This document shows positions 1 to 64,000 of a stretch of DNA of 64,000 nt, piece by piece (position 1 is the stretch's first letter; the number at the start of each line of letters is the position of its first letter). The stretch comes from Nonlabens agnitus. GTDB lineage: Bacteria > Bacteroidota > Bacteroidia > Flavobacteriales > Flavobacteriaceae. A program made the translations under genes and the position numbers. The notes beneath the pieces were generated by a model. That model was given only the letters and a program-made list of their open reading frames with translations. It was not told where the DNA came from and searched no databases. The stretch covers positions 968,501 through 1,032,500 of the forward strand of contig NZ_MQUC01000003.1 in NCBI RefSeq assembly GCF_002994045.1, given 5' to 3'.

Positions 1-3000
1 CGAATACTTCTAACCGTGCAGGTGGTGCAATAGAGGACAATGCAAGTGCAACTACTGTGATAACTGTGGATAATACTTCCTTCATTTCAAATGATGCAGG
101 AACCAATCCTGGAAATGGTGGTGCTTTGCACGTTTCAGGATCTAGTTCTTACACTTTTGATGGCGGAGTCGTACGTGAAAATATTGCAGGAAAAGAAGGT
201 GGTGGTTTATGGAACAATCTAGGAACACTTACCATCAATGGCACTATCATAGAAGATAATGTTGCACAAGGCGACTTTGTTGCTGGAACGCCTCCACAAA
301 TCGTTGGTGGTGGAGGAATATTTGCAGAGGACGGTACTGGTGTTGTTGTCATTAATGAAGGTACGATCATTAGACGTAATCAGGCAACTGGTGTACAAGG
401 TTCTGGTGGTGGAATTTTGATGGCTACAGGTACCACACTTACGATTAATGGTACGGTTGCAAACCCTGTCATGATCATGGATAATCAAGCAAGCCGCGCA
501 GGTGGTGGAATTGAAGACTGGTCTCTAGAAACTAATTCAAACACGATTACAAATGTTGAGTTCTCTGGAAATTCCGCTGGGCTAGATGGTACAAATTTCA
601 CCGCTAATGGTGGTCCAGGTAATGGAGGCGCGATTCACGTTACTGGACCAGGAAGTAATACGATAACTGGTGGTACTGCAACAGCTAATCTTGCAGCTAA
701 TGAAGGTGGAGCATTTTGGAATGGTACGGGAACAATGACTGTTGATGGTACCAGCATCACCAATAATACAGCAAGCGGAGCAGGAGCCGCAAATGGTGGT
801 GGCGGATTATTCAATCTAGGTGGTACATTAGATATTTCAAATGCTATTATTGATGGTAATGCCGCTAGCGGTACTGCTGGATCTGGTGGCGGTATTTTGA
901 ATACCCGCGGAGGAACTTTGAATGTTACGTCCTCATTAATAACTAATAATACAGCAGTGAGAGCTGGTGGTGGAATTGAAGATAATTCTACTATTGATGT
1001 AAGTGGATCGGTACCAGTAGGTTCAATTTCTCTAGATGGTGTGAATCTAGATAGCAACAACACTTCTGCTTCTCCAGGTAATGGTGGTGGTATGCACCTC
1101 ACTGGCGCGGCTACTTCCACGATCACAGGTGGAACCGTAAATAATAATACTGCCTCTAACGAAGGTGGTGGTCTATGGAATGGATCCGGAACGATGACCG
1201 TAAGTGGAGTCCAAATTGATTCTAACATAGCAGTAGGTAATGACACATCATCTCCTGGCGCAGCTGGTGGTGGCGGAATTTATAACGAAGGAGGAACAGT
1301 AAATCTTACTAACAACACAGTTGTTTCAAACAATCAAGCCACAGGTGTACAGTCTACTGGTGGCGGTGTTTTAAATGCTGCTGGAACATTTACTGCGACT
1401 GACTCAGAGATTTCAGGAAATGAATCTAACAGAGCTGGTGGTGGAATAGAAACTAATGGTGATAGTTCCATTGAACTTACAAATACTAACCTTGACGGAA
1501 ACTTTACCGGTGTGGTTACAGGTTCAGGAGCACCAGGAAACGGCGGTGGTCTTCACGTGAGTGGGTCAGCACCTGTTACGATCACAGGTGGAACGGTTAA
1601 CAATAACATTGCTGCAAAAGAAGGTGGTGGACTCTGGAATAACGGTGGAGCATTGACCATTAATGGAACTACGATTTCAGGAAATGATGCTCGAGGAGAC
1701 TTTGTCGCTGGAACACCACCAGAAATAGTTGGTGGTGGTGGAATCTTCTCTGAAGACAGCATGACTGGACGTGTAATTATCAATGAAGGAACTACAATAG
1801 ACAATAATGTAGCTACAGGAGTTCAGGGTTCTGGTGGAGGAATTTTAATGGCCACAGGAACAACTCTTACCATTAATGGAACAGAAGCTAATCCAGTAAC
1901 CATTTCAAACAATAAGGCAAGTAGAGCCGGTGGTGGATTGGAAGATTGGTCTCTCGATGCAAATATAAATACCATTACTAACGTCAATTTTACTAACAAT
2001 AGTGTAGGATTGGACGGCATGAACTTTACTGCTAATGGTGGCCCAGGAAATGGTGGTGCTATTCACGTTACTGGCCCAGGTGATAATACTATCATTGGTG
2101 GTACTGCAAGTGATAATACCGCAGCTAATGAAGGAGGTGGATTCTGGAATGGATCTGGCACAATGACCGTAGACGGTACCTTGATTGATCAAAACACTGC
2201 AAGTGGTAATGATGAAACTGTACCTGGCGCTGCAGGTGGTGGCGGAATCTTTAATGAAGGTGGAACAGTCAATATGGTAAATGGTGCCGTCGTTTCAAAC
2301 AATGTTGCAGATGGTGCTCAATCTACCGGAGGTGGAGTTTTAAATGCTGCTGGTGTATTTACAGCAACAGATTCTGAGATTTCAGGAAATGAATCCAACA
2401 GAGCTGGTGGCGGAATTGAAACCAATGGCGATAGTTCAGTAGAGCTTACAAACACAAACCTTAACGGAAACCTTACAGGAGCAACAACTGGTCCTGGAGC
2501 ACCAGGTAATGGTGGTGGTCTTCACGTGAGTGGAGCAGCACCTGTAACTATTACTGGTGGAACTGTTAATAACAATATCGCAAGAAAAGAAGGTGGTGGA
2601 CTCTGGAATAATGGTGGATTACTTACCATTAACGGAACTACCTTATCAGGAAATGATGCTCAAGGTGACTTTGTTGCAGGCATGCCTCCAGAAATAGTTG
2701 GTGGTGGAGCAATCTTCTCTGAAGATAGCATGACTGGTACTGTTGTTATCAATGAAGGAACCATTATCGACGGTAATGTCGCAACTGGAGTACAAGGTTC
2801 TGGTGGTGGAATATTGATGGCTACAGGAACCACTTTAAGCATCAATGGTACGGTAACAAATCCAGTGGTAATTTCTAACAACAGCGCTAGTCGTGCTGGT
2901 GGTGGAATTGAGGATTGGTCTTTAGGAGCAACAACTGCTACTATTACCAATACAAATTTCTCTGGAAACACAGCTGGTATAAGCGTTGGCACATTTACGG

Positions 3001-4505
3001 CTAATGGCGGTCCAGGTAATGGTGGAGCCATTCACGTTACGGGACCTGGAATTGTAGAAATCACAGCAGGTACAGCAGATTCTAATTCGGCTGCGTTGGA
3101 AGGTGGAGCGTTTTGGAATAATGTAGGTACCATGAGCATTAGTGATGTGGATATCACAAATAATACTTCTACTGGAGCTGGTGCAGATGATGGTGGTGCA
3201 GCTTTATTTAATAATGGTGGTACTTTAAATGTATCTGATTCCTTTATTGATGGAAACCTCGCAACAGGAGCTTCTGGATCTGGTGGAGCATTATTAAGCA
3301 CTACTGGAGCCGTAACCATTACTAATACTACAATTACCAATAACGCCGCTAATAGAGCTGGTGGTGCGATTGAGTTAATTGACGGTACGTTGGATATCTC
3401 AGGTTCTGAAATATCGAATAATGATGTTGATGGAACTGCAGGTACGGCAGCCCCAGGAAATGGTGGTGCTTTGCATATCTCAGGAAGTTCTGTAGTTAAT
3501 ATTGACTCTAGTATCATGAATTCCAACAGTGCAGCTGCAGAAGGTGGAGCACTTTGGAATCAATTGAATTCTGTACTGGTGGTCTCCAACTCAACACTTG
3601 ATGGCAACAGTGCTAATGGTACAGCCGTCGACAATGGTGGTGGAGCTATTTTCAATAATGGTGGTGATACTGAGGTTTATGACACAACGATTTCAAATAA
3701 TACCAGTGTTTCCAATGGTGGTGGTATCTCTAACCAAGTGGGATCTTTAATCGTTGAGACTTCAACAATATCGTCAAACACGGCATCTTTAGATGGCGCA
3801 GGAGTTTATCACGCAGGTACGAATGCTCTTTTTGATATTGTTACCGTTGCCCGAAACATTGCCACTGGTAACGGTGGTGGCTTAGCATCAGTTGCAGGGA
3901 CGTTTAGTATTACTAATACTTTGGTAGCAGAAAATCAAGCTGCTAGTGATTTCAACGTTTCAGGTATTACTTCTAACGATTATAACCTTATCGAGATCGA
4001 TGACACAAATTCATTTACTGCAATGCCTAATGATATTGTTGGTACGGTCGCTAGTCCAGAATTTGCATCCTTAGGACCATTGCAGGATAATGGTGGTAAC
4101 ACCTTTACTCATGCGATACTGGATGGAACAAGAGCGCAGGATCAAGGAAATCCCAATAACAATCTGACGGATCAACGCGGTGAAGCCGTTTTTGGACCAG
4201 CACGTGATATTGGTTCTTTTGAAGCGCAACAAACCCTTTCTAATGATGACATTGCCGCTGCATTAGCCGCCGTACGTTTGTATCCTAATCCTAGTAGTGA
4301 TGGGCGATTTAACATACAGTTACCTGCACAGGTGACATCGACAGCTACCTACAGAATTACAGATATGACTGGAAAAGTAGTAGGTGGATCAAGCCTTAGA
4401 ACAGGAGTTAACAATTTACAGATGAAAAATCTGTCCGCTGGAATCTACATAGTTCAAGTTATCGCGGCAGATCAGTCTCAAAGTTTGAAGTTGATTATTG
4501 AATAA
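1..4505 (+). CDS. Giant repetitive T9SS-secreted beta-helix protein (5' end outside window)
   Basis: The frame is open from base 3, so the start codon lies left of the window and about 1500 residues are visible. The body is Gly/Asn/Thr-rich and built from short strands of the type GNGGGLHVSG, EGGGLWNN and GGGGIFNEGG, which resemble Pmp-like or right-handed beta-helix repeats. A DQRGEAVFGPARDIGSFE stretch near the end matches the close of choice-of-anchor Q (parallel beta-helix) proteins. The last 80 or so residues (from RLYPNPSSDGRF to KLIIE) form a type A T9SS sorting domain, so the protein should cross the outer membrane and be surface-attached or released. Adhesion or polysaccharide binding is plausible but not shown. 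A strong terminator follows the stop. Confidence 0.9.
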   Translation, partial: NTSNRAGGAIEDNASATTVITVDNTSFISNDAGTNPGNGGALHVSGSSSYTFDGGVVRENIAGKEGGGLWNNLGTLTINGTIIEDNVAQGDFVAGTPPQIVGGGGIFAEDGTGVVVINEGTIIRRNQATGVQGSGGGILMATGTTLTINGTVANPVMIMDNQASRAGGGIEDWSLETNSNTITNVEFSGNSAGLDGTNFTANGGPGNGGAIHVTGPGSNTITGGTATANLAANEGGAFWNGTGTMTVDGTSITNNTASGAGAANGGGGLFNLGGTLDISNAIIDGNAASGTAGSGGGILNTRGGTLNVTSSLITNNTAVRAGGGIEDNSTIDVSGSVPVGSISLDGVNLDSNNTSASPGNGGGMHLTGAATSTITGGTVNNNTASNEGGGLWNGSGTMTVSGVQIDSNIAVGNDTSSPGAAGGGGIYNEGGTVNLTNNTVVSNNQATGVQSTGGGVLNAAGTFTATDSEISGNESNRAGGGIETNGDSSIELTNTNLDGNFTGVVTGSGAPGNGGGLHVSGSAPVTITGGTVNNNIAAKEGGGLWNNGGALTINGTTISGNDARGDFVAGTPPEIVGGGGIFSEDSMTGRVIINEGTTIDNNVATGVQGSGGGILMATGTTLTINGTEANPVTISNNKASRAGGGLEDWSLDANINTITNVNFTNNSVGLDGMNFTANGGPGNGGAIHVTGPGDNTIIGGTASDNTAANEGGGFWNGSGTMTVDGTLIDQNTASGNDETVPGAAGGGGIFNEGGTVNMVNGAVVSNNVADGAQSTGGGVLNAAGVFTATDSEISGNESNRAGGGIETNGDSSVELTNTNLNGNLTGATTGPGAPGNGGGLHVSGAAPVTITGGTVNNNIARKEGGGLWNNGGLLTINGTTLSGNDAQGDFVAGMPPEIVGGGAIFSEDSMTGTVVINEGTIIDGNVATGVQGSGGGILMATGTTLSINGTVTNPVVISNNSASRAGGGIEDWSLGATTATITNTNFSGNTAGISVGTFTANGGPGNGGAIHVTGPGIVEITAGTADSNSAALEGGAFWNNVGTMSISDVDITNNTSTGAGADDGGAALFNNGGTLNVSDSFIDGNLATGASGSGGALLSTTGAVTITNTTITNNAANRAGGAIELIDGTLDISGSEISNNDVDGTAGTAAPGNGGALHISGSSVVNIDSSIMNSNSAAAEGGALWNQLNSVLVVSNSTLDGNSANGTAVDNGGGAIFNNGGDTEVYDTTISNNTSVSNGGGISNQVGSLIVETSTISSNTASLDGAGVYHAGTNALFDIVTVARNIATGNGGGLASVAGTFSITNTLVAENQAASDFNVSGITSNDYNLIEIDDTNSFTAMPNDIVGTVASPEFASLGPLQDNGGNTFTHAILDGTRAQDQGNPNNNLTDQRGEAVFGPARDIGSFEAQQTLSNDDIAAALAAVRLYPNPSSDGRFNIQLPAQVTSTATYRITDMTGKVVGGSSLRTGVNNLQMKNLSAGIYIVQVIAADQSQSLKLIIE
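15..3500 (+). repeat. Eight coding repeat units of about 157 residues
   Basis: The motif RAGGxIE recurs at bases 15, 495, 960, 1431, 1923, 2400, 2892 and 3354. Spacings are 160, 155, 157, 164, 159, 164 and 154 codons. There is a higher-order pattern. Units carrying GDFVAG(T/M)PPEIVGGG start at 273, 1698 and 2667, and units with RAGGGIEDWSL alternate with units carrying RAGGGIETNGDSS. This suggests growth by duplication of one- and two-unit blocks. Near-identical stretches between copies imply recent recombination. Confidence 0.85.
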
Positions 4506-4526
4506 GCCATTCAATTAAAAACAAAG

Positions 4527-4559
4527 AGCCCATTCTATTTAGGTAGAATGGGCTTTTTT
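4527..4559 (+). terminator. Intrinsic terminator after the beta-helix gene
   Basis: An 11-bp stem, AGCCCATTCTA (4527-4537) with TAGAATGGGCT (4544-4554), is followed by a run of T. It sits 21 bases after the stop codon and between convergent genes, so it may also serve clpB. Confidence 0.9.
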
Positions 4560-4575
4560 ATTAGGGTTGATTTTG

Positions 4576-4599
4576 AGTTCGCTTTCGCGAAAGCGAACT
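4576..4599. repeat. Palindromic repeat (perfect, 24 bp)
   Basis: Core GCTTTCGCGAAAGC at 4581-4594 with symmetric extensions, the longest perfect copy in the window. It lies between the convergent beta-helix gene and clpB, just beyond the terminator. Confidence 0.95.
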
Positions 4600-4619
4600 A
4601 ACCATCATCCACATTTCAA

Positions 4620-7229
4620 TTATTCAACATCGACGTCCTGCGATTGATTACGGAACACCAACTCATTTTCAAAAGCATCTATCAATACCACACTATCTGT
4701 GGTAATCGATCCCGAAAGAATGCTTTTTGAAAGCTGGTTGAGGACGTTCTTTTGAATCACACGCTTCACGGGTCTCGCTCCATATTGTGGATCAAATCCT
4801 TGCTGTGACAGTAAGTCGATCGCCTCTTGTGTAGCGTCTATAATGATGCCTTGTTGTGCGAGCATTTTAGTCACGCCTTTAAGCTGCAGGCTCACGATCT
4901 TCTTAATTTCTGCGGCATTAAGCGGCGTGAACATAACAATGTCATCAATACGGTTGATAAACTCTGGTCTCACACGTTGCTTAAGCGCTGCAAGAACCTC
5001 AAGTTTAGTCGCTTCGATAACGGACTCTCGATCTGCTACCGCGTTTTCAAATCGCTCCTGAATCACCTCGGCTCCCATATTGGAAGTCATGATAATGATG
5101 GAGTTTTTGAAATCTGCCACACGTCCTTTATTGTCAGTCAAGCGACCTTCATCAAGGACTTGTAACAAGATATTGAACGTATCTGGATGCGATTTTTCAA
5201 TTTCATCCAACAAGATCACAGAATATGGTTTTCTACGAACGGCCTCAGTGAGCTGTCCGCCTTCATCATAGCCTACGTATCCTGGTGGTGCGCCTACCAG
5301 ACGGCTCACGCTGTGACGCTCTTGATACTCGCTCATGTCGATACGAGTCATGGCGTTATCGTCATTGAATAGATATTCTGCTAGAGCTTTGGCAAGTTCT
5401 GTTTTACCTACACCGGTTGTTCCTAGGAACAAGAAGGAACCTACTGGTTTTTTCTGATCCTGCAAGCCGGCACGACTGCGTCGCACGGCATCACTTACGG
5501 CCACAATGGCCTCTTCTTGCCCTACCACACGTCTGTGTAGTTCTTCTTCAAGTCTCAGTAGTTTTTCACGCTCGCTTTGCAGCATTTTGGCTACTGGAAT
5601 ACCGGTCCATTTTGCGACAACCTCTGCAATATCATCATAAGTTACCTCTTCCTGAATGAGCGATTTGCTCTTATCGCTTTCATTGACTTCTTTTTGAAGA
5701 CGTTCCAGCTCTTCCTGACTTTCCTTGATTTTACCATAACGCAACTCTGCTACCTTACCATAGTCACCTTCACGCTCAGCACGTTCTGCTTCTAGTTTGA
5801 GGTTCTCAATTTCAGTTTTGGTGTTCTGGATATTGTCGACCAGTTCTTTTTCAGTTTCCCATTGGGCATTGAGTGCGTTACGTTCTTCCTTAAGATTTGC
5901 GAGGTCACTGCGCAGGGTTTTCATTTTGACTTCGTCCTTTTCGCGCTTAATGGCCTCAATTTCAATTTCGATTTGCATGATCTTACGGTCGAGCACGTCC
6001 AGTTCTTCTGGTTTGGAATTGATCTCCATGCGTAATTTTGATGCAGCCTCGTCCATAAGGTCAATGGCTTTGTCTGGCAGGAATCTATTCGTTATGTAAC
6101 GTTGTGACAACTCTACGGCGCCTATAATGGCCTCATCCATGATACGTACCTTGTGGTGCGTTTCATATTTATCCTTGATACCACGCAGGATGGATATGGC
6201 GCTTTCGGTGTCTGGTTCGTTCACTTGCACCTTTTGGAAGCGACGTTCTAATGCCTTGTCTTTTTCAAAATACTTTTGATATTCATCTAGAGTTGTGGCA
6301 CCAATGGCTCTAAGCTCGCCACGAGCCAAAGCTGGTTTTAAAATATTGGCTGCGTCCATAGCGCCTTGACCACCACCGGCACCCACGAGAGTATGAATCT
6401 CATCTATGAATAGCACGATGTCTCCATTGCTTGAGGTCACTTCTTTGATAACGGCTTTTAGGCGTTCTTCAAATTCACCTTTATACTTTGCACCGGCAAT
6501 AAGTGCACCCATATCTAAAGAGAAAATCTGTTTGTTTTTCAAATTTTCTGGTACGTCACCAGCCACGATACGGTGTGCAAGACCTTCGGCAATGGCGGTT
6601 TTACCAGTACCTGGTTCACCTACCAGCATCGGATTATTCTTGGTACGTCTGGATAGGATCTGTAGAATTCTGCGAATCTCTTCATCACGTCCTATTACTG
6701 GGTCCAATTTACCTTGGTCGGCTAATTCGTTGAGGTTTTTGGCGTATTTGCTTAAACTGTTATACGTTTCCTCAGCGCTTTGCGAGGTAATCTTTTCACC
6801 TTGACGCAATTCGTTAATAGCAGCATTAAGGTCTTTAAGCGTCAAGCCTTGATCTTTGAGAATCTGGGCAGTTTTTGAATTACCATCAAAAATACTGAGC
6901 AATAAATGTTCAACGGACACATATTCATCGCCCATTTTATTGGCAATTGATGTGGCGTTGTTCAATACTCTATTAGTTTCTCTAGAAAGTTGAAGTTCAC
7001 CACCTTCTACTTTTGGAAGAGAGGCTAATTGGCTATCGATAAGCTGTTCGACCAGAGATAGATTAAGGTTCAATTTCTTGAAAAGAAAAGGCATCACGTT
7101 TTCATCAACAGTCAAGATGGCCTTGAATAAATGGGCATTCTCAATGATTTGATGTCCCATTTCCTGTGCAAGCTGCTGTGCTTGTTGAACAGCTTCTTGC
7201 GATTTTATAGTGAGTTTATTAAAGTTCAT
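4620..7229 (-). CDS. clpB: ATP-dependent disaggregase ClpB
   Basis: A cytoplasmic Hsp100 AAA+ chaperone of 869 residues, the usual ClpB length. It pulls polypeptides out of aggregates together with the DnaK system. Visible parts are the double Clp N-domain (residues 1-150), Walker A GEPGTGKT at 204-211 in the first ATPase ring, a long charged coiled-coil middle domain at roughly 400-530, a second Walker A GTTGVGKT near 605, and VGAPPGYVGYDEGG, the substrate pore loop of the second ring. The middle domain and the lack of a ClpP-docking IGF loop distinguish it from ClpA/ClpC. It is monocistronic and divergent from the YtxJ-like gene. No CIRCE-like inverted repeat is seen upstream. Confidence 0.97.
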   Translation of the reverse strand: MNFNKLTIKSQEAVQQAQQLAQEMGHQIIENAHLFKAILTVDENVMPFLFKKLNLNLSLVEQLIDSQLASLPKVEGGELQLSRETNRVLNNATSIANKMGDEYVSVEHLLLSIFDGNSKTAQILKDQGLTLKDLNAAINELRQGEKITSQSAEETYNSLSKYAKNLNELADQGKLDPVIGRDEEIRRILQILSRRTKNNPMLVGEPGTGKTAIAEGLAHRIVAGDVPENLKNKQIFSLDMGALIAGAKYKGEFEERLKAVIKEVTSSNGDIVLFIDEIHTLVGAGGGQGAMDAANILKPALARGELRAIGATTLDEYQKYFEKDKALERRFQKVQVNEPDTESAISILRGIKDKYETHHKVRIMDEAIIGAVELSQRYITNRFLPDKAIDLMDEAASKLRMEINSKPEELDVLDRKIMQIEIEIEAIKREKDEVKMKTLRSDLANLKEERNALNAQWETEKELVDNIQNTKTEIENLKLEAERAEREGDYGKVAELRYGKIKESQEELERLQKEVNESDKSKSLIQEEVTYDDIAEVVAKWTGIPVAKMLQSEREKLLRLEEELHRRVVGQEEAIVAVSDAVRRSRAGLQDQKKPVGSFLFLGTTGVGKTELAKALAEYLFNDDNAMTRIDMSEYQERHSVSRLVGAPPGYVGYDEGGQLTEAVRRKPYSVILLDEIEKSHPDTFNILLQVLDEGRLTDNKGRVADFKNSIIIMTSNMGAEVIQERFENAVADRESVIEATKLEVLAALKQRVRPEFINRIDDIVMFTPLNAAEIKKIVSLQLKGVTKMLAQQGIIIDATQEAIDLLSQQGFDPQYGARPVKRVIQKNVLNQLSKSILSGSITTDSVVLIDAFENELVFRNQSQDVDVE

Positions 7230-7363
7230 ATGTTTTGTTTTGTGAGTCTATGTCAAATGATGTTCCTAAAACATTTTTGACAAAAAGTCAGTAAATTTTG
7301 ATAATTTAAGCGACAGGTTGACATATTATTAATTAATTAGCACTTTATCACCTGACATCCACC

Positions 7364-7371
7364 TATATTTG
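7364..7371 (+). promoter_or_regulatory. Bacteroidota -7 element TATATTTG
   Basis: Matches the flavobacterial consensus TAnnTTTG, 23 bases before the ATG of the YtxJ-like gene. No TTG lies at the expected -33 distance, so this is a partial promoter match. Confidence 0.5.
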
Positions 7372-7394
7372 TAGGGTTAAAATTCTTACAGATC

Positions 7395-7793
7395 ATGGGT
7401 TTAATGGACAAGTTATTCAAATCGCAACGAGACATTGCCAAGGACGAAATCAAAGGTATTCAATGGGAACCATTGGAGTCTGTTGACCAGTTGCATAATC
7501 TTGTTAAAAATTCAAATCTTAAAACCAAAGTAATTTTTAAGCATAGTACGAGATGTGGGATTTCAAGAATGGCGCTTAGCAGTTTTGAGCGTAATTACGA
7601 GAATTTAGATCAAAATGTAACCTATTACTTATTAGACCTGCTCAACTTTAGAGAGGTTAGTAATTCTATTGCAGAGGAACTTAAGGTACAGCATCAATCA
7701 CCTCAAGTCATTGTCCTTAAAGATGAAAAGATCATCCATACTGAAAGTCATCACGGTATCGATATCAAAAAAATCCAGTCCCTAATCAAATAA
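7395..7793 (+). CDS. ytxJ: YtxJ-like (BrxC-type) bacilliredoxin
   Basis: A 132-residue thioredoxin-fold protein of the DUF2847/YtxJ family. The active-site region is FKHSTRCGISRMAL (about residues 49-62), with a single Cys where YtxJ proteins carry theirs. In Firmicutes the family is linked to bacillithiol disulfide reduction, and bacillithiol is also made by many Bacteroidota. The predicted role is reduction of mixed disulfides in the cytosol. The start ATG at 7395 was chosen, although an ATG three codons on is possible. The M48 lipoprotein gene starts 7 bases after the stop, suggesting cotranscription. Confidence 0.8.
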   Translation: MGLMDKLFKSQRDIAKDEIKGIQWEPLESVDQLHNLVKNSNLKTKVIFKHSTRCGISRMALSSFERNYENLDQNVTYYLLDLLNFREVSNSIAEELKVQHQSPQVIVLKDEKIIHTESHHGIDIKKIQSLIK

Positions 7794-7800
7794 ACTAACC

Positions 7801-8625
7801 ATGAAAAACATTCGATTTTACTTACTCGCTAGCTCGATGCTAGTCCTCTCTTGTGCTACTAATGTATTTACGGGAGAAAGAACCTTAAAGCCTGTATCTA
7901 ACGACCAGGTTTTTCCTGCTGCATTTTCTGCCTATAATGAAGTTCTTCAGGAAAGTAAAGTTGTCACTGGAACATCAGAATCTAGAATGATCACCAATGT
8001 AGGTCAGAATATTAAAAATGCATCTCAAAAATGGTTGAATGCCTTAGGTCACCCAGAATATTTGGATGGTTACGAATGGGAATATAATCTTATTAATGAT
8101 GACCAAGTAAATGCTTGGGCGATGCCAGGTGGTAAGATTGCATTTTACACAGGTATTTTACCCATCGCACAATCAGAGACAGGTGTGGCAGTTATTATGG
8201 GTCATGAAGTAGCACACGCACTTGCAAATCATGGAGGGCAGCGCATGCGCGCCAGCCAGCTTCAACAATTAGGCGCTGTTGGTCTTGCCGTAGGTGGAGT
8301 GGTATCTGGAACTAGTTCTCAAACAATGGGTATTTTAAATCAAGCTTATGGATTAGGGTCACAGTATGGTGCCATTCTTCCATTTTCAAGAGCTCAAGAG
8401 TCTGAAGCAGACAAAATAGGATTGGTACTTACCGCTATCGCAGGATATGATCCTGATGAAGGTGCGAGACTTTGGGAACGTATGAAAGCCAATAGCGGCG
8501 GTCAGGCTCCACCAGAATTTTTAAGCACGCACCCTTCAAACGATACTCGTATCGCCAACTTGAGACAACTAGCGCCAGTAGCTAAAAAAGAAGCGGCAAA
8601 ATACGGAGTGACTTCATTCAAATAG
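7801..8625 (+). CDS. M48-family zinc metallopeptidase lipoprotein
   Basis: A 274-residue protein with a lipoprotein signal ending LVLSCATN (acylated Cys near residue 18), so it should be anchored in the periplasm or outer envelope. The zinc site HEVAH is at residues 135-139, and the third-ligand motif ESEADKIG begins at Glu200. Both are intact. It resembles the LoiP/YcaL/BepA type without TPR repeats, which degrade misassembled outer-membrane proteins. That specific role is inference. It is followed directly by a terminator. Confidence 0.92.
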   Translation: MKNIRFYLLASSMLVLSCATNVFTGERTLKPVSNDQVFPAAFSAYNEVLQESKVVTGTSESRMITNVGQNIKNASQKWLNALGHPEYLDGYEWEYNLINDDQVNAWAMPGGKIAFYTGILPIAQSETGVAVIMGHEVAHALANHGGQRMRASQLQQLGAVGLAVGGVVSGTSSQTMGILNQAYGLGSQYGAILPFSRAQESEADKIGLVLTAIAGYDPDEGARLWERMKANSGGQAPPEFLSTHPSNDTRIANLRQLAPVAKKEAAKYGVTSFK

Positions 8626-8646
8626 TCAATTCAAACACATACTTTT

Positions 8647-8673
8647 AAAGGGTTCTTCAAGAACCCTTTTTTT
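8647..8673 (+). terminator. Intrinsic terminator abutting the next start codon
   Basis: Stem AAAGGGTTCT (8647-8656) with AGAACCCTTT (8660-8669), a 3-base loop and seven T to 8673. The ATG of the downstream transporter is at 8674, so the hairpin occupies the whole ribosome-binding region of that gene. Confidence 0.9.
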
Positions 8674-9996
8674 ATGAAACCAACTTATCCCAAAGGCCAT
8701 CCCAAATTATTGACCGCATGGGCGTTCTATGATTGGGCAAATTCTGTTTATTCCCTGGTCATCGCAAGTGCCATTTTCCCGATTTATTATAGCGCCATCA
8801 GCAGCAGTGCTTATGAGGCCGGTAACGTGCCAGAGATTTTCAAGGGAATGAATAATGAGTCCATCATCATCATTACCACAGCTATTGCCTTTTTAATCGT
8901 GAGTATCATTTCACCTATACTTTCTGGAGTGGCAGATTATTCTGGTAAGAAGAAACGCTTTTTACAGTTTTTCTGTTATTTGGGTGGCGCCTGCAGCATC
9001 GGCTTGGCGTTTTTTAGTTTTGATCACCTGTGGATCAGTTTGTTGATTTATTTGCTGGCTTTGGTAGGTTTTTGGGGATCGCTTGTATTTTATAATTCAT
9101 ATTTACCAGATGTAGCGCATCCAGACCAACAGGACAAAACGAGCGCACGAGGTTTTTCCATGGGATATATAGGAAGTGTTATTCTATTGGTCATTTGTCT
9201 TGTTTTGATTCAAGGTGGTTTTTTTGAAAGTGAAAAATTGCCCACGCAGATATCCTTCGTTCTCGTTGGAGTATGGTGGATAGGATTTGCGCAGTACACC
9301 TATGCGTATTTGCCCATGGGAACCAGAAAGGATAGTAGTAACGTCGACAACATTTTCACCAATGGCTTCAAGGAATTGAGGAAAATATGGAATCAGTTGG
9401 GTGAAAACTTACAGATGAAGCGCTATCTAGCCGCATTTTTCATTTACAGTATGGCCGTTCAGACCGTGATGCTCGTGGCAACCTATTTTGGTACGGAAGA
9501 AGTAGAATGGGGTGAAGGCGGCGCTACAACAGGCTTGATTATATCTATCCTATTGATACAGCTGGTGGCCATTGCAGGAGCGTTTGTGGCGAGTTCGCTT
9601 TCGCGAAAGCATGGAAACATCAACGTTCTCATAGGTATCAACATCGTATGGGCCTGCGTTTGTATCTACGGCTATTTTGTCACCACGCCCATACAGTTCT
9701 ATATCACCGCTGGATTTGTAGGTTTTGTGATGGGTTCCATCCAGTCACTTTCCAGAAGTACGTATTCTAAAATGATTCCAGAAAGCAGTCTGGATACCGC
9801 ATCCTATTTCAGCTTTTTTGATGTTGCTGAAAAGATTGGGATCGTGATAGGGATGTTGCTTTTTGCCGTCGTTGGTGAGATTACAGGATCCATGCGTGGT
9901 AGTATACTATTTCTGGTAGTATTTTTTGTGATTGGTATCATTCTATTGATACGCGTTCCCAAACTCAAAACAACCAGCGAAGTGAATCAAGAATAA
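8674..9996 (+). CDS. MFS transporter, UMF1/Atg22-like family
   Basis: A 440-residue inner-membrane protein with about 12 hydrophobic segments. The opening LLTAWAFYDWANSVYSLVI is characteristic of the UMF1 (Atg22-like) group, whose substrates in bacteria are unknown. The ATG at 8674 gives the family's usual N terminus, although it directly follows a terminator T-run. Translation must therefore come from readthrough RNA or from an unrecognised promoter. Codons 308-312 (SLSRK) are formed by one copy of the palindromic repeat. Confidence 0.9.
   Translation: MKPTYPKGHPKLLTAWAFYDWANSVYSLVIASAIFPIYYSAISSSAYEAGNVPEIFKGMNNESIIIITTAIAFLIVSIISPILSGVADYSGKKKRFLQFFCYLGGACSIGLAFFSFDHLWISLLIYLLALVGFWGSLVFYNSYLPDVAHPDQQDKTSARGFSMGYIGSVILLVICLVLIQGGFFESEKLPTQISFVLVGVWWIGFAQYTYAYLPMGTRKDSSNVDNIFTNGFKELRKIWNQLGENLQMKRYLAAFFIYSMAVQTVMLVATYFGTEEVEWGEGGATTGLIISILLIQLVAIAGAFVASSLSRKHGNINVLIGINIVWACVCIYGYFVTTPIQFYITAGFVGFVMGSIQSLSRSTYSKMIPESSLDTASYFSFFDVAEKIGIVIGMLLFAVVGEITGSMRGSILFLVVFFVIGIILLIRVPKLKTTSEVNQE
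9597..9610. repeat. Palindromic repeat core inside MFS gene
   Basis: Core GCTTTCGCGAAAGC, with the left arm extending to GTTC and the right arm broken at base 9611. It is read as Ser-Leu-Ser-Arg-Lys, in the loop after a membrane segment. Confidence 0.9.
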
Positions 9997-10005
9997 TCTG
10001 CTACG

Positions 10006-10773
10006 CTATTTAAGGAACACTTTGCGTATGCCTATGAAGGCAAAGATTAGGACAGACATGCCCAGTAACGTTGGGATGATGAGATGCACCCAACCGAACA
10101 GCAATAGCACCGCCATGATCAATAACTGAAAGCCCAATCCATAAACAGAAAGCAACGTCATGAACCAGCTGGGAAAGGGTTCGCATTTGCGCGCGCTACT
10201 GTCCAGTCGGTAGATTACAAAATCAAAAACTCCATAAAGGCTTTTATATAAATGGTAGAAAAAGGTAACCGTAGATTGACTTTCACCTTTTAATGCTACA
10301 GGCACGCTATTCTCACGCACGCGACTGGTCAGGTCACCGTCTACACTGTTGCGTAAAATGACATAGTAAAAGTTATATAAGGTTCCCTGTAATTGCAAAC
10401 CTACAAAAGCCAAAACCGTCCAGAGCAAACTTGCCTGGGTCACATACATTATGGCCAGCAAAAACATCATGTTGAGCAACAAATCACTCACCGAATCCAA
10501 ATAGCGTCCTACATAAGAAGGTGTCTTCTTTAAACGTGCCAGTTCACCATCTGCCGCATCAATAACCGATTTAAGAATAAGAAAAAAGGCAGCGGTGACG
10601 TAGTGACCATTCAAAATGGCGTAGATGGCGATCATACCGCTCAATACAAAAAGCAATGTCACATGAATAGGAGTGAAGCTGGTTTCTTTTAAAGAATGGG
10701 CAATCCACTTACCACCAGATCGACCATAATCGGAAAGATCTAGAAATTGGTGTTTAGGCGGTAATTTAGACAT
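10006..10773 (-). CDS. CDP-alcohol phosphatidyltransferase family membrane protein
   Basis: A 255-residue integral membrane enzyme. The full CDP-OH-P signature D-x2-D-G-x2-A-R-x8-G-x3-D-x3-D is present, with Asp72, Asp75, Gly76, Ala79, Arg80, Gly89, Asp93 and Asp97. The family moves a phospho-alcohol from CDP-alcohol to an acceptor in phospholipid or related synthesis. The substrate cannot be read from the sequence. The long C-terminal extension with more hydrophobic segments differs from compact PgsA/PssA. It converges with the MFS gene, 9 bases apart. Confidence 0.88.
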   Translation of the reverse strand: MSKLPPKHQFLDLSDYGRSGGKWIAHSLKETSFTPIHVTLLFVLSGMIAIYAILNGHYVTAAFFLILKSVIDAADGELARLKKTPSYVGRYLDSVSDLLLNMMFLLAIMYVTQASLLWTVLAFVGLQLQGTLYNFYYVILRNSVDGDLTSRVRENSVPVALKGESQSTVTFFYHLYKSLYGVFDFVIYRLDSSARKCEPFPSWFMTLLSVYGLGFQLLIMAVLLLFGWVHLIIPTLLGMSVLIFAFIGIRKVFLK

Positions 10774-10798
10774 GAAGGCAATCTCAAATTTGAATTTG

Positions 10799-10806
10799 CA
10801 AACTTA
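10799..10806 (-). promoter_or_regulatory. -7-like element TAAGTTTG for the phosphatidyltransferase gene
   Basis: The minus strand reads TAAGTTTG, a TAnnTTTG match, 25 bases before the ATG. No convincing -33 TTG is seen. Confidence 0.4.
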
Positions 10807-10856
10807 GTGCATAATGACGAATTGAGTTTTGGTTAAAAATCCTGATTTCCAAGAGC

Positions 10857-10891
10857 AAAAAATCCCGAGACAGATTTTCCTGCTCGGGATT
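10857..10891 (-). terminator. Terminator of the sigma-factor operon
   Basis: Stem AATCCCGAG (10861-10869) with CTCGGGATT (10883-10891). On the minus strand it is followed by a T-run. It lies downstream of the GIN-domain gene stop. Confidence 0.8.
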
Positions 10892-10914
10892 AGATGTTGT
10901 TAATTTGAGGTTGA

Positions 10915-10957
10915 TTTCGCTTTCCTGCCTGTCCGGCAGGCAGGCGAGAAAGCGTGA
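10915..10957. repeat. Composite palindrome: core repeat with nested 21-bp palindrome
   Basis: Arms TTTCGCTTT and AAAGCG are separated by an insert at 10924-10944 of the form CCTGCCTG-N5-CAGGCAGG. In minus-strand orientation the insert follows CGCTTTCTCG and precedes AAAGCGAA, the same junctions as the copies at 35666 and 42016. Confidence 0.9.
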
Positions 10958-10962
10958 ATCAG

Positions 10963-11688
10963 TTACATCTTGGTAATGTCTCCACTACCCATGACGGTCT
11001 TTTTTAGCTTGCTGGTTTCACCTTTATAACGTAAGTCACCAGATCCTACAATGCTGGCATTCATCTCACCACCATTACAAAAAACAGCTACATCGCCGCT
11101 ACCGGCAATACTCGCCTTTACATTGTTAGCCTTAAGATCATAAGCACTTATATCGCCGCTACCAGCAACACTGGCATCCAGATTCTCAGTTCTTCCAGAA
11201 ATTTTTAGATCACCACTACCGGCCACGGCAAGACTTAGGTTCTTGGATTCTGTTTTTAATTTGATATCACCGCTACCAGCTAGTGATATTTTCATTTTTT
11301 CAGATTTCAAGTTCAGGTCGCTATAGATATCGCCGCTGCCTGCAAGGCTCACGTGGTCGATATACTCTACAGGAACGGTCACCTTGATACCTTTACGACT
11401 GTTAAGGTTGATGCCCTTTTCCACACCTATGGTAAGACGATCACCTTTGACCTCGATTTCTAGATATTCCATTAGGTTGGATTCTGCCTCGACGGTGATG
11501 GTACCTTCTGTGCCGCTTACAAGTTCCACATCCATGGAACCTGCCATGCTTACCTCGTCATAGCCTGAGGTCTTGAAGTTCTTGGTTATGACATCGCCAT
11601 TACCAGTTACTTTTTTATTGCCGAACCATTGTGCATTTGCAGATTGAAATGCAGCGATGGTCATCAGAATAAGAATTGCTTTTTTCAT
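10963..11688 (-). CDS. Secreted GIN-domain (DUF2807) protein
   Basis: A 241-residue protein with a Sec signal (MKKAILILMTIAAFQSANAQ). It contains at least seven AGSGD(I/L)-type repeats at near-regular spacing, as expected for the beta-solenoid 'head GIN' domain found in Bacteroidota. The family is sometimes called a putative autotransporter adhesin, but its function is unknown. As last gene of the ECF sigma / anti-sigma operon, it is probably an envelope protein made on sigma activation. A terminator follows. Confidence 0.87.
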   Translation of the reverse strand: MKKAILILMTIAAFQSANAQWFGNKKVTGNGDVITKNFKTSGYDEVSMAGSMDVELVSGTEGTITVEAESNLMEYLEIEVKGDRLTIGVEKGINLNSRKGIKVTVPVEYIDHVSLAGSGDIYSDLNLKSEKMKISLAGSGDIKLKTESKNLSLAVAGSGDLKISGRTENLDASVAGSGDISAYDLKANNVKASIAGSGDVAVFCNGGEMNASIVGSGDLRYKGETSKLKKTVMGSGDITKM

Positions 11689-11712
11689 GATGTAATTTTT
11701 ATAGTTGATTGT

Positions 11713-12792
11713 TTAGTTGCTGGGTTTTAGGGTTACACTACCAAAACTGCTATTAATATTAATGTTGCTTGAGCTGCCTTGAGTGATATGGTAACCTTGC
11801 TTGTAGGATGCGTTCATTTCTTTTTTGGAATTTACAGTGTTCAATCCAGAACCTAAGTTAAGTGAACCAAATTCCGTATCGCATTCATATTCAAAACTGG
11901 CTTCCTTATCATATCCTATTTTGATGGTGGTGTAATCTGACTTGATATTTACGGTCTTGAAGTCCTTGCTTAACTCATTGATGGTCATTGTACCAAAATC
12001 TGCTTTTAAAATAGCTTCTTTCTCTACTTTGTCAAGAGTAACTTTACTGTAATCACCACGACCATCCACACTTATGAGTTTCTCAATGTTAAAGGTTGAG
12101 AAATCAGAATTATATTTCATGTTTTCCATCTCTCCAAAAGTCGCTGTAGTATAGTCACCACTAAAATCAATGTTTCCAGCACCGTAAACTTTAAACTCGC
12201 TAAAGTCTGCTTTGATCACGCCGCCTTTCATATAATCAATATGTGAACTCTTGGTATAGTCAAAGGAAAGATCATTATTAGGATTTAACAATTGGCCTAT
12301 TTCCAATCTTCCAAAATCACAGCTCATCTTCAATGGAGCCATCATTTTTTTGATGATCACGGCACCATAATCATTTTCAAGATCCAATGGTGAATTCATG
12401 GGCATTTTCACCACAAAGTCAACCTTGGTATTCGTTTTATTTTTGCCTGTGAATAGGCTCATAAAACCAGAGTTTTCATTAGGAATGTCGCTTTTTGCGC
12501 TCACATTGGACTTGGATGCTGTGAAATCTACATCGATACGTTCCAGACGTTCATTAACACGATCTTCATCGTTACCGCTTACCTCAACGATGACATCGAT
12601 GCTTACGGTGTTTTGATTCCATAACGCTACAGTTACATCGCCAAAGCTATTTTCAATATCCACTCGAGCATCGCTGTTGACGCTGTAGGTCTTATTGATC
12701 TTTTTGGTTTTTCTGTACTTGTCGTTAGGATTTGCTACCGCTATTAGTGGCAACATCATCCATACAAGGAATAGGGTTTTATATAAGTTCAT
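11713..12792 (-). CDS. Secreted beta-repeat protein, DUF4097-like
   Basis: A 359-residue protein with a signal peptide (MNLYKTLFLVWMMLPLIAVANP) and many short alternating strands such as VDIENSFGDVTVALW and LENDYGAVIIKK. This is the pattern of DUF4097/DUF2807 beta-solenoids. The function is unknown. The start overlaps the end of the anti-sigma gene by 14 bases, and the GIN gene lies 24 bases downstream, which makes a single operon very likely. Confidence 0.8.
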   Translation of the reverse strand: MNLYKTLFLVWMMLPLIAVANPNDKYRKTKKINKTYSVNSDARVDIENSFGDVTVALWNQNTVSIDVIVEVSGNDEDRVNERLERIDVDFTASKSNVSAKSDIPNENSGFMSLFTGKNKTNTKVDFVVKMPMNSPLDLENDYGAVIIKKMMAPLKMSCDFGRLEIGQLLNPNNDLSFDYTKSSHIDYMKGGVIKADFSEFKVYGAGNIDFSGDYTTATFGEMENMKYNSDFSTFNIEKLISVDGRGDYSKVTLDKVEKEAILKADFGTMTINELSKDFKTVNIKSDYTTIKIGYDKEASFEYECDTEFGSLNLGSGLNTVNSKKEMNASYKQGYHITQGSSSNININSSFGSVTLKPSN

Positions 12793-13372
12793 TTTGTTGT
12801 TTCTTAAGTTGTTGTTCTTTGGCTTTAATCTGTGCTCGAGCGTCCTCTAGCAATAAAATTCTGGTCTTGAAGTTTTGGATCATCGCGTCAATGACGGCTG
12901 GATTCTCACTATTGGACCTAAAATCTTTTTGGATCTTTTTATAATCGGTTTCCAGTTTTTGCAGGCTGGCTTTAGCATCTGCAATGATGCGTTCTGTCGC
13001 TGGTGATTGTAGCTGGTTCAAGGCCGCCAGTTGCTGGTCAATCGCTTCTACATAATTGCTTTGTGCGGCAGCCATCTCTGGAGAAACAGATTTGAGTTCA
13101 TAAGTCTGGGAACGACCGGCCATAAAACTGGCAGAACCTATCATTAAGGCAATCACGGCAGCTGCAGACCATTTCAGGATTGCAGACATTTTTATGATGC
13201 GACCTTTAGGTTTGGTTTCTTGATGTACCTCATTATTTTCAGCGGCTTCCTTTGTGGGTTCTTCCTGGCAAGCGGCTTCCAGCTTGTCTAGAAAACGTTG
13301 TTCATGTCCTTGTGGTAAGTCTGTAAGATCAAAATCCTGCTTCTTGAACCACTCTTTCATTTCATCTTTCAT
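12779..13372 (-). CDS. Putative anti-sigma factor, single-pass membrane protein
   Basis: A 197-residue protein with an acidic N-terminal cytosolic region (DLPQGHEQRFLDKLEA), one transmembrane segment near residues 65-88 (AILKWSAAAVIALMIGSA) and a C-terminal coiled coil (residues 105-195) on the far side. Position and topology fit an anti-sigma factor holding the adjacent ECF sigma at the membrane. The start codon overlaps the sigma stop by four bases (ATGA), typical of sigma/anti-sigma pairs. I see no ZAS Cys/His motif. Confidence 0.8.
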   Translation of the reverse strand: MKDEMKEWFKKQDFDLTDLPQGHEQRFLDKLEAACQEEPTKEAAENNEVHQETKPKGRIIKMSAILKWSAAAVIALMIGSASFMAGRSQTYELKSVSPEMAAAQSNYVEAIDQQLAALNQLQSPATERIIADAKASLQKLETDYKKIQKDFRSNSENPAVIDAMIQNFKTRILLLEDARAQIKAKEQQLKKQQNELI

Positions 13373-13911
13373 ATCAACTCCATTTTACTTCTTAAACTTG
13401 TTTTTGCTCTTGAGATCGTCGTGCGGCACATACCGTGCGAGATTCCCATGATCTGTGCGATCTCTTCATTATCCATGCCTTCAATAAGCGATAGAGTGAG
13501 CACTTCTCTGTAGCTATCCTTTAGTTCCTTCATGGCTGCCAGGACGCGTTTTGCGGTCCAACCGGCATGCTCCATATCGATGTTTTCAGTGTCATCCACG
13601 GCATCGTGATGATCTTCAAAAGTCGTGGTGGTCATTCTACCAGCTTTTCTTTTATAGTTCAGGCAGTTGTTGATCACGATGCGTTTGAGCCAGCTGCCAA
13701 AGGTGGCTTCACGATTCCACTGGTGGATTTTTGAGAATGCGGTGATCATACTTTCCTGCATGATGTCCTCTGCCTGTGCGGTATCTTCAACAATGCGTAA
13801 TGCCACATGGTACATTCCTTTTGCATAATCATTATACACTTGCATTTGTGCGCGCCGGTCGCCTTTTTCACACAGATCAAATACGTCGTTTTTTAGTTCG
13901 GTTAGGTTCAC
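13369..13911 (-). CDS. ECF RNA polymerase sigma factor
   Basis: A 180-residue sigma-70 family protein with region 2 (AEDIMQESMITAFSKI, about residues 48-63, then FGSWLKRIVINNCLNYKR) and region 4 helix-turn-helix (LIEGMDNEEIAQIMGISHGMCRTTISRAK, about 142-170). It should direct RNA polymerase to a small regulon, probably including its own operon. The operon order is sigma, anti-sigma, DUF4097-like, GIN. It is divergent from lon. Confidence 0.93.
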   Translation of the reverse strand: MNLTELKNDVFDLCEKGDRRAQMQVYNDYAKGMYHVALRIVEDTAQAEDIMQESMITAFSKIHQWNREATFGSWLKRIVINNCLNYKRKAGRMTTTTFEDHHDAVDDTENIDMEHAGWTAKRVLAAMKELKDSYREVLTLSLIEGMDNEEIAQIMGISHGMCRTTISRAKTSLRSKMELI

Positions 13912-14083
13912 TTGGTTAGTGTTTCTGTCTTAAAGATGCAACTTTCGCCTGCATGTTACAGTTGATGGCATTGATTTTGAAATTTAAAGAGAAATATCGG
14001 TATTCATGTTTTGGAAATGCAGATTGTTCAAGAGACAAGATCCAAATAAAATGCTGATTGATAAAGGGTTGATGGTGGATGAG

Positions 14084-14103
14084 TTCGCTTTCGCGAAAGC
14101 GAA
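14084..14103. repeat. Palindromic repeat (perfect, 20 bp)
   Basis: TTCGCTTTCGCGAAAGCGAA in the 275-bp divergent spacer between the ECF sigma operon and lon, 84 bases before lon. I saw no other gene or clear promoter motif in this spacer. Confidence 0.95.
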
Positions 14104-14186
14104 ATACCTACAAACTTTCCAACGATCCAAAATAAAATAATTTAAATAAGCTGCACTGCACTGTCATTGTGGCGACTTGAAGATAT

Positions 14187-16640
14187 ATGTTCAAACCAAA
14201 GAAGTTTCAAATAGACATTATGTCACAGCAGGAATTTGATCAGGATGCTGAGTTTATTCCATTGTTGAGCTCTAAGGATGAGGAAGAAATGCATGCAGAA
14301 GCGGTGCCGGAAACCCTAGCGATCCTACCGTTGCGCAACATGGTCCTTTTTCCAGGTGTGGTGATTCCCATTACTGCTGGACGTGATCAATCCATAAAAT
14401 TATTACAGGAAGCTAACAAGGCCAACGAGCCTATAGGTGTCGTGGCGCAAAAAGATGAATCTGTAGAAGATCCAGGACTGGAAGATCTGCACGAGACTGG
14501 TGTGGTGGCGCGTATTCTTAAGGTTTTCAAAATGCCTGATGGGAATACCACGGTCATTATACAAGGGAAAAAGCGATTTCAAATTGATGCCATCGTAGAA
14601 ACCAAACCGTATTTAAAAGCAACTACCAAAGCGATTGATGAAGCCAGGCCAGCCGCAGATAATGAGGAGTTCAACGCGATTATTGATAAGATTAAGGAGC
14701 TTTCTCTAGAGATCATTAAAGAAAGTCCCAACATTCCAAGTGAAGCGAGTTTTGCTATCAAAAACATCGAGTCCAATAGCTTTCTCGTCAATTTTGTTTC
14801 CTCAAATATGAACTTAAAGGTTGAGGATAAACAACGATTACTGGAGATCAATGATCTTAAAGAACGTGCATTGGAAACCTTGAAGTTCATGAATATTGAA
14901 CGTCAAAAGCTCGAACTAAAAAATGATATCCAGTCACGCGTGCAAACTGATATCAATAAGCAACAACGCGAGTATTTCCTGCACCAGCAAATGAAAACCA
15001 TTCAAGAGGAATTGGGTGGTGGCGTGAGCTCGCATCAAGAAATTGATGAAATGCGCCAGCGCGCCAAAACCAAAAAATGGGACGACAAGGTCAAGGAACA
15101 TTTTGAAAAGGAACTGGCCAAAATGCAGCGCATGAATCCGCAAGTGGCAGAGTTCTCCATACAGCGCAACTATTTGGATTTATTCCTGGACTTACCATGG
15201 AACGAGTATTCTAAGGATAATTTTGACCTGAAGCGTGCGATGAAAATCTTGGACCGTGATCATTACGGTCTGGATGATGTCAAGAAACGTATTATAGAAT
15301 ATCTAGCGGTTTTGAAATTGCGTAATGATATGAAGTCTCCTATCCTTTGTCTTTATGGACCTCCAGGAGTTGGTAAAACATCTTTAGGAAAATCTATAGC
15401 TGAGGCTTTGGGACGCGAGTATGTTCGCATTTCGCTAGGTGGATTGCGCGATGAGGCAGAAATACGCGGGCACCGTAAAACCTATATAGGAGCCATGCCA
15501 GGTCGTATCATACAGAGCATCAAAAAAGCCAAAACATCCAATCCAGTATTTGTACTGGACGAGATAGACAAATTGGGAAGTTCGCACAACGGCGATCCAT
15601 CCAGCGCGATGCTGGAAGTTTTGGATCCAGAGCAGAACAATAGTTTTTACGACAACTTCCTAGAAATGGGGTTTGATTTGAGTAAAGTGATGTTTGTGGC
15701 TACTTCCAACAGTATGCAAACCATCCAGCCAGCCTTACGCGATCGTATGGAAGTCATTAATGTAACAGGCTATACCATAGAGGAAAAAGTAGAGATAGGG
15801 AAGAGGCACTTGTTACCCAAACAATTGAGGGAACATGGCCTTACTAAAGACCACTTGAAAATAGGGAAACCACAAATAGAGAAGATCGTTGAAGGATACA
15901 CTAGGGAAAGTGGTGTACGTACACTAGACAAACAAATCGCAAAAATGGTACGCTATGCTGCCAAAAGTATCGCGATGGAAGACGAGTACGATCTTAAGGT
16001 CACCAACGATACTATTATTGAAGTATTAGGTGCACCACGCATGACGCGCGATAAGTATGAAAACAATGATGTGGCTGGTGTGGTCACTGGACTTGCCTGG
16101 ACACGTGTAGGTGGTGATATATTATTTATAGAATCTATCCTAAGTAAAGGTAAAGGCCAGTTGAGCGTTACCGGTAATCTAGGTAAAGTGATGAAGGAAA
16201 GTGCCACAATAGCGATGGAATATATTAAGGCACATGCCGATGAACTGGGCATCAATCCAGGAATATTTGAGAAATATAACGTTCACATTCACGTACCTGA
16301 AGGAGCTACTCCTAAAGATGGTCCTAGTGCTGGAATCACGATGTTGACTTCGCTAGTTTCTTTATTTACACAACGTAAAGTCAAGAAAAGCATCGCCATG
16401 ACAGGTGAAATCACGCTACGCGGTAAAGTCTTGCCCGTTGGCGGAATTAAGGAAAAGATCCTCGCGGCAAAGAGAGCCCGAATCAAGGAAATCTTACTTT
16501 GCGAGCAAAACCGTAGAGACATAGAGGAAATCAAACCTGACTATCTAAAAGGCTTGACCTTCCATTATGTAAGCGATATGAGCAATGTATTGGAACTGGC
16601 ATTGACTAAGCAGAAGGTGAAAAATGCTAAAGTATTGTAA
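14187..16640 (+). CDS. lon: ATP-dependent Lon protease
   Basis: An 817-residue cytosolic AAA+ serine protease that degrades misfolded and regulatory proteins. It contains an N-terminal substrate domain ([17 protein letters not shown], about residues 47-63), Walker A GPPGVGKT at 391-398, and the catalytic Ser714 in PKDGPSAG. Lys757 in GGIKEK lies 43 residues on, the spacing expected of the Ser-Lys dyad. The ATG at 14187 keeps an N-terminal stretch (IDxxSxQEFDxxAEFIPL) known from flavobacterial Lon, so I prefer it to the ATG at 14220. It is monocistronic with its own terminator. Confidence 0.97.
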
Positions 16641-16660
16641 TTCAAATCACCTTTAAATTA

Positions 16661-16697
16661 AAAAGTCCCGATGGTTGCACGCTATCGGGACTTTTTA
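16661..16697 (+). terminator. Terminator of lon
   Basis: A 12-bp stem, AAAAGTCCCGAT (16661-16672) with ATCGGGACTTTT (16684-16695), ends in a T-run, 20 bases after the lon stop. The spacer from here to 16934 holds only the palindrome at 16902. I see no gene in it. Confidence 0.92.
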
Positions 16698-16901
16698 GTA
16701 AAAATGACCTTTTCTCTTGTATTGGTAACTATCTTAATTTTCACCAGCAAGACTTATAATCGATTATCTATATCTCTAATTTATTATCATACTTCTGGAG
16801 CTAGTTTTTTAATGACTTGAATTTTCGATAGGCGAATTTCCTAAAGTACTCGCCTTCTTCAAATTTTATAGGATAAATATGCTTCTTATGATCTAAAGGT
16901 A

Positions 16902-16923
16902 TTTCGCTTTCGCGAAAGCGAAA
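16902..16923. repeat. Palindromic repeat (perfect, 22 bp)
   Basis: Core at 16906-16919 with four matched flanking pairs. It starts 11 bases beyond the stop of the minus-strand membrane protein gene. Confidence 0.95.
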
Positions 16924-16934
16924 AATCCAACCAT

Positions 16935-17402
16935 CTATAGATCCGCAGGTCTGTCTTGCCGGTTCAAATAAATCGCACTGGAAACCAATGCGGACAAGAT
17001 TACGATCATAAAAATCTCCAATTCTAGCGAGAAGAGCACTCGTAAATCACCGGCATCACCCATGACGGTCTCGCGCATTTTGATCATGCCGCCGTCTGAG
17101 TAATAATAAATCAGAAACAACATAATGAGCGGATAGAGGAACACGCAAGTAAATACTCCTGTGCGCATAGCGTAAAACATGAGCTTTTTGAACTTTAATT
17201 TTTTCGCAGAGTTATAGACGACATCCCTAATAAAAGAGAGAATTCCCAAAAAAATTATAGGAATGTACAATGCCTTTACATACCATTCCTGACGCAGGCC
17301 TAATTGAAAAACCAGTATAGAAAGGATCACAATGGAACCGGTTATGATTAACGCATAGATCCAACTGTATTTGATTCTCGAGTAACCTTTCTGTTTAAGC
17401 AT
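16935..17402 (-). CDS. Small four-helix membrane protein of unknown function
   Basis: A 155-residue protein with four hydrophobic segments (about residues 14-33, 44-58, 82-103 and 127-146) and a basic N terminus. The layout resembles the DUF4199 family common in Bacteroidota, but I cannot confirm membership. It is monocistronic and divergent from the SLC13 permease gene, with a 128-bp spacer. Confidence 0.65.
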   Translation of the reverse strand: MLKQKGYSRIKYSWIYALIITGSIVILSILVFQLGLRQEWYVKALYIPIIFLGILSFIRDVVYNSAKKLKFKKLMFYAMRTGVFTCVFLYPLIMLFLIYYYSDGGMIKMRETVMGDAGDLRVLFSLELEIFMIVILSALVSSAIYLNRQDRPADL

Positions 17403-17530
17403 TTCGTTATGTTTCTTTAAAGCAACTCATGGAAGTTAGCCAAGTCGCTTCAAAAGCTTCTAAAATTTAGTAATTCTTTAATAGCGGTGTAGCCTAACAA
17501 AAAAATACATTTAAGACTTAGCGCTGCTTT

Positions 17531-19351
17531 ATGGAAATGGAAATCATTTTAGTGTTTTGTGTGTTGGGAATGACCATCTTACTGTTCCTAACCGAATGGT
17601 TTCCCATTGACAAAATTGCATTTTTAATCATCGTAAGCCTGGTACTTCTAGGTCTTACAAAGCCAGAAGAAGCCATTAGTGGCTTTGCAGATCCTGCCAC
17701 CATAACCGTATTGTCGCTTATGATGATTGCCATAAGCCTGGAAGATAACGGCGTGATTGAATGGTTGACGAGTGGCATAAAAAAAGTGAGCATACTGCCA
17801 TTAATTCTCATCACACCTGTATTTATGTTTGTTAGTGCCAGTATATCTGCGTTTATTAGTACGACGGCAGTGGTTATCATTTTTATAAAAATTGTTTCAC
17901 AGCTCTCGGCTAAGTATAATTTCTCTGCCAGTAAGTTATTGATGCCCATATCTTTTGCTGGTATTTTAGGTGGTAGTTGTACCTTGATGGGAACCTCCAC
18001 CAACCTTATAGTGAACTCTGTTGCGCGTAACCTAGGCGCCGAGCGTTTGGGATTTTTTGAGTTTACCGTATTTGGATTGGTATTTCTCATTATCGGTATC
18101 GTATTTATGACCATCGCCTCAAAATGGCTTCCCAAGGACAAAAACAAAGACCTGGCAGAGAATTATGGACTGCAGGAATTCATCTTTACAGTGACCATTA
18201 CTGAAGAGAGTAAGTTGGTCGATCAATTACTATCAGAAAGTATCCTTGAAGAAAATCCTGATATAAGCATCATCAAATTGATACGTGATCGCAAGGTGGT
18301 CAACGCGCCAGGAAAATACATCAATGTAAAAGTAGGAGATGAGCTGGTCCTGATGGGTACGGTTGACGATCTTGCACAATTTGTCCAAAAGGAAAATTTA
18401 TTACTGCACGACGAGCGCAACACTAAGGATAAAATACAACAGGCCAACAATATTGAGGAAAAGGATGAAGAGTCGCCTGTCATGAAATATATCGAGCTAC
18501 TCATTTTACCAGGTTCCAATCTTATAGGTAGTACGCTCAGAAAAATACGTAGGTCATCCTTATACGGCGCTTATCCGCTGGCCATTCAAAAGCGTAAAAA
18601 TATTAGAAATACTAAAGAGCGCTTGATACGCAAAAACATTAACGACATACGAGTCAAACCCGGTGATAGATTGTTGCTAGAATTACAGGATGGATCGATG
18701 CGAGACTTGGAACGTTTGGAAAATGTGGCGATACTCAACGAGCACGAACTTAAAAGCAGCGTGCCTTTGTACAAAAAATATATCACGTTATTTACTTTGT
18801 TAGCGGTCATAGGTCTAGCCAGTAGCGGCGTTTTGACCATTCTTGCCAGTGCGCTGACAGGCATCGGGATTTTGTTGTTGACGAATTGTATCTCTCTGGA
18901 AAAAATCTATCAAAAGGTGAACTGGCAAATTGTTTTTCTACTTGCAGGAATGATTCCTTTGGGAATTGCAATGAACAACACCGGTACAGATACGTGGATA
19001 TCAGAGCAATTGCTGGATCTCCTTCAAGGTCAGGCGCCTATAATCGTTCTGGGACTTATATTTTTGTTTACCATGTTGATGAGCGGTACCATTTCCAATA
19101 ATGCAACCGCCATCATCATGACGCCTATTGCAATGTCTGTTGGTGTCGGATTTGGCCTAGAGGTAAAGCCATTTATTCTTGCCGTCATGTTTGCGGCAAA
19201 CTTCAGCTTTTTTACGCCTGTTGGTTATCAAACCAACGCCTTGATTTATGGTACTGGAATCTATAAATTCAAGCACTTTTTAATCATAGGCGGTATTTTA
19301 AGCATCATATTGTGGATTGTGGGAACCCTTTTGCTTTCTACTTTGCTATAG
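17531..19351 (+). CDS. SLC13-type (DASS) permease with two RCK-C domains
   Basis: A 606-residue inner-membrane transporter. Residues 1-200 and 415-606 hold the hydrophobic anion-permease halves (with MGTSTNLIVNS and SGTISNNATAIIMTPIA, the paired SNT-type motifs of the DASS fold). The cytosolic insert at about 210-400 contains two TrkA-C/RCK-C domains (for example KYINVKVGDELVLMG and IRVKPGDRLLLEL). Members move sulfate, dicarboxylates or other anions with sodium. The substrate is not readable here. Confidence 0.9.
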   Translation: MEMEIILVFCVLGMTILLFLTEWFPIDKIAFLIIVSLVLLGLTKPEEAISGFADPATITVLSLMMIAISLEDNGVIEWLTSGIKKVSILPLILITPVFMFVSASISAFISTTAVVIIFIKIVSQLSAKYNFSASKLLMPISFAGILGGSCTLMGTSTNLIVNSVARNLGAERLGFFEFTVFGLVFLIIGIVFMTIASKWLPKDKNKDLAENYGLQEFIFTVTITEESKLVDQLLSESILEENPDISIIKLIRDRKVVNAPGKYINVKVGDELVLMGTVDDLAQFVQKENLLLHDERNTKDKIQQANNIEEKDEESPVMKYIELLILPGSNLIGSTLRKIRRSSLYGAYPLAIQKRKNIRNTKERLIRKNINDIRVKPGDRLLLELQDGSMRDLERLENVAILNEHELKSSVPLYKKYITLFTLLAVIGLASSGVLTILASALTGIGILLLTNCISLEKIYQKVNWQIVFLLAGMIPLGIAMNNTGTDTWISEQLLDLLQGQAPIIVLGLIFLFTMLMSGTISNNATAIIMTPIAMSVGVGFGLEVKPFILAVMFAANFSFFTPVGYQTNALIYGTGIYKFKHFLIIGGILSIILWIVGTLLLSTLL

Positions 19352-19366
19352 AAAATAAGTTCAGCC

Positions 19367-19735
19367 TTAGGATTTACTAATGGCATATGCCCAATAGATC
19401 AATAGCGGATGAATAACAACCAGTCGAACCCAACCTATCCATGGATCGAGACAGACACCGCCTGCACAATGGCCTAATTGAATAAAGTAAACGTGCGAGA
19501 TGACAAACGCCAGCAACATGGCGATCGTGATCCATCCGGCATATTTTCTAGTAGGCTTAAAAATGGCAAGCACAGCTACTGCTATTTCTACCACGCCAGC
19601 AAGAATGTTGATGACACCTGCATCTCCCAACCAATTAGGGATGACTTCCTCATAGGTTTCTGGATTCAAAAAGTGGTTGACTCCAGCAAAGCCATAAAAA
19701 ATGATAAACAGAATGAGAGAAATCTTTTTCCACAT
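19367..19735 (-). CDS. DoxX-family membrane protein
   Basis: A 122-residue protein with four hydrophobic segments. The opening ISLILFIIFYGFAGVNHFLNPETY is typical of DoxX-like proteins. These small membrane proteins of Bacteroidota are of uncertain function, some linked to oxidative stress complexes. The 52-residue ORF upstream ends 13 bases before this start, which suggests cotranscription. It converges with the SLC13 permease. Confidence 0.8.
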   Translation of the reverse strand: MWKKISLILFIIFYGFAGVNHFLNPETYEEVIPNWLGDAGVINILAGVVEIAVAVLAIFKPTRKYAGWITIAMLLAFVISHVYFIQLGHCAGGVCLDPWIGWVRLVVIHPLLIYWAYAISKS

Positions 19736-19748
19736 AGGGATTCAGTAA

Positions 19749-19907
19749 TTAGTTCCTGGCGTAATGGTTCACAAAGCTACGTTCTAGATCTGTTATTCTC
19801 AAAGCATCCTGACGTACACTCACGATGCTGCAAGCTTCAAAGGTAGGATTGTTCAACACCAATTCGTCTGGAGCTAATTTGGTTTCAACCTCATCTGTAA
19901 AGCGCAT
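19749..19907 (-). CDS. Small hypothetical protein (52 residues)
   Basis: ATG at 19907 to TAA at 19749. The product begins MRFTDEVETKLAPDELVLNN and ends FVNHYARN. It has no signal or membrane segment and is mildly acidic and soluble. It lies 13 bases upstream of DoxX on the same strand in an otherwise empty 268-bp gap, and its codon use looks like that of its neighbours. I do not recognise a family. Confidence 0.55.
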   Translation of the reverse strand: MRFTDEVETKLAPDELVLNNPTFEACSIVSVRQDALRITDLERSFVNHYARN

Positions 19908-19961
19908 AGTATTTGAAAAATGAATGAAAGGTGAATCGTACGATGTAGTCTGTAACTGTTA

Positions 19962-19977
19962 CGCTTTCGCGAAAGCG
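19962..19977. repeat. Palindromic repeat (16 bp)
   Basis: Core at 19963-19976, between the small ORF and the SET-domain gene (26 bases beyond its stop). Confidence 0.93.
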
Positions 19978-20003
19978 AATACTATTTAAAATTAATAACA
20001 GAA

Positions 20004-20597
20004 TTAAGCCATTTCTGGGTCAAAATAGTTGGTGAGTATGGATGCCATTTGTTCACGGCCTGCGGCAATGTGCTGTACTTTAGTCCACAGTGATTCTGCT
20101 AACAGAAACTTCATGGGTTGATCCAATTCTGGTATTTTGTGAAATACCTTTTTGATCTGCTCATCCCAAACATCGTGGTAACGGGTCAGGTCATCTGGAT
20201 AGACCATTTTGCGGTCGGTACCTTCATCCATGGCCTCAAAAGGCTCAGAAATATTTAGGTAGCCATAATCGTCTGTCAATTGCTCGCCTGGTTGAATATC
20301 GCGTATAGCGATTTCAAAATCATAGGCTGTGGTCAGACAATTGGAATTAAAACTGTGATTCACAAATCTGCCTATATCCCAGCATAGAATCATGTTTCCC
20401 TTGTTATTTCTAAAGGTGTAGGTATCGAGGATCTCCTTGTAAACAAAGTCCATTTGCTCGTACTGTGCGGGCGTGAACTCGCGGTCCAATTGGTCCAGTA
20501 CCCATGTGATGGTACCTGCTGGAATGAGCTGTTTTGCCACGACTCCATAGCCTATTTCTTCACTGATAAAACGTACTTCGGTATGCGGATGTATCAC
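20004..20597 (-). CDS. SET-domain protein, putative lysine methyltransferase
   Basis: A 197-residue cytosolic protein. It has the SET core signatures GYGVVAKQLIPAGT at the start, RFVNHSFNSNC (the NH motif for S-adenosylmethionine binding, about residues 77-87) and GEQLTDDYGY (the catalytic-tyrosine motif, about 108-117). No post-SET cysteines are obvious. The C-terminal 70 residues are helical and unassigned. Bacterial SET proteins methylate protein lysines, but the target here is unknown. It is monocistronic. Confidence 0.85.
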   Translation of the reverse strand: MIHPHTEVRFISEEIGYGVVAKQLIPAGTITWVLDQLDREFTPAQYEQMDFVYKEILDTYTFRNNKGNMILCWDIGRFVNHSFNSNCLTTAYDFEIAIRDIQPGEQLTDDYGYLNISEPFEAMDEGTDRKMVYPDDLTRYHDVWDEQIKKVFHKIPELDQPMKFLLAESLWTKVQHIAAGREQMASILTNYFDPEMA

Positions 20598-20766
20598 CTT
20601 TATTTTGATTAAATTTTAGATCTAATGTATGTATATCTGCATTAGTTTTTCATTTTCTATTTCTTAAACTTGCAAAATATTATACGTTGATTTACAATTG
20701 ATTAAGATTGATAATTCTTAAAATTTTATTTGTGATCCCAATATGCTGTAATCAAATTTAAGGACG

Positions 20767-20774
20767 TACTTTTG
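20767..20774 (+). promoter_or_regulatory. -7 element TACTTTTG of the J-domain gene
   Basis: Matches TAnnTTTG. It overlaps an in-frame TTG at 20772, which argues against that codon as the start and for the ATG at 20796. Confidence 0.5.
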
Positions 20775-20795
20775 CGCGTTTTAAAAAATGCGATT

Positions 20796-21245
20796 ATGAA
20801 GCGTATCAATCAATATAAAAAGATGTTTAGTGTAGAAGGACCCATTGAGCTTAAAGAGCTTAAGAAGTCTTACCGAAATCTTGTCAAAGAATGGCATCCT
20901 GATAAATTCCAGGATGGTGATGAAAAGAAGGAAGAAGCCGAGGTGATGAGCCGTCAAATTATTGATGGGTACCATTTTCTGGTAAGCATCGCTCCAGAAA
21001 CCAAAGAAGCTAACCTAGAAGCCTATAAGGAAACCACTACCAATACGGGAATCGAGGATTTTGACCACAAAGGTCAAGTGTTGGAAATTACTTTTACAGA
21101 TGGTAGTACGTATGAATACTTTGGCGTTCAAAAACCTATTTTTCAAAAGTTGATCAACGCACCTAACAGGTATCGTTTTGCAAAACGCAATATCTTCAAC
21201 GACTATTTGTATCGCAAAAGCAAGAAGGATCAAGAAATGGCATAA
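20796..21245 (+). CDS. J-domain protein with C-terminal KTSC domain
   Basis: A 149-residue protein from the ATG at 20796. The frame extends to a TTG at 20772, but that codon lies within the likely promoter. Residues 15-60 form a short J domain with the HPD motif (VKEWHPDKF). Residues 92-140 form a KTSC-like fold (LEITFTDGSTYEYFGVQKPIFQKLINA). J domains stimulate DnaK-type ATPases, while KTSC domains are of unknown function and are often RNA- or nuclease-associated. It is monocistronic with a good terminator. Confidence 0.8.
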   Translation: MKRINQYKKMFSVEGPIELKELKKSYRNLVKEWHPDKFQDGDEKKEEAEVMSRQIIDGYHFLVSIAPETKEANLEAYKETTTNTGIEDFDHKGQVLEITFTDGSTYEYFGVQKPIFQKLINAPNRYRFAKRNIFNDYLYRKSKKDQEMA

Positions 21246-21270
21246 TCAGCTATACTGACTATAAATTATA

Positions 21271-21299
21271 AAGCTTCTCCTATTAGAGAAGCTTTTTTT
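21271..21299 (+). terminator. Terminator of the J-domain gene
   Basis: Stem AAGCTTCTC (21271-21279) with GAGAAGCTT (21286-21294), followed by a T-run to 21299. Confidence 0.9.
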
Positions 21300-21356
21300 G
21301 TGTTCGCTTTATTGTTTGCGCTAAGACTTTGATATTTACTACGTTTTCATCAAATC

Positions 21357-21387
21357 GAAAAGGCTACCCATGATAGGCAGCCTTTTC
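21357..21387. terminator. Hairpin downstream of the secreted-protein gene
   Basis: Stem GAAAAGGCT (21357-21365) with AGCCTTTTC (21379-21387) between convergent genes. The T-tracts on either side are short, so termination is only likely. Confidence 0.45.
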
Positions 21388-21415
21388 AATTTTTCCTTCG
21401 TCTATTTTACTCAGT

Positions 21416-21988
21416 CTATAGAGTAAAGTTATTCGTATAAGTACGATCGCCAGATTTCATAAAAACTACATAATCCCCTTTTTTATCGGTAGAGAGTTGA
21501 TACGCTCCATTAAGTATCATCGATCCAGAAAGTGTTTCCTCATGAATAAGCTCGCCATCATAATAAAATGATATGCTCAAAGGTTTTTGAGCTAGAGTTA
21601 ATTGAGAAATCATAACTGTTCCTTTGTTTAATTTCAGCACTGGCTTAAACTCTTTACTCTCAGAATCTTGAATTATCATAACATTGTTATTTTCTATGTA
21701 AAGAGATTTTATAATGATTTCACAATCTTTATGTAATTCAATAAAATACATTCCATCTTTAAGTGCCGTTAAGTCAAACTTTCTTAGATAGGTTCCGCTT
21801 GTATTGATAAATTCTTTATACAGCACGGTTTTAAGCCCATCTTTGATCATGATCTGTTGTCCTTTCTTGACATTTGAAAATTGCAGCGTGGTCACGCTCG
21901 CAGATGATACGATTTCGATTTCAGTGGAGTAGCCGTTAAGTGCTGTAAGCATTAAGGCAGTCAGTACGATGTGTTTTAGTGTTTTCAT
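21416..21988 (-). CDS. Secreted protein of unknown function
   Basis: A 190-residue protein with a Sec signal peptide (MKTLKHIVLTALMLTALNGYS). Two or three beta-rich segments follow, including GTYLRKFDLTALKDGMYFIEL, which resembles the Ig-like beta-sandwich of small secreted Bacteroidota proteins related to T9SS tails. No catalytic motif is visible. It is monocistronic and divergent from the AraC regulator. Confidence 0.7.
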   Translation of the reverse strand: MKTLKHIVLTALMLTALNGYSTEIEIVSSASVTTLQFSNVKKGQQIMIKDGLKTVLYKEFINTSGTYLRKFDLTALKDGMYFIELHKDCEIIIKSLYIENNNVMIIQDSESKEFKPVLKLNKGTVMISQLTLAQKPLSISFYYDGELIHEETLSGSMILNGAYQLSTDKKGDYVVFMKSGDRTYTNNFTL

Positions 21989-22167
21989 AGTAATCAGTTT
22001 TTAACTGTTGTACATGGCAAAGTTATATAGCTATGCATGCATAGAAAACATCATATTTGACCACTTTATATACTTAATTAACATGTAGGTTATTAACTAA
22101 AACGTTTTCGTATTAAAATACCATAATTTTAGGGTAATAGAGTAGCATTTGAATTTTTGAGTTGTAG

Positions 22168-22175
22168 TACATTTG
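22168..22175 (+). promoter_or_regulatory. -7 element TACATTTG close to the AraC start
   Basis: TAnnTTTG match only 7 bases before the ATG at 22183. A TTTG at 22148-22151 leaves a 16-bp spacer, slightly short for the -33 site. The resulting RNA would have almost no leader. Confidence 0.5.
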
Positions 22176-22182
22176 TAGTGTT

Positions 22183-23061
22183 ATGAAAGACATGCAATTA
22201 CGTAAACCAGTCCTCAAGAAAGTCCATCCAGAAATGAAGAGTACCGTCTTTGTGAGCAGGAGCACCACAGAGCGTATCGACTGGAAACCCTTCTGGCATT
22301 ATCATCCAGAAATAGAGTTGGTTTATGTAGATAAAGGTCAAGGCAAGCGCCACATAGGGAACCACATGTCTTATTATAACAACAGCCAGCTTATTTTGAT
22401 TGGGTCCAACCTACCTCATATAGGTTATACGGATAGTCCCAATCACGGTTCTGAACTGCTCGTTCAATTTTTACCTGACTTTTTGGGTAAGGATTTTCTG
22501 GAACGGCCAGCGACACAACCTATCAAACAACTGTTTGAAAGGGCCAAAAACGGAATCGTGTTCCTCAAACCGGTGAAGGAGCAAATAGGAGACAAGCTTC
22601 ATCAATTGAATGAAGTGGAAGGTTTTGAGCGTATCCTGCTGTTATTGAATATTTTGAATACGCTGGCCACTACCGAACATTACGAGATCCTCAATGCCGA
22701 AAAGTTTGTGTTTGAAACCGACCATCAAAATAATTCTAAGATGGAGACCATTTACAAACACATCAACCAAAACTTTAAGGAGCACATCTCACTAGACGAG
22801 ATTGCTGATAAGGTGAGCATGACCGTTCCAGCGTTTTGTAGGTACTTCAAAAAATCTACAGGAAAGACCTTTACAAAACTGGTCAACGAGTATCGTGTGG
22901 TTCACGCCACAAAACTATTAGCAGAAAGTCCTATGAGCATTAGCGATGTGGCTTTTGAATGTGGCTTCAATAATTTCTCGCACTTCAATAAACTGTTTAA
23001 GGAAGTCACTGGTAAAAGCGCCAGTAAATACCGCGCTGGATTAAAGCAGATGGTTGGGTGA
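22183..23061 (+). CDS. AraC-family transcriptional regulator
   Basis: A 292-residue protein. Residues 20-110 form a cupin-like sensor domain (WKPFWHYHPEIELVYVDKGQGKRHIG), and residues 185-285 hold the paired helix-turn-helix motifs (ISLDEIADKVSMTVPAFCRYFKK, then SISDVAFECGFNNFSHFNKLFKE). It probably binds a small sugar-like ligand. The target is not obvious, because the gene stands alone between a secreted protein and purL. The start could also be the ATG at 22192. Confidence 0.93.
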   Translation: MKDMQLRKPVLKKVHPEMKSTVFVSRSTTERIDWKPFWHYHPEIELVYVDKGQGKRHIGNHMSYYNNSQLILIGSNLPHIGYTDSPNHGSELLVQFLPDFLGKDFLERPATQPIKQLFERAKNGIVFLKPVKEQIGDKLHQLNEVEGFERILLLLNILNTLATTEHYEILNAEKFVFETDHQNNSKMETIYKHINQNFKEHISLDEIADKVSMTVPAFCRYFKKSTGKTFTKLVNEYRVVHATKLLAESPMSISDVAFECGFNNFSHFNKLFKEVTGKSASKYRAGLKQMVG

Positions 23062-23093
23062 TTATACAAACAAAACGAACTCGTTGGTAACTG

Positions 23094-23113
23094 CTCGCCT
23101 AAAAGTAGGCGAG
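23094..23113. other. Hairpin between convergent AraC and purL genes
   Basis: CTCGCCT (23094-23100) pairs with AGGCGAG (23107-23113) around a 6-base loop. No T-run follows, so it may be only a weak terminator or RNA end. Confidence 0.4.
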
Positions 23114-23184
23114 GACAGATGTTTCCAAGTCGAATTTGGACCATTTCAAACCCCTAAAGTGCTTACCTTATAGTAGTCTGAAAA

Positions 23185-26100
23185 TTAGTTAGCTTCCAAC
23201 CAAACCCTAGCATTCACAAAGGCCTCCAACCAAGGCGTGACCACATCATCTTTACGATCTGATGGGTAGTAACCCCAATTCCACGGGAATGTGCTGCGTT
23301 CCAAGTGTGGCATCATCACCAGGTGACGACCATCTTCTGAATTAAGCATGGCGGCATTATAATCAGAGCCGTTAGGATTTGCAGGATAACCTTCATAAGC
23401 GTAAGTCGCTGGTATTTGGTAAGCACTACGATCCTTGGGTAACTGGAATTTTCCTTCACCATGCGCTGCCCAGATACCTAGTTTGCTACCTGCTAAGGAT
23501 TTCAGCATGATGGAATTGTTCTGTGCAATCTCAACGCTCGTGAAATTACATTCAAACTTACCGCTGTCGTTATGAAGCATTTTAGGCTTTTCATCATGAT
23601 CTGGATGGATCAATCCTAATTCCACAAACAATTGACAACCATTACAGACTCCAATACTCATGGTGTCTGGTCTAGCAAAAAAGTTTTTTAGTGCAGTATT
23701 TGCCTTGTCATTATAGAGAAAGGCACCAGCCCAGCCTTTGGCACTTCCTAAAACGTCGCTGTTGGAAAAGCCTCCAACTGCTGCAATGAATTGAACATCT
23801 TCCAGATTTTCACGACCGCTAATCAAGTCGGTCATGTGGACGTCCAGCACTTCAAAGCCAGCGAGATACATGGCGCGCGCCATCTCACGTTCAGAATTAC
23901 TACCTTTTTCTCTTATGACTGCGGCTTTTATTCTTTTGGCAGGCAAGGCTGGTAATTTCCCGTCAAATTGTGATGGGAACTCAAACTGCAACGGCTGCTT
24001 TTTATAGTTTTCAAATCGCTCGTCGGCTTTGGCTGTTCCTGATTGCTGGCGGTCGAGTAGGTGAGAAGTCTCATACCATACATCGCGCAGCTCGTTGATA
24101 TCTAACATATTTCCGTTGAATTTTAATGTGGCTTCTGCGGTAGCGGTTCCTATTTTGTAAAAGGCGACACCACTGTTGGCCAACTCTTTTTCAATCGATG
24201 CATCAGTGGTTTGGAGCACGATTCCAGCATTTTCAGAGAACAATGTTTTGATCAAATCGTCACCTAATTTAGACAGGTCCAGATCCATTCCTACATTTTG
24301 CGATGGGAAACACATTTCCAATAAGGTGGTGATCAATCCGCCGCTGGCAACATCGTGACCTGCAAGTACTTTGCCTTGCTTGATGAACTGTTGGATGGAA
24401 GTAAACGCTTTCGCGAAAGCGGAAACATTCAACACATCTGGACAAGTTTTTCCAACGGCATTTTGAGTTTGTGCAAAGCTGGAGCCACCTAACTCCAAAG
24501 CCATGCTGCTCATGTTGATATAATAAATAGGTGCATCCATATCCCGCTGTAAAACAGGCTCGACCACTTTTGTAATATTGTCGCAAGAGCCAACGGTACT
24601 AATGATAACGGTTCCAGGCGCCAGCACATCCATATCAGGATATTTTTGCTTCATGCTCAAGCTGTCCTTACCTGTTGGGATGTTGATGCCTAGATCAATG
24701 GCAAATTCGCTAACGGCTTCTACAGCGGCGTATAATCTAGCGTCCTCGCCGGGATTGTTGCATGGCCACATCCAGTTGGCACTAAGGCTTACTCCTTTTA
24801 GTCCTTTTTCCAGCGGTGCAAAAACCAGATTCGTCAATGCCTCTGCAATCGCATTGCGCGAGCCAGCTGCAGGATTGATAAGCGCGGCCACAGGTGCGTG
24901 TCCAATGGTGGTAGCGACGCCATTTTTGCCCTGGTAGTCCATGGCCATGACACCTACATTATTGAGTGGCAACTGCAGCTCGCCGCAGGTTTGCTGTTTA
25001 GCCACACGACCGGTCACGCAACGATCTACCTTGTTGGTAAGCCAGTCTTTACAAGCCACAGCCTCTAGTTTCAGGACTTGCTCGACATATTTTTTAAGGT
25101 CTTTTTGATCGTATGAAATGTCTTGATATGTGCGAGCAATGGTGGTATCATTCATGATCGTTTTAGGACTCGAACCGAACATGTCTTCCAACGCCAGATC
25201 CATTGGGCTGCGACCATCCTTCTCGCTAAAGGTGAATCTATTGTCGCCGGTAACCTTACCAACTTTATATAGTGGTGCGCGCTCGCGAGCGGCTATTTCT
25301 TCTAGGATAGGTGTATCGCCGGCATCCATGACCAGTCCCATGCGTTCCTGGGATTCATTACCTATCAATTCTTTGCGGGATAGCGTAGGATCACCAACAG
25401 GTAGTGCTTCTACATCTATGGTACCACCAGTTTCTTCCACTAATTCTGATAGACAATTCAAGTGTCCACCAGCGCCGTGATCGTGAATGGATTTTATAGG
25501 GTTGTTCTCGCTTTCTACCAGGCCACGTATGGCATTGGCAGCACGTTTTTGCATTTCCGGATTGGAGCGTTGCACGGCATTGAGTTCCAGTCCTGAATCT
25601 AGAGCACCGGTATCTGCGCTGCTCACGGCAGCGCCGCCCATTCCTATGCGGTAATTATCACCACCCATAACGATAATGTCGTCGCCAGTTTCTGGTGTTT
25701 TTTTCAAGGCTTGGGAACGTTTCCCATAACCTATACCACCAGCTTGCATGATGACTTTGTCGAAACCTAGGTTTTGATCAGCTTCTTGATGTTCAAAGGT
25801 CAACACAGACCCAACGATCAATGGCTGCCCAAATTTGTTCCCAAAATCACTGGCACCGTTAGACGCCTTGATCAAGATATCCATAGGTGTTTGATACAAC
25901 CATTTTCTGGCTTCAAATCCCTTTTCCCAAGGACGCTCATCGTTCAATCTGGAATAACTGGTCATGTAAACGGCTGTTCCTGCCAGTGGCAAAGATCCTT
26001 GACCACCAGCCAGTCGATCGCGTATTTCTCCACCAGATCCTGTTGCCGCACCATTAAACGGTTCCACCGTTGTTGGGAAGTTGTGAGTTTCTGCCTTTAG

Positions 26101-26826
26101 CGATATCACGCTATCAAAAAGGCTGGTTTGATAAACATCTGGTTTGTTAGGCGTTTTGGGTGCAAATTGCTCCGCATTTGGACCATTGACAAAAGCAACA
26201 TTATCAGAATAGGCACTAACGATCTCGTTAGGGTTTTGCTTGCTCGTTTCTTTGATAAGCTTGAATAGAGAAGTAGGTTTTTCCTCGCCATCGATGATAA
26301 AAGTCCCGTTGAAAATCTTGTGACGACAGTGCTCTGAATTCACTTGAGAGAATCCAAAAACCTCACTATCCGTAAGCTTGCGATCCAGCTTCTCTGACAA
26401 CGCTATGAGATAATCAATCTCATCGTCACTTAGAGAAAGTCCTTCCTGCATATTGTAAGCCGCAATGTCTTCTACTTCCAAAACACCATCAGCAGCAACA
26501 TTGATTTCAAATTGCGACTGGTCCAGACCGTCAAACTTGACTTGTAACATCTTGTCGTAGGCCGAATTTTCCGTACAGGCAACAAACTCCTCAATGCGAG
26601 TGATGCCTTTGATTTCCATGTTTTGGGTGATTTCTACCGCATTGGTAGACCATGGTGTTATCGTCGTTGCACGTGGTCCCGTAAAATAACCTGGTAGGGC
26701 TTCGGCCTCTAATTTTGGGGCACCGGCAAAGAGCCATTGTAATTTTTTATCGTCTTCTTCAGTAAGATGGGAAGAGGTCTGTACTGCGTAAATTTTCTTG
26801 GTGGGATTTCCGTAAAAATGGATCAT
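23185..26826 (-). CDS. purL: Phosphoribosylformylglycinamidine synthase (large PurL)
   Basis: A 1213-residue single-chain FGAM synthase. It converts FGAR, glutamine and ATP to FGAM in purine synthesis. The synthase domain shows VNSEHCRHKIFNG (about residues 168-180) and a glycine-rich GAGGHLNCLSE. The C-terminal glutaminase domain has the nucleophile in GVCNGCQLFVELG and the closing PHLERSTFPWNWGYYP. The long form is typical of Gammaproteobacteria and Bacteroidota, unlike the split PurLQS. Residues 803-807 (AFAKA) are encoded by a palindromic repeat. Confidence 0.97.
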   Translation of the reverse strand: MIHFYGNPTKKIYAVQTSSHLTEEDDKKLQWLFAGAPKLEAEALPGYFTGPRATTITPWSTNAVEITQNMEIKGITRIEEFVACTENSAYDKMLQVKFDGLDQSQFEINVAADGVLEVEDIAAYNMQEGLSLSDDEIDYLIALSEKLDRKLTDSEVFGFSQVNSEHCRHKIFNGTFIIDGEEKPTSLFKLIKETSKQNPNEIVSAYSDNVAFVNGPNAEQFAPKTPNKPDVYQTSLFDSVISLKAETHNFPTTVEPFNGAATGSGGEIRDRLAGGQGSLPLAGTAVYMTSYSRLNDERPWEKGFEARKWLYQTPMDILIKASNGASDFGNKFGQPLIVGSVLTFEHQEADQNLGFDKVIMQAGGIGYGKRSQALKKTPETGDDIIVMGGDNYRIGMGGAAVSSADTGALDSGLELNAVQRSNPEMQKRAANAIRGLVESENNPIKSIHDHGAGGHLNCLSELVEETGGTIDVEALPVGDPTLSRKELIGNESQERMGLVMDAGDTPILEEIAARERAPLYKVGKVTGDNRFTFSEKDGRSPMDLALEDMFGSSPKTIMNDTTIARTYQDISYDQKDLKKYVEQVLKLEAVACKDWLTNKVDRCVTGRVAKQQTCGELQLPLNNVGVMAMDYQGKNGVATTIGHAPVAALINPAAGSRNAIAEALTNLVFAPLEKGLKGVSLSANWMWPCNNPGEDARLYAAVEAVSEFAIDLGINIPTGKDSLSMKQKYPDMDVLAPGTVIISTVGSCDNITKVVEPVLQRDMDAPIYYINMSSMALELGGSSFAQTQNAVGKTCPDVLNVSAFAKAFTSIQQFIKQGKVLAGHDVASGGLITTLLEMCFPSQNVGMDLDLSKLGDDLIKTLFSENAGIVLQTTDASIEKELANSGVAFYKIGTATAEATLKFNGNMLDINELRDVWYETSHLLDRQQSGTAKADERFENYKKQPLQFEFPSQFDGKLPALPAKRIKAAVIREKGSNSEREMARAMYLAGFEVLDVHMTDLISGRENLEDVQFIAAVGGFSNSDVLGSAKGWAGAFLYNDKANTALKNFFARPDTMSIGVCNGCQLFVELGLIHPDHDEKPKMLHNDSGKFECNFTSVEIAQNNSIMLKSLAGSKLGIWAAHGEGKFQLPKDRSAYQIPATYAYEGYPANPNGSDYNAAMLNSEDGRHLVMMPHLERSTFPWNWGYYPSDRKDDVVTPWLEAFVNARVWLEAN
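24406..24421. repeat. Palindromic repeat inside purL
   Basis: A 16-bp perfect palindrome (core 24407-24420), translated as Ala-Phe-Ala-Lys-Ala in PurL. Confidence 0.93.
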
Positions 26827-26849
26827 TGCGAGCGCTTTTGTGGCTGTTA

Positions 26850-26857
26850 CAAAGATA
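26850..26857 (-). promoter_or_regulatory. -7 element TATCTTTG of purL
   Basis: Minus-strand TAnnTTTG match, 23 bases upstream of the purL ATG. The -33 TTG is not evident. Confidence 0.5.
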
Positions 26858-26886
26858 GTTTTTTAGGACGGTATTTGATGGGAATA

Positions 26887-26902
26887 CGCTTTCGCGAAAG
26901 CG
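26887..26902. repeat. Palindromic repeat (16 bp)
   Basis: Core at 26888-26901, in the 102-bp gap between the GNAT gene stop and the purL start. Confidence 0.93.
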
Positions 26903-26928
26903 GAATTACCACCAGCTTTTTAACAATA

Positions 26929-27477
26929 TCAAAGATCCTTTTTCATCAACAACATCCCGCGAAATTCTGGTTTCATAGTTGGAGAATCCAGTTGAAAGCG
27001 ACGCTCTGTATAAAACCCCATTTTGGTGTAAAATTTTATGGCAGGTTCTTGGGTATCCATGCATTCCAACCAGACTGATTTTTGCCCTGCAAGCGTGGCT
27101 TGCTGAACCACGTAATTCACTAACAATGCGCCAATACCAGAGCCGTGTGTTGCAGGATCCAGGTATATGCGGTGTAGTTTTGTCACGTTATGATAATGGC
27201 TGTCAGGAAATGGGCAATCAAAGAGATAGCGCAACATTCCCATGACCTCACCTTTATACTCTACAAAATAGTATCTGGCATTTTCTAAGGAAAGTTCGCT
27301 CATCACTTGATCCCGATTGTACTGGGATTCTACATAAGCCTCGCCATTATCTTGCCATAAATGCTGATATACAGGTTTATAAATTAGATGCATCATGCGC
27401 CTTAAACGTTCCTGCTCATCAATGGCGATGGGTAAGAGTTTGATATCTTCATTGAGTTGTAAAGCTTCTCGTTTCAT
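26929..27477 (-). CDS. GNAT-family N-acetyltransferase
   Basis: A 182-residue cytosolic enzyme. The acetyl-CoA pyrophosphate-binding loop is ATHGSGIGALLVNYV (about residues 110-124), preceded by a strand LHRIYLDP. The C-terminal half has the KSVWLECMDTQEPAIKFYTKMGF pattern of GNAT strands 5-6. The acceptor is unknown. Four bases separate it from the SMP-30-like gene upstream, so the two are probably one transcript. Confidence 0.88.
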   Translation of the reverse strand: MKREALQLNEDIKLLPIAIDEQERLRRMMHLIYKPVYQHLWQDNGEAYVESQYNRDQVMSELSLENARYYFVEYKGEVMGMLRYLFDCPFPDSHYHNVTKLHRIYLDPATHGSGIGALLVNYVVQQATLAGQKSVWLECMDTQEPAIKFYTKMGFYTERRFQLDSPTMKPEFRGMLLMKKDL

Positions 27478-27481
27478 ACCA

Positions 27482-28372
27482 TCAGTTTACTTTGTACAGC
27501 TGTACCTTGTTTTGTCGATTGAGTGGTAAGGCCAGAAGTTTTTGATCCCGTAAATAAAGAATATCACCAACACTAGCTTCAGAAGTCATGAAGACTTTGA
27601 CATCACCTAACTTGGAAATTTTGAATATGGTGCCTCTGCGCCAGTCAGAAACCAAAAAATGGGTGTCGTCAAAAACCTGGATACCATCAAGATTTCCCTG
27701 TGGTAGTGCAGTTACCTTATCGATTTTTTGGTTGGTAATGTTAAGTTTAAGCAACCTTCCTTGAGTATTTCCTTCGCTATTTTCAGATCCTGGCAAACCC
27801 CAACCAGCGATGTAAAGGTCATTTTCTACAGCTAATAATCCGTTGGGATTTTCAAGTTCTAGACTAGAAAGCCATTTGGTAAAAACCTTATCAAAATCCA
27901 GACGATAAATGGAAGAACTGCGCATGTCAGAAACATAGACGTTACCTTGATCGTCCACAGCAACATCGTTTAAAAACTGTTCGTCACCTACGGCATATCG
28001 GTTAGAAACTTTTCCAGTTTCTCGGGAGATTTCTACCAGTTCTGTGACATCAGAAACGTAAATGTAATCACCTGATAGAGCAATACCTTTAGGGTTGTTT
28101 AAGCCTGTTGTAAAAGCGTTATCAATGATATTACCTTCCACATCAATTGTGGCAATACCACCATCACCTGGCTCTTGCTCTCCTTGAACTGAGACGTATA
28201 ACCTATTGTAATTAGGATCGTAGGCCACAGATTCGGCATGAGAAAGGTTGGTTGTTTCAGAAATCAGGGTCAATTTGGCGTCCTGTTTGACAGGCATGGT
28301 CATGATGCGTTTCACTGGAGTTTTACAACTGGAAGCCAGCAGGCACAAGACGAGAATTTGGGTCCATTTCAT
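27482..28372 (-). CDS. SMP-30/NHL-type beta-propeller lipoprotein
   Basis: A 296-residue protein with a lipoprotein signal (LCLLASSCKTP). The rest is six-bladed propeller-like (VSVQGEQEPGDGGIATIDVEG, GNVYVSDMRSSSIYRLD, HFLVSDWRRGTIFKIS), as in SMP-30/gluconolactonase and NHL proteins. It is likely a periplasmic sugar-lactone hydrolase or a binding propeller, and the metal ligands cannot be assigned with confidence. The GNAT gene follows 4 bases later. Confidence 0.8.
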   Translation of the reverse strand: MKWTQILVLCLLASSCKTPVKRIMTMPVKQDAKLTLISETTNLSHAESVAYDPNYNRLYVSVQGEQEPGDGGIATIDVEGNIIDNAFTTGLNNPKGIALSGDYIYVSDVTELVEISRETGKVSNRYAVGDEQFLNDVAVDDQGNVYVSDMRSSSIYRLDFDKVFTKWLSSLELENPNGLLAVENDLYIAGWGLPGSENSEGNTQGRLLKLNITNQKIDKVTALPQGNLDGIQVFDDTHFLVSDWRRGTIFKISKLGDVKVFMTSEASVGDILYLRDQKLLALPLNRQNKVQLYKVN

Positions 28373-28451
28373 TAGATCGATCTTAAACTTTAAAAGTAAG
28401 CGGATTCTAGGATAAAAGGGACAGAAATAGATGTGAAATAGCTGGAAAAAT

Positions 28452-28498
28452 AAGTTCGCTTTACTGCCTGATGTTCAAACACGCGCGCAAGCGAGATC
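28452..28498. repeat. Degenerate composite palindrome
   Basis: Arms GTTCGCTTT and CAAGCGA flank CTGCCTG and other sequence. It looks like a decayed copy of the composite element, in the 217-bp spacer before the alcohol dehydrogenase. Nothing else is visible in that spacer. Confidence 0.5.
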
Positions 28499-28589
28499 CC
28501 AATAAACCTTGTTTTACAGTTAAGGTTTTTCAAATTTCAAGTCACATCAGCGGTTCTCTTTGTAACTTAACTTCAAACCAAAAACTATT

Positions 28590-29597
28590 ATGAAAGCAGC
28601 AAGATTTTTAGAACAAGGCGGCGATTTACAAGTCGTTGATATGGACAAACCAACACCAAAAAGTAATGAGATTTTAATAAAAGTCGAAGCATGTGGCGTT
28701 TGTCACAGCGATGTTTTTGTCAAACAAGGTGCAATGGGAAACGAATTTCCTAGAACACCAGGACATGAAGTTGTTGGTATTATCGAAGAGTTGGGCGAAA
28801 ATGTTACCAGTCTTAAGAAAGGACAGCGTGTAGGCATAGGCTGGCATGGTGGCCACTGTTTTACCTGTGATCCCTGTCGACGTGGAAAATTCATTAATTG
28901 TGAAAATGCAAAAGTTTCTGGAATCTCCTATGACGGTGGTTATGCAGAATATATGACGGCACCTTATGAAGCCGCGGCATCCATTCCAGACGAACTTAAA
29001 AGTACCGAAGCGGCACCGTTGCTTTGTGCCGGTATTACGGTTTATAACGGTATGCGCAATGCTGGGTTGAGAGCTGGAGACACCGTAGCCGTGCAAGGAA
29101 TAGGTGGTTTAGGTCACCTTGCCATTCAATATGCCAACAAAATGGGAATGCGTACCATCGCCATTTCTACCAGTGAGGATAAAAAGAAACTAGCTTTAGA
29201 ATTAGGTGCTCACGAGTTTATCGCAACAGATGATGTGGATGCTGTAGAAAAGCTACAAGAATTGGGTGGAGCCGACTTAATCGTTGCTACCGCACCACAT
29301 GCTGACGCTATCTCGAGCATCGTTGATGGCCTCGCCATGGATGGTACGATGTTGCTTATTGCAGCGACCGCTGATAATGTGGAAGTATCACCCATGCAAC
29401 TGCTTCAAGCACGTAAAAGTCTGAAAGGATGGCCTAGTGGTACGGCGCCAGATAGTGAGGATACGCTTAACTTTAGCGCGATGACAGGCACCAAACCTAT
29501 GATTGAAGAGTTTGCTTTGAAGGATGCTAAAGAAGCCTTTGAAAAAATGATGAATAACGAGACCAGATTCAGAGCGGTGCTCAATATGAGTTTATAG
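28590..29597 (+). CDS. Zinc-dependent alcohol dehydrogenase (MDR)
   Basis: A 335-residue cytosolic enzyme oxidising an alcohol or reducing an aldehyde with NAD(P). The catalytic zinc region is ACGVCHSD followed by GHEVVG (about residues 32-67). The structural zinc loop CFTCDPCRRGKFINC has the expected four cysteines. The Rossmann motif is VQGIGGLGHLAIQYA (about 170-184). It resembles AdhP/AdhA-type enzymes. A second dehydrogenase of the same superfamily starts at 63682. A terminator follows. Confidence 0.92.
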   Translation: MKAARFLEQGGDLQVVDMDKPTPKSNEILIKVEACGVCHSDVFVKQGAMGNEFPRTPGHEVVGIIEELGENVTSLKKGQRVGIGWHGGHCFTCDPCRRGKFINCENAKVSGISYDGGYAEYMTAPYEAAASIPDELKSTEAAPLLCAGITVYNGMRNAGLRAGDTVAVQGIGGLGHLAIQYANKMGMRTIAISTSEDKKKLALELGAHEFIATDDVDAVEKLQELGGADLIVATAPHADAISSIVDGLAMDGTMLLIAATADNVEVSPMQLLQARKSLKGWPSGTAPDSEDTLNFSAMTGTKPMIEEFALKDAKEAFEKMMNNETRFRAVLNMSL

Positions 29598-29622
29598 ATA
29601 GACCTTGTTTATTTTCTAAATA

Positions 29623-29656
29623 AAAAAGCCCAATCATTATTGATTGGGCTTTTTAG
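29623..29656. terminator. Bidirectional terminator between adh and endonuclease
   Basis: A 14-bp stem, AAAAAGCCCAATCA (29623-29636) with TGATTGGGCTTTTT (29641-29654), has A-rich and T-rich flanks on both sides, fitting the two convergent genes. Confidence 0.93.
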
Positions 29657-29672
29657 TTTTATATCTCTTAAC

Positions 29673-30758
29673 TTATTTCACGATCACCTTAAAAGTCTTG
29701 CTGGCTAAGTTTGAATTCAACTTCACAAAATATACACCTGTACCGTTAATTTCAAATGCGTTGCCTTCCAAAGTTTGATTTGCCTTCACCATTCTTCCTG
29801 ACACATCAAACACTGAAATTGTTACCGATTCTTGCAAATCGATGATTTGAAATCTACCAGTGGATGGATTAGGGAAAATGTTTACTCTAGCAAAGGAATT
29901 GTCGCTGGTAGATGCAGTTGTAGTCCAGATCTGATTGACCCAATCTGGATTATCTATAAATGGATTGCGATTGTTCTGATATTCAAAAACATCATTGTTG
30001 CGATCTTGCTCACGCTGGTTTACAGGATCTTCATTGTGCCATTTTACCATTAGATCGATGAACCATTGCTCATACCATTGATTCTTGTTGGGTCCACCAC
30101 GTGGATCGCTTACATTAGAATCCTTATCATCCCAGGAGCTGTCGTCCCAGTTGTCTTCATATCGGGTAGCAAAATACAATAGGCTTCGTGCGATGTCTCC
30201 TTTAAATTCATCGATAGGTTCAAATACGGTTTGTGTAAATCCTGGAGTAGCAGATGGTCCTACCTTACTGCCGTTGCGCGAGGTAAAGGTTGGGTTGTTC
30301 ACTTCGCCAAAAGGAAAGTTACTACGTCTTCCATTCACTTGACCGTCTGTAGGTACGACGTGGTGCGCATCGTTGCGCATGATGTCCTCTTGATTAAAAA
30401 AACCTTGTGGATATAGGTGCTCGCGATTGTAGCAGCCACCTTCATTGGCACTTACATTCCCGCAATTATCGTTGAAGGAGTACACATAAGGATCTGGCCC
30501 ATCAGGATTTTCAGAATACATGTCCAGAATGGTGAACGATTGATTGTCATCGTAGTAATCATCGTTGTCAGATGTTTGGTATAGATCAATAAGATCACCA
30601 TACGACTGTCCATTAAAACCGTTGGTAATGATTTCCTTAAGTTCGGTTTTGAGTTCGTAGCCAGTTAGGCCTTGAGCGCGGCTGTAATAACCTTCTGGCG
30701 GTTGTGCAGCACCTAGAACAACATTTAGAAATAGGGTAGAGAGTAATGCTATTCTCAT
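29673..30758 (-). CDS. Secreted endonuclease I with T9SS sorting domain
   Basis: A 361-residue exported nuclease. A signal peptide (MRIALLSTLFLNVVLGAAQ) is followed by an EndA/NucM domain at about residues 20-270. The His-Me motif is REHLYPQGFF...DAHHVVPTDGQVNGRRSNFPFGE (about residues 117-155), with the catalytic His and Mg-binding Asn region. The last 75 residues (NIFPNPSTGRFQI to KTFKVIVK) are a T9SS type A tail. It probably degrades extracellular DNA for nutrients or in biofilm. Confidence 0.93.
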   Translation of the reverse strand: MRIALLSTLFLNVVLGAAQPPEGYYSRAQGLTGYELKTELKEIITNGFNGQSYGDLIDLYQTSDNDDYYDDNQSFTILDMYSENPDGPDPYVYSFNDNCGNVSANEGGCYNREHLYPQGFFNQEDIMRNDAHHVVPTDGQVNGRRSNFPFGEVNNPTFTSRNGSKVGPSATPGFTQTVFEPIDEFKGDIARSLLYFATRYEDNWDDSSWDDKDSNVSDPRGGPNKNQWYEQWFIDLMVKWHNEDPVNQREQDRNNDVFEYQNNRNPFIDNPDWVNQIWTTTASTSDNSFARVNIFPNPSTGRFQIIDLQESVTISVFDVSGRMVKANQTLEGNAFEINGTGVYFVKLNSNLASKTFKVIVK

Positions 30759-30770
30759 AGGGGAACAAGT

Positions 30771-31985
30771 TTATTTTTTCTTTTTCATCAAGGCCATGTA
30801 AAACCCATCAAATCCGTCTTTGTGAGCCATTAACGACTGGGAATCTAACAACTCAAAATCAGCTCCAGATTCAGAATTCAAAAAAGTCTCGACCTGTTTG
30901 TCATTCTCTGATGGTAGAATGGAGCAGGTAGCATATACCATCATGCCTTCTGGTTTTACAACACGACTGTAGGATTGTAGAATCTCCTGTTGCGTTTTTC
31001 TTATGTTATCCAAGAATTCCGGTTCCAGTTTCCATTTGGCATCAGGATTTCTGCGTAATACGCCTAGACCACTACAAGGTGCATCTATGACAAGTCGGTC
31101 CATCTTTCCATCCAATTTTTTGATCACTTTAGTCGAGTCAATCAATCGGGTTTCTATGTTGTGGGCACCAGCACGACGTGCGCGACGCTTTAGCTCGTTA
31201 AGTTTACCGTTGTAAATATCTGTAGAGATGATCTGACCCTTATTTTCCATCAAAGCTGCGAGGTGCAATGATTTGCCTCCAGCACCAGCACAAGAATCCA
31301 TGACACGCATGCCTGGTTCTACTTGAGCAAAAGGAGCAATGGTCTGTGATCCAGCATCTTGTACTTCAAAAAGACCGTTTTGGAATAATTCGGTTTGAAA
31401 AACGTTGGCACGTTCTTTAAGAATCAAGGCATCTGGAAAACGCTCGTCTGTAGTCGTTGCTATTTCTAGCGCGAGTAATTTTTCCTGTAGTGTTTTAACG
31501 TCTGTTTGAAGTGTGTTGGCACGCAGTACTACATCAGCTTGCTGGTTAAGGGCGCTTATTTCTTTGTTCCACAATTCCTCGCCCAGTTCTTCTTTACCCA
31601 TTTCATCCATCCAGTCTGGAATGGATTCACGGTATTTGGTTATGGCTGATAGTTCGTCAAATTTTCCTTTGATGCGTCGTACCGGTGTGTTGTAATATTC
31701 TTCCCATGCAGGAACATCATGCCCTTTAAGCACAATCCATACGGCAGTCATGCGCCATAAATCTGCTGGTTTAAATGGCTCTTTGACATTTGCAATAGCT
31801 GCATAGAGTCGCTTGTAGCGCACGATGTCATAAGTCGTCTCTGCAATAAAACCACGGTCTCTAGAACCCCATCGCGTGTCCCTTTTAAGAATGCGCTGTA
31901 TGGCTTGATCGGCATATTTGCCGTCATTAAATATGTTGTGTAAGGCATCGACCGTTGCCTGAAGTAAATTGTGGTGAAATCTCAT
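30771..31985 (-). CDS. RsmB/NOL1-type RNA cytosine methyltransferase
   Basis: About 404 residues from ATG 31985. The frame extends to an ATG at 32000, but a promoter-like TATTTTTG overlaps that region. The N-terminal NusB-like domain is followed by a class I SAM fold (MRVMDSCAGAGGKSLHLAAL). Also seen are DAPCSGLGVLRRNPD (the conserved Cys of motif IV) and YATCSILPSEN (the nucleophilic Cys of motif VI). The enzyme makes 5-methylcytosine in rRNA or tRNA. The exact RNA target is not certain. Confidence 0.9.
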   Translation of the reverse strand: MRFHHNLLQATVDALHNIFNDGKYADQAIQRILKRDTRWGSRDRGFIAETTYDIVRYKRLYAAIANVKEPFKPADLWRMTAVWIVLKGHDVPAWEEYYNTPVRRIKGKFDELSAITKYRESIPDWMDEMGKEELGEELWNKEISALNQQADVVLRANTLQTDVKTLQEKLLALEIATTTDERFPDALILKERANVFQTELFQNGLFEVQDAGSQTIAPFAQVEPGMRVMDSCAGAGGKSLHLAALMENKGQIISTDIYNGKLNELKRRARRAGAHNIETRLIDSTKVIKKLDGKMDRLVIDAPCSGLGVLRRNPDAKWKLEPEFLDNIRKTQQEILQSYSRVVKPEGMMVYATCSILPSENDKQVETFLNSESGADFELLDSQSLMAHKDGFDGFYMALMKKKK

Positions 31986-31989
31986 GCTG

Positions 31990-31997
31990 CAAAAATA
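31990..31997 (-). promoter_or_regulatory. -7-like TATTTTTG four bases before the methyltransferase ATG
   Basis: Minus-strand TAnnTTTG match at 31997-31990, ending 4 bases before ATG 31985. It would give a leaderless or near-leaderless mRNA. Confidence 0.4.
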
Positions 31998-32043
31998 CAT
32001 TTATCTCATCGCTCTTAAAGTTATTAAAAGGTTGTTTTTGTAA

Positions 32044-32061
32044 TCGCTTTCGCGAAAGCGA
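32044..32061. repeat. Palindromic repeat (18 bp)
   Basis: Core at 32046-32059, in the 114-bp divergent gap between the methyltransferase and the BNR-repeat lipoprotein. Confidence 0.93.
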
Positions 32062-32099
32062 ACTATTCCTCAACTTTACCATCCATTTCAATCCTATTC

Positions 32100-33158
32100 A
32101 TGAGAAAGATCTTCTTATTTCTATTGCCAGGTTTATTACTGTCCTGCAAGAACGACTCAACTTCCAATTATCAGTCACCCAAGGATGTTTCCATACAATT
32201 GGAACCTTTATCTACAGATACATTGAGCGTTAGGGCGCTGGATGTGAAGGATGGCACCTTTTGGTTTGCAGGTAATCGCAGCACTTACGGTTCTTTCCAT
32301 GACACTTTAGGGAGCATTCAAAAAGGTCGTGTGGTATATAACGGCAACGATCAATTGGAATTTAGATCCATCGCGGTTACTGCCGATTACACCTTTATCC
32401 TTACGGCTGGAAATCCCGCTTTGATCTATAGGATATCGCACCAAAACGATTCACTGGCGCTGGTGTATGAAGAATCTGGTGAGAAGGTATTTTACGACAG
32501 CATGAAATTTTGGAACGACATGGACGGTATTGCCATGGGCGACCCGCAGGAAGATTGTTTTACGGTACTAACCACCACCGATGGCGGCGATACTTGGTCC
32601 AAGATAACTTGCGATAAATTACCTACAATAGTAGAAGGAGAAGCGGCTTATGCGGCCAGCAACTCAAACATTGCCTTACAAGGTGAGCATATATGGATCG
32701 CAACAGGTGGCCAGGCGGCTAGAGTATTGTACAGTCCAGATCACGGGAAATCCTGGGAAGTTCAAGAAACGCCTATGACGAGCGGTGGCGAAATGACTGG
32801 TATCTATGCGTTAGATTTTTATGACGAAAACCTAGGAGTTATGATAGGCGGCGATTGGAATGCAAAGGATAATAAGATTGCCAATAAGGCGATTACCCGC
32901 GATGGCGGTAAAACTTGGAAGCTCATCGCCGACGGTAATGGTCCTGGTTATTGCAGCGACATTGCTTTTGTGCCTCAAACAGGTGGTAACGAGCTTATCG
33001 CTGTAGGTAGCCCTGGAATATGGTGGAGCGGCAATCAAGGCCAAGACTGGAAACAGTTATCAACTACTGGTTTTTACACCATTGCGATGACCAATGATCA
33101 GAAAGGACTGTTAGCAGGAAACAACCAGATCAGCCGATTTGAACTTTATCGAAAATAG
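32100..33158 (+). CDS. BNR/Ycf48-like beta-propeller lipoprotein
   Basis: A 352-residue protein with a lipoprotein leader (LLPGLLLSCKND). Several Asp-box/BNR repeats are seen (TTDGGDTWSKI, SPDHGKSWEV, TRDGGKTWKLI, GNQGQDWKQL), giving a sialidase- or Ycf48-like propeller. Database neighbours are often called 'oxidoreductase' or glycosyl-hydrolase-like without evidence. The catalytic residues of sialidase are not evident, so it may be a scaffold. Tandem terminators follow. Confidence 0.82.
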   Translation: MRKIFLFLLPGLLLSCKNDSTSNYQSPKDVSIQLEPLSTDTLSVRALDVKDGTFWFAGNRSTYGSFHDTLGSIQKGRVVYNGNDQLEFRSIAVTADYTFILTAGNPALIYRISHQNDSLALVYEESGEKVFYDSMKFWNDMDGIAMGDPQEDCFTVLTTTDGGDTWSKITCDKLPTIVEGEAAYAASNSNIALQGEHIWIATGGQAARVLYSPDHGKSWEVQETPMTSGGEMTGIYALDFYDENLGVMIGGDWNAKDNKIANKAITRDGGKTWKLIADGNGPGYCSDIAFVPQTGGNELIAVGSPGIWWSGNQGQDWKQLSTTGFYTIAMTNDQKGLLAGNNQISRFELYRK

Positions 33159-33223
33159 GCTATCGATAAACTGCATTTTTAGCTAAATTTCAAACAATTG
33201 ATAAACAGGTTGTTATATTTTAA

Positions 33224-33297
33224 AAACCGTTATAAGGATAAATTAACAAGTTCTAGAGCTTCTAAATTGAATCGACGTATTACATTTATAACGGTTT
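33224..33297. repeat. 12-bp inverted repeats 50 bp apart
   Basis: AAACCGTTATAA (33224-33235) and TTATAACGGTTT (33286-33297) are perfect inverted copies in an AT-rich noncoding stretch. No coding frame lies between them and no target-site duplication is visible. Confidence 0.7.
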
Positions 33298-33343
33298 AAG
33301 TAAATAAGCAATCAATCTGAAAATTTGTTGTTTATTAAAATAT

Positions 33344-33390
33344 AGCGGTGGAGATCGCTAGTAAAAAGAGCGGTGGAGATCGCTCTTTTT
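33344..33390. terminator. Tandem duplicated hairpins; second is a terminator
   Basis: The 15-base segment GCGGTGGAGATCGCT occurs at 33345-33359 and again at 33370-33384. The second copy is extended by AAAAGA/TCTTTT arms with an eight-T tail. It serves convergent genes on both sides. Confidence 0.85.
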
Positions 33391-33409
33391 TTTATGGAGT
33401 AAATTCAGA

Positions 33410-34363
33410 TTATTTCACCGAGTTCAAGATCTCGTTGACAGCGATCTGATAATTTTTTGTATTTCCAGCTTTCTTGATCTTTTTAAAAGTCTTTTGTGGG
33501 TTGTCAAATTGCTCTGCAAAATAGCCCCAGAATCCTTGCATCTTCATTTTTATGGGCGTTGGCCCTTGAAGAAACGCATCGTATTGCGTGAAGATCTGAT
33601 CGTGAAACGCCCTGAATCGTTCCCAACGATCTGATGGGTGTTCATGAATATTTTGCTTGATCATGAGCGGCAAATAAGGATCTGCGATGAGTCCGCGGCC
33701 TATCATGAAATGTTCAATGCTGGGAAAGCGATCCAGTCGCTGTTGAAATATCTCTACCGTGGTGATGTCACCATTGTAGTATAAGGTATGCGGCGATTGC
33801 TCTATGCATTTTTCAAAAGCATCCAGATGCACGCCACCTTTATATAGCTGCTGACCCGTACGAGCGTGGACAGCAATACTTTTAAGCGGATATTTTTTGA
33901 GCGTATCAAACGCTTCTAGAATTTCGGTAGTCTCGTGATAGCCCAAACGCATCTTCATGGATATGGTCACATCGGTTTCTGCATGAACTCTTTCGAGAAT
34001 TTGGTTAATGCCTTCATGGTTGCAGATAAGTCCAGATCCCATACCGCGTTTGGTCACCATAGGATAGGGACAACCTAGATTCCAGTTAAGCTCGTTGTAG
34101 CCCAAGGATTTGATATAATTTGCTGCCAGCAGAAACTCATCTGCATCTGCCGTCATGACTTGTGGGATCAGTTCAGGAACCTGATTGTTCTCTGGATCTA
34201 GATCTCTTTGATAGGAAGATTTGATTTCCAGTTTCCCATTGAATCTTATGTAGGGTGCATAAAAGGTATCAATACCACCATAAAATTCATGCAACGCATT
34301 ACGGAATCTAAAATCGGTAAAGCCTTGTAATGGTGAGGAAAGTAGTTTGAAATCGCGCATCAA
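33410..34363 (-). CDS. tRNA-dihydrouridine synthase family protein (DusC-like)
   Basis: A 317-residue FMN enzyme that reduces uridine in tRNA D-loops. It has LLSSPLQGFTDFRFR at the N terminus (FMN-binding), the catalytic Cys in NLGCPYPMVTKRGMGSGL (about residues 95-112), and later VHARTG and YYNGDITT plus IGRGLIADP (phosphate binding). Its start overlaps the stop of the preceding solute-binding protein by four bases. This couples two functionally unrelated genes. Confidence 0.93.
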   Translation of the reverse strand: MMRDFKLLSSPLQGFTDFRFRNALHEFYGGIDTFYAPYIRFNGKLEIKSSYQRDLDPENNQVPELIPQVMTADADEFLLAANYIKSLGYNELNWNLGCPYPMVTKRGMGSGLICNHEGINQILERVHAETDVTISMKMRLGYHETTEILEAFDTLKKYPLKSIAVHARTGQQLYKGGVHLDAFEKCIEQSPHTLYYNGDITTVEIFQQRLDRFPSIEHFMIGRGLIADPYLPLMIKQNIHEHPSDRWERFRAFHDQIFTQYDAFLQGPTPIKMKMQGFWGYFAEQFDNPQKTFKKIKKAGNTKNYQIAVNEILNSVK

Positions 34364-35997
34364 TGGGCTGTTTTATACACTCTAGTCAAATCCAAAATAT
34401 TGATCCCATTGGTTTCCAGTCCATAAACATTCTTGCTGATGAACCTTACGCTCTGGTCATAATATAAAGGAACGATCGCAGCCTGATCAATGATTAGCGA
34501 ATCCATTTGAACGTATAGACGTTCACGTGAATTAGGATCTGGATTTGCTAGCGCCTGCTCATAAAGGCGATCATAAGCCTCGCTGGAGAAATGCGTATAA
34601 TTCGGCCCGTTGGGCGCAAAGTTGTCAGAATAAAATAGGGAAAGGTAGTTTTCAGCATCTGGATAATCGGCTATCCAGCTGGATCTGAAAATATCCAATT
34701 GACCTGCACTGCGCGCTTGTCGCAAGGTTGATGGTGGCATTACTTCTACGTTGACCTGAATGCCTATTTTCTCTAATTCCTTTTGAATGTATTCGCACAA
34801 ATCCAGATAATTTGCATTCGTACTTATCACCACTTGCGGATTTTCATCACCCGTTTCCTGACGGTACTCGTTCACTAATTTTTGAGCCTCTACTGGATCA
34901 TATTCAAAACCTTCCACCTGTCCGCCAGCGGGTAATCCTGCTGGAATAAAACCTTTTGTGGCAGGTGTGCCTATGTTGTTTCTCAAGTATTTGATCATTT
35001 GAACCCGATCAAAGCCCAGATTAATAGCGCGCCTCAACTTCAAACTTTGTAATTCTGGTGTGTCACTATCCAGTTGTAGGCCTAGATATTCTGTATTGAG
35101 AAACGGAGCTTTAATCATATTCACACTGGACGCATAAGCAGGTTTTAAATCACCTTGAGTGGTTAGCAACTCGTCCTTGTAACTGGGATCCAATGCATTT
35201 ATAAAGTCCAGATTACCTTGGGCAAACTCCAGAAATTCGGACTGCTTATCATTTTTAAATGTGATTGCCACAGCTTCCAGATAGGGCAGTGGTGCTCCTT
35301 TTTCATCACGTTCAAAGTAATGATCGTTGCGTCGCAGCACCAGTTTGACATTTTCTTCCCAGCGCTTCATGTAGAATGGTCCAGTGCCTATGGGATTGGA
35401 ACGCCGGTCGTAGTCATCCACTAATCGTGAAGCTTCTGGAATGACCGAGCAATACTTCATCGTCAACAATCCTAAAAATGCTGGAAACGGTTGTTTCAAT
35501 TCTATAACTAACTCGTTGGAAGATGTTGCCTTGATTTGTTTGACATTGCTCATGACCCATGCGCCAGGCGAGGCAACGCTGGGATCTGTAAGTCGTTCCA
35601 AAGCATATTTAAAATCGGCTGCGGTTACTTTGTGTAGTGATGTTGAAGTTGTATTCGCTTTCGCGCCTGCCTGCCGATCAGGCAGGAAAGCGAAATTATC
35701 ATGAAAATAAATGCTGTCCTTTAATCTAAAGCTATAGGTAAGACCATTGCTGCTAACCTCCCATGAATCAGCTATATCTGGAACCACTTGAAGATTGTTG
35801 TCTAGTTTGACCAAACCATTATACATCAAGTTACAGGCCCAAATGTTGCGTTGATCCTTTGAAAAAGCAGGGTCCAGACTTGTGATATTGGCATGCTCAT
35901 TATAACGGAAAACAGTCGTAGAATCAATCTGATCTGAACCTTCAGAACAGGCAATAATCAAAACGTAAAAAAGTAGGAGAGACCACCATCGATTCAT
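34360..35997 (-). CDS. Oligopeptide-type (family 5) solute-binding lipoprotein
   Basis: A 545-residue lipoprotein (YVLIIACSEGSDQ) of the SBP_bac_5 family that binds peptides, opines or nickel complexes for ABC import. The domain markers include NIWACNLMYNGLVKLDNNLQVVPDIADSWEVS near the N terminus and YLGLQLDSDTPELQSLKLRRAINLGFDR. No permease or ATPase genes lie nearby, so it is an orphan or works with remote genes. Residues 102-114, FAFLPDRQAGAKA, are encoded by a composite palindrome with a 7-residue insertion. Confidence 0.9.
   Translation of the reverse strand: MNRWWSLLLFYVLIIACSEGSDQIDSTTVFRYNEHANITSLDPAFSKDQRNIWACNLMYNGLVKLDNNLQVVPDIADSWEVSSNGLTYSFRLKDSIYFHDNFAFLPDRQAGAKANTTSTSLHKVTAADFKYALERLTDPSVASPGAWVMSNVKQIKATSSNELVIELKQPFPAFLGLLTMKYCSVIPEASRLVDDYDRRSNPIGTGPFYMKRWEENVKLVLRRNDHYFERDEKGAPLPYLEAVAITFKNDKQSEFLEFAQGNLDFINALDPSYKDELLTTQGDLKPAYASSVNMIKAPFLNTEYLGLQLDSDTPELQSLKLRRAINLGFDRVQMIKYLRNNIGTPATKGFIPAGLPAGGQVEGFEYDPVEAQKLVNEYRQETGDENPQVVISTNANYLDLCEYIQKELEKIGIQVNVEVMPPSTLRQARSAGQLDIFRSSWIADYPDAENYLSLFYSDNFAPNGPNYTHFSSEAYDRLYEQALANPDPNSRERLYVQMDSLIIDQAAIVPLYYDQSVRFISKNVYGLETNGINILDLTRVYKTAH
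35654..35695. repeat. Composite palindrome inside the solute-binding gene
   Basis: Left arm TTCGCTTTCGCG, insert at 35666-35686 (CCTGCCTG-N5-CAGGCAGG), right arm AAAGCGAA. The 21-bp insert is a multiple of three and keeps the reading frame. Confidence 0.93.
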
Positions 35998-36002
35998 GGC
36001 AG

Positions 36003-36010
36003 CAAAGATA
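36003..36010 (-). promoter_or_regulatory. -7-like TATCTTTG five bases before the SBP ATG
   Basis: Minus-strand TAnnTTTG match ending 5 bases before the start codon at 35997. No -33 element is evident. Confidence 0.4.
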
Positions 36011-36091
36011 GGGGTTTGATGGACTTTAACATCTATAATTCATCGCTTTGCAAAATGGGTTTTGAAACTTTTTACTGTCTTGAAATGCCAG

Positions 36092-36099
36092 TATCTTTG
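36092..36099 (+). promoter_or_regulatory. -7 element TATCTTTG of mtaB
   Basis: TAnnTTTG match, 19 bases before the mtaB ATG. Confidence 0.45.
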
Positions 36100-36118
36100 C
36101 AAACTATAAAAACGTATC

Positions 36119-37444
36119 ATGAACGCCGTAGCAGATAAGAAATCCGTTGCTTTTTATACTTTGGGATGTAAGCTTAATTTTAGCGAGACATCTACCATAG
36201 CGCGCGATTTTGATAAGCAGGGCTACGATCGCAAGGAGTTTGACGAACCAGCTGATATCTATGTTATCAACACCTGTAGCGTTACCGAAAATGCTGACAA
36301 ACGTTTCAAGTCTATTGTCAAGAGAGCCCAAAAGCAAAATAAAGATGCGTTTACCATTGCCGTAGGCTGCTATGCGCAACTGAAACCTGAAGAACTGGCG
36401 GCCGTCGATGGCGTGGATCTGGTGCTGGGTGCCACCGAGAAGTTCAAGATTACAGATTATATCAACCAGCTGTCCAAAGATGAGCCTGCGCAAATTCATT
36501 CCTGCGAGATTGATGAGGCAGATTTTTATGTGGGATCCTATTCCATAGGCGATCGTACAAGAGCCTTCTTGAAGGTTCAAGATGGTTGTGATTACAAATG
36601 TACCTATTGCACCATACCGCTGGCACGAGGTATTTCACGTAGCGATACCCTGGAAAATGTTTTGGAAAATGCCCGTGATATTGCTGCGCAGGATATCAAA
36701 GAAATCGTTCTTACCGGCGTCAATATAGGCGATTATGGGAAAGGTGAATTTGGCAACAAGCGTCATGAGCATACCTTTTTGGATTTGGTCAAAGAATTGG
36801 ATCAAGTAGAAGGCATTGAGCGCTTGCGCATCTCTTCCATAGAGCCCAATTTGTTGAAGAATGAAACCATTGATTTGGTTTCCAGATCGCGCGCTTTTGT
36901 ACCGCACTTTCACATTCCGTTGCAGTCAGGTAATAACGAATTGCTGGGAAAAATGAAGCGTCGTTATAACCGTGAGCTGTACGTGGATCGCGTGTCCAGG
37001 ATTAAAGAAGTCATGCCAGATGGCTGCATCGGTGTTGATGTGATTGTAGGTTTTCCAGGTGAGACAGATGCCCATTTTATGGATACGTATAAGTTCCTGA
37101 GTGACTTAAATATTTCCTACCTGCATGTGTTTACCTATAGCGAACGAGAAAACACAGAAGCCGCTGTGATGGATGGCGTCGTGCCCATGAACGTGCGTAA
37201 AAAGCGTTCCAAAATGCTGCGTGGCTTATCGGTCAAAAAGCGCAGAGCCTTTTATGAGAGCCAGCTGGGTAAAACAAAAACAGTTCTTTGGGAAGCCGAG
37301 AATAAGGAAGGATTTATCCATGGTTTTACCGAGAACTACGTCAAGGTCAAAACTTACTATAATCCAGAGTTGGTCAATGAATTACAAACCGTAAAGCTAG
37401 ATACAATCGATGAAGATGGTATTGTTAGGGTAGCGTTGGTTTAG
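36119..37444 (+). CDS. mtaB: tRNA t6A37 methylthiotransferase MtaB
   Basis: A 441-residue radical-SAM enzyme converting t6A37 to ms2t6A37 in tRNAs reading ANN codons. The MTTase N-domain has YTLGCKLN, INTCSVTENAD and VGCYAQ, with three Cys for the second iron-sulfur cluster. The radical-SAM cluster is Cys157, Cys161 and Cys164 in GCDYKCTYC. A C-terminal TRAM-like domain follows (LWEAENKEGFIHGFTENYVKV). The CSVT...AD signature fits MtaB better than MiaB or RimO. A palindrome begins directly after the stop. Confidence 0.93.
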   Translation: MNAVADKKSVAFYTLGCKLNFSETSTIARDFDKQGYDRKEFDEPADIYVINTCSVTENADKRFKSIVKRAQKQNKDAFTIAVGCYAQLKPEELAAVDGVDLVLGATEKFKITDYINQLSKDEPAQIHSCEIDEADFYVGSYSIGDRTRAFLKVQDGCDYKCTYCTIPLARGISRSDTLENVLENARDIAAQDIKEIVLTGVNIGDYGKGEFGNKRHEHTFLDLVKELDQVEGIERLRISSIEPNLLKNETIDLVSRSRAFVPHFHIPLQSGNNELLGKMKRRYNRELYVDRVSRIKEVMPDGCIGVDVIVGFPGETDAHFMDTYKFLSDLNISYLHVFTYSERENTEAAVMDGVVPMNVRKKRSKMLRGLSVKKRRAFYESQLGKTKTVLWEAENKEGFIHGFTENYVKVKTYYNPELVNELQTVKLDTIDEDGIVRVALV

Positions 37445-37464
37445 TTCGCTTTCGCGAAAGCGAA
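37445..37464. repeat. Palindromic repeat (20 bp) abutting mtaB stop
   Basis: Perfect 20-bp copy whose first base follows the TAG of mtaB with no gap, 68 bases before the PadR gene. Confidence 0.95.
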
Positions 37465-37531
37465 ATACCTTAAATAGCAGTATTTGCTTATTTCAACTTA
37501 AAGCTTATTTTTATACCTAAGTTACATAGGT

Positions 37532-37867
37532 ATGTCAAACCATTCTTTATATCGAGGTAATCTTACGGCTATCGTGCTCCAGATGTTAGAGACTAATGGT
37601 CGCATGTATGGTTATGAAATCACGCAGAAAGTGAAGGAAAAAACCAATGGTTCCCTTGAAATCAAAGAAGGTGCTTTGTACCCCATTTTACACAAACTGG
37701 AAGCCGATAACTACCTTAACGTAGAGATAGAAAAAGTGGGAAAACGCACGCGTAAATACTATAAAATCACGGAAGCCGGTGAGAAGGAGCGTGTGAGCCA
37801 ACTGGAAGCGATAAGGGAATATATGGCGACCATGGAACAGATCTTTAACCCTAAATGGAGCTATTGA
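37532..37867 (+). CDS. PadR-family transcriptional regulator
   Basis: A 111-residue winged-helix protein. The signature NLTAIVLQMLETNGRMYGYEITQKV, then GALYPILHKLEADNYL, and the C-terminal RKYYKITEAGEKE wing are typical of PadR. It probably represses its own operon in response to an unknown signal. The stop codon overlaps the start of the membrane-protein gene (TGATG), so the two are translationally coupled. Confidence 0.92.
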   Translation: MSNHSLYRGNLTAIVLQMLETNGRMYGYEITQKVKEKTNGSLEIKEGALYPILHKLEADNYLNVEIEKVGKRTRKYYKITEAGEKERVSQLEAIREYMATMEQIFNPKWSY

Positions 37868-38565
37868 TGGCGCAACTTAACGATGAGCAGATAGAGTCTT
37901 TATACAAATTTACCCGGCAGCACTTTGTCGAGCATTATGATTTGCAAACCGAGCTGGTGGATCATATGGCAAACGGCATCGAGCAACAATGGCAGAAATT
38001 TCCAGTACTGACTTTTGAGCAGGCGAGAGATCTTGAGTTCAAAAAGTTTGGTGTTTTTGGATTTATGGAAGTAGTAGAGCAACGGCAAAAAGCCATGAAT
38101 AAGAAATACACGCGTATGGTCTGGAACCATTTTAAAAATTATATGAAGGTGCCAAAGATTGCTGCATTTGCGGCGAGTATTCTGGTCACTTTTATCATTT
38201 TGAAGTTTACGAGCTTTTCAGAAGGGTTCCTTTTAGGCGCTATTTGCACTTGTGCGTTGATTTACGTCGCTTTTCTGTTGTATCGTAGTCGACAGATTAA
38301 AAGCCACCGTATGGTAAGCGATAAAAAATGGATGCTTGAAGATATTATTTTTAGCCAAGGCGCATTAGCAGGCCTCGCTCTTATTCCTTTGCACTTCTAT
38401 AATATCTTTAGCGATCTTTCTTCCATAAACGCAGGATGGATCCTTGCACTTAGCCTATTCATCTGTAGTTTATATCTTTTTCTATATATCATAACCATCG
38501 AGATTCCTAAACGTGCGGAAGAATATCTGGAGGCTACTTATCCAGAATACAAAATGTCGCAATGA
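37867..38565 (+). CDS. Membrane protein coupled to PadR (HAAS-like N terminus)
   Basis: A 232-residue protein starting MAQLNDEQIESLY at ATG 37867, whose A overlaps the PadR TGA. An ATG at 37855 is possible but less fitting. Residues 1-75 are soluble and helical, and resemble the HAAS-type module that pairs with PadR regulators (HYDLQTELVDHMANGIEQQW). Four or five membrane segments follow. The role is unknown, possibly sensing or transport linked to the PadR signal. Confidence 0.7.
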   Translation: MAQLNDEQIESLYKFTRQHFVEHYDLQTELVDHMANGIEQQWQKFPVLTFEQARDLEFKKFGVFGFMEVVEQRQKAMNKKYTRMVWNHFKNYMKVPKIAAFAASILVTFIILKFTSFSEGFLLGAICTCALIYVAFLLYRSRQIKSHRMVSDKKWMLEDIIFSQGALAGLALIPLHFYNIFSDLSSINAGWILALSLFICSLYLFLYIITIEIPKRAEEYLEATYPEYKMSQ

Positions 38566-38588
38566 AATAAACTTTCACACAAAGCTTA

Positions 38589-39386
38589 TCAATTCACCTG
38601 AAAAATAATTGGCAGACCATAAATAACGTTTACTGGTTTTCCTTGCTGCGTGCCGGGTTGCATGTTAGGTAGTCGCTGGATCACTCGTATAGCTTCTTCT
38701 TCCAGTAACGGGTTTAAAGCCTTTGCATAAATATCGATGACATCACCTTGGGCACTAATTTTAAATTGCACATTTATATTGATTTTACCCTTGATGCCTA
38801 TGGCTTTGGAAACACCTGTATTGAAGTTTTCAGAAACGTGCGCCGTGATTTTTTCCTGCATGCAGCTTTTGTAAGCAGCATTGGAAATCTTTCCTTCACA
38901 ACCAGGATAGATAGGAACCTGTTCAATTATGGCAAAGGCAGTAGTTTTATCTTTGTTCTTCTTTTCCGTATCGATGGAGTCTTTTAAAGCTTCCCTTTCC
39001 TTTTTCTTGGTCTCAATTTCCTTACGTCTGTTTATTTTAGTCATACTGCGAGCGAGGCCTATTTGCGCTGTGTAGGCAGCATTATCACTTGGTTTTGAAA
39101 CCTGAATGGCTTTTACGTAGGCTTTTTTCGCTTCTTCTAAGTTATCTAGTGCAAAGTGAATGTTGCCTTCCAGTAATGATGCCATGGCAATATCTTGAAC
39201 TTCAGATTCCTGCATGGCCTTTTCTACATAATTCAACGCTTTGTCAAATTTCTTTTTGGAGTAGTATTTATAAGATTGGCCCAGTAGCTTTTCATTCTTT
39301 TTGCTAATCGATATTTCAGTTTGCGCATAAATCGAAAAGGAGAAAAAGTTGAAAAGCAAAAAAGAAGCGAATAATCTATACATCAA
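38589..39386 (-). CDS. TPR protein with TonB C-terminal domain
   Basis: A 265-residue exported protein with a signal peptide (FLLFNFFSFSIYAQ), TPR-like helices at about residues 25-115 (ALNYVEKAMQESEVQD, LEEAKKAYVKAIQVS), and a charged linker with many Lys/Glu. A TonB-like C-terminal domain at about 175-265 follows (GVSKAIGIKGKININVQFKISAQGDVIDI, QRLPNMQPGTQQGKPVNV). It lacks an N-terminal anchor helix, so a classic energy-transducer role is doubtful and a periplasmic adaptor is more likely. Confidence 0.82.
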   Translation of the reverse strand: MMYRLFASFLLFNFFSFSIYAQTEISISKKNEKLLGQSYKYYSKKKFDKALNYVEKAMQESEVQDIAMASLLEGNIHFALDNLEEAKKAYVKAIQVSKPSDNAAYTAQIGLARSMTKINRRKEIETKKKEREALKDSIDTEKKNKDKTTAFAIIEQVPIYPGCEGKISNAAYKSCMQEKITAHVSENFNTGVSKAIGIKGKININVQFKISAQGDVIDIYAKALNPLLEEEAIRVIQRLPNMQPGTQQGKPVNVIYGLPIIFQVN

Positions 39387-39434
39387 TGGGATTTTTAAAC
39401 TGCTAAATATAGGAACTGGAATACAAAGATCAAC

Positions 39435-39467
39435 TTGTCGCTAAATTTCCTGCAAACCTTATATTTG
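39435..39467 (+). promoter_or_regulatory. aroC promoter, TTG-N22-TATATTTG
   Basis: TTG at 39435-39437 and TATATTTG at 39460-39467, spaced 22 bp, within the 17-23 bp flavobacterial range. The ATG of aroC is 6 bases after the -7 element. Confidence 0.65.
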
Positions 39468-39473
39468 TCTTCT

Positions 39474-40538
39474 ATGGCAGGAAATACTTTTGGGCAGGCT
39501 TTTAAACTGACCACCTTTGGAGAATCACACGGTATAGCAATAGGTGGCATCATTGACGGTTGTCCCGCAGGAATCAAAATTGATTTTGCTGCCGTTCAAA
39601 GAGATCTTGACAGACGCAAGCCTGGTCAAAGCAAGATCGTTACCCAGCGCAAAGAATCTGATACCGTAGAATTTCTATCAGGTATTTTTGAAGGAGTGAC
39701 TACGGGAACGCCCATCGGCTTTCAGATCGTCAACGAGAACCAAAAGTCTAAGGACTACTCACACATCGCAGACAGTTATCGTCCCAGCCATGCAGATAAG
39801 ACGTATACCGATAAGTACGGTACCCGCGACTATCGCGGCGGTGGACGCAGCAGTGCTCGAGAAACTGCCTGTAGGGTAGTGGCTGGTGCCGTGGCAAAGC
39901 AAATGCTATCATCCATCCAGTTCCACGCCTACACGAGTAGCGTTGGCGATCTCAAAATGGACAAACCCTATCAAGAGCTAGACTTTGCAGAAATTGAAAA
40001 TAATGCAGTAAGATGTGCAGATTCCGCTTTCGCGAAAGCGTGTGAAGAAAAGATCCTGCAAGTGCGCAAGGCTGGCGATACTATAGGTGGTGTGGTAAGT
40101 TGCGTGATTCAAAATGTGCCACCATCCTTAGGCGAGCCTGTTTTTGACAAACTACATGCAGATCTGGGTAAAGCCATGCTCTCCATCAATGCCGTCAAGG
40201 GTTTTGAATACGGTAGCGGTTTTGCGGGTAGCGCCATGCTGGGCAGCGAGCATAACGATCTCTACAATGCAGACGGTAGTACAAAAACCAATTACAGCGG
40301 TGGTATTCAAGGTGGTATCTCTAATGGAATGGATATCTACTTTAGCGTGGCTTTCAAGCCCGTCGCCACCATTATGCAATCTCAATCTACCATCGACAAA
40401 GATGGAAACGCCACTGAAATGCAAGGCAAAGGCCGTCACGACCCATGCGTGGTTCCCAGAGCGGTTCCCATTGTAGAAGCCATGGCAGCACTGGTTCTAG
40501 CAGATCATTTTTTGAGAAATAAAACATCAAAAGTTTAA
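39474..40538 (+). CDS. aroC: Chorismate synthase
   Basis: 354 residues from ATG 39474 ([20 protein letters not shown]). The in-frame TTG at 39435 is the promoter -33 element and is rejected as a start. The enzyme makes chorismate from EPSP with reduced FMN, the last common step to aromatic amino acids. Signatures are [25 protein letters not shown] (about residues 121-140) and the C-terminal [19 protein letters not shown]. Residues 185-189 (AFAKA) come from a palindromic repeat. Confidence 0.97.
40025..40040. repeat. Palindromic repeat inside aroC
   Basis: A 16-bp perfect copy (core 40026-40039), read as Ala-Phe-Ala-Lys-Ala. Confidence 0.93.
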
Positions 40539-40543
40539 TATAA

Positions 40544-40587
40544 AATCGCTTTTATACCTGCTCGTCGGGTACGAACCAAAGCGAATT
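40544..40587. repeat. Degenerate composite palindrome after aroC
   Basis: ATCGCTTT and AAAGCGAAT arms flank an ACCTGCTCGTCGGGTACG-type centre, which looks like a mutated relative of the nested insert. Confidence 0.5.
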
Positions 40588-40598
40588 AATCATCATAC

Positions 40599-41927
40599 AT
40601 GAAAAAATTAGCACTTCACTGGCAAATATTAATAGGAATGGTACTGGGAATCCTTTTTGGATTCCTGATGGTACAATTTGATTGGGGTCGTGGTTTTGTA
40701 GAAGACTGGATCAATCCATTCGGGACGATATTTGTGAATTTGCTTAAGCTTATAGCGGTGCCATTGATTCTTGCCTCGCTGATCAAAGGTATTTCTGATC
40801 TTAAGGACATAGCGAAATTCCGTAAAATGGGATTGCGCACCATTCTCATCTATATAGCCACCACAGTAATTGCGATCACCTTAGGCTTAGGACTGGTGAA
40901 TCTATTAAATCCAGGATCTGGAATCTCACAAGAAACCATCGATAATTTAAGCGCTACCTATGAAGGCAATTCTGATATCGCTGGTAAACTATCTACTGCA
41001 GCCATGCAAAAAGATAGCGGACCTTTACAAGCACTTGTAGATATGGTTCCAGATAATGCCGTTGCTGCGATGTCCAACAACAGCCTGATGCTTCAGGTTA
41101 TTTTCTTTGCTATTTTCTTAGGTATTTCCATGCTATTGATAGGTGAGAAGGCTGCAGAACCTTTGAAGAATTTCTTTGATTCCTTAAATGATGTGGTACT
41201 AAAAATGGTTGATTTGATCATGTTGACAGCACCTTTTGCAGTGTTTGCATTGTTAGCAAATGTTGTCGTGAGTGCAGACGATCCAGATATTCTACTCGCT
41301 TTGTTATTCTATGCAGGTACGGTTGTTCTAGGACTAATTTTGATGATTGTGGTGTACTGTTTAATATTCTGGTTATACGTCAAGAAATCGCCGCTATGGT
41401 TTTTGGACAAAATCGCTCCAGCTCAGTTATTGGCTTTTTCAACCAGTTCTAGTGCCGCAACGCTACCTGTAACCATGGAGCGTGTGGAAGAACACATGGG
41501 CGTGGAAAAAGAAGTAGCGAGTTTTGTACTGCCTGTTGGTGCTACCATTAATATGGATGGCACCAGTCTGTATCAGGCAGTGGCTGCGGTGTTTGTTTGT
41601 CAGGCATTGGGAATTGAATTGGCTTTGACCGCTCAATTAACTATAGTGTTGACGGCGCTGTTGGCATCTATTGGCTCTGCTGCGGTTCCTGGCGCTGGAA
41701 TGGTGATGCTGGTGATTGTTTTGGAGTCCATTAATTTTCCTAGCGAACTACTACCGGTTGCTCTAGCCTTAATATTTGCCGTCGACCGACCGCTGGATAT
41801 GTTGCGTACTACAGTGAATGTTACTGGTGACGCGACAGTAGCTTCTATAGTGGCGAAGTCTTTGGGTAAATTTGGCGAGCCAGATGTACAGGAATGGGAT
41901 GACCACCTGGACGAGGTTTCTTCATAA
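40599..41927 (+). CDS. Dicarboxylate/amino acid:cation symporter (DAACS)
   Basis: A 442-residue inner-membrane transporter of the GltP/GltPh fold. Hairpin 1 carries the serine-rich FSTSSSAATLPVTM (about residues 285-298). TM7 has the NMDGTSLYQAV motif binding sodium and substrate (about 322-332), followed by an SAAVPGAGMVMLVIVLE hairpin 2. It probably imports glutamate, aspartate or a C4-dicarboxylate with sodium or protons. It is monocistronic. Confidence 0.95.
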   Translation: MKKLALHWQILIGMVLGILFGFLMVQFDWGRGFVEDWINPFGTIFVNLLKLIAVPLILASLIKGISDLKDIAKFRKMGLRTILIYIATTVIAITLGLGLVNLLNPGSGISQETIDNLSATYEGNSDIAGKLSTAAMQKDSGPLQALVDMVPDNAVAAMSNNSLMLQVIFFAIFLGISMLLIGEKAAEPLKNFFDSLNDVVLKMVDLIMLTAPFAVFALLANVVVSADDPDILLALLFYAGTVVLGLILMIVVYCLIFWLYVKKSPLWFLDKIAPAQLLAFSTSSSAATLPVTMERVEEHMGVEKEVASFVLPVGATINMDGTSLYQAVAAVFVCQALGIELALTAQLTIVLTALLASIGSAAVPGAGMVMLVIVLESINFPSELLPVALALIFAVDRPLDMLRTTVNVTGDATVASIVAKSLGKFGEPDVQEWDDHLDEVSS

Positions 41928-42005
41928 ACCCCTATTGAGTAATTCTTTCTTTTAAGTTCTTAGGTACGTAGATTATGTTGGTTAGATGCCGGCCTACGAT
42001 TTGTG

Positions 42006-42041
42006 CGCTTTCGCGCCTGCCTGCCGGTCAGGCAGGAAAGC
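42006..42041. repeat. Composite palindrome upstream of the ATP-grasp operon
   Basis: TGCGCTTTCGCG, insert at 42016-42036 (CCTGCCTG-CCGGT-CAGGCAGG), then AAAGCAAAA. It lies in the 215-bp spacer, which otherwise shows no gene. Confidence 0.92.
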
Positions 42042-42142
42042 AAAATAATCTCAACCTCTACCACTTAACTATTGCATTTACTTAACAGCATCATTTTCTT
42101 TTTATTCCTAGTTTGCACGGTACCAACCAAAAAGAAAATCTT

Positions 42143-43174
42143 ATGAATGTCTGTTTTATCATGTACCCGTGGGAAGAAGTCCATCCCGAGAGTGATTCCA
42201 CGCTGGTGCTGATCCATGAATGCATGAAGCGTGGTCACACTGTTGCAATGGCAACTCCAGCAAATCTTACCATACGTGATAGCATAGCTTATGCATTCTC
42301 AAAAGTGATACGTAAGATGGACAAAGTGCCAGCTCAAATGAAATCTTTCTATAAGCGAGCACAATTCAAGGAAAAGATGTTACCACTGGCTGGTTTTGAT
42401 GTGATCATGATGCGGGCTAATCCACCTCTAGATCCTATTGCACTCAACTTCTTGGACTCAGTTAAGGAAGATGTATTTATAGTGAATGATATTGAAGGAT
42501 TGCGTGAGGCCAACAATAAGTTGTATACAGCTTGTTTTGTAGATCCAGACAACACGATCATACCTCGTACGCACGTTTCCAAAAACAAGGAATATTTAAA
42601 ATCAGTCATTAAGGAAAACCCTCGAGATCGCATGATCATGAAGCCACTTAACGGTTATGGTGGTAGCGGCGTGATCATGATTGAGAAGAGTGCGATGTTT
42701 AATGTCAACTCTTTGCTGGATTTCTACATTGACAATAAAGACGGTACTACTAATTATGTAATCCTTCAAGATTATATCGATGGCGCAGATCAAGGAGATA
42801 GTCGCATTCTACTCCTTAACGGTAAACCTATAGGCGCCGTAAGACGTGTTCCTGGCGGCGATGATCATAGGTCCAACATTAGCGCTGGCGGCAGTTTTGA
42901 AAAACATAACCTGACAAAAGCTGAAAAGCTACTGTGTAAAAAAATAGGTCCCAAACTAGTAAACGATGGTTTGTTCTTTGTTGGGATCGATGTGATCAAT
43001 GGCATGCTGGTAGAAGTTAACGTGATGTCACCTGGCGGCATTGTTCAAATCAATAAGTCCTCTAAAACCAAGGTCCAAGAAAAGATCATTGACTATTTTG
43101 AAGAAGAGACCAGCATTAGAAAAAAAGCTCTAGATAGAACCCAAAAACTCAAGAACACCCTACTGAATGAATAA
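42143..43174 (+). CDS. Glutathione-synthetase-like ATP-grasp ligase
   Basis: 343 residues from ATG 42143. A TTG at 42113 extends the frame without homology support. The N-terminal pre-ATP-grasp domain starts FIMYPWEEVHPESDSTLVLIHECMKRGH, as in GshB. The ATP-grasp core shows MIMKPLNGYGGSGVIMI (about residues 167-183), a GADQGDSRILLLNGKPIGAVRR strand pair and the Mg-binding VEVNVMSPGG. Such enzymes join a carboxylate to an amine. Its acceptor is unknown, and true glutathione synthesis is doubtful without a gshA neighbour. First gene of an overlapping operon. Confidence 0.9.
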   Translation: MNVCFIMYPWEEVHPESDSTLVLIHECMKRGHTVAMATPANLTIRDSIAYAFSKVIRKMDKVPAQMKSFYKRAQFKEKMLPLAGFDVIMMRANPPLDPIALNFLDSVKEDVFIVNDIEGLREANNKLYTACFVDPDNTIIPRTHVSKNKEYLKSVIKENPRDRMIMKPLNGYGGSGVIMIEKSAMFNVNSLLDFYIDNKDGTTNYVILQDYIDGADQGDSRILLLNGKPIGAVRRVPGGDDHRSNISAGGSFEKHNLTKAEKLLCKKIGPKLVNDGLFFVGIDVINGMLVEVNVMSPGGIVQINKSSKTKVQEKIIDYFEEETSIRKKALDRTQKLKNTLLNE

Positions 43175-44006
43175 AATGTCCATCCGTCAGATCTTGAATA
43201 AGATCGAGCATGAAGAAACATTTCATGCCGTTGTTGACGATTACTCGTTTTCCATAAAAATTGACGATTACGTTCCCTACGTATGCGCTGCAATACATGA
43301 CGGACACCATTTTGATAAAAGACTATGGAAAAAGTGCTTGCATACAGAGTACGATCGCTGGTATGAAGAAGATCCGGCAACGGGTACCATGATTTCCATG
43401 TTGCCCATCACGATTATAGCACACGACAGCAGATTTGAGTATGATCTCAATAGAGATCCCAAAAACGCGATTTATGAAACCGCTTGGGGAAAAACACTTT
43501 GGAAAACGCCATTGTCAGAAGAGGAAAAAGACAGTGCACTTCAAAAGCACGAAAACTTTTATAGAGTCATTCTGCAATTGATTGTCAAGCTGGAAGAGCT
43601 CTTCGGGACTACCGTTTTTTATGATCTACATTCTTACAATTACAAACGTTGGGACCGCAAAGTCCCAATATTTAATATAGGTACTTCAAATGTTGATCAG
43701 ATCAAATACAAATTGGCCATTGAACAATGGAAGGAAATTCTCAATAAAATTGAATTGCCTATTGAACAAGAAGTTTCTTGCGAAATCAATGATGTGTTTC
43801 AAGGAAACGGATTCTTTTTAAAATACGTGACTGCCAATTCCAAGAATTCCTTGGTTCTGGCTACTGAGGTTTCAAAAATATATTGCGATGAAGAAACCGG
43901 CGTTGTGTATCCAGAAGTGGTTCACGCCTTGAAGGACAAGCTCAAGTACTACATACAGTCGCACGCTTATCGTTTCTATGATCGCCACCATACCTTTGAT
44001 CAGTAA
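43167..44006 (+). CDS. N-formylglutamate amidohydrolase family protein
   Basis: 279 residues, overlapping the ATP-grasp gene by 8 bases. It has the FGase-type features IHDGHHFDKRLW near residues 42-53, a TIIAHDSRFEYDLNRDP segment (about 82-98) and FYDLHSYNYKRW (about 149-160), which holds the His/Asp metal ligands. Family members are zinc hydrolases cleaving amide bonds of acyl-glutamate. In this setting the substrate is probably the product of the partner enzymes rather than formylglutamate from histidine breakdown, since no hut genes are seen. Confidence 0.85.
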   Translation: MNKMSIRQILNKIEHEETFHAVVDDYSFSIKIDDYVPYVCAAIHDGHHFDKRLWKKCLHTEYDRWYEEDPATGTMISMLPITIIAHDSRFEYDLNRDPKNAIYETAWGKTLWKTPLSEEEKDSALQKHENFYRVILQLIVKLEELFGTTVFYDLHSYNYKRWDRKVPIFNIGTSNVDQIKYKLAIEQWKEILNKIELPIEQEVSCEINDVFQGNGFFLKYVTANSKNSLVLATEVSKIYCDEETGVVYPEVVHALKDKLKYYIQSHAYRFYDRHHTFDQ

Positions 44007-44012
44007 AAGTCT

Positions 44013-45182
44013 ATGAAGTTATCTAAGTTCACCGGCGAGTTTCAGGAAGTGATGGAAATCGATGAGAATATTCATCGATTGGTCGGTAATCTGGAACTGC
44101 TGGCGTTTATAAATCCGTTGAATATTGCTCAGGAACGCAAGCAATTTTTCAAGGAAAAGTACAAGTACAATCCTAAATTCAAATACCGCAAGGTGCGATT
44201 TGACACCTATAAACTGCATCGTCTATTTTTTAGCCAGCGGCTCAAGGACATCGATGACAAGGTTATACGAGACCTATACAAGGACGTGGTATATACCTAC
44301 AGTGGTATGGTCCAGTGCATTGAGACCATAAGCCAGCCAGACAATCGGTTTTATTTCAACAGCCTACGGTTTTACGGTACGCCTACCGATAAGATGGTGG
44401 AAAACGCAAAGTTCATCCTACACCATAGGGAAGATGATGAGTCCGCTTTCGCGAAAGCGGAACCTCAATTATCTACAGAACAAGCGATCCAATTCTTTGA
44501 AGATTATAAAAAGGAATACGGTTTCAACTTTGCCATCAAAACTAGCAGCGCCATGAGTGCCGCGGCAATGGTTTCCAATAAAGACCGTGCACTTATATTG
44601 AAGAAGAATCACCAGTTCTCGCAGCACCAGCTTAATGTTTTGGCGCACCACGAGATAGGTGTACACCTGGTCACGACTTTTAATGCGATCGAGCAACCCT
44701 TAAAAGTGTTCGGGAATGGATTCCCCAACAATGTGGAAACACAGGAAGGACTAGCCGTTTTTGCGGAATATATGAGTGGTAATTTGACCGTTTCCAGACT
44801 GCGAGAATTGGCTTATCGTGTGATTGCCGCAGACAGCCTTATCAAAGGAAACGACTTCACAGAAACCTTTAACCTGATCCATAATCAGTACGGTCTGGAT
44901 CGTGAGCGAGCCTTCAATATTACCTTGAGAGTTCACCGTGGTGGCGGTTTTACGAAAGATGCATTATACCTTTCTGGTCTTCAAAAAATATACAACCTTC
45001 ATCAAGCCGGCGAAAGCATGGAATCATTGTTGATGGGTAAATGTTCCCTAGAATACTTGCCATCTGTAAAAAGATTGCAGGAAGTAGGTCTTGCTAAACC
45101 CATTACTTATAAATGCAAATCCTACAATTCCAATAACAATAAAGACCAACGTGTAGAATGGATATTGCAAAATTTAAAATAG
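44013..45182 (+). CDS. DUF1704 / QEGLA-motif metallopeptidase (MATCAP-like)
   Basis: A 389-residue protein. The zinc motif HEIGVH (HExxxH, residues 213-218) is followed by QEGLA at 244-248, whose Glu245 is the likely third ligand. The family is named 'flavohemoglobin expression-modulating QEGLA motif protein' and is related to the eukaryotic microtubule tyrosine carboxypeptidase MATCAP. It may remove a C-terminal amino acid from a small protein or peptide. It starts 7 bases after the FGase stop. Residues 145-148 (AFAK) come from a palindromic repeat. Confidence 0.88.
   Translation: MKLSKFTGEFQEVMEIDENIHRLVGNLELLAFINPLNIAQERKQFFKEKYKYNPKFKYRKVRFDTYKLHRLFFSQRLKDIDDKVIRDLYKDVVYTYSGMVQCIETISQPDNRFYFNSLRFYGTPTDKMVENAKFILHHREDDESAFAKAEPQLSTEQAIQFFEDYKKEYGFNFAIKTSSAMSAAAMVSNKDRALILKKNHQFSQHQLNVLAHHEIGVHLVTTFNAIEQPLKVFGNGFPNNVETQEGLAVFAEYMSGNLTVSRLRELAYRVIAADSLIKGNDFTETFNLIHNQYGLDRERAFNITLRVHRGGGFTKDALYLSGLQKIYNLHQAGESMESLLMGKCSLEYLPSVKRLQEVGLAKPITYKCKSYNSNNNKDQRVEWILQNLK
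44442..44461. repeat. Palindromic repeat inside the QEGLA gene
   Basis: A 20-bp perfect palindrome with CC/GG flanks (core 44445-44458), read as Ser-Ala-Phe-Ala-Lys-Ala. Confidence 0.93.
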
Positions 45183-46462
45183 TCTCGTTTTTAATATTAC
45201 TTTTTATTAGTGCCCCAATATCTTGGGCGCAATATGACATTCCTATATATGTTACCACCACAACTACAGAGAATGTACCGGTAAGGATCGTTACCAATAG
45301 TTTGGTCGATCAGGTCTATGAAAGAGTAGATTCTGCATATAGATCTGGTTTTGGAGGCTTTAACAGCTTGATTGTAGAAAATAAAATCTTTCCCATTCAT
45401 CTAGAGGACTTTGATGATTTCAATGCAGCTGTTTTTAAAAATGACAGCCTTATTACGGTCATTTACTCAGGTGCTCAAGGCGCGTTAAAAAATGAATATT
45501 TGATTACGCGTAATGAAGTTTACACCGAGTTTGCCAATCAAAAGGATTTATTGAAGCAGCCCATGGCACAACTCGCTCCATCGATGGATAGCCTGACTAA
45601 TGTATGGATGGAAAAGCTTAAAAGCATGCCTTTTAGCGAGTTGTTTAAAGAAGATGAGGCCATGTATTATAAGAGTTTTCAGGCTTATGTAAAACTGGCA
45701 CACCAGCAATATCAAATGGACCAAACCACTTCGCTTGAAGATCTTGAATTGCAGGATTTTCCTGATATGGATTTCTCTAGCAATCGTTATTATACTACCA
45801 TACCACAATACAAGGCGATGGCGCAAGTATATAACTTCAAGAAACTATTGCAACTAGAAAAGGTGCGGTATGGTCGCCGATTTGTCAATGATTTAGATGG
45901 TTTTATTACTAGCGATCTTAAAAAGAAAGCATTTGTCCAGTCTACGGAGCACCATCCTAGAGCAGACTTTTTGTATGACATTTCAAAACCACTTTACAAT
46001 CCGCATACAAGTAAGGAACGACGCCTATATAGAAAAAGTAAAAAAACAGGAAAGGGCAGTGATTTTGAGTATCCAGAAGTGCAAACCGTTGATGGTGCCA
46101 GCGTCAATTTCAATAATTTTCAAGGTAAAAAAATCCAATTATTAGTTTACAGTTTTAGAGATCCCTTTCTAAGACAAAACCTAACCAAGTGGAATAAATT
46201 TGCGGTACAGCAAGAGCCAGACACCTACTATGTCGCTTATGGAGTTGATGCCTCACTTTATGAGGATACATGGAAGGAATTGCAATTTTCCAGTCAGCTT
46301 GCTGGACTTAATGTAAAAGCAAGTCCCAAGGATGGTTTTGAATTTAGAGAAGATCTTGGAATATTATTATTACCTCGCGTCATCTCGATTGATGCGAATG
46401 GGGTTATTTCTAATCCCAACTTGGATCTCGATTTTGAAAAAAGCGTGCCGCTGGGCAGATAA
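45158..46462 (+). CDS. Exported protein with thioredoxin-like C-terminal region
   Basis: A 434-residue protein with a signal peptide (FLILLFISAPISWAQ). It overlaps the QEGLA gene by 25 bases. The N-terminal 280 residues are helical and unassigned. The segment around 300-400 (VNFNNFQGKKIQLLVYSFRDPFLRQNLTKWNKF) has the strand-helix pattern of AhpC/TlpA-like folds but no CxxC. A role with the preceding three genes is possible because of the overlap. It is otherwise unknown. Confidence 0.7.
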   Translation: MDIAKFKIVSFLILLFISAPISWAQYDIPIYVTTTTTENVPVRIVTNSLVDQVYERVDSAYRSGFGGFNSLIVENKIFPIHLEDFDDFNAAVFKNDSLITVIYSGAQGALKNEYLITRNEVYTEFANQKDLLKQPMAQLAPSMDSLTNVWMEKLKSMPFSELFKEDEAMYYKSFQAYVKLAHQQYQMDQTTSLEDLELQDFPDMDFSSNRYYTTIPQYKAMAQVYNFKKLLQLEKVRYGRRFVNDLDGFITSDLKKKAFVQSTEHHPRADFLYDISKPLYNPHTSKERRLYRKSKKTGKGSDFEYPEVQTVDGASVNFNNFQGKKIQLLVYSFRDPFLRQNLTKWNKFAVQQEPDTYYVAYGVDASLYEDTWKELQFSSQLAGLNVKASPKDGFEFREDLGILLLPRVISIDANGVISNPNLDLDFEKSVPLGR

Positions 46463-46549
46463 ACTATACTTAAGTAAACGCTGAACGTATTTCTAAATCG
46501 TTCTATATCCTATAGGTATGAATGCATGGCTCACGCCATTCATTCTACC

Positions 46550-46557
46550 TATCTTTG
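46550..46557 (+). promoter_or_regulatory. -7 element TATCTTTG of the PhnA-like gene
   Basis: TAnnTTTG match, 18 bases before the ATG at 46576. Confidence 0.45.
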
Positions 46558-46575
46558 CGGTCGTAAAATTAATCT

Positions 46576-47148
46576 ATGTCAGAATTGCAAAAAGAGCTAG
46601 AAGAACGCTCTGGAAACGTTTGTGAACTTTGTGCTTCCAAGGAATCACTATTGGTCTATGATGTACCTGATTCACCTAGTGATGTCAAGGATACTCGTAT
46701 TCTAGCTTGTTCTACCTGTGTCAATCAGCTTACAGATTCTGATCAAGTAGATGCTAATCACTGGCGTTGTCTTAACGACTCTATGTGGAGTCCAGTTCCA
46801 GCAGTTCAAGTTGTAGCCTATAGAATGTTGAACCAACTCAAACCAGAAGGCTGGCCTGTGGATTTATTGGATATGATGTATTTGGAAGATGATGTAAAAG
46901 AATGGGCAATGGCAGGTATTGCATCTGGACCGCAATTGGTGCATCGTGATGCTAACGGTCATGTTCTGTCAAAAGGCGACAGCGTGGTACTTATCAAAGA
47001 CCTAGACGTTAAAGGAGCTAATTTTACGGCAAAGCGTGGTACACCTGTGCGCAACATTTCACTGGATCATGAAAATGAAAACCACATTGAAGGAAAAGTT
47101 AATGGCCAGCATATTGTGATATTAACGCAGTACGTGAAGAAGAGTTAA
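46576..47148 (+). CDS. PhnA/YjdM-like zinc-ribbon protein
   Basis: A 190-residue protein. Two CxxC pairs (CELC at about residues 17-20 and CSTC at about 50-53) form a zinc ribbon. The C-terminal domain (LSKGDSVVLIKDLDVKGANFTAKRGTPVRNI) is the PhnA/YjdM module. Despite the name, the family is not a phosphonate hydrolase, and its function is unknown. The TAA stop overlaps the TAA of gldG on the other strand (TTAA). Confidence 0.85.
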   Translation: MSELQKELEERSGNVCELCASKESLLVYDVPDSPSDVKDTRILACSTCVNQLTDSDQVDANHWRCLNDSMWSPVPAVQVVAYRMLNQLKPEGWPVDLLDMMYLEDDVKEWAMAGIASGPQLVHRDANGHVLSKGDSVVLIKDLDVKGANFTAKRGTPVRNISLDHENENHIEGKVNGQHIVILTQYVKKS

Positions 47149-48827
47149 GAAGTGTATTTTCTCTTACGCAACCACAGGAACAATCCACCGAAACCGAGTA
47201 TGATCAACAACGGCACGACAATGTTGATCGTTTGCCACAATAATCTATGGTCATAACTGCGCTTGATATCTAGAAACGGAACCTTGATTTCCTTATTTCT
47301 CAAGGCAATCAAATTGTCATCATCCAGCATGTAGTTGACCACATTCATCAAGAATTCCTTATTCCCATAAAACTGACCGGTTCGCATGTCATATCCTAGA
47401 TCTTGCGGCTGACCGCGATCTATTTGATTTTTCATGATGTCGCCATCTGCCGCCAGAAAAATGGAAGCCTCGCTGGTCTCATCCTTATGATCTTTGATTT
47501 CGAATGGCTTGACACGGTTTTTATAGGCACTAATAAAAGATCCTTGGGCGATGGCTGCCAGTGGCTGGCTACCTGATCTATACAATTGCGGATCTATCTC
47601 ATCATCCAATTCATTTAGAGAAATAGCAGATGGTAAAGTAACTATAGCAGTTTCAGCGCTTGATGATAATAAAATTTGCTTTTTACTAGAGCTTTTCAAA
47701 GTGTCTAGGCTACCGGTATATTCAAATTTCACTTCTTCCAGATTGCGTGTGATGTCGCTGGTACTATCACCACTGGCCATAGGGTAGTAGGGCCATTGAA
47801 AAGCCTCGTACTGTGTGTTTCGACCTTGTCCTGTCGCTAGAGCCAGAGCACCACTTTGAACATCCTTTATCAAGCCACGATTCAAACGCAAACCGTATCT
47901 AAAGAGCATGTCATCCAAATTTAAATCTCTGGAGAGTGCATAGGCCTTTTGATCTGGGTTTGCTAGGCTATCATTTTCCATAATGATAGGATCTACCGCC
48001 ATGAGCAAATTCCCACCATTCATGACATATTGATCAAGTACGTATTTTTTGGTTTCAGAAAAGGCGACGGTTGGTTTGGGCTCGACCACCAGATCGTATT
48101 TCTTCAATTCATTCAGCACTTTTACTGGCGTCACACTATCACTAGAAGTAACAAATTCAATCCCGAATGGCGCAATACGATAATATGCCTGTAGAGATCT
48201 AATGAAATCGGCGATTTGTAGATTACTCAACTCACCGCTATCGCGCAGTATGGCAATGGTTTTGTCCTTGGGCTTGGACACCTTGCGCAAGCCATCTGCC
48301 AGTTGGTATTCCAATTGATTGATGGAAGAATTCACTCGTTGCTCTGTAGTGGATCGCGCTACCGATTTCAACAATGGGATCGCGGTACGTTTACCGTCAT
48401 AAGCGATGATCGCATAGGGAAACACGGTAACATTGGTCTGTTTTCCCTTTTCAATAATATTGGCGACGGCAGGTTGTACGCCTTCTCGAGCGAGTTGCTG
48501 GACGACCTGATTTGCTTCTTCTGGATTGAGATTTTCCACAGGATCGAGAAAATCATATTTCACATTGGGATGTATGGCGGCCAGTTCTTCTAGTAATTGT
48601 CTGGTCTCCTGTTTCAATTTGAGAAATTCTGACGGTAACTCGCCATCCAAGAATACATCTATAAAAATGGGAAGCTCGGCTTCATCCAGCAGTTTTTTCG
48701 TTTCGGGAGCAATGGTGTACCGCTGGTTTTCAGTCAGGTCAAAGCGTTTGTGAAACTTTCCAGACAGATAGTTTATCGCAACGAGCGCAACGATCAACAA
48801 GGCTATATTTCTAACGATCTTGATCAT
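47145..48827 (-). CDS. gldG: Gliding-motility ABC transporter component GldG
   Basis: A 560-residue protein of the GldG family. It has an N-terminal membrane helix (about 6-24), a large periplasmic domain with KTNVTVFPYAIIAYDGKRTAIPLL (about 130-155), and a C-terminal transmembrane helix (about 532-552) followed by a basic tail. GldF, GldG and the ATPase GldA form an ABC complex needed for gliding in Flavobacterium johnsoniae. gldA is not in this window. Its start overlaps the gldF stop by four bases. Confidence 0.92.
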   Translation of the reverse strand: MIKIVRNIALLIVALVAINYLSGKFHKRFDLTENQRYTIAPETKKLLDEAELPIFIDVFLDGELPSEFLKLKQETRQLLEELAAIHPNVKYDFLDPVENLNPEEANQVVQQLAREGVQPAVANIIEKGKQTNVTVFPYAIIAYDGKRTAIPLLKSVARSTTEQRVNSSINQLEYQLADGLRKVSKPKDKTIAILRDSGELSNLQIADFIRSLQAYYRIAPFGIEFVTSSDSVTPVKVLNELKKYDLVVEPKPTVAFSETKKYVLDQYVMNGGNLLMAVDPIIMENDSLANPDQKAYALSRDLNLDDMLFRYGLRLNRGLIKDVQSGALALATGQGRNTQYEAFQWPYYPMASGDSTSDITRNLEEVKFEYTGSLDTLKSSSKKQILLSSSAETAIVTLPSAISLNELDDEIDPQLYRSGSQPLAAIAQGSFISAYKNRVKPFEIKDHKDETSEASIFLAADGDIMKNQIDRGQPQDLGYDMRTGQFYGNKEFLMNVVNYMLDDDNLIALRNKEIKVPFLDIKRSYDHRLLWQTINIVVPLLIILGFGGLFLWLRKRKYTS

Positions 48828-49555
48828 GAATTCCTATTCAGGCTTTTTTTGAGTGAAATTTCGCTTAAAGCGAAAAAGAAAACAGCGACGCTCACAAAGT
48901 ACACGACATCACGCGTGTCGATAACGCCGCGCGCCATACTTTCATAGTGATATTTCATGCCAAAAGACGCGATCAAATCGTCGGTAACGAGATAACCTGC
49001 GGCACCTTCAAAGCCAAAATACATTACAAAACAAACCAGCGCCGCAATGAGAAAAGCTATGATCTGATTCTTAGTCACCGTACTGCACCATATGGAAATA
49101 CTCACGTAGCCCAACGACATCAATAAGGCACCTAAATAGCTACCGAAGGTACTGCCCAAATCGATATTGTAAGAAGTCTGTCCCAAAGTACCAACCGTGA
49201 TGACATAAATGATTGTAGGCACCAATGCCAAGGTGGTTATTGTAAAGGCCGCAGCAAATTTCCCACCTATTAAGGATCGTATGGAAATGGGTCTGGTCAA
49301 TAATATTTCCAATGTGCCCAGATCGCGTTCTACCGTGAAACTGCGCATGCATATCGCGGGAATCAAGAACATAAACAACCATGGTATCAATAGAAAAAAC
49401 GGAGTCAGATCTGCAAAACCATAGTTAAGCACATTGAATTCACCATCAAATACAAACACAAACAAACCACTAACCAATAGGAAAATACACAGCACCAAAT
49501 AACCGCTCAGGCTGCTGAAGAATCCACGTATTTCCTTTAGATAAATGGCTTTCAT
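48824..49555 (-). CDS. gldF: Gliding-motility ABC permease GldF
   Basis: A 243-residue integral membrane protein with six hydrophobic segments. It opens MKAIYLKEIRGFFSSLSGYL and carries the ABC-2 type FTVERDLGTLEILLTRPISI loop (about residues 72-91). It is the permease partner of GldG. ATGA overlaps at both ends place it mid-operon. The C-terminal codons (ALSEISLKKS) hold a short palindrome-like TTTCGCTTAAAGCGAAA variant. Confidence 0.92.
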   Translation of the reverse strand: MKAIYLKEIRGFFSSLSGYLVLCIFLLVSGLFVFVFDGEFNVLNYGFADLTPFFLLIPWLFMFLIPAICMRSFTVERDLGTLEILLTRPISIRSLIGGKFAAAFTITTLALVPTIIYVITVGTLGQTSYNIDLGSTFGSYLGALLMSLGYVSISIWCSTVTKNQIIAFLIAALVCFVMYFGFEGAAGYLVTDDLIASFGMKYHYESMARGVIDTRDVVYFVSVAVFFFALSEISLKKSLNRNS

Positions 49556-49848
49556 GAAAGGCTGTGAAGTTTTTCTGCGCTGGTAGCGACGGGCTTTTGA
49601 TCAAACATGGCTTTGGTTTTAGGCCATATCTCTTGAAACAACGCAGAATTTCGATAGTTATTTAAATCGGTTGAAGAATTCCAGTAGCTGTAGGTAAAAA
49701 AGGTTTGTGGATCATCAGTTCCTTGATAAAGCTCTAGAAATTCACATCCAGGTTGATGACGTATCTTCTCTTTGATATCCTCAAATAAGACTTTGAAATC
49801 ATCGATTTTGTTTTCAGAAAAATGCATCTGTACAATCCTTACTATCAT
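49552..49848 (-). CDS. Antibiotic-biosynthesis-monooxygenase (ABM) fold protein
   Basis: A 98-residue protein with the ferredoxin-like ABM pattern: IVRIVQMHFSENKIDDFKVLFEDIKEKIRHQPGCEFLEL, then FFTYSYWNSSTDLNNYRNSALF. Small YgiN/ABM proteins act on quinones or haem, or have no known substrate. It overlaps both neighbours by four bases within the gldFG operon. A link to motility is unproven. Confidence 0.85.
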   Translation of the reverse strand: MIVRIVQMHFSENKIDDFKVLFEDIKEKIRHQPGCEFLELYQGTDDPQTFFTYSYWNSSTDLNNYRNSALFQEIWPKTKAMFDQKPVATSAEKLHSLS

Positions 49849-50681
49849 TTGTTTTCAAAGTTTATGATGACTGGTGCATCTAGCTGTAAACCGAATAACG
49901 TACTGGCGCTACCAACGGTCAAAGGATTCGATCTATAAGTGGCGATTTCAATCAATCCAGCTGTGTTGAAAATGACTAGTCCTTTACCGTCCACATCACG
50001 TTTTTCTGGTGGCGTGTCAAAATTCACGATATCAGAATAACGGTCGTAAATCACTTTGTGCTTTTCACTGCGTGCCGCAAGCTCAAAAGTACGGCCACGA
50101 CCTACTTCTTTGAACAATTCCCGACTAATGTTGGTCACACTGTTCCCGTAATTATCAATGTAAATCACTTGACCGTTAATGTAGTTCCCACTTTCAGACA
50201 CTTGCGGGTGGATACCCGTAATAGATCGTAGTGAATTGATGGGCTTGCCTATAACTTCTAGCGTACCGCCACGAGCAATGTGGCAGGCCGTTTTCACAAA
50301 TACGTCCAGCGTCGTGAAGTTGGACGATATGCGATCGTGAATGTTGATCTCTACCATTTTTTCTGCCTTGAGCTTACTCATGATCAAACACAGTGATCCA
50401 TTGTCAGCACAAATAAAATAATGGCCGTTCAATAGAATGGCGACATGCTTGTTTTCTGGAGTATGTTCGGCATCGACGCCTATAATGTGAATCGTCCCAT
50501 CAGGAAAGGAATCGTAGGCCTTTTGAATGATATAGGCAGCCTCTGCAATGTGAAAAGGCGAGATGTCGTGAGAAATATCAACAATGGTAACAGCGTCCAA
50601 TTCTTTAAGGATAGCACCCTTAACCGCGCCTACATAGGGATCTTTCCAGCCAAAATCTGTCGTCAATGTAATTATGGCCAT
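49845..50681 (-). CDS. SAM hydrolase (SAM hydroxide adenosyltransferase, DUF62)
   Basis: A 278-residue cytosolic protein. The N-terminal ITLTTDFGWKDPYVGAVKG holds the catalytic Asp motif. VDISHDISPFHIAEAAYII, FICADNGSLCLIM and the second domain INGQVIYIDNYGNSVTNI are diagnostic of the DUF62 family, which splits S-adenosylmethionine into adenosine and methionine. It is related to fluorinase/chlorinase but is normally a hydrolase. It is the first gene of the four-gene operon ending in gldFG. Confidence 0.92.
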   Translation of the reverse strand: MAIITLTTDFGWKDPYVGAVKGAILKELDAVTIVDISHDISPFHIAEAAYIIQKAYDSFPDGTIHIIGVDAEHTPENKHVAILLNGHYFICADNGSLCLIMSKLKAEKMVEINIHDRISSNFTTLDVFVKTACHIARGGTLEVIGKPINSLRSITGIHPQVSESGNYINGQVIYIDNYGNSVTNISRELFKEVGRGRTFELAARSEKHKVIYDRYSDIVNFDTPPEKRDVDGKGLVIFNTAGLIEIATYRSNPLTVGSASTLFGLQLDAPVIINFENK

Positions 50682-50833
50682 ATAAAAGGTAGGTGGTTGT
50701 TGATTAAATGATAATTAAAATTGGCTCTTAAATGAACGCTCTAGACTAGAATTTACTAATTTCATAAGCCATAGGATCATCCTCAACAAAACTAAAAAAT
50801 AATAGACGCAATCTGTCACTTAATTTACCGCTT

Positions 50834-51784
50834 TTGAACGAACTTGTCATCGACCTTGCAGACGCAAATCCCAGAGAATTTTTTGGCGTCAAGAACAAGA
50901 ATCTAGCCTTCTTAAAACAACATTATCCCAAACTTAAAATCGTCGCTCGTGGCTCTGTCATGAAGGTCTATGGCGATGAAGAACAACTGGCCGAATTTGA
51001 CAAGAGACTTGAAATGTTGCTCAAACATTTTACCAAGTACAACAAAATGGACGAAAACGTCATGGAACGCCTATTGACGGCAAACGAGACCGAAAATTAC
51101 GAGGCCAAAGGCACCAACGATGTCTTGGTTCATGGTAACAATGGAGCGCTCATACGTCCCAAAACGCCCAACCAGCGTAAACTGGTAGCGCTTTGCAAGC
51201 AAAACGATATGGTTTTTGCCATAGGTCCTGCGGGAACCGGTAAAACCTACATAGGTGTTGCTCTCGCTGTTCAGGCACTTAAAAATCGCGAGGTAAAACG
51301 TATCATCATCACGCGCCCGGCTGTAGAAGCAGGCGAAAATCTAGGCTTTTTACCTGGTGACCTCAAAGAGAAACTGGATCCATATATGCAACCAATTTAT
51401 GATGCACTGCGCGACATGGTGCCAGCAGAACGACTCGCGTCATATATAGAAAAAGGCACCATCCAGATCGCGCCGCTAGCCTTTATGCGTGGTCGCACGC
51501 TGGATCAAGCTTACGTGATTCTTGATGAATCCCAAAACACCACACATGCACAAATGAAGATGTTCCTGACGCGTATGGGTAAGGACGCCAAGTTTTTTAT
51601 TACTGGCGATCCAGGACAAATCGATCTACCGCGACGCACCATTTCAGGACTTAAGGAAGCCTTGTTGATCCTTAAAGAAGTAGAAGGCGTTGGTATGATG
51701 TATCTGGACGACAGCGATGTGGTGCGCCACAGACTGGTCAAGAAAGTGATTGCCGCTTATAAGGAGATCGAAAATCGCAATTAG
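50834..51784 (+). CDS. PhoH-family ATPase
   Basis: A 316-residue P-loop protein starting at TTG 50834. The open frame reaches back to a stop at 50765 without ATG or GTG, while the family N terminus (NELVIDLADANPREFFGVKN) needs the TTG. A KH-like domain precedes the ATPase core with Walker A GPAGTGKTYIG (about residues 134-144) and DESQNTTHAQMKMFL as Walker B. It is an RNA-associated ATPase or helicase of unclear role. A palindrome and a hairpin follow. Confidence 0.93.
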   Translation: MNELVIDLADANPREFFGVKNKNLAFLKQHYPKLKIVARGSVMKVYGDEEQLAEFDKRLEMLLKHFTKYNKMDENVMERLLTANETENYEAKGTNDVLVHGNNGALIRPKTPNQRKLVALCKQNDMVFAIGPAGTGKTYIGVALAVQALKNREVKRIIITRPAVEAGENLGFLPGDLKEKLDPYMQPIYDALRDMVPAERLASYIEKGTIQIAPLAFMRGRTLDQAYVILDESQNTTHAQMKMFLTRMGKDAKFFITGDPGQIDLPRRTISGLKEALLILKEVEGVGMMYLDDSDVVRHRLVKKVIAAYKEIENRN

Positions 51785-51798
51785 ATTTTTTGTGAGTT

Positions 51799-51814
51799 CG
51801 CTTTCGCGAAAGCG
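51799..51814. repeat. Palindromic repeat (16 bp)
   Basis: Core at 51800-51813, 14 bases after the phoH stop. Confidence 0.93.
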
Positions 51815-51855
51815 TGCTCTTCTAATCCATCGTCAATAACTATTGAATAAAAATG

Positions 51856-51885
51856 AATCCCATTTGCTGCATTGCAAGTGGGATT
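51856..51885 (+). terminator. Strong hairpin between phoH and purC
   Basis: A 12-bp stem, AATCCCATTTGC with GCAAGTGGGATT (one G-T pair), has a 6-base loop. It lacks a T-run, so it may be a terminator of phoH or an RNA end. It overlaps an upstream alternative purC start, which supports the ATG at 51919. Confidence 0.6.
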
Positions 51886-51918
51886 TCTGAAATTTACCAA
51901 AGCTTAAAACAAACCTTC

Positions 51919-52881
51919 ATGTTCCTATTTGATACCATAACCAATACTGATTTTAAATTCCCAGGACAGCAATCTGTTTATAAAGGAAAGGTTCGTGAAG
52001 TGTATACGCTGGAAAATGATCTATTGGTCATGATCGCCAGTGATCGATTGAGTGCTTTTGATGTGGTGATGCCACGTGGTATTCCATTTAAGGGACAAAT
52101 CCTGAATCAAATAGCGACCAAAATGATGGCTGCCACAGCAGACATCGTTCCCAACTGGTTGATTGCAACGCCAGATCCTAATGTGGCGATAGGGCATAAG
52201 TGTGAGCCTTTTAAGGTAGAAATGGTCATACGTGGTTATATGAGCGGTCATGCCGCACGCGAGTATAAATCGGGAAAACGTGAGTTGTGTGGTGTCGCTA
52301 TGCCTGATGGGATGAAGGAAAACGACAAGTTCCCACAGCCCATTATCACACCAGCCACCAAAGCCGAAATGGGCGATCACGATGAGGATATCTCAAGAGA
52401 AAACATCTTGGCTCGTGGAATTGTTTCCAAAGAAGATTATGAGGTGCTGGAGAAATACACACGCGCCTTATTTGAGAGAGGTACACAGCTGGCAGCAGAT
52501 CGTGGTTTGATACTGGTGGATACAAAGTATGAATTTGGTAAAACTGCAGATGGAACAATCGTTCTCATTGACGAGATACACACACCAGATTCTTCCAGAT
52601 ATTTTTATGCCGATGGTTATGAAGAACGCCAAGAAAAAGGCGAACCTCAAAAACAACTGAGTAAAGAGTTTGTACGCCAGTGGTTGATCTCCAATGACTT
52701 TCAGGGATTGGAAGGTCAAAAAGTACCAACAATGAGCGATGAGTACATCCTATCTGTCAGTGAACGCTACATTGAGTTGTACGAAAAAATCACTGGAGAG
52801 CCATTTGATAAGGCAGACACCAATAACATTCTGGATCGTATAGAGAAGAATGTGGTAGCTTGGTTGGAGAATAATTCATAA
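51919..52881 (+). CDS. purC: SAICAR synthase
   Basis: 320 residues from ATG 51919 ([18 protein letters not shown]). A longer frame from 51853 would translate through a hairpin. It joins CAIR and aspartate with ATP in purine synthesis. Motifs are [12 protein letters not shown] (about residues 21-32), [21 protein letters not shown] and [12 protein letters not shown]...[11 protein letters not shown]. The length fits the longer PurC form. A 279-bp spacer follows before proC. Confidence 0.95.
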
Positions 52882-53102
52882 GAATTCGTTTGATTCTGAT
52901 GGTGAGTTGAGTGCATCCTTGAAGCAACCTAAACGGATGTTGCCCCTATCAAACCTGCCAGTAATTCAGTTTTATATCCTTTGGTGCCGATCTGGCAGTA
53001 TTTCGCTAAAGCGATCTTACAAACCATTTGTTTTATAAGACATTGATTATAAGTGTTTTAAACTGATAATTTTGAGTTTTTTCAAATTATAAGTTTCATA
53101 TG

Positions 53103-53119
53103 GCACCATCGCATGGTGC
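53103..53119 (+). promoter_or_regulatory. Tight hairpin upstream of proC
   Basis: GCACCAT-CGC-ATGGTGC, a 7-bp stem with a 3-base loop, 41 bases before the proC start. No T-run follows. Confidence 0.5.
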
Positions 53120-53131
53120 TTGCAGCTTTAC

Positions 53132-53159
53132 AGGTAACTAATAACCATTAAAGTTACCT
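53132..53159 (+). promoter_or_regulatory. Inverted repeat ending one base before the proC ATG
   Basis: AGGTAACT (53132-53139) and AGTTACCT (53152-53159) are perfect inverted copies 12 bases apart. The second arm covers the ribosome-binding region of proC. This could be an operator or an RNA switch. Confidence 0.5.
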
Positions 53160-53160
53160 A

Positions 53161-53961
53161 ATGAAAGTACTTGTAATAGGAGCAGGAAATATGGGACTTG
53201 CGTATGCAAAGGCACTCATAAAATCTGAATACCTAAGTAAGGACAATCTGATGATCTCAGATACCAGTCCTGAAAAAACCATAGAACTCAAGAAAGAAAG
53301 TCGTTTTGATGTGTACACCAATCTAGCCGATTGTTTACCATCTGCAGATATTATCTTCTTAGCGGTTAAGCCTTACCATGCTGGTGAATTGCTAGCAGAG
53401 TTAAAACCATTGACCAAAAAAGACCAAGTCATTGTTTCTATCATGGCTGGTGTAACCATCAAAACCATTCAGGATGGTTTAGGCATTGTCAAGGTCGTTC
53501 GTGCCATGCCTAACCTACCGGCACAGGTAGGTAAAGGACTGACTTCATTTACTTCATCTAGCGAAGTTTCTAGATTGGAACTTTCAACCGTCCAAAAGTT
53601 ATTGGATACCACAGGAAAGTCTGTGTATCTAGACACTGAAAATGACATCGATGCTTCTACAGGAATTTCGGGTAGCGGTCCAGCTTATGTATTTTATTTC
53701 ATGCAATCCATGATGGAAGCCGCAAAAAAAATGGGCTTTTCTGATCATGACTCAAAAGTTTTGGTAAGTCAGACATTTGAAGGAGCCGTAGAGCTTTTCA
53801 ATCAGTCAGATTTGAGTCCAGAATCTTGGATGAATCGTGTGGCCTCTAAAGGCGGAACCACAAGAGCTGCATTGGATTCCATGGATGATAATAATGTTCA
53901 GGATTTGATTCAGGAAGCGGCGTATGCTGCTTTTAATAGAGCTGTTGAATTAGGAAAATAG
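53161..53961 (+). CDS. proC: Pyrroline-5-carboxylate reductase
   Basis: A 266-residue cytosolic enzyme reducing P5C to proline with NAD(P)H. A Rossmann motif KVLVIGAGNMGLAYAKAL opens the protein, IFLAVKP lies at about 60-66, and the conserved C-terminal STGISGSGPAYVFYFMQSM and NRVASKGGTTRAALDSM follow. It is the first gene of the proline operon, and proB starts 2 bases after the stop. Two inverted repeats precede it. Confidence 0.95.
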   Translation: MKVLVIGAGNMGLAYAKALIKSEYLSKDNLMISDTSPEKTIELKKESRFDVYTNLADCLPSADIIFLAVKPYHAGELLAELKPLTKKDQVIVSIMAGVTIKTIQDGLGIVKVVRAMPNLPAQVGKGLTSFTSSSEVSRLELSTVQKLLDTTGKSVYLDTENDIDASTGISGSGPAYVFYFMQSMMEAAKKMGFSDHDSKVLVSQTFEGAVELFNQSDLSPESWMNRVASKGGTTRAALDSMDDNNVQDLIQEAAYAAFNRAVELGK

Positions 53962-53963
53962 AT

Positions 53964-54776
53964 ATGTTAGACTTAGATAAAGCAAGAAAGAGACACAAAA
54001 AGAGAGTTGTCGTAAAAGTTGGAACCAATGTGATGACCAATAAAGACAATCGTATTGTGAGACCCATTTTGAAAAAATTGGTGGATCAAATTGCCAGATT
54101 GTATGAGGAAGACATGATTACGGTATTGATTTCTTCAGGATCGGTCATTGCAGGAATGGAAGTTCTGGACGATAACGATATTGAGGATATTACAATCAGA
54201 CGTCAGGTGTACTCCGCGGTTGGACAACCTAGAATGATGCGTCATTACTATAGCATCTTTCATGATTATGGGATGCGATGTGCTCAAGTACTCGCCACTA
54301 AACGCGATTTTGCAGAAGGTAAGCACCGCGACAACATGATCAATTGCTATGAAGGTTTGTTGAGTCAAGGAATTGTACCCATCGCAAATGAAGACGATGC
54401 CGTTTCACTATCCATGTCAATGTTTTCAGACAACGACGAACTTGCCAGCCTGGTAGCAGAATTGATACAAGCAGATATGTTGATATTATTGACTGATATT
54501 GATGGTGTCTACGACGGTAACCCAGCAGATGAGTCGTCTAGAGTGATTAAAACCGTGACCACCAATCAACCGGTAGAGCAGTTTATTCAATCTTCCAATA
54601 AAAGTGAAGGAGAAGGACGTGGCGGAATGAAATCAAAAATAAACGTAGCCAAACAGACTGCTGCTAAAAATATTCCAACCTACATCGCGAACGGAAAACG
54701 AGAAGATTGCATCATTGATATTGTCAATGGAAAAGATGTAGGAACACGTGTCCACCTAGTAGAAGAAGAAGCGTAA
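53964..54776 (+). CDS. proB: Glutamate 5-kinase, short form without PUA domain
   Basis: A 270-residue amino-acid kinase phosphorylating glutamate, the first and usually proline-inhibited step. Signatures are RVVVKVGTNVMTN at the N terminus, ISSGSVIAGME, IANEDDAVS, FSDNDELASLVA and EGRGGMKSKINVAK. E. coli ProB has about 367 residues with a C-terminal PUA domain. That domain is absent here, as in several other bacteria. It is the middle gene of proC-proB-proA. Confidence 0.95.
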   Translation: MLDLDKARKRHKKRVVVKVGTNVMTNKDNRIVRPILKKLVDQIARLYEEDMITVLISSGSVIAGMEVLDDNDIEDITIRRQVYSAVGQPRMMRHYYSIFHDYGMRCAQVLATKRDFAEGKHRDNMINCYEGLLSQGIVPIANEDDAVSLSMSMFSDNDELASLVAELIQADMLILLTDIDGVYDGNPADESSRVIKTVTTNQPVEQFIQSSNKSEGEGRGGMKSKINVAKQTAAKNIPTYIANGKREDCIIDIVNGKDVGTRVHLVEEEA

Positions 54777-54803
54777 AGCGTAAAAAAAATTGAAACAAAC
54801 AGA

Positions 54804-56003
54804 ATGAAATTATTGAAAGAAGACATAAAAAATAATGTATTACAGTCCATGATGGAGCTATTGGCAGAGCGCAAGGATCATATCATTGCGGCTAATAAAA
54901 AGGATCTGGAGGCTTTTAGCGGTGATGATCAGGCGCTTTATGAGCGATTGATTGTTGACGAAAGTAAAGTGGAGGACATGATTCGTGCCGTGCGTGAGGT
55001 TAAAGATCAGCAGGATCCTGTTGGGCAAACGATAAGTGATGACACCTTGGGAAATGGGTTGAACATCACTAATAAAACAGCGCCCTTTGGAACCATCATG
55101 ATCATTTATGAATCACGACCAGATGTTACCATCGAGGCCGCCGTTCTCGCCTTTAAAGCCAATAACAAGATATTACTCAAAGGTGGTAAAGAAGCCCACC
55201 ACAGCAATGAAGAACTGGTTAAGTGTTGGCATCAAGCCTTGAAGGATAATGATCTTTCCACGGACTGGATCCAATATCTTAAGATGGATCGCACAGCTAC
55301 TCAGGAGTTTTTAAAAAACCCAGATCAGCCATTAGATCTCATCGTGCCACGCGGTGGTGAACGACTTATTGAATTTGTCAAGATGCATGCAAAATGCGCC
55401 GTTCTGGTGAGTGGTCGCGGTAATAATTTTGCCTATGTCGCACCAAGCGCAGATATTGAAAAAGTAATTCCGGTTATTGTGAATGCCAAAACCAATAAAA
55501 TCTCTGGTTGTAATGCTCTTGACAAAATTTACATCGATCAAAATCATCCCGATTTTGAAAATGTAAGTCGCAGGATAGAAAAAGAGTTGACGGATAAAGA
55601 GGTTCATATTGTTGCTAGTAAAGAATTTGCCAACATCTTAGAAACCAATGATCTGATTGAAGATCAAAATGTATGGTTTCAAGAATTTCTAGCTAGAAAA
55701 GCAGCCATGGGAACAGTCAATGGATTGGAAGATGCCATCGAGCGCATCAACACCTATTCTGGTGGCCATTCAAACATCATTTTAACAGAAAATATGGATG
55801 ATGCCGCCACTTTTATGGAGCAAATCGATAGTGCAGCGGTGTACCATAACGCCTCTACACGATTTACAGATGGTGGACAAATGGGCGTAGGAGCAGAGCT
55901 TGCCATTAGTACCGACAAGTTGCACCATCGCGGGCCACTAGGATTGAAACAATTAGTCACGAACAAATACTATGTTTCAGGTACTGGACAGATTCGTGAA
56001 TAG
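54804..56003 (+). CDS. proA: Glutamate-5-semialdehyde dehydrogenase
   Basis: A 399-residue NADPH enzyme reducing glutamyl-5-phosphate to the semialdehyde that cyclises to P5C. It has FGTIMIIYESRPDVTIEAAVLAFKANNKILLKGG (about residues 94-128), the catalytic Cys in NKISGCNALDKI (near 235), and GAELAISTDKLHHRGPLGL near the end. It starts 27 bases after proB and closes the proline operon. A terminator follows. Confidence 0.96.
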   Translation: MKLLKEDIKNNVLQSMMELLAERKDHIIAANKKDLEAFSGDDQALYERLIVDESKVEDMIRAVREVKDQQDPVGQTISDDTLGNGLNITNKTAPFGTIMIIYESRPDVTIEAAVLAFKANNKILLKGGKEAHHSNEELVKCWHQALKDNDLSTDWIQYLKMDRTATQEFLKNPDQPLDLIVPRGGERLIEFVKMHAKCAVLVSGRGNNFAYVAPSADIEKVIPVIVNAKTNKISGCNALDKIYIDQNHPDFENVSRRIEKELTDKEVHIVASKEFANILETNDLIEDQNVWFQEFLARKAAMGTVNGLEDAIERINTYSGGHSNIILTENMDDAATFMEQIDSAAVYHNASTRFTDGGQMGVGAELAISTDKLHHRGPLGLKQLVTNKYYVSGTGQIRE

Positions 56004-56027
56004 TATTTGAAATATTCCAGGTAAACC

Positions 56028-56057
56028 AAAAGCTCAGATGTGATTCTGAGCTTTTTT
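56028..56057 (+). terminator. Terminator of the proline operon
   Basis: An 11-bp stem, AAAAGCTCAGA (56028-56038) with TCTGAGCTTTT (56045-56055), ends in a T-run. Confidence 0.92.
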
Positions 56058-56060
56058 TAT

Positions 56061-56100
56061 TTCACTTTCCTGAATATATGGAAGGCACGAAAGCGAAGTT
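56061..56100. repeat. Degenerate composite palindrome
   Basis: On the minus strand TTCGCTTTCGTG precedes a 17-base insert beginning CCTTCC and ending CAGG, then AAAGTGAAA. The junctions match the composite elements but the insert sequence differs. Confidence 0.6.
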
Positions 56101-56149
56101 AATTTAAACAGCGATTCTACCGCGATATGGTTTAGAAACGCACTTAATA

Positions 56150-57982
56150 TTATTGATAACCAGCAGCTTGTAAATTGAATAATCTGGAATACGTCTGTGG
56201 ATTGTTCATGAGTTCTTCATGCGTCCCAATTTCTTCAATCTTACCATTTTTCAATACCAGAATGCGATCTGCCATGCGTACGGTAGAGAAACGGTGCGAG
56301 ATGATGATGCTGGTTTTACCTTTAGTAAGCCCTATAAATCGCTCAAACACATCAAATTCTGCTTGCGCATCCAGTGCGCTGGTTGGTTCGTCCAGCACCA
56401 TGATGTCGGCATTTTTCATGTAGGCTCTCGCGAGTGCCACTTTTTGCCACTGTCCACCACTTAGTTCCTGACCTTTGGCAAAACGACGTCCCAGTTGCTG
56501 GTCAATGCCGTCTGTCATCTCTGCAATGACCTGACTGGCGAGGCTACGCTCTGCTGCATCTGTAATCAAGGAATCATTGTCAATTTGGGCAATGTCTCCT
56601 ACGGCTATGTTTTCGCGTAAGCGAAATTCATACTTGAAAAAATCCTGAAATATCACTCCAAATCTTGCCCGGTATTCTTCTTTAGAAAATTTATTGATGT
56701 TGATACCGTCAAGTAAAATTTCACCACTGGTAGGCTCGTAAAATCTTAAAATCAGCTTGATGAGTGTGGTTTTGCCAGCACCATTCTCGCCTACAAAGGC
56801 AATTTTCTCGCCAGCCTTGATATGGAAACTGACACCTTTAAGCACTGGTGTGTCACTGCCTGGATAATAAAATTGAACATTTCTCAACTCAAATCCTTCG
56901 TTAATGACTTCTGGTAGCGGTATAGGATTGACCGTATGTTGCTCTAGAGGTATATCGAGAAAGTCAAAATAATCCATTAAGTACAAAGCACTTTCTGAAA
57001 TGCGCGTGAATCTTGAAAAAAATTGCTGCAAGTTGTTGCGCAATCTATTGAATGATCCAGATAAGAAGGTTAATTCACCAATCGTTAGAACGCCAGCGAT
57101 GACCTCAATAATGATAAAGACATAAGCACCATAATAGGACAAGGTTCCCAGTATATTAAAAAGGGAGCCGTAGATACTTTGCTTGATCGATAGGTTCTTA
57201 TTGATATGGTAGTACTTGTTGGACAAGTTTTTAAATCGCAGCGCGATATAATCGGTTAGTCCAAAAAGTTTCACCTCTTTGGCCGTGGTATTGTTCGCAC
57301 CTACAAATCTTAAGTAATCCAACTCGCGACGTTCTGCGGTCCAGCTGCGTGCGAGAGAATAGCGGTGCGAACTGTATTTTGCCTCATTGATAAATGATGG
57401 TATGATACTTAGGATCAAAAGCACAATAAGCCAAGGTTCAAAATAAATAAGTGCAGCAATTAATGAAACAATGGAAATGAGCGCCTGTACCTGTCCCAGC
57501 GCGTCACTCATCAAGTTTACACGACCATTGGTTTGCTGTCTGGCACGTTCCAGTTTGTCATAGAATTCTGGATCTTCCAATTGTTCCAGCGTGAGCTCAT
57601 TCGTCTTGCGTAAGATTTTTTCTGAGGAAGCGTTGGAGTAGAGGTCACCTATCAAACCATCAGTAAGTGTGACGAGTCTGTTGAGTAATTCTGTCAGAAT
57701 CACGACACCTAGTTCGATACCTACAAAAGTCCAAAGCCTCGTCAGGTCTTGTTCTTCCAGCGCAATTTGGGTAATGATTTCATCAATAATTATTTTCCCT
57801 ATCCACAAAGTGATCACTGGTGACAGCGCAGCAAGCAGCCTGCCTATGGAATTGACCGTAAAAAGTTTGGGACTCACGCGCCAGATTTCGCCAAAAAATC
57901 GCGGGATTGCAGACAAAGAATCAAGAGAGAAAACAGAGGTTTTCTGTTTATCTGTAATGGATTGTAATTTAGGTCTAGCCAT
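56150..57982 (-). CDS. ABC transporter with fused permease and ATPase
   Basis: A 610-residue half-size exporter. Six membrane segments (about residues 35-330) are followed by an ATPase domain with Walker A GENGAGKTTL (about 399-408), Q-loop FQDFFKYEF, signature LSGGQWQKVALARA and Walker B IMVLDEPTSALD. It acts as a dimer exporting lipid, peptide or drug-like substrates. A TATCTTTG element lies 5 bases before the ATG. It is monocistronic. Confidence 0.93.
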   Translation of the reverse strand: MARPKLQSITDKQKTSVFSLDSLSAIPRFFGEIWRVSPKLFTVNSIGRLLAALSPVITLWIGKIIIDEIITQIALEEQDLTRLWTFVGIELGVVILTELLNRLVTLTDGLIGDLYSNASSEKILRKTNELTLEQLEDPEFYDKLERARQQTNGRVNLMSDALGQVQALISIVSLIAALIYFEPWLIVLLILSIIPSFINEAKYSSHRYSLARSWTAERRELDYLRFVGANNTTAKEVKLFGLTDYIALRFKNLSNKYYHINKNLSIKQSIYGSLFNILGTLSYYGAYVFIIIEVIAGVLTIGELTFLSGSFNRLRNNLQQFFSRFTRISESALYLMDYFDFLDIPLEQHTVNPIPLPEVINEGFELRNVQFYYPGSDTPVLKGVSFHIKAGEKIAFVGENGAGKTTLIKLILRFYEPTSGEILLDGININKFSKEEYRARFGVIFQDFFKYEFRLRENIAVGDIAQIDNDSLITDAAERSLASQVIAEMTDGIDQQLGRRFAKGQELSGGQWQKVALARAYMKNADIMVLDEPTSALDAQAEFDVFERFIGLTKGKTSIIISHRFSTVRMADRILVLKNGKIEEIGTHEELMNNPQTYSRLFNLQAAGYQ

Positions 57983-57987
57983 GTCTG

Positions 57988-57995
57988 CAAAGATA
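57988..57995 (-). promoter_or_regulatory. -7-like TATCTTTG five bases before the ABC ATG
   Basis: Minus-strand TAnnTTTG match ending 5 bases before the start codon at 57982. A -33 TTG is not evident. Confidence 0.4.
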
Positions 57996-58105
57996 CTTTA
58001 CAAACCTTGGCTGGTTAAGATCGTTGTCAATTTTTACCGTCGGCACTATGCAAGATTTTCTTTGTAAGATGTAAAAACTTTGATGATAGTGATGTTTGAA
58101 TGTAG

Positions 58106-58125
58106 TTCGCTTTCGCGAAAGCGAA
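58106..58125. repeat. Palindromic repeat (20 bp)
   Basis: Perfect copy 14 bases beyond the stop of the minus-strand MFS gene. Confidence 0.95.
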
Positions 58126-58139
58126 TTCATTAAAAACCT

Positions 58140-59405
58140 CTACTGCACTCGTGTGTTTTGAGTCACTTTCCAAAAGCTTAAAGAGGCAATTGCGCCAATG
58201 ATCATAAATACACCGCACATGATAAAAACGTACTGATGGCCTAACTCACCAGGCCATCCATCCAAAAAATAACCTATCAAAGGGCCCATAAATATGTCTG
58301 GTGTATAACCCACCAAGGAGATCAATCCTATCGCGGTGCCCGTCATAATAAGCGGTATGTGACCTTCCTGCAATGCTGCATAGTATAGCGTGCGGAAGGC
58401 GTAAACGCCAGTGGCAGTGACGAGAATGGAAATGATAAACAAGGTTTCCAAACCTTCTTCGATGATGCCGCTGGCAAAAAGCGCGCAACCTAGTAAGGAA
58501 AGGAGAAACCCGATGATCATCATGAGTGAGGTTTTGGTCTTGTCTGCCAGTAAACCGACGCCAACGCCTACAAATGGTCGGATGTAAAGGAGATAGGTCC
58601 CAACTTTAGCCGATTCTACCTCGTCATACTTGAGAACATCGTTAGCATAAAGTGAGAAAACATCTGTGATTTTGTAACCTACATAGGCGCAAAGGATTAT
58701 GACCATTAATAACCATACCGCTTTGATTTTGATGACGGTTTTGAAGTTGGTAATCAATTCCTTCCATTGGGTGACCTGTACTTCTTCCGCACGAGTGGTT
58801 GATTTTAAAAATATTGCTACCAGAATTCCTACTGCGGCAATTACGGCAGAGAATGTAAGTACCACGTATTGAAAAGAATCTGCTTGATTTTCAACCGAAG
58901 TGGCTACCCGATCAACTACAAAAAAGGTAAACACAAAGATTCCCAAGGATCCAAATCCAGCAGCGACCAGTCCACGACCACCGTCCAACAACCCGAAGGC
59001 CAGCCCTTGCCGGTTTTTACCACCAGTAACACGGGTTGCTTTGAGCATTGCGGCCCAAAACAAGAATATGGTAGTGAAACCCCAATAGCCATAAAGCAGT
59101 TGCAAGGTCCAGAAATCAGGAATGGTAGCGAGTACCAAGCCACCAGCAGCCGTAAGCATCAATGCTACACTAATGAGGTACTTAGGTTGATATTTATCGG
59201 CTATGGAACCTCCAAATAAGTAAGAAAAGAAAGCGACAACGCCATAGGTAGAAAACAGCGCGCCCAGTTCCACATTAGATAATTGAAAGACTTCCAGCAC
59301 CGTAGGCCGAAATATTCTGGGCAGTACAAAAGGCAAAATGAAAACCGCTTCACCCGCTAGGATGAGCAGTAGAATGTTGAGCCATTTTGCGGTCTTGGAA
59401 AAAAT
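58140..59405 (-). CDS. MFS transporter with no canonical start codon at its true N terminus
   Basis: About 398-421 residues. The first ATG/GTG/TTG in frame is a TTG at 59336, but the frame is open back to a stop at 59460-59462. The codons before the TTG encode WLNILLLILAGEAVFI, clearly the start of the first membrane helix. An ATT at 59405 (then FSKTAKWLN) is the most plausible start position. The body has about 12 hydrophobic segments and MFS features such as GGSIADKYQPKYL. Transported substrate unknown. It follows SUI1 in a four-gene operon. Confidence 0.8.
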   Translation of the reverse strand: MFSKTAKWLNILLLILAGEAVFILPFVLPRIFRPTVLEVFQLSNVELGALFSTYGVVAFFSYLFGGSIADKYQPKYLISVALMLTAAGGLVLATIPDFWTLQLLYGYWGFTTIFLFWAAMLKATRVTGGKNRQGLAFGLLDGGRGLVAAGFGSLGIFVFTFFVVDRVATSVENQADSFQYVVLTFSAVIAAVGILVAIFLKSTTRAEEVQVTQWKELITNFKTVIKIKAVWLLMVIILCAYVGYKITDVFSLYANDVLKYDEVESAKVGTYLLYIRPFVGVGVGLLADKTKTSLMMIIGFLLSLLGCALFASGIIEEGLETLFIISILVTATGVYAFRTLYYAALQEGHIPLIMTGTAIGLISLVGYTPDIFMGPLIGYFLDGWPGELGHQYVFIMCGVFMIIGAIASLSFWKVTQNTRVQ

Positions 59406-59475
59406 AGGTTGGTTATTTAGTCGATCTGGTACAAGATCAGCAAAAAATAATTGATGAGCCTAGAATAGATAGGTT

Positions 59476-59799
59476 TTACCCACCAACTCTTTTGACTTTA
59501 AAGCCTTTCTCCTTAAGAATATCCATGATGCGATCACGGTAATCACCCTGAATAATGATAGTATCGTTTTTGAAACTGCCGCCGACTCCTAAAGTGGTTT
59601 TGATGTCTTTGGCGAGTATTTTAAAATCCTCAGTCGCACCAGTATATCCTGTAATAATCGTATTGACTTTTCCTTTGCGCTTTTCAAAACGACATTCTAA
59701 AGGTTCGTCTTGCAACCAGATGTCGCTTTGCTCTTCTTGCGGTTCTTCTGGCACTTCGTGCTCTGGGAATAGATTTTTAAGTTGGTCTTTTAGGTCCAT
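59476..59799 (-). CDS. SUI1/eIF1-like (YciH-type) translation factor
   Basis: A 107-residue protein. The SUI1 fold spans about residues 35-107 (CRFEKRKGKVNTIITGYTGATEDFKILAKDIK, then GVGGSFKNDTIIIQGDYRDRIMDIL). Bacterial members are thought to monitor initiation complexes. The acidic N-terminal 30 residues are family-typical. It starts 9 bases after the MscS gene. Confidence 0.9.
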   Translation of the reverse strand: MDLKDQLKNLFPEHEVPEEPQEEQSDIWLQDEPLECRFEKRKGKVNTIITGYTGATEDFKILAKDIKTTLGVGGSFKNDTIIIQGDYRDRIMDILKEKGFKVKRVGG

Positions 59800-59808
59800 A
59801 GTGGTAAA

Positions 59809-60366
59809 TTATCTTGCGGTAGGATCTGTTTCTTCGTGTTTATCGATATCAAATATAGATTCTTCACGATTATATAGAATACTGACCCCTTTTTGCAATA
59901 GTAAATTATTGGGATAGGTGATGAGCTCGCCTTCTGCGGTTCTCAAAATAGTGTAAAATCCTTTGATGTCTTCTATCACTGCTGTTACTGGTAAATCTTT
60001 ATCATGAATACGCACTCGATCACCAATTTTATAGGGAAAGGTGAAGTAGAGTATAAAGCTAGCCGTGACATTGCTTAAGATGCTCCAGTTCGCAAATAAA
60101 GCGACACCTACTACAGCAAAGGTAGATCCTAATGCCACCCAAAAGCCATCTCTCTTTAAACCCCAAACTAGAATGATGGAGATCATTGCCATGGTCCAGA
60201 TGACATAGCCTACATAGCGATTGAGATACTGTTTGCGCAATTTGGAGCGTTCTACTTTTTTACTGAGTTTACCAGCACTCCAGATGATACTTCTATGAAT
60301 GGAAAAGGCTACAATGAGAATGATGAGCGTCGCAATGACCTCTGGCTGTAATAAATATGCTTTCAT
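59809..60366 (-). CDS. Small MscS-type mechanosensitive channel
   Basis: A 185-residue inner-membrane protein. Three hydrophobic segments (about 9-27, 52-69, 73-115) are followed by a beta domain KIGDRVRIHDKDLPVTAVIEDIKGFYTILRTAEGELITYPNNLLL. The pore-helix region GSTFAVVGVALFANWSILSNV matches MscS TM3. It lacks the large cytosolic cage of full MscS. It overlaps the upstream lipoprotein gene by four bases. Confidence 0.88.
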   Translation of the reverse strand: MKAYLLQPEVIATLIILIVAFSIHRSIIWSAGKLSKKVERSKLRKQYLNRYVGYVIWTMAMISIILVWGLKRDGFWVALGSTFAVVGVALFANWSILSNVTASFILYFTFPYKIGDRVRIHDKDLPVTAVIEDIKGFYTILRTAEGELITYPNNLLLQKGVSILYNREESIFDIDKHEETDPTAR

Positions 60367-61283
60367 AAACCTAGACTATCTCTTAACACAGAGTATTGAT
60401 TACTATTTTGATTCCAGTAAGGCGTTCTTATGGTTTTTTTCAACGTCGCAGTTGTTGTAGCGATGTTTCCGCGATCTGGATATTCTTCACTCCATGAAAG
60501 AATTTGAAAAGGACTCGAGTTCTCAAGAGTGTACGACACCTTTCTTCCATTGTCATAATTAACCGAATAGATGTACTGATCATCTTGTTTTTCTAAAATT
60601 GCTTTTGCATTAAGGACTTCCGTGGGATTGTGGGTAAGCCGTAAATATTCTGTTGAAGGAATGATTTTAATGTCACCCGTAGGCATCAACTCAGGATCTA
60701 TACGCAACTGACTGGGAATTTGATTTTCCAGCATGGCATTATCGATCGCAAATTCTTTGTTGCTTTCACTTTGAAAATAACTATAGAGAACACCTTCATA
60801 TTGATCGTTCCTATTATTAAGTTGCATGTAGGTATGACCACACCATTCTTGAATCGATGTGGCTACTTTAATTGCGTTTGCTTCTAGATCCAATGGTAAG
60901 AACGTACTGCTCATGATTTTATAAGGATATATTCCCGTATTAAAATCTCTAGTAGCATTAAGCTTTAAAACAGATCTGTTGGATTCTTGTTCTTGATCGG
61001 CTTTTACTTGATCGTCAGGATCAAAAGGTTCTGTAACAAATATGAGTACCGCGTGACCGTCTCTTATCTCGCCATAACGACTTTGCTTGAGTTCATAATT
61101 ACTAATCTCTGCCACACCTGCATACCAGTAATCTTTAAACTCGGGACTCAAATTTCTGATGGGAGCTTCATTTACCTGTGCCGCTGATTGCTCATTAATA
61201 GCTGCCGGTGATTTTGTATTAGAGTTAGGTGCATTACAAGAAACAAGAAGTAGTAGAGATAAAAAAAATGGAATGGTCTTCAT
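60363..61283 (-). CDS. Bacteroidota lipoprotein of unknown function (often misnamed Maf)
   Basis: A 306-residue lipoprotein (LLLLVSCNAPN). Recognisable stretches include FKDYWYAGVAEISNYELKQSRYGEIRDGHAVLIFVTE and SIQEWCGHTYMQLNN. I recall homologs being listed as 'septum formation inhibitor Maf', but no Maf-type nucleotide pyrophosphatase motif is present, so the name should not be carried over. It is the first gene of the operon with MscS, SUI1 and MFS. Confidence 0.8.
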   Translation of the reverse strand: MKTIPFFLSLLLLVSCNAPNSNTKSPAAINEQSAAQVNEAPIRNLSPEFKDYWYAGVAEISNYELKQSRYGEIRDGHAVLIFVTEPFDPDDQVKADQEQESNRSVLKLNATRDFNTGIYPYKIMSSTFLPLDLEANAIKVATSIQEWCGHTYMQLNNRNDQYEGVLYSYFQSESNKEFAIDNAMLENQIPSQLRIDPELMPTGDIKIIPSTEYLRLTHNPTEVLNAKAILEKQDDQYIYSVNYDNGRKVSYTLENSSPFQILSWSEEYPDRGNIATTTATLKKTIRTPYWNQNSNQYSVLRDSLGL

Positions 61284-61299
61284 AACTCAAATTTGAGGC

Positions 61300-61307
61300 A
61301 AAGATAG
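61300..61307 (-). promoter_or_regulatory. -7 element TATCTTTG of the lipoprotein operon
   Basis: Minus-strand TAnnTTTG match, 16 bases before the ATG at 61283. Confidence 0.45.
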
Positions 61308-61446
61308 GAATACTCAATGGCGCCGCTATTTTATCATTAATAGGCTTGTTTGAATTTAATGGTTTTTAACGATTGCTAGTTAAACATAGTTAATCTTTGA
61401 AATGTGATCGTGCAACCCATTTAATTTCGTCGCAAAATCAAAACCA

Positions 61447-61929
61447 ATGAAGAAATATATCCTTTTAAGTGTCATAGCAGCACTTCTATTAGTAGGTTGT
61501 GGTGGTACACAAAATGCGATCAAACAAACCGAAAGAATTGTACGTGGGAACTGGGTCATTGACTCTGTCACTTATTCTGGTAATGGCCAATTTGAATCTA
61601 CTTTACTTCAAGATGTAAGCGCTCAATGTTTTGAGGGTAGCCAGTGGTATTTTGTCGCTAACAACAACCGTGGTAGCTATAAAATTGAATCTCCAGAATG
61701 TAATACAGGAACCAGAAACTTTATATGGGTGATTCCAGGGTCTGAAGATATTATTGAAGGTGATCTTTTGTTGAAGCCTACGGGTGACAACTATAAAAGC
61801 GAGACAGATGCTGGATTTAGATTAAATGTCAACAACCTAACAGAAACTAGCATGACCTGGAGCCAGAGCGTTCTTGTCAACGGTAAGACGGTTAAGGTCA
61901 ATATGAACTTTAGAAAGCTAGCAGATTAA
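61447..61929 (+). CDS. Lipocalin-like lipoprotein
   Basis: A 160-residue protein with a lipoprotein leader (LLLVGCGGTQ). A short N-terminal RGNWVIDSVTY strand, then FEGSQWYFVANNNRGSYKIES and a C-terminal MTWSQSVLVNGKTVKVNMNFRKL resemble the lipocalin-like families of Bacteroidota. It binds an unknown lipophilic ligand or acts structurally. The OmpA-family gene follows 41 bases later, a pairing I know from other flavobacteria. Confidence 0.82.
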   Translation: MKKYILLSVIAALLLVGCGGTQNAIKQTERIVRGNWVIDSVTYSGNGQFESTLLQDVSAQCFEGSQWYFVANNNRGSYKIESPECNTGTRNFIWVIPGSEDIIEGDLLLKPTGDNYKSETDAGFRLNVNNLTETSMTWSQSVLVNGKTVKVNMNFRKLAD

Positions 61930-61970
61930 GCATTATCCCTAATAACAATCACAAATATTAAATTGAATTT

Positions 61971-62657
61971 ATGAAAACTAAAATATTAAGTATAGCGACA
62001 GCTTTATTATTGATCGTAAGCTGTCAATCCCTTCAAAACACTAATAAGCAACAACGTGGTACTGCCATAGGTGCTGCTGGTGGTGCAATCCTAGGTGCCA
62101 TTATAGGTAATAATGTAGGTGACGGTAACAATCAAACTGAAGGAGCTGTCATAGGTGCCGTAGTTGGTGGAGTTGCTGGTAATGTGATAGGACGCAAGAT
62201 GGATAAACAAGCGCAGGAGATTTCTCAAGAAATCCCTGGAGCGCAAGTAGAGCGTGTAGGTGAAGGTATCGTAGTAACTTTTGATGAAGGTAGTGGTGTA
62301 CGTTTTGCCACAAATCAAGCAACATTGAACGCATCTTCAAAAGCTACTTTGGATAAATTGGTCAACGTAATGAATGACTATCCAGGTACAGAAATTTTGG
62401 TTTCTGGTCATACAGATAGCCAAGGAGAAGCTGCTTATAATATGGATCTTTCAAAGAGAAGAGCTTTTGCAGTTCGTGATTATCTAGTAGCAGATGGTAT
62501 CGCTTCAAGTCGTATGGCTGTAACTTACTCTGGTGAAACAAATCCTGTTGCTACTAATGATACTGCCGAAGGTCGTGCACAAAACCGTCGTGTAGAGATA
62601 GGTATAGTCGCTGGTGAAGAAATGCGCCGCGATGCAGAACAAGAAGTGAAAGGATAA
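61971..62657 (+). CDS. OmpA-family peptidoglycan-binding lipoprotein
   Basis: A 228-residue protein with a lipoprotein leader (LLIVSCQSLQ). A glycine-zipper segment (TAIGAAGGAILGAIIGNNVGD and AVIGAVVGGVAGNVIG, about residues 26-70) precedes an OmpA C-terminal domain (about 105-215) with ILVSGHTDSQGEAAYNMDLSKRRA, the diaminopimelate-binding motif. It links the outer membrane to peptidoglycan. A terminator follows. Confidence 0.93.
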   Translation: MKTKILSIATALLLIVSCQSLQNTNKQQRGTAIGAAGGAILGAIIGNNVGDGNNQTEGAVIGAVVGGVAGNVIGRKMDKQAQEISQEIPGAQVERVGEGIVVTFDEGSGVRFATNQATLNASSKATLDKLVNVMNDYPGTEILVSGHTDSQGEAAYNMDLSKRRAFAVRDYLVADGIASSRMAVTYSGETNPVATNDTAEGRAQNRRVEIGIVAGEEMRRDAEQEVKG

Positions 62658-62680
62658 GAAACAGCTTTCATTTTTGAATT

Positions 62681-62712
62681 ACCGCTTTGCTCATCGCAAG
62701 GCGGTTTTTTTA
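62681..62712 (+). terminator. Terminator of the lipocalin-OmpA pair
   Basis: Stem ACCGCTTTGC (62681-62690) with GCAAGGCGGT, one G-T pair, then a T-run. Confidence 0.9.
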
Positions 62713-62779
62713 TGACTTAATTTAGAGGTTGGTCAGCGCATCTGCAATACTTTAGTAGAAGTCATTAATACCAAACCAA

Positions 62780-63172
62780 ATGGAATACACAGCACTAGAA
62801 GTCTTTGAGATCATTCTCAAATTAGGAATAGGCCTAAGCATACTAAATGTATGGCTTATCAATAGAAAAAAAGCAACTCCATGGCGAGCAAAAGATGCCA
62901 GCAGCATGAAGGAAGAATTTGCCGTTTACGGCCTTTCTAAAAACATGATGATCATCGTTGGTACCTTGAAATGCTTTTTTGCCGTCTTATTGCTCATTTC
63001 CATTTTCTATCCTTCAAATGCATTTCCCAGTATAGAATGGATAGGTGCCGCAGGTATTGCGTTGCTTATGGCAGGAGCTATCTCCATGCACTTTAAAGTA
63101 GGTGATCCACCTAAAAAGTCATTGCCAGCGGCGATCTTTCTAATACTATCGATACTTATCATCTTTATCTAG
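62780..63172 (+). CDS. DoxX-like membrane protein A
   Basis: A 130-residue protein with four hydrophobic segments and an amphipathic EFAVYGLSKNMMIIVGTLKCFFAVLLL core, as in DoxX-like (DoxX_2) proteins. The function is unknown. Its stop shares a CTAG with the convergent DoxX-like gene. Confidence 0.7.
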   Translation: MEYTALEVFEIILKLGIGLSILNVWLINRKKATPWRAKDASSMKEEFAVYGLSKNMMIIVGTLKCFFAVLLLISIFYPSNAFPSIEWIGAAGIALLMAGAISMHFKVGDPPKKSLPAAIFLILSILIIFI

Positions 63173-63516
63173 ATGATCAACCAAAGCTTATAGGCGATAA
63201 TGCCATTGAGTACCATAAAAATTAATGCGGGTGAGGAATCATAAATGGAATCCTTGATCCGCATTCTTATTATAAACCCTAGGAACATGAGAAGCGACAA
63301 TCCTGCAGCAGCAATGGCGGCGATCGTCAGGTTGTAGCTGTAAACTAAAAGACCTATGGCGCCAGCAACTTGAAATAAACCAGTGATTTGACGTTGTATG
63401 GTTGACAGGCCAAATCTTGTAAACTCCATTTTCATTCGTGGAGTTATCAAACAAGTGACTCCAAAAAATAGAAATGCAATACCGCTAAAGTAAATCAACA
63501 AACTGAGTACGGACAT
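63169..63516 (-). CDS. DoxX-like membrane protein B
   Basis: A 115-residue protein with four hydrophobic segments. The segment MKMEFTRFGLSTIQRQITGLFQVAGAIGLLV fits DoxX_2. It converges with the previous gene, and the two may be diverged paralogs. A palindrome lies 20 bases upstream of its start. Confidence 0.72.
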   Translation of the reverse strand: MSVLSLLIYFSGIAFLFFGVTCLITPRMKMEFTRFGLSTIQRQITGLFQVAGAIGLLVYSYNLTIAAIAAAGLSLLMFLGFIIRMRIKDSIYDSSPALIFMVLNGIIAYKLWLII

Positions 63517-63535
63517 AGGTTGCTTTTGAGGGTTA

Positions 63536-63553
63536 TCGCTTTCGCGAAAGCGA
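63536..63553. repeat. Palindromic repeat (18 bp)
   Basis: Core at 63538-63551, in the divergent 165-bp gap between DoxX-like B and the final dehydrogenase. Confidence 0.93.
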
Positions 63554-63681
63554 AATTCCTGTTAAACTTAAACTAATCCGACATAGTCGCTGCGTTTCCC
63601 GTAATCTTTAACGACAACTTAACCGATTGCTCTACCACTGAATGTTACTTTTAAAACTATTGCTAATTATAAAACGAAAAA

Positions 63682-64000
63682 ATGAGTACAAAGATAAAAG
63701 CTTACGGCGCACAGGATTCAAAAGCAGATTTGAAAGAGATGACGATTGAACGTCGTGATTTGAATTCCAATGACGTCAAAATAGATATTTTATACTGTGG
63801 CGTGTGTCATAGTGACATTCATACTGTGAGAAACGATTGGGGAAATGCAAAATATCCATCAGTTCCAGGACATGAAATTATAGGTAAAGTAGTAGAAGTA
63901 GGTTCTGACGTTTCCAACTTTAAAGAAGGTGACCTAGTAGGTGTAGGATGTATGGTAGATTCTTGTTTAAGCTGTAGTGCTTGTGAAGAAGACCTTGAAC
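63682..64000 (+). CDS. NAD(P)-dependent alcohol dehydrogenase (3' end outside window)
   Basis: At least 106 residues from ATG 63682 (MSTKIKAYGAQDSK). Catalytic zinc motifs are YCGVCHSDIH (about residues 38-47) and GHEIIGKV (about 66-73), followed by the start of the structural zinc loop, DSCLSCSACEED. The pattern fits the cinnamyl-alcohol/YahK-type MDR group, distinct from the enzyme at 28590. The gene runs off the right edge. Confidence 0.88.
   Translation, partial: MSTKIKAYGAQDSKADLKEMTIERRDLNSNDVKIDILYCGVCHSDIHTVRNDWGNAKYPSVPGHEIIGKVVEVGSDVSNFKEGDLVGVGCMVDSCLSCSACEEDLE

Follow-up and report, generated by a model that had tools for sequence, protein, structure and literature searches.

What do three enzymes encoded side by side in Nonlabens agnitus do together? 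Within a 64,000-nucleotide stretch of this 3.2-Mb genome (the window), three intact open reading frames (ORFs), all on the + strand, encode a GshB-fold ATP-grasp ligase, a metallohydrolase with the fold of N-formylglutamate amidohydrolase (FGase), and a MATCAP/DUF1704 metallopeptidase (Table 1). The first two genes overlap by 8 bases (43167-43174), as was originally noted; the last two are separated by 6 bases (44007-44012), not the 7 that were originally counted. The ligase ORF begins with ATG, and an alternative TTG start 30 bases upstream is also open.

Table 1. Genes and catalytic motifs of the trio and the adjacent symporter, in window coordinates.
Feature	Position	Strand	Basis
SDF (glutamate/C4-dicarboxylate type) symporter, accessory	40599..41927	+	profile match; ends 215 bases upstream of ligase
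GshB-fold ATP-grasp ligase, alpha clade, 343 aa	42143..43174	+	profile matches, tree
SPGG loop of ligase (SPT in canonical GshB at same place)	43028..43039	+	alignment
FGase-fold metallohydrolase, 279 aa	43167..44006	+	profile match
FGase H44	43296..43298	+	identical in 86/86 aligned
FGase DLNR motif	43443..43454	+	D93, N95, R96 identical in 86/86 aligned
FGase DLHS motif	43623..43634	+	D153 in 86/86, H155 in 98%
MATCAP/DUF1704 metallopeptidase, short type A, 389 aa	44013..45182	+	profile match, tree
MATCAP HEIGVH metal-binding/catalytic motif	44649..44666	+	alignment
MATCAP QEGLA motif	44742..44756	+	alignment; EEGLA in human chain

In Pfam searches, the ligase matches PF02955 (185.7 bits) and PF02951 (87.9 bits). 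The other two proteins exceed the cutoffs for their families (PF05013, 49.9 bits vs. 28.9; PF08014, 338.2 bits vs. 27), so they belong to the N-formylglutamate amidohydrolase fold and to the MATCAP family. Among named proteins, those most similar to the FGase come from Nonlabens. Residue counts cover the 86 FGase, 102 ligase, and 103 MATCAP domains that remained after filtering by score and length. We take H44 and the DLHS motif of the FGase to be likely metal ligands, and DLNR presumably binds the substrate's carboxylate, as in the M14-like superfamily. H213, E214, H218, Q244, and E245 of the MATCAP protein are identical in 103/103 aligned sequences, and the glutamate of QEGLA is the likely third metal ligand. 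The original prediction was right that both motifs are intact and that the peptidase belongs with the eukaryotic MATCAPs: besides the PF08014 match, the motifs align to the human chain. It also held that the name "flavohemoglobin expression-modulating" does not account for this operon. This seems reasonable, as we found no paper that tests the name in the literature that we searched. The window's protein scores below NCBI's cutoff for that family (TIGR02421, 324.1 vs. 338.65), while a relative that is fused to an FGase (L021) scores 381.3.

We examined 101 loci with MATCAP genes, comprising the best 80 of at least 571 MATCAP relatives among genome contigs (by similarity to a Rhizobiales MATCAP), 5 of 127 plasmid records, the Bacteroidota relatives, and the window. 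By HMM scan, all three genes were fused or within 1.5 kb of each other in 86 of the 101 loci, from 12 phyla; 37 of the 80 genome-contig loci are of the Rhizobiales type and so are not independent, the phylum labels depend on binning because many of the non-Rhizobiales loci are from metagenome bins, and the loci that provided some of the HMM seeds for FGase and ligase match by construction. Complete loci make up 41/44 from Pseudomonadota, 4/5 from plasmid records, 11/14 from Planctomycetota, 15/20 from Bacteroidota (including the window), 3/3 from Actinomycetota, 2/3 from Campylobacterota, 2/2 each from Gemmatimonadota, Acidobacteriota, and Calditrichota, and 1/1 each from Myxococcota, Verrucomicrobiota, Poribacteria, and Kiritimatiellota. 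In two unplaced metagenome bins, the trio is incomplete. Of the 104 MATCAP ORFs at these loci, 86 have both partners (within 1.5 kb or fused), 13 have just the ligase, 3 have just the FGase, and 2 have neither, so the ligase is near 99 and the FGase near 89. Where the genes are separate, 75/83 FGases and 61/83 ligases are within 20 bp of the MATCAP gene and on the same strand, and just 2 FGases and 3 ligases are on the opposite strand. Gene order varies; for example, on pSymB of S. meliloti it is FGase, MATCAP, ligase. The original prediction turned on whether DUF1704 genes usually occur with ATP-grasp and FGase genes or whether the trio is confined to close relatives, and these results settle that in favor of wide co-occurrence.

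Among the Bacteroidota, PF08014 is rare: of 296 genomes sampled from throughout the phylum, 16 have it, including the window's genome. It is found in 18 of 23 genomes of the window's genus (four have a second, long copy) and in 0 of 14 control genomes. Among 50,697 phage records, there was one partial match. We examined roughly 15 kb surrounding MATCAP in 15 Bacteroidota relatives, and in 14 of them, the ligase is within 2.5 kb of MATCAP (the exception is L017). Searching the 296 genomes for the ligase with NF009110 avoids the circularity from the HMM seeds. There were 17 strong matches (396-472 bits) in 15 genomes, all of which carry MATCAP, and every match is at most 2.5 kb from MATCAP. We chose the 396-bit threshold once the scores were known; the curated cutoff of 408 is reached in 14 of these genomes (G002 falls below it). 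The next match (215 bits) is on a contig without MATCAP, and weak matches occur in 115 of the 296 genomes. The overlap between genomes with the ligase and genomes with MATCAP is highly significant (P = 2.6 · 10−24, hypergeometric test, uncorrected for shared ancestry). Pairwise distances between proteins also co-vary across the three families (r = 0.79-0.88 for 37 loci thinned from 78, vs. a maximum of 0.47 in permutations), and part of this may be due to shared ancestry. Overall, the linkage of the trio is far beyond chance.

We also considered the 15 incomplete loci (L017, L025, L029, L031, L032, L077, L082, L085, L093, L099, L105, L106, L108, L113, and L114). In four of these (L077, L082, L099, and L106), MATCAP is close to the end of the contig; in L025, the ligase is 2 kb away; and for L085, L093, and L114, the FGase and the ligase are elsewhere in the same genome. 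Four genomes (G053, G273, and two metagenome bins, G309 and G310) encode MATCAP and the ligase and have no FGase of the trio type that we could find, so the FGase is not required in every case. MATCAP without the ligase was seen at L017 and in the genome with L105, a metagenome bin in which we searched for the ligase and found none. The lone MATCAP of L017 has no match to human MATCAP in the PDB at E = 0.1.

The loci come in two main types. In type A, which includes the window, an "alpha" ligase is followed by an FGase and a short MATCAP (about 390 amino acids), or by an FGase-MATCAP fusion. In type B, there is an FGase, a long MATCAP (about 600-700 amino acids), and a "beta" ligase. The FGase and MATCAP are fused at four loci, and at most of the other loci, MATCAP carries a degenerate pseudo-FGase domain. 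Both types are apparent in quick trees, for which the Rhizobiales were thinned: 11 alpha ligases are apart from 59 beta ligases (75 of 107 rows, with a long-branch warning), and 9 type A MATCAPs are apart from 61 of type B (70 of 103 rows, without L017, which the length filter removed), with both MATCAP groups starred. Some loci mix the types: L022, L023, and L116 have a single FGase and a type B MATCAP, with both an alpha and a beta ligase around them. The window's ligase shares 30-33% identity with canonical GshB and no more than 32% with any beta ligase. Alpha ligases retain some residues of canonical GshB that beta ligases lack, and the cutoff for glutathione synthase in NF003573 is exceeded by all three alpha ligases that we tested (the window's and two others) and by none of five beta ligases. 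Given two clades with so little identity, alpha and beta ligases may make different bonds.

Could the alpha ligase be a plain glutathione synthase, with the two hydrolases recycling glutathione or its conjugates? The original prediction recognized that this would count against it. The trio ligase of S. meliloti is annotated as glutathione synthase, the window's ligase scores 287.6 bits against NF003573's cutoff of 272, and trio ligases retain R86, R210, R225, R233, and other invariant residues of canonical GshB. Yet the window's ligase misses the cutoff for TIGR01380 (240.8 vs. 299.05), and the residue that corresponds to T288 of E. coli GshB is glycine in 102/102 aligned trio ligases, as compared to threonine in 5/5 canonical GshB proteins. 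Glutathione synthesis also requires γ-glutamyl-cysteine, and for the two families of γ-Glu-Cys ligase that we searched for (PF04107 and PF04262), we found no match in the window's genome. Of the 16 Bacteroidota genomes with MATCAP, 10 have neither family and 6 have a match to PF04107, a family that covers other ligases as well. In the window's genome, the trio gene is the only match to GSH-S_ATP above 70 bits (186.6, with one other at 61.9). All four Rhizobiales genomes that we tested encode a separate canonical GshB (238-248 bits vs. 174-181 for the trio gene) that is 41-45% identical to E. coli GshB. Because of the missing PF04107 and PF04262 matches and the separate GshB proteins, ordinary glutathione synthesis by the trio ligase seems unlikely. 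We rejected plain GshB as the main explanation on these grounds and because of the change at T288 and the TIGR01380 score. Glutathione synthesis also needs no adjoining FGase and MATCAP. Overall, a trio devoted to ordinary glutathione metabolism looks quite improbable.

If the trio modifies a protein, its target might be encoded nearby. Clustering the proteins encoded within 6 kb of the trio gave no conserved fourth gene or substrate gene: beyond the Bacteroidota, no cluster has a constant position relative to the trio. One cluster (22 loci, 505 amino acids) varies in side and strand, and we took it for the ATPase of an ABC transporter from the annotation at one locus; another cluster is found at 10 loci. 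In Bacteroidota, the SDF symporter is found near the trio at 9 loci and aroC at 8. An ORF at 45158-46462, which overlaps the end of the MATCAP gene, matches no Pfam or NCBIfam family and has no homologue around MATCAP in the 15 Bacteroidota relatives, so we did not count it as part of the cassette.

These neighbors bear on two other explanations. The trio might reversibly modify the C-terminus of a bacterial protein, much as tubulin tyrosine ligase (TTL, which is an ATP-grasp enzyme) and MATCAP act on tubulin, or as RimK acts on ribosomal protein S6; the ligase would attach a residue to the tail and the two peptidases would take it off. The presence of the ligase near almost every MATCAP ORF gives the same pairing of enzymes as in eukaryotes, and a tubulin-like cycle is possible by analogy. 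A ligase and peptidase couple that acts on a protein also has a precedent in RimK/RimB, according to PMC12239564. However, there is no conserved target gene within 6 kb of the cassette (a target could be encoded elsewhere), and the ligase belongs to the GshB subfamily. It misses the cutoff for RimK (TIGR00768, 84.2 bits vs. 143.4), so we rejected its identification as an α-L-glutamate ligase of that type. A protein target is the leading alternative to our proposal below, but we consider it doubtful. Or, the trio might be a salvage or remodelling pathway rather than a cycle: the hydrolases would strip a peptide or acyl amino acid that was scavenged or made under stress, and the ligase would rebuild a different one. 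Such a pathway could account for the two hydrolases per ligase, for the symporter that is the same-strand neighbor of the alpha ligase at 8 Flavobacteriaceae-type loci (with a gap of 14-458 bases), and for the three ligases at some Planctomycetota loci (L084 and L095, which have two MATCAPs, and L083, which has one), as expected for stepwise assembly. But the symporter cluster was seen only at Bacteroidota loci, and no order of reactions is evident, so we would not bet on salvage either.

Instead, we propose that the trio is one functional cassette that acts on a single acidic substrate by building, trimming, or swapping its C-terminal residue, and that this substrate is more plausibly a small peptide of the cytosol than the tail of a protein. 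We put the probability of this at about 50%. What the sequences show is the joint occurrence of the genes, their co-variation, the FGase-MATCAP fusions at some loci, and the retention of catalytic motifs. Each of the two hydrolase families either has carboxypeptidases among its members or shares their fold, which suggests a single machine that adds and removes residues at one carboxyl end. The substrate would be acidic and would probably contain glutamate; the ligase would use ATP to activate its free carboxyl end, and would then add an amino acid. The FGase-fold and MATCAP enzymes would remove amino acids from the same carboxyl end, acting together as a bifunctional complex. In Flavobacteriaceae, a symporter of the type for acidic amino acids often precedes the cassette. 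Three features lead us to prefer a small peptide: the cassette is self-contained in diverse phyla, it has no conserved target gene, and its GshB-fold ligase has no added domain for docking to proteins. The absence of a target gene is, by itself, a weak argument. The genomes with no trio-type FGase that we could find, the two dissimilar ligase clades, and the MATCAPs without a ligase count against the proposal. Of the original prediction's options, an add-and-remove cycle on a peptide or protein tail or else the synthesis of a small peptide, we favor the addition and removal of residues on a small peptide, and a cycle on a protein tail lacks direct support, as no substrate gene is conserved beside the cassette.

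A clue to the cassette's role may come from Photobacterium damselae. According to PMC10308900, in 1% NaCl as compared to 3%, a "GshB" (A0J47_RS17020) is up 38.4-fold and a QEGLA protein (A0J47_RS17025) is up 27.5-fold; there, the authors discuss the induced gshB as glutathione synthetase. In two other Photobacterium records (L035 and L036), an alpha ligase is followed by an FGase-MATCAP fusion, and by analogy, we infer that the induced pair is the trio cassette. If so, the strong induction of "gshB" at low salinity in that transcriptome would have a different meaning.

More broadly, many genes are probably misnamed, with the ligase as glutathione synthase and the peptidase as flavohemoglobin expression-modulating (there are at least 571 MATCAP relatives). 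Study of the cassette might uncover a new small peptide, partly from genomes with no match to PF04107 or PF04262. It also provides a bacterial set of partners for the MATCAP family, whose ancestral substrate could be tested in free-living bacteria. 

The nearest eukaryotic relatives are the tubulin metallocarboxypeptidases MATCAP/TMCP (KIAA0895L and KIAA0895), which share PF08014 and whose HExxxH and EGLA motifs align (human chain 7z5g). The bacterial proteins differ in being about 390 amino acids without the human N-terminal part, or else carrying a fused FGase or pseudo-FGase domain, and in being encoded in an operon with a ligase and an FGase; they have no known tubulin substrate. A tentative idea is that MATCAP-type carboxypeptidases were already paired with ATP-grasp ligases before tubulin tyrosination arose: bacteria of many phyla might use the ligase and an FGase-MATCAP complex to add and remove residues in a cycle at the C-terminus of an acidic peptide or protein, and eukaryotes might have reused the MATCAP half on tubulin. 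The FGase is just 16% identical to N-formylglutamate amidohydrolase (2q7s), and in the window it does not neighbor histidine-degradation genes. It falls far below the cutoff for HutG (TIGR02017, 23.5 vs. 278.75), so we rejected a HutG-like deformylase. The ligase is homologous to E. coli GshB (1gsa) over its full length and retains D273, E281, and N283 along with the four arginines; it differs in its low identity, the glycine at T288, having no GshA-type partner that we found, and coexisting with canonical GshB in four Rhizobiales genomes.

We found no paper that describes the trio in the literature that we searched, which excluded most subscription journals. An earlier mention of this neighborhood is possible in a survey of amidoligase operons that Iyer and colleagues reportedly published in 2009. 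As described in PMC12239564, the RimK/RimB and RloABC operons of Pseudomonas also encode an ATP-grasp protein with a dedicated peptidase, and Rlo is tied to survival at low osmolarity, which is reminiscent of the induction by low salt of the putative Photobacterium cassette. The peptidases of those operons are aspartic (retropepsin-like), whereas the trio has two unrelated families of metalloenzymes, and its ligase resembles GshB rather than RimK. By analogy, the trio would work much like the RimK/RimB and RloABC couples, apart from these differences in the peptidases and the ligase.

The highest-scoring PF08014 protein among the MATCAPs of 296 Bacteroidota genomes (361.8 bits) is a MATCAP that stands alone, at locus L017 of genome G186. 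When searched with the NCBI model NF009110, this genome has no strong match to a trio-type ligase (the best is 74.6 bits). The L017 protein is a second, unlinked type of bacterial MATCAP. A partial MATCAP match was also seen in the record of Pseudomonas phage Y1 (OQ572403), covering 43% of the query at 32.8% identity.

Two other arrangements involve the ligase. At two Planctomycetota loci (L084 and L095), an FGase gene, two long MATCAPs, and three ligases lie in a row, as if several residues were added stepwise. At L080 and L114, the ligase frame is broken into two open reading frames, either by a frameshift or stop or through an error in sequencing.

Within the window, one of the three copies of the inverted repeat CCTGCCTGCCGGNCAGGCAGG stands 106 bases 5' of the ligase start. 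At the other end of the trio, the MATCAP gene overlaps an open reading frame whose putative product begins with what looks like a signal peptide. It matches no family in Pfam or NCBIfam, and no homologue lies beside MATCAP in the corresponding regions of 15 relatives.

Coordinates of the features
Feature	Location	Remarks
Inverted repeat CCTGCCTGCCGGNCAGGCAGG	window 42016-42036, 10924-10944, 35666-35686	≤2 mismatches
434-aa ORF	window 45158-46462	25-base overlap with MATCAP end
CGCTTTCGCGAAAGCG, exact copies	window 4580, 14086, 16905, 19962, 24406, 26887, 32045, 37447, 40025, 44444, 51799, 58108, 63537	n = 13
Lone MATCAP	L017:6931-8205	genome G186
Phage Y1 match	H66:63545-64081
Multi-ligase clusters	L084:2204-10180, L095:3741-11614	Planctomycetota
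Split ligase frames	L080:9125-10171, L114:9117-10159

The 3.2-Mb genome carries 676 copies of CGCTTTCGCGAAAGCG, a perfect palindrome of 16 bp; the reversed control sequence has none. Copies in the window are 2.5-9.5 kb apart, and four of them sit within open frames of more than 370 codons, including aroC and the MATCAP gene, where they are translated as AFAKA. All 12 of the same-genus genomes that we examined (the source genome included) contain the palindrome, with 355-737 copies each, and none of eight genomes from other families of the order do. A literature search on this palindrome found nothing. The pattern resembles the HIP1 phenomenon of cyanobacteria.
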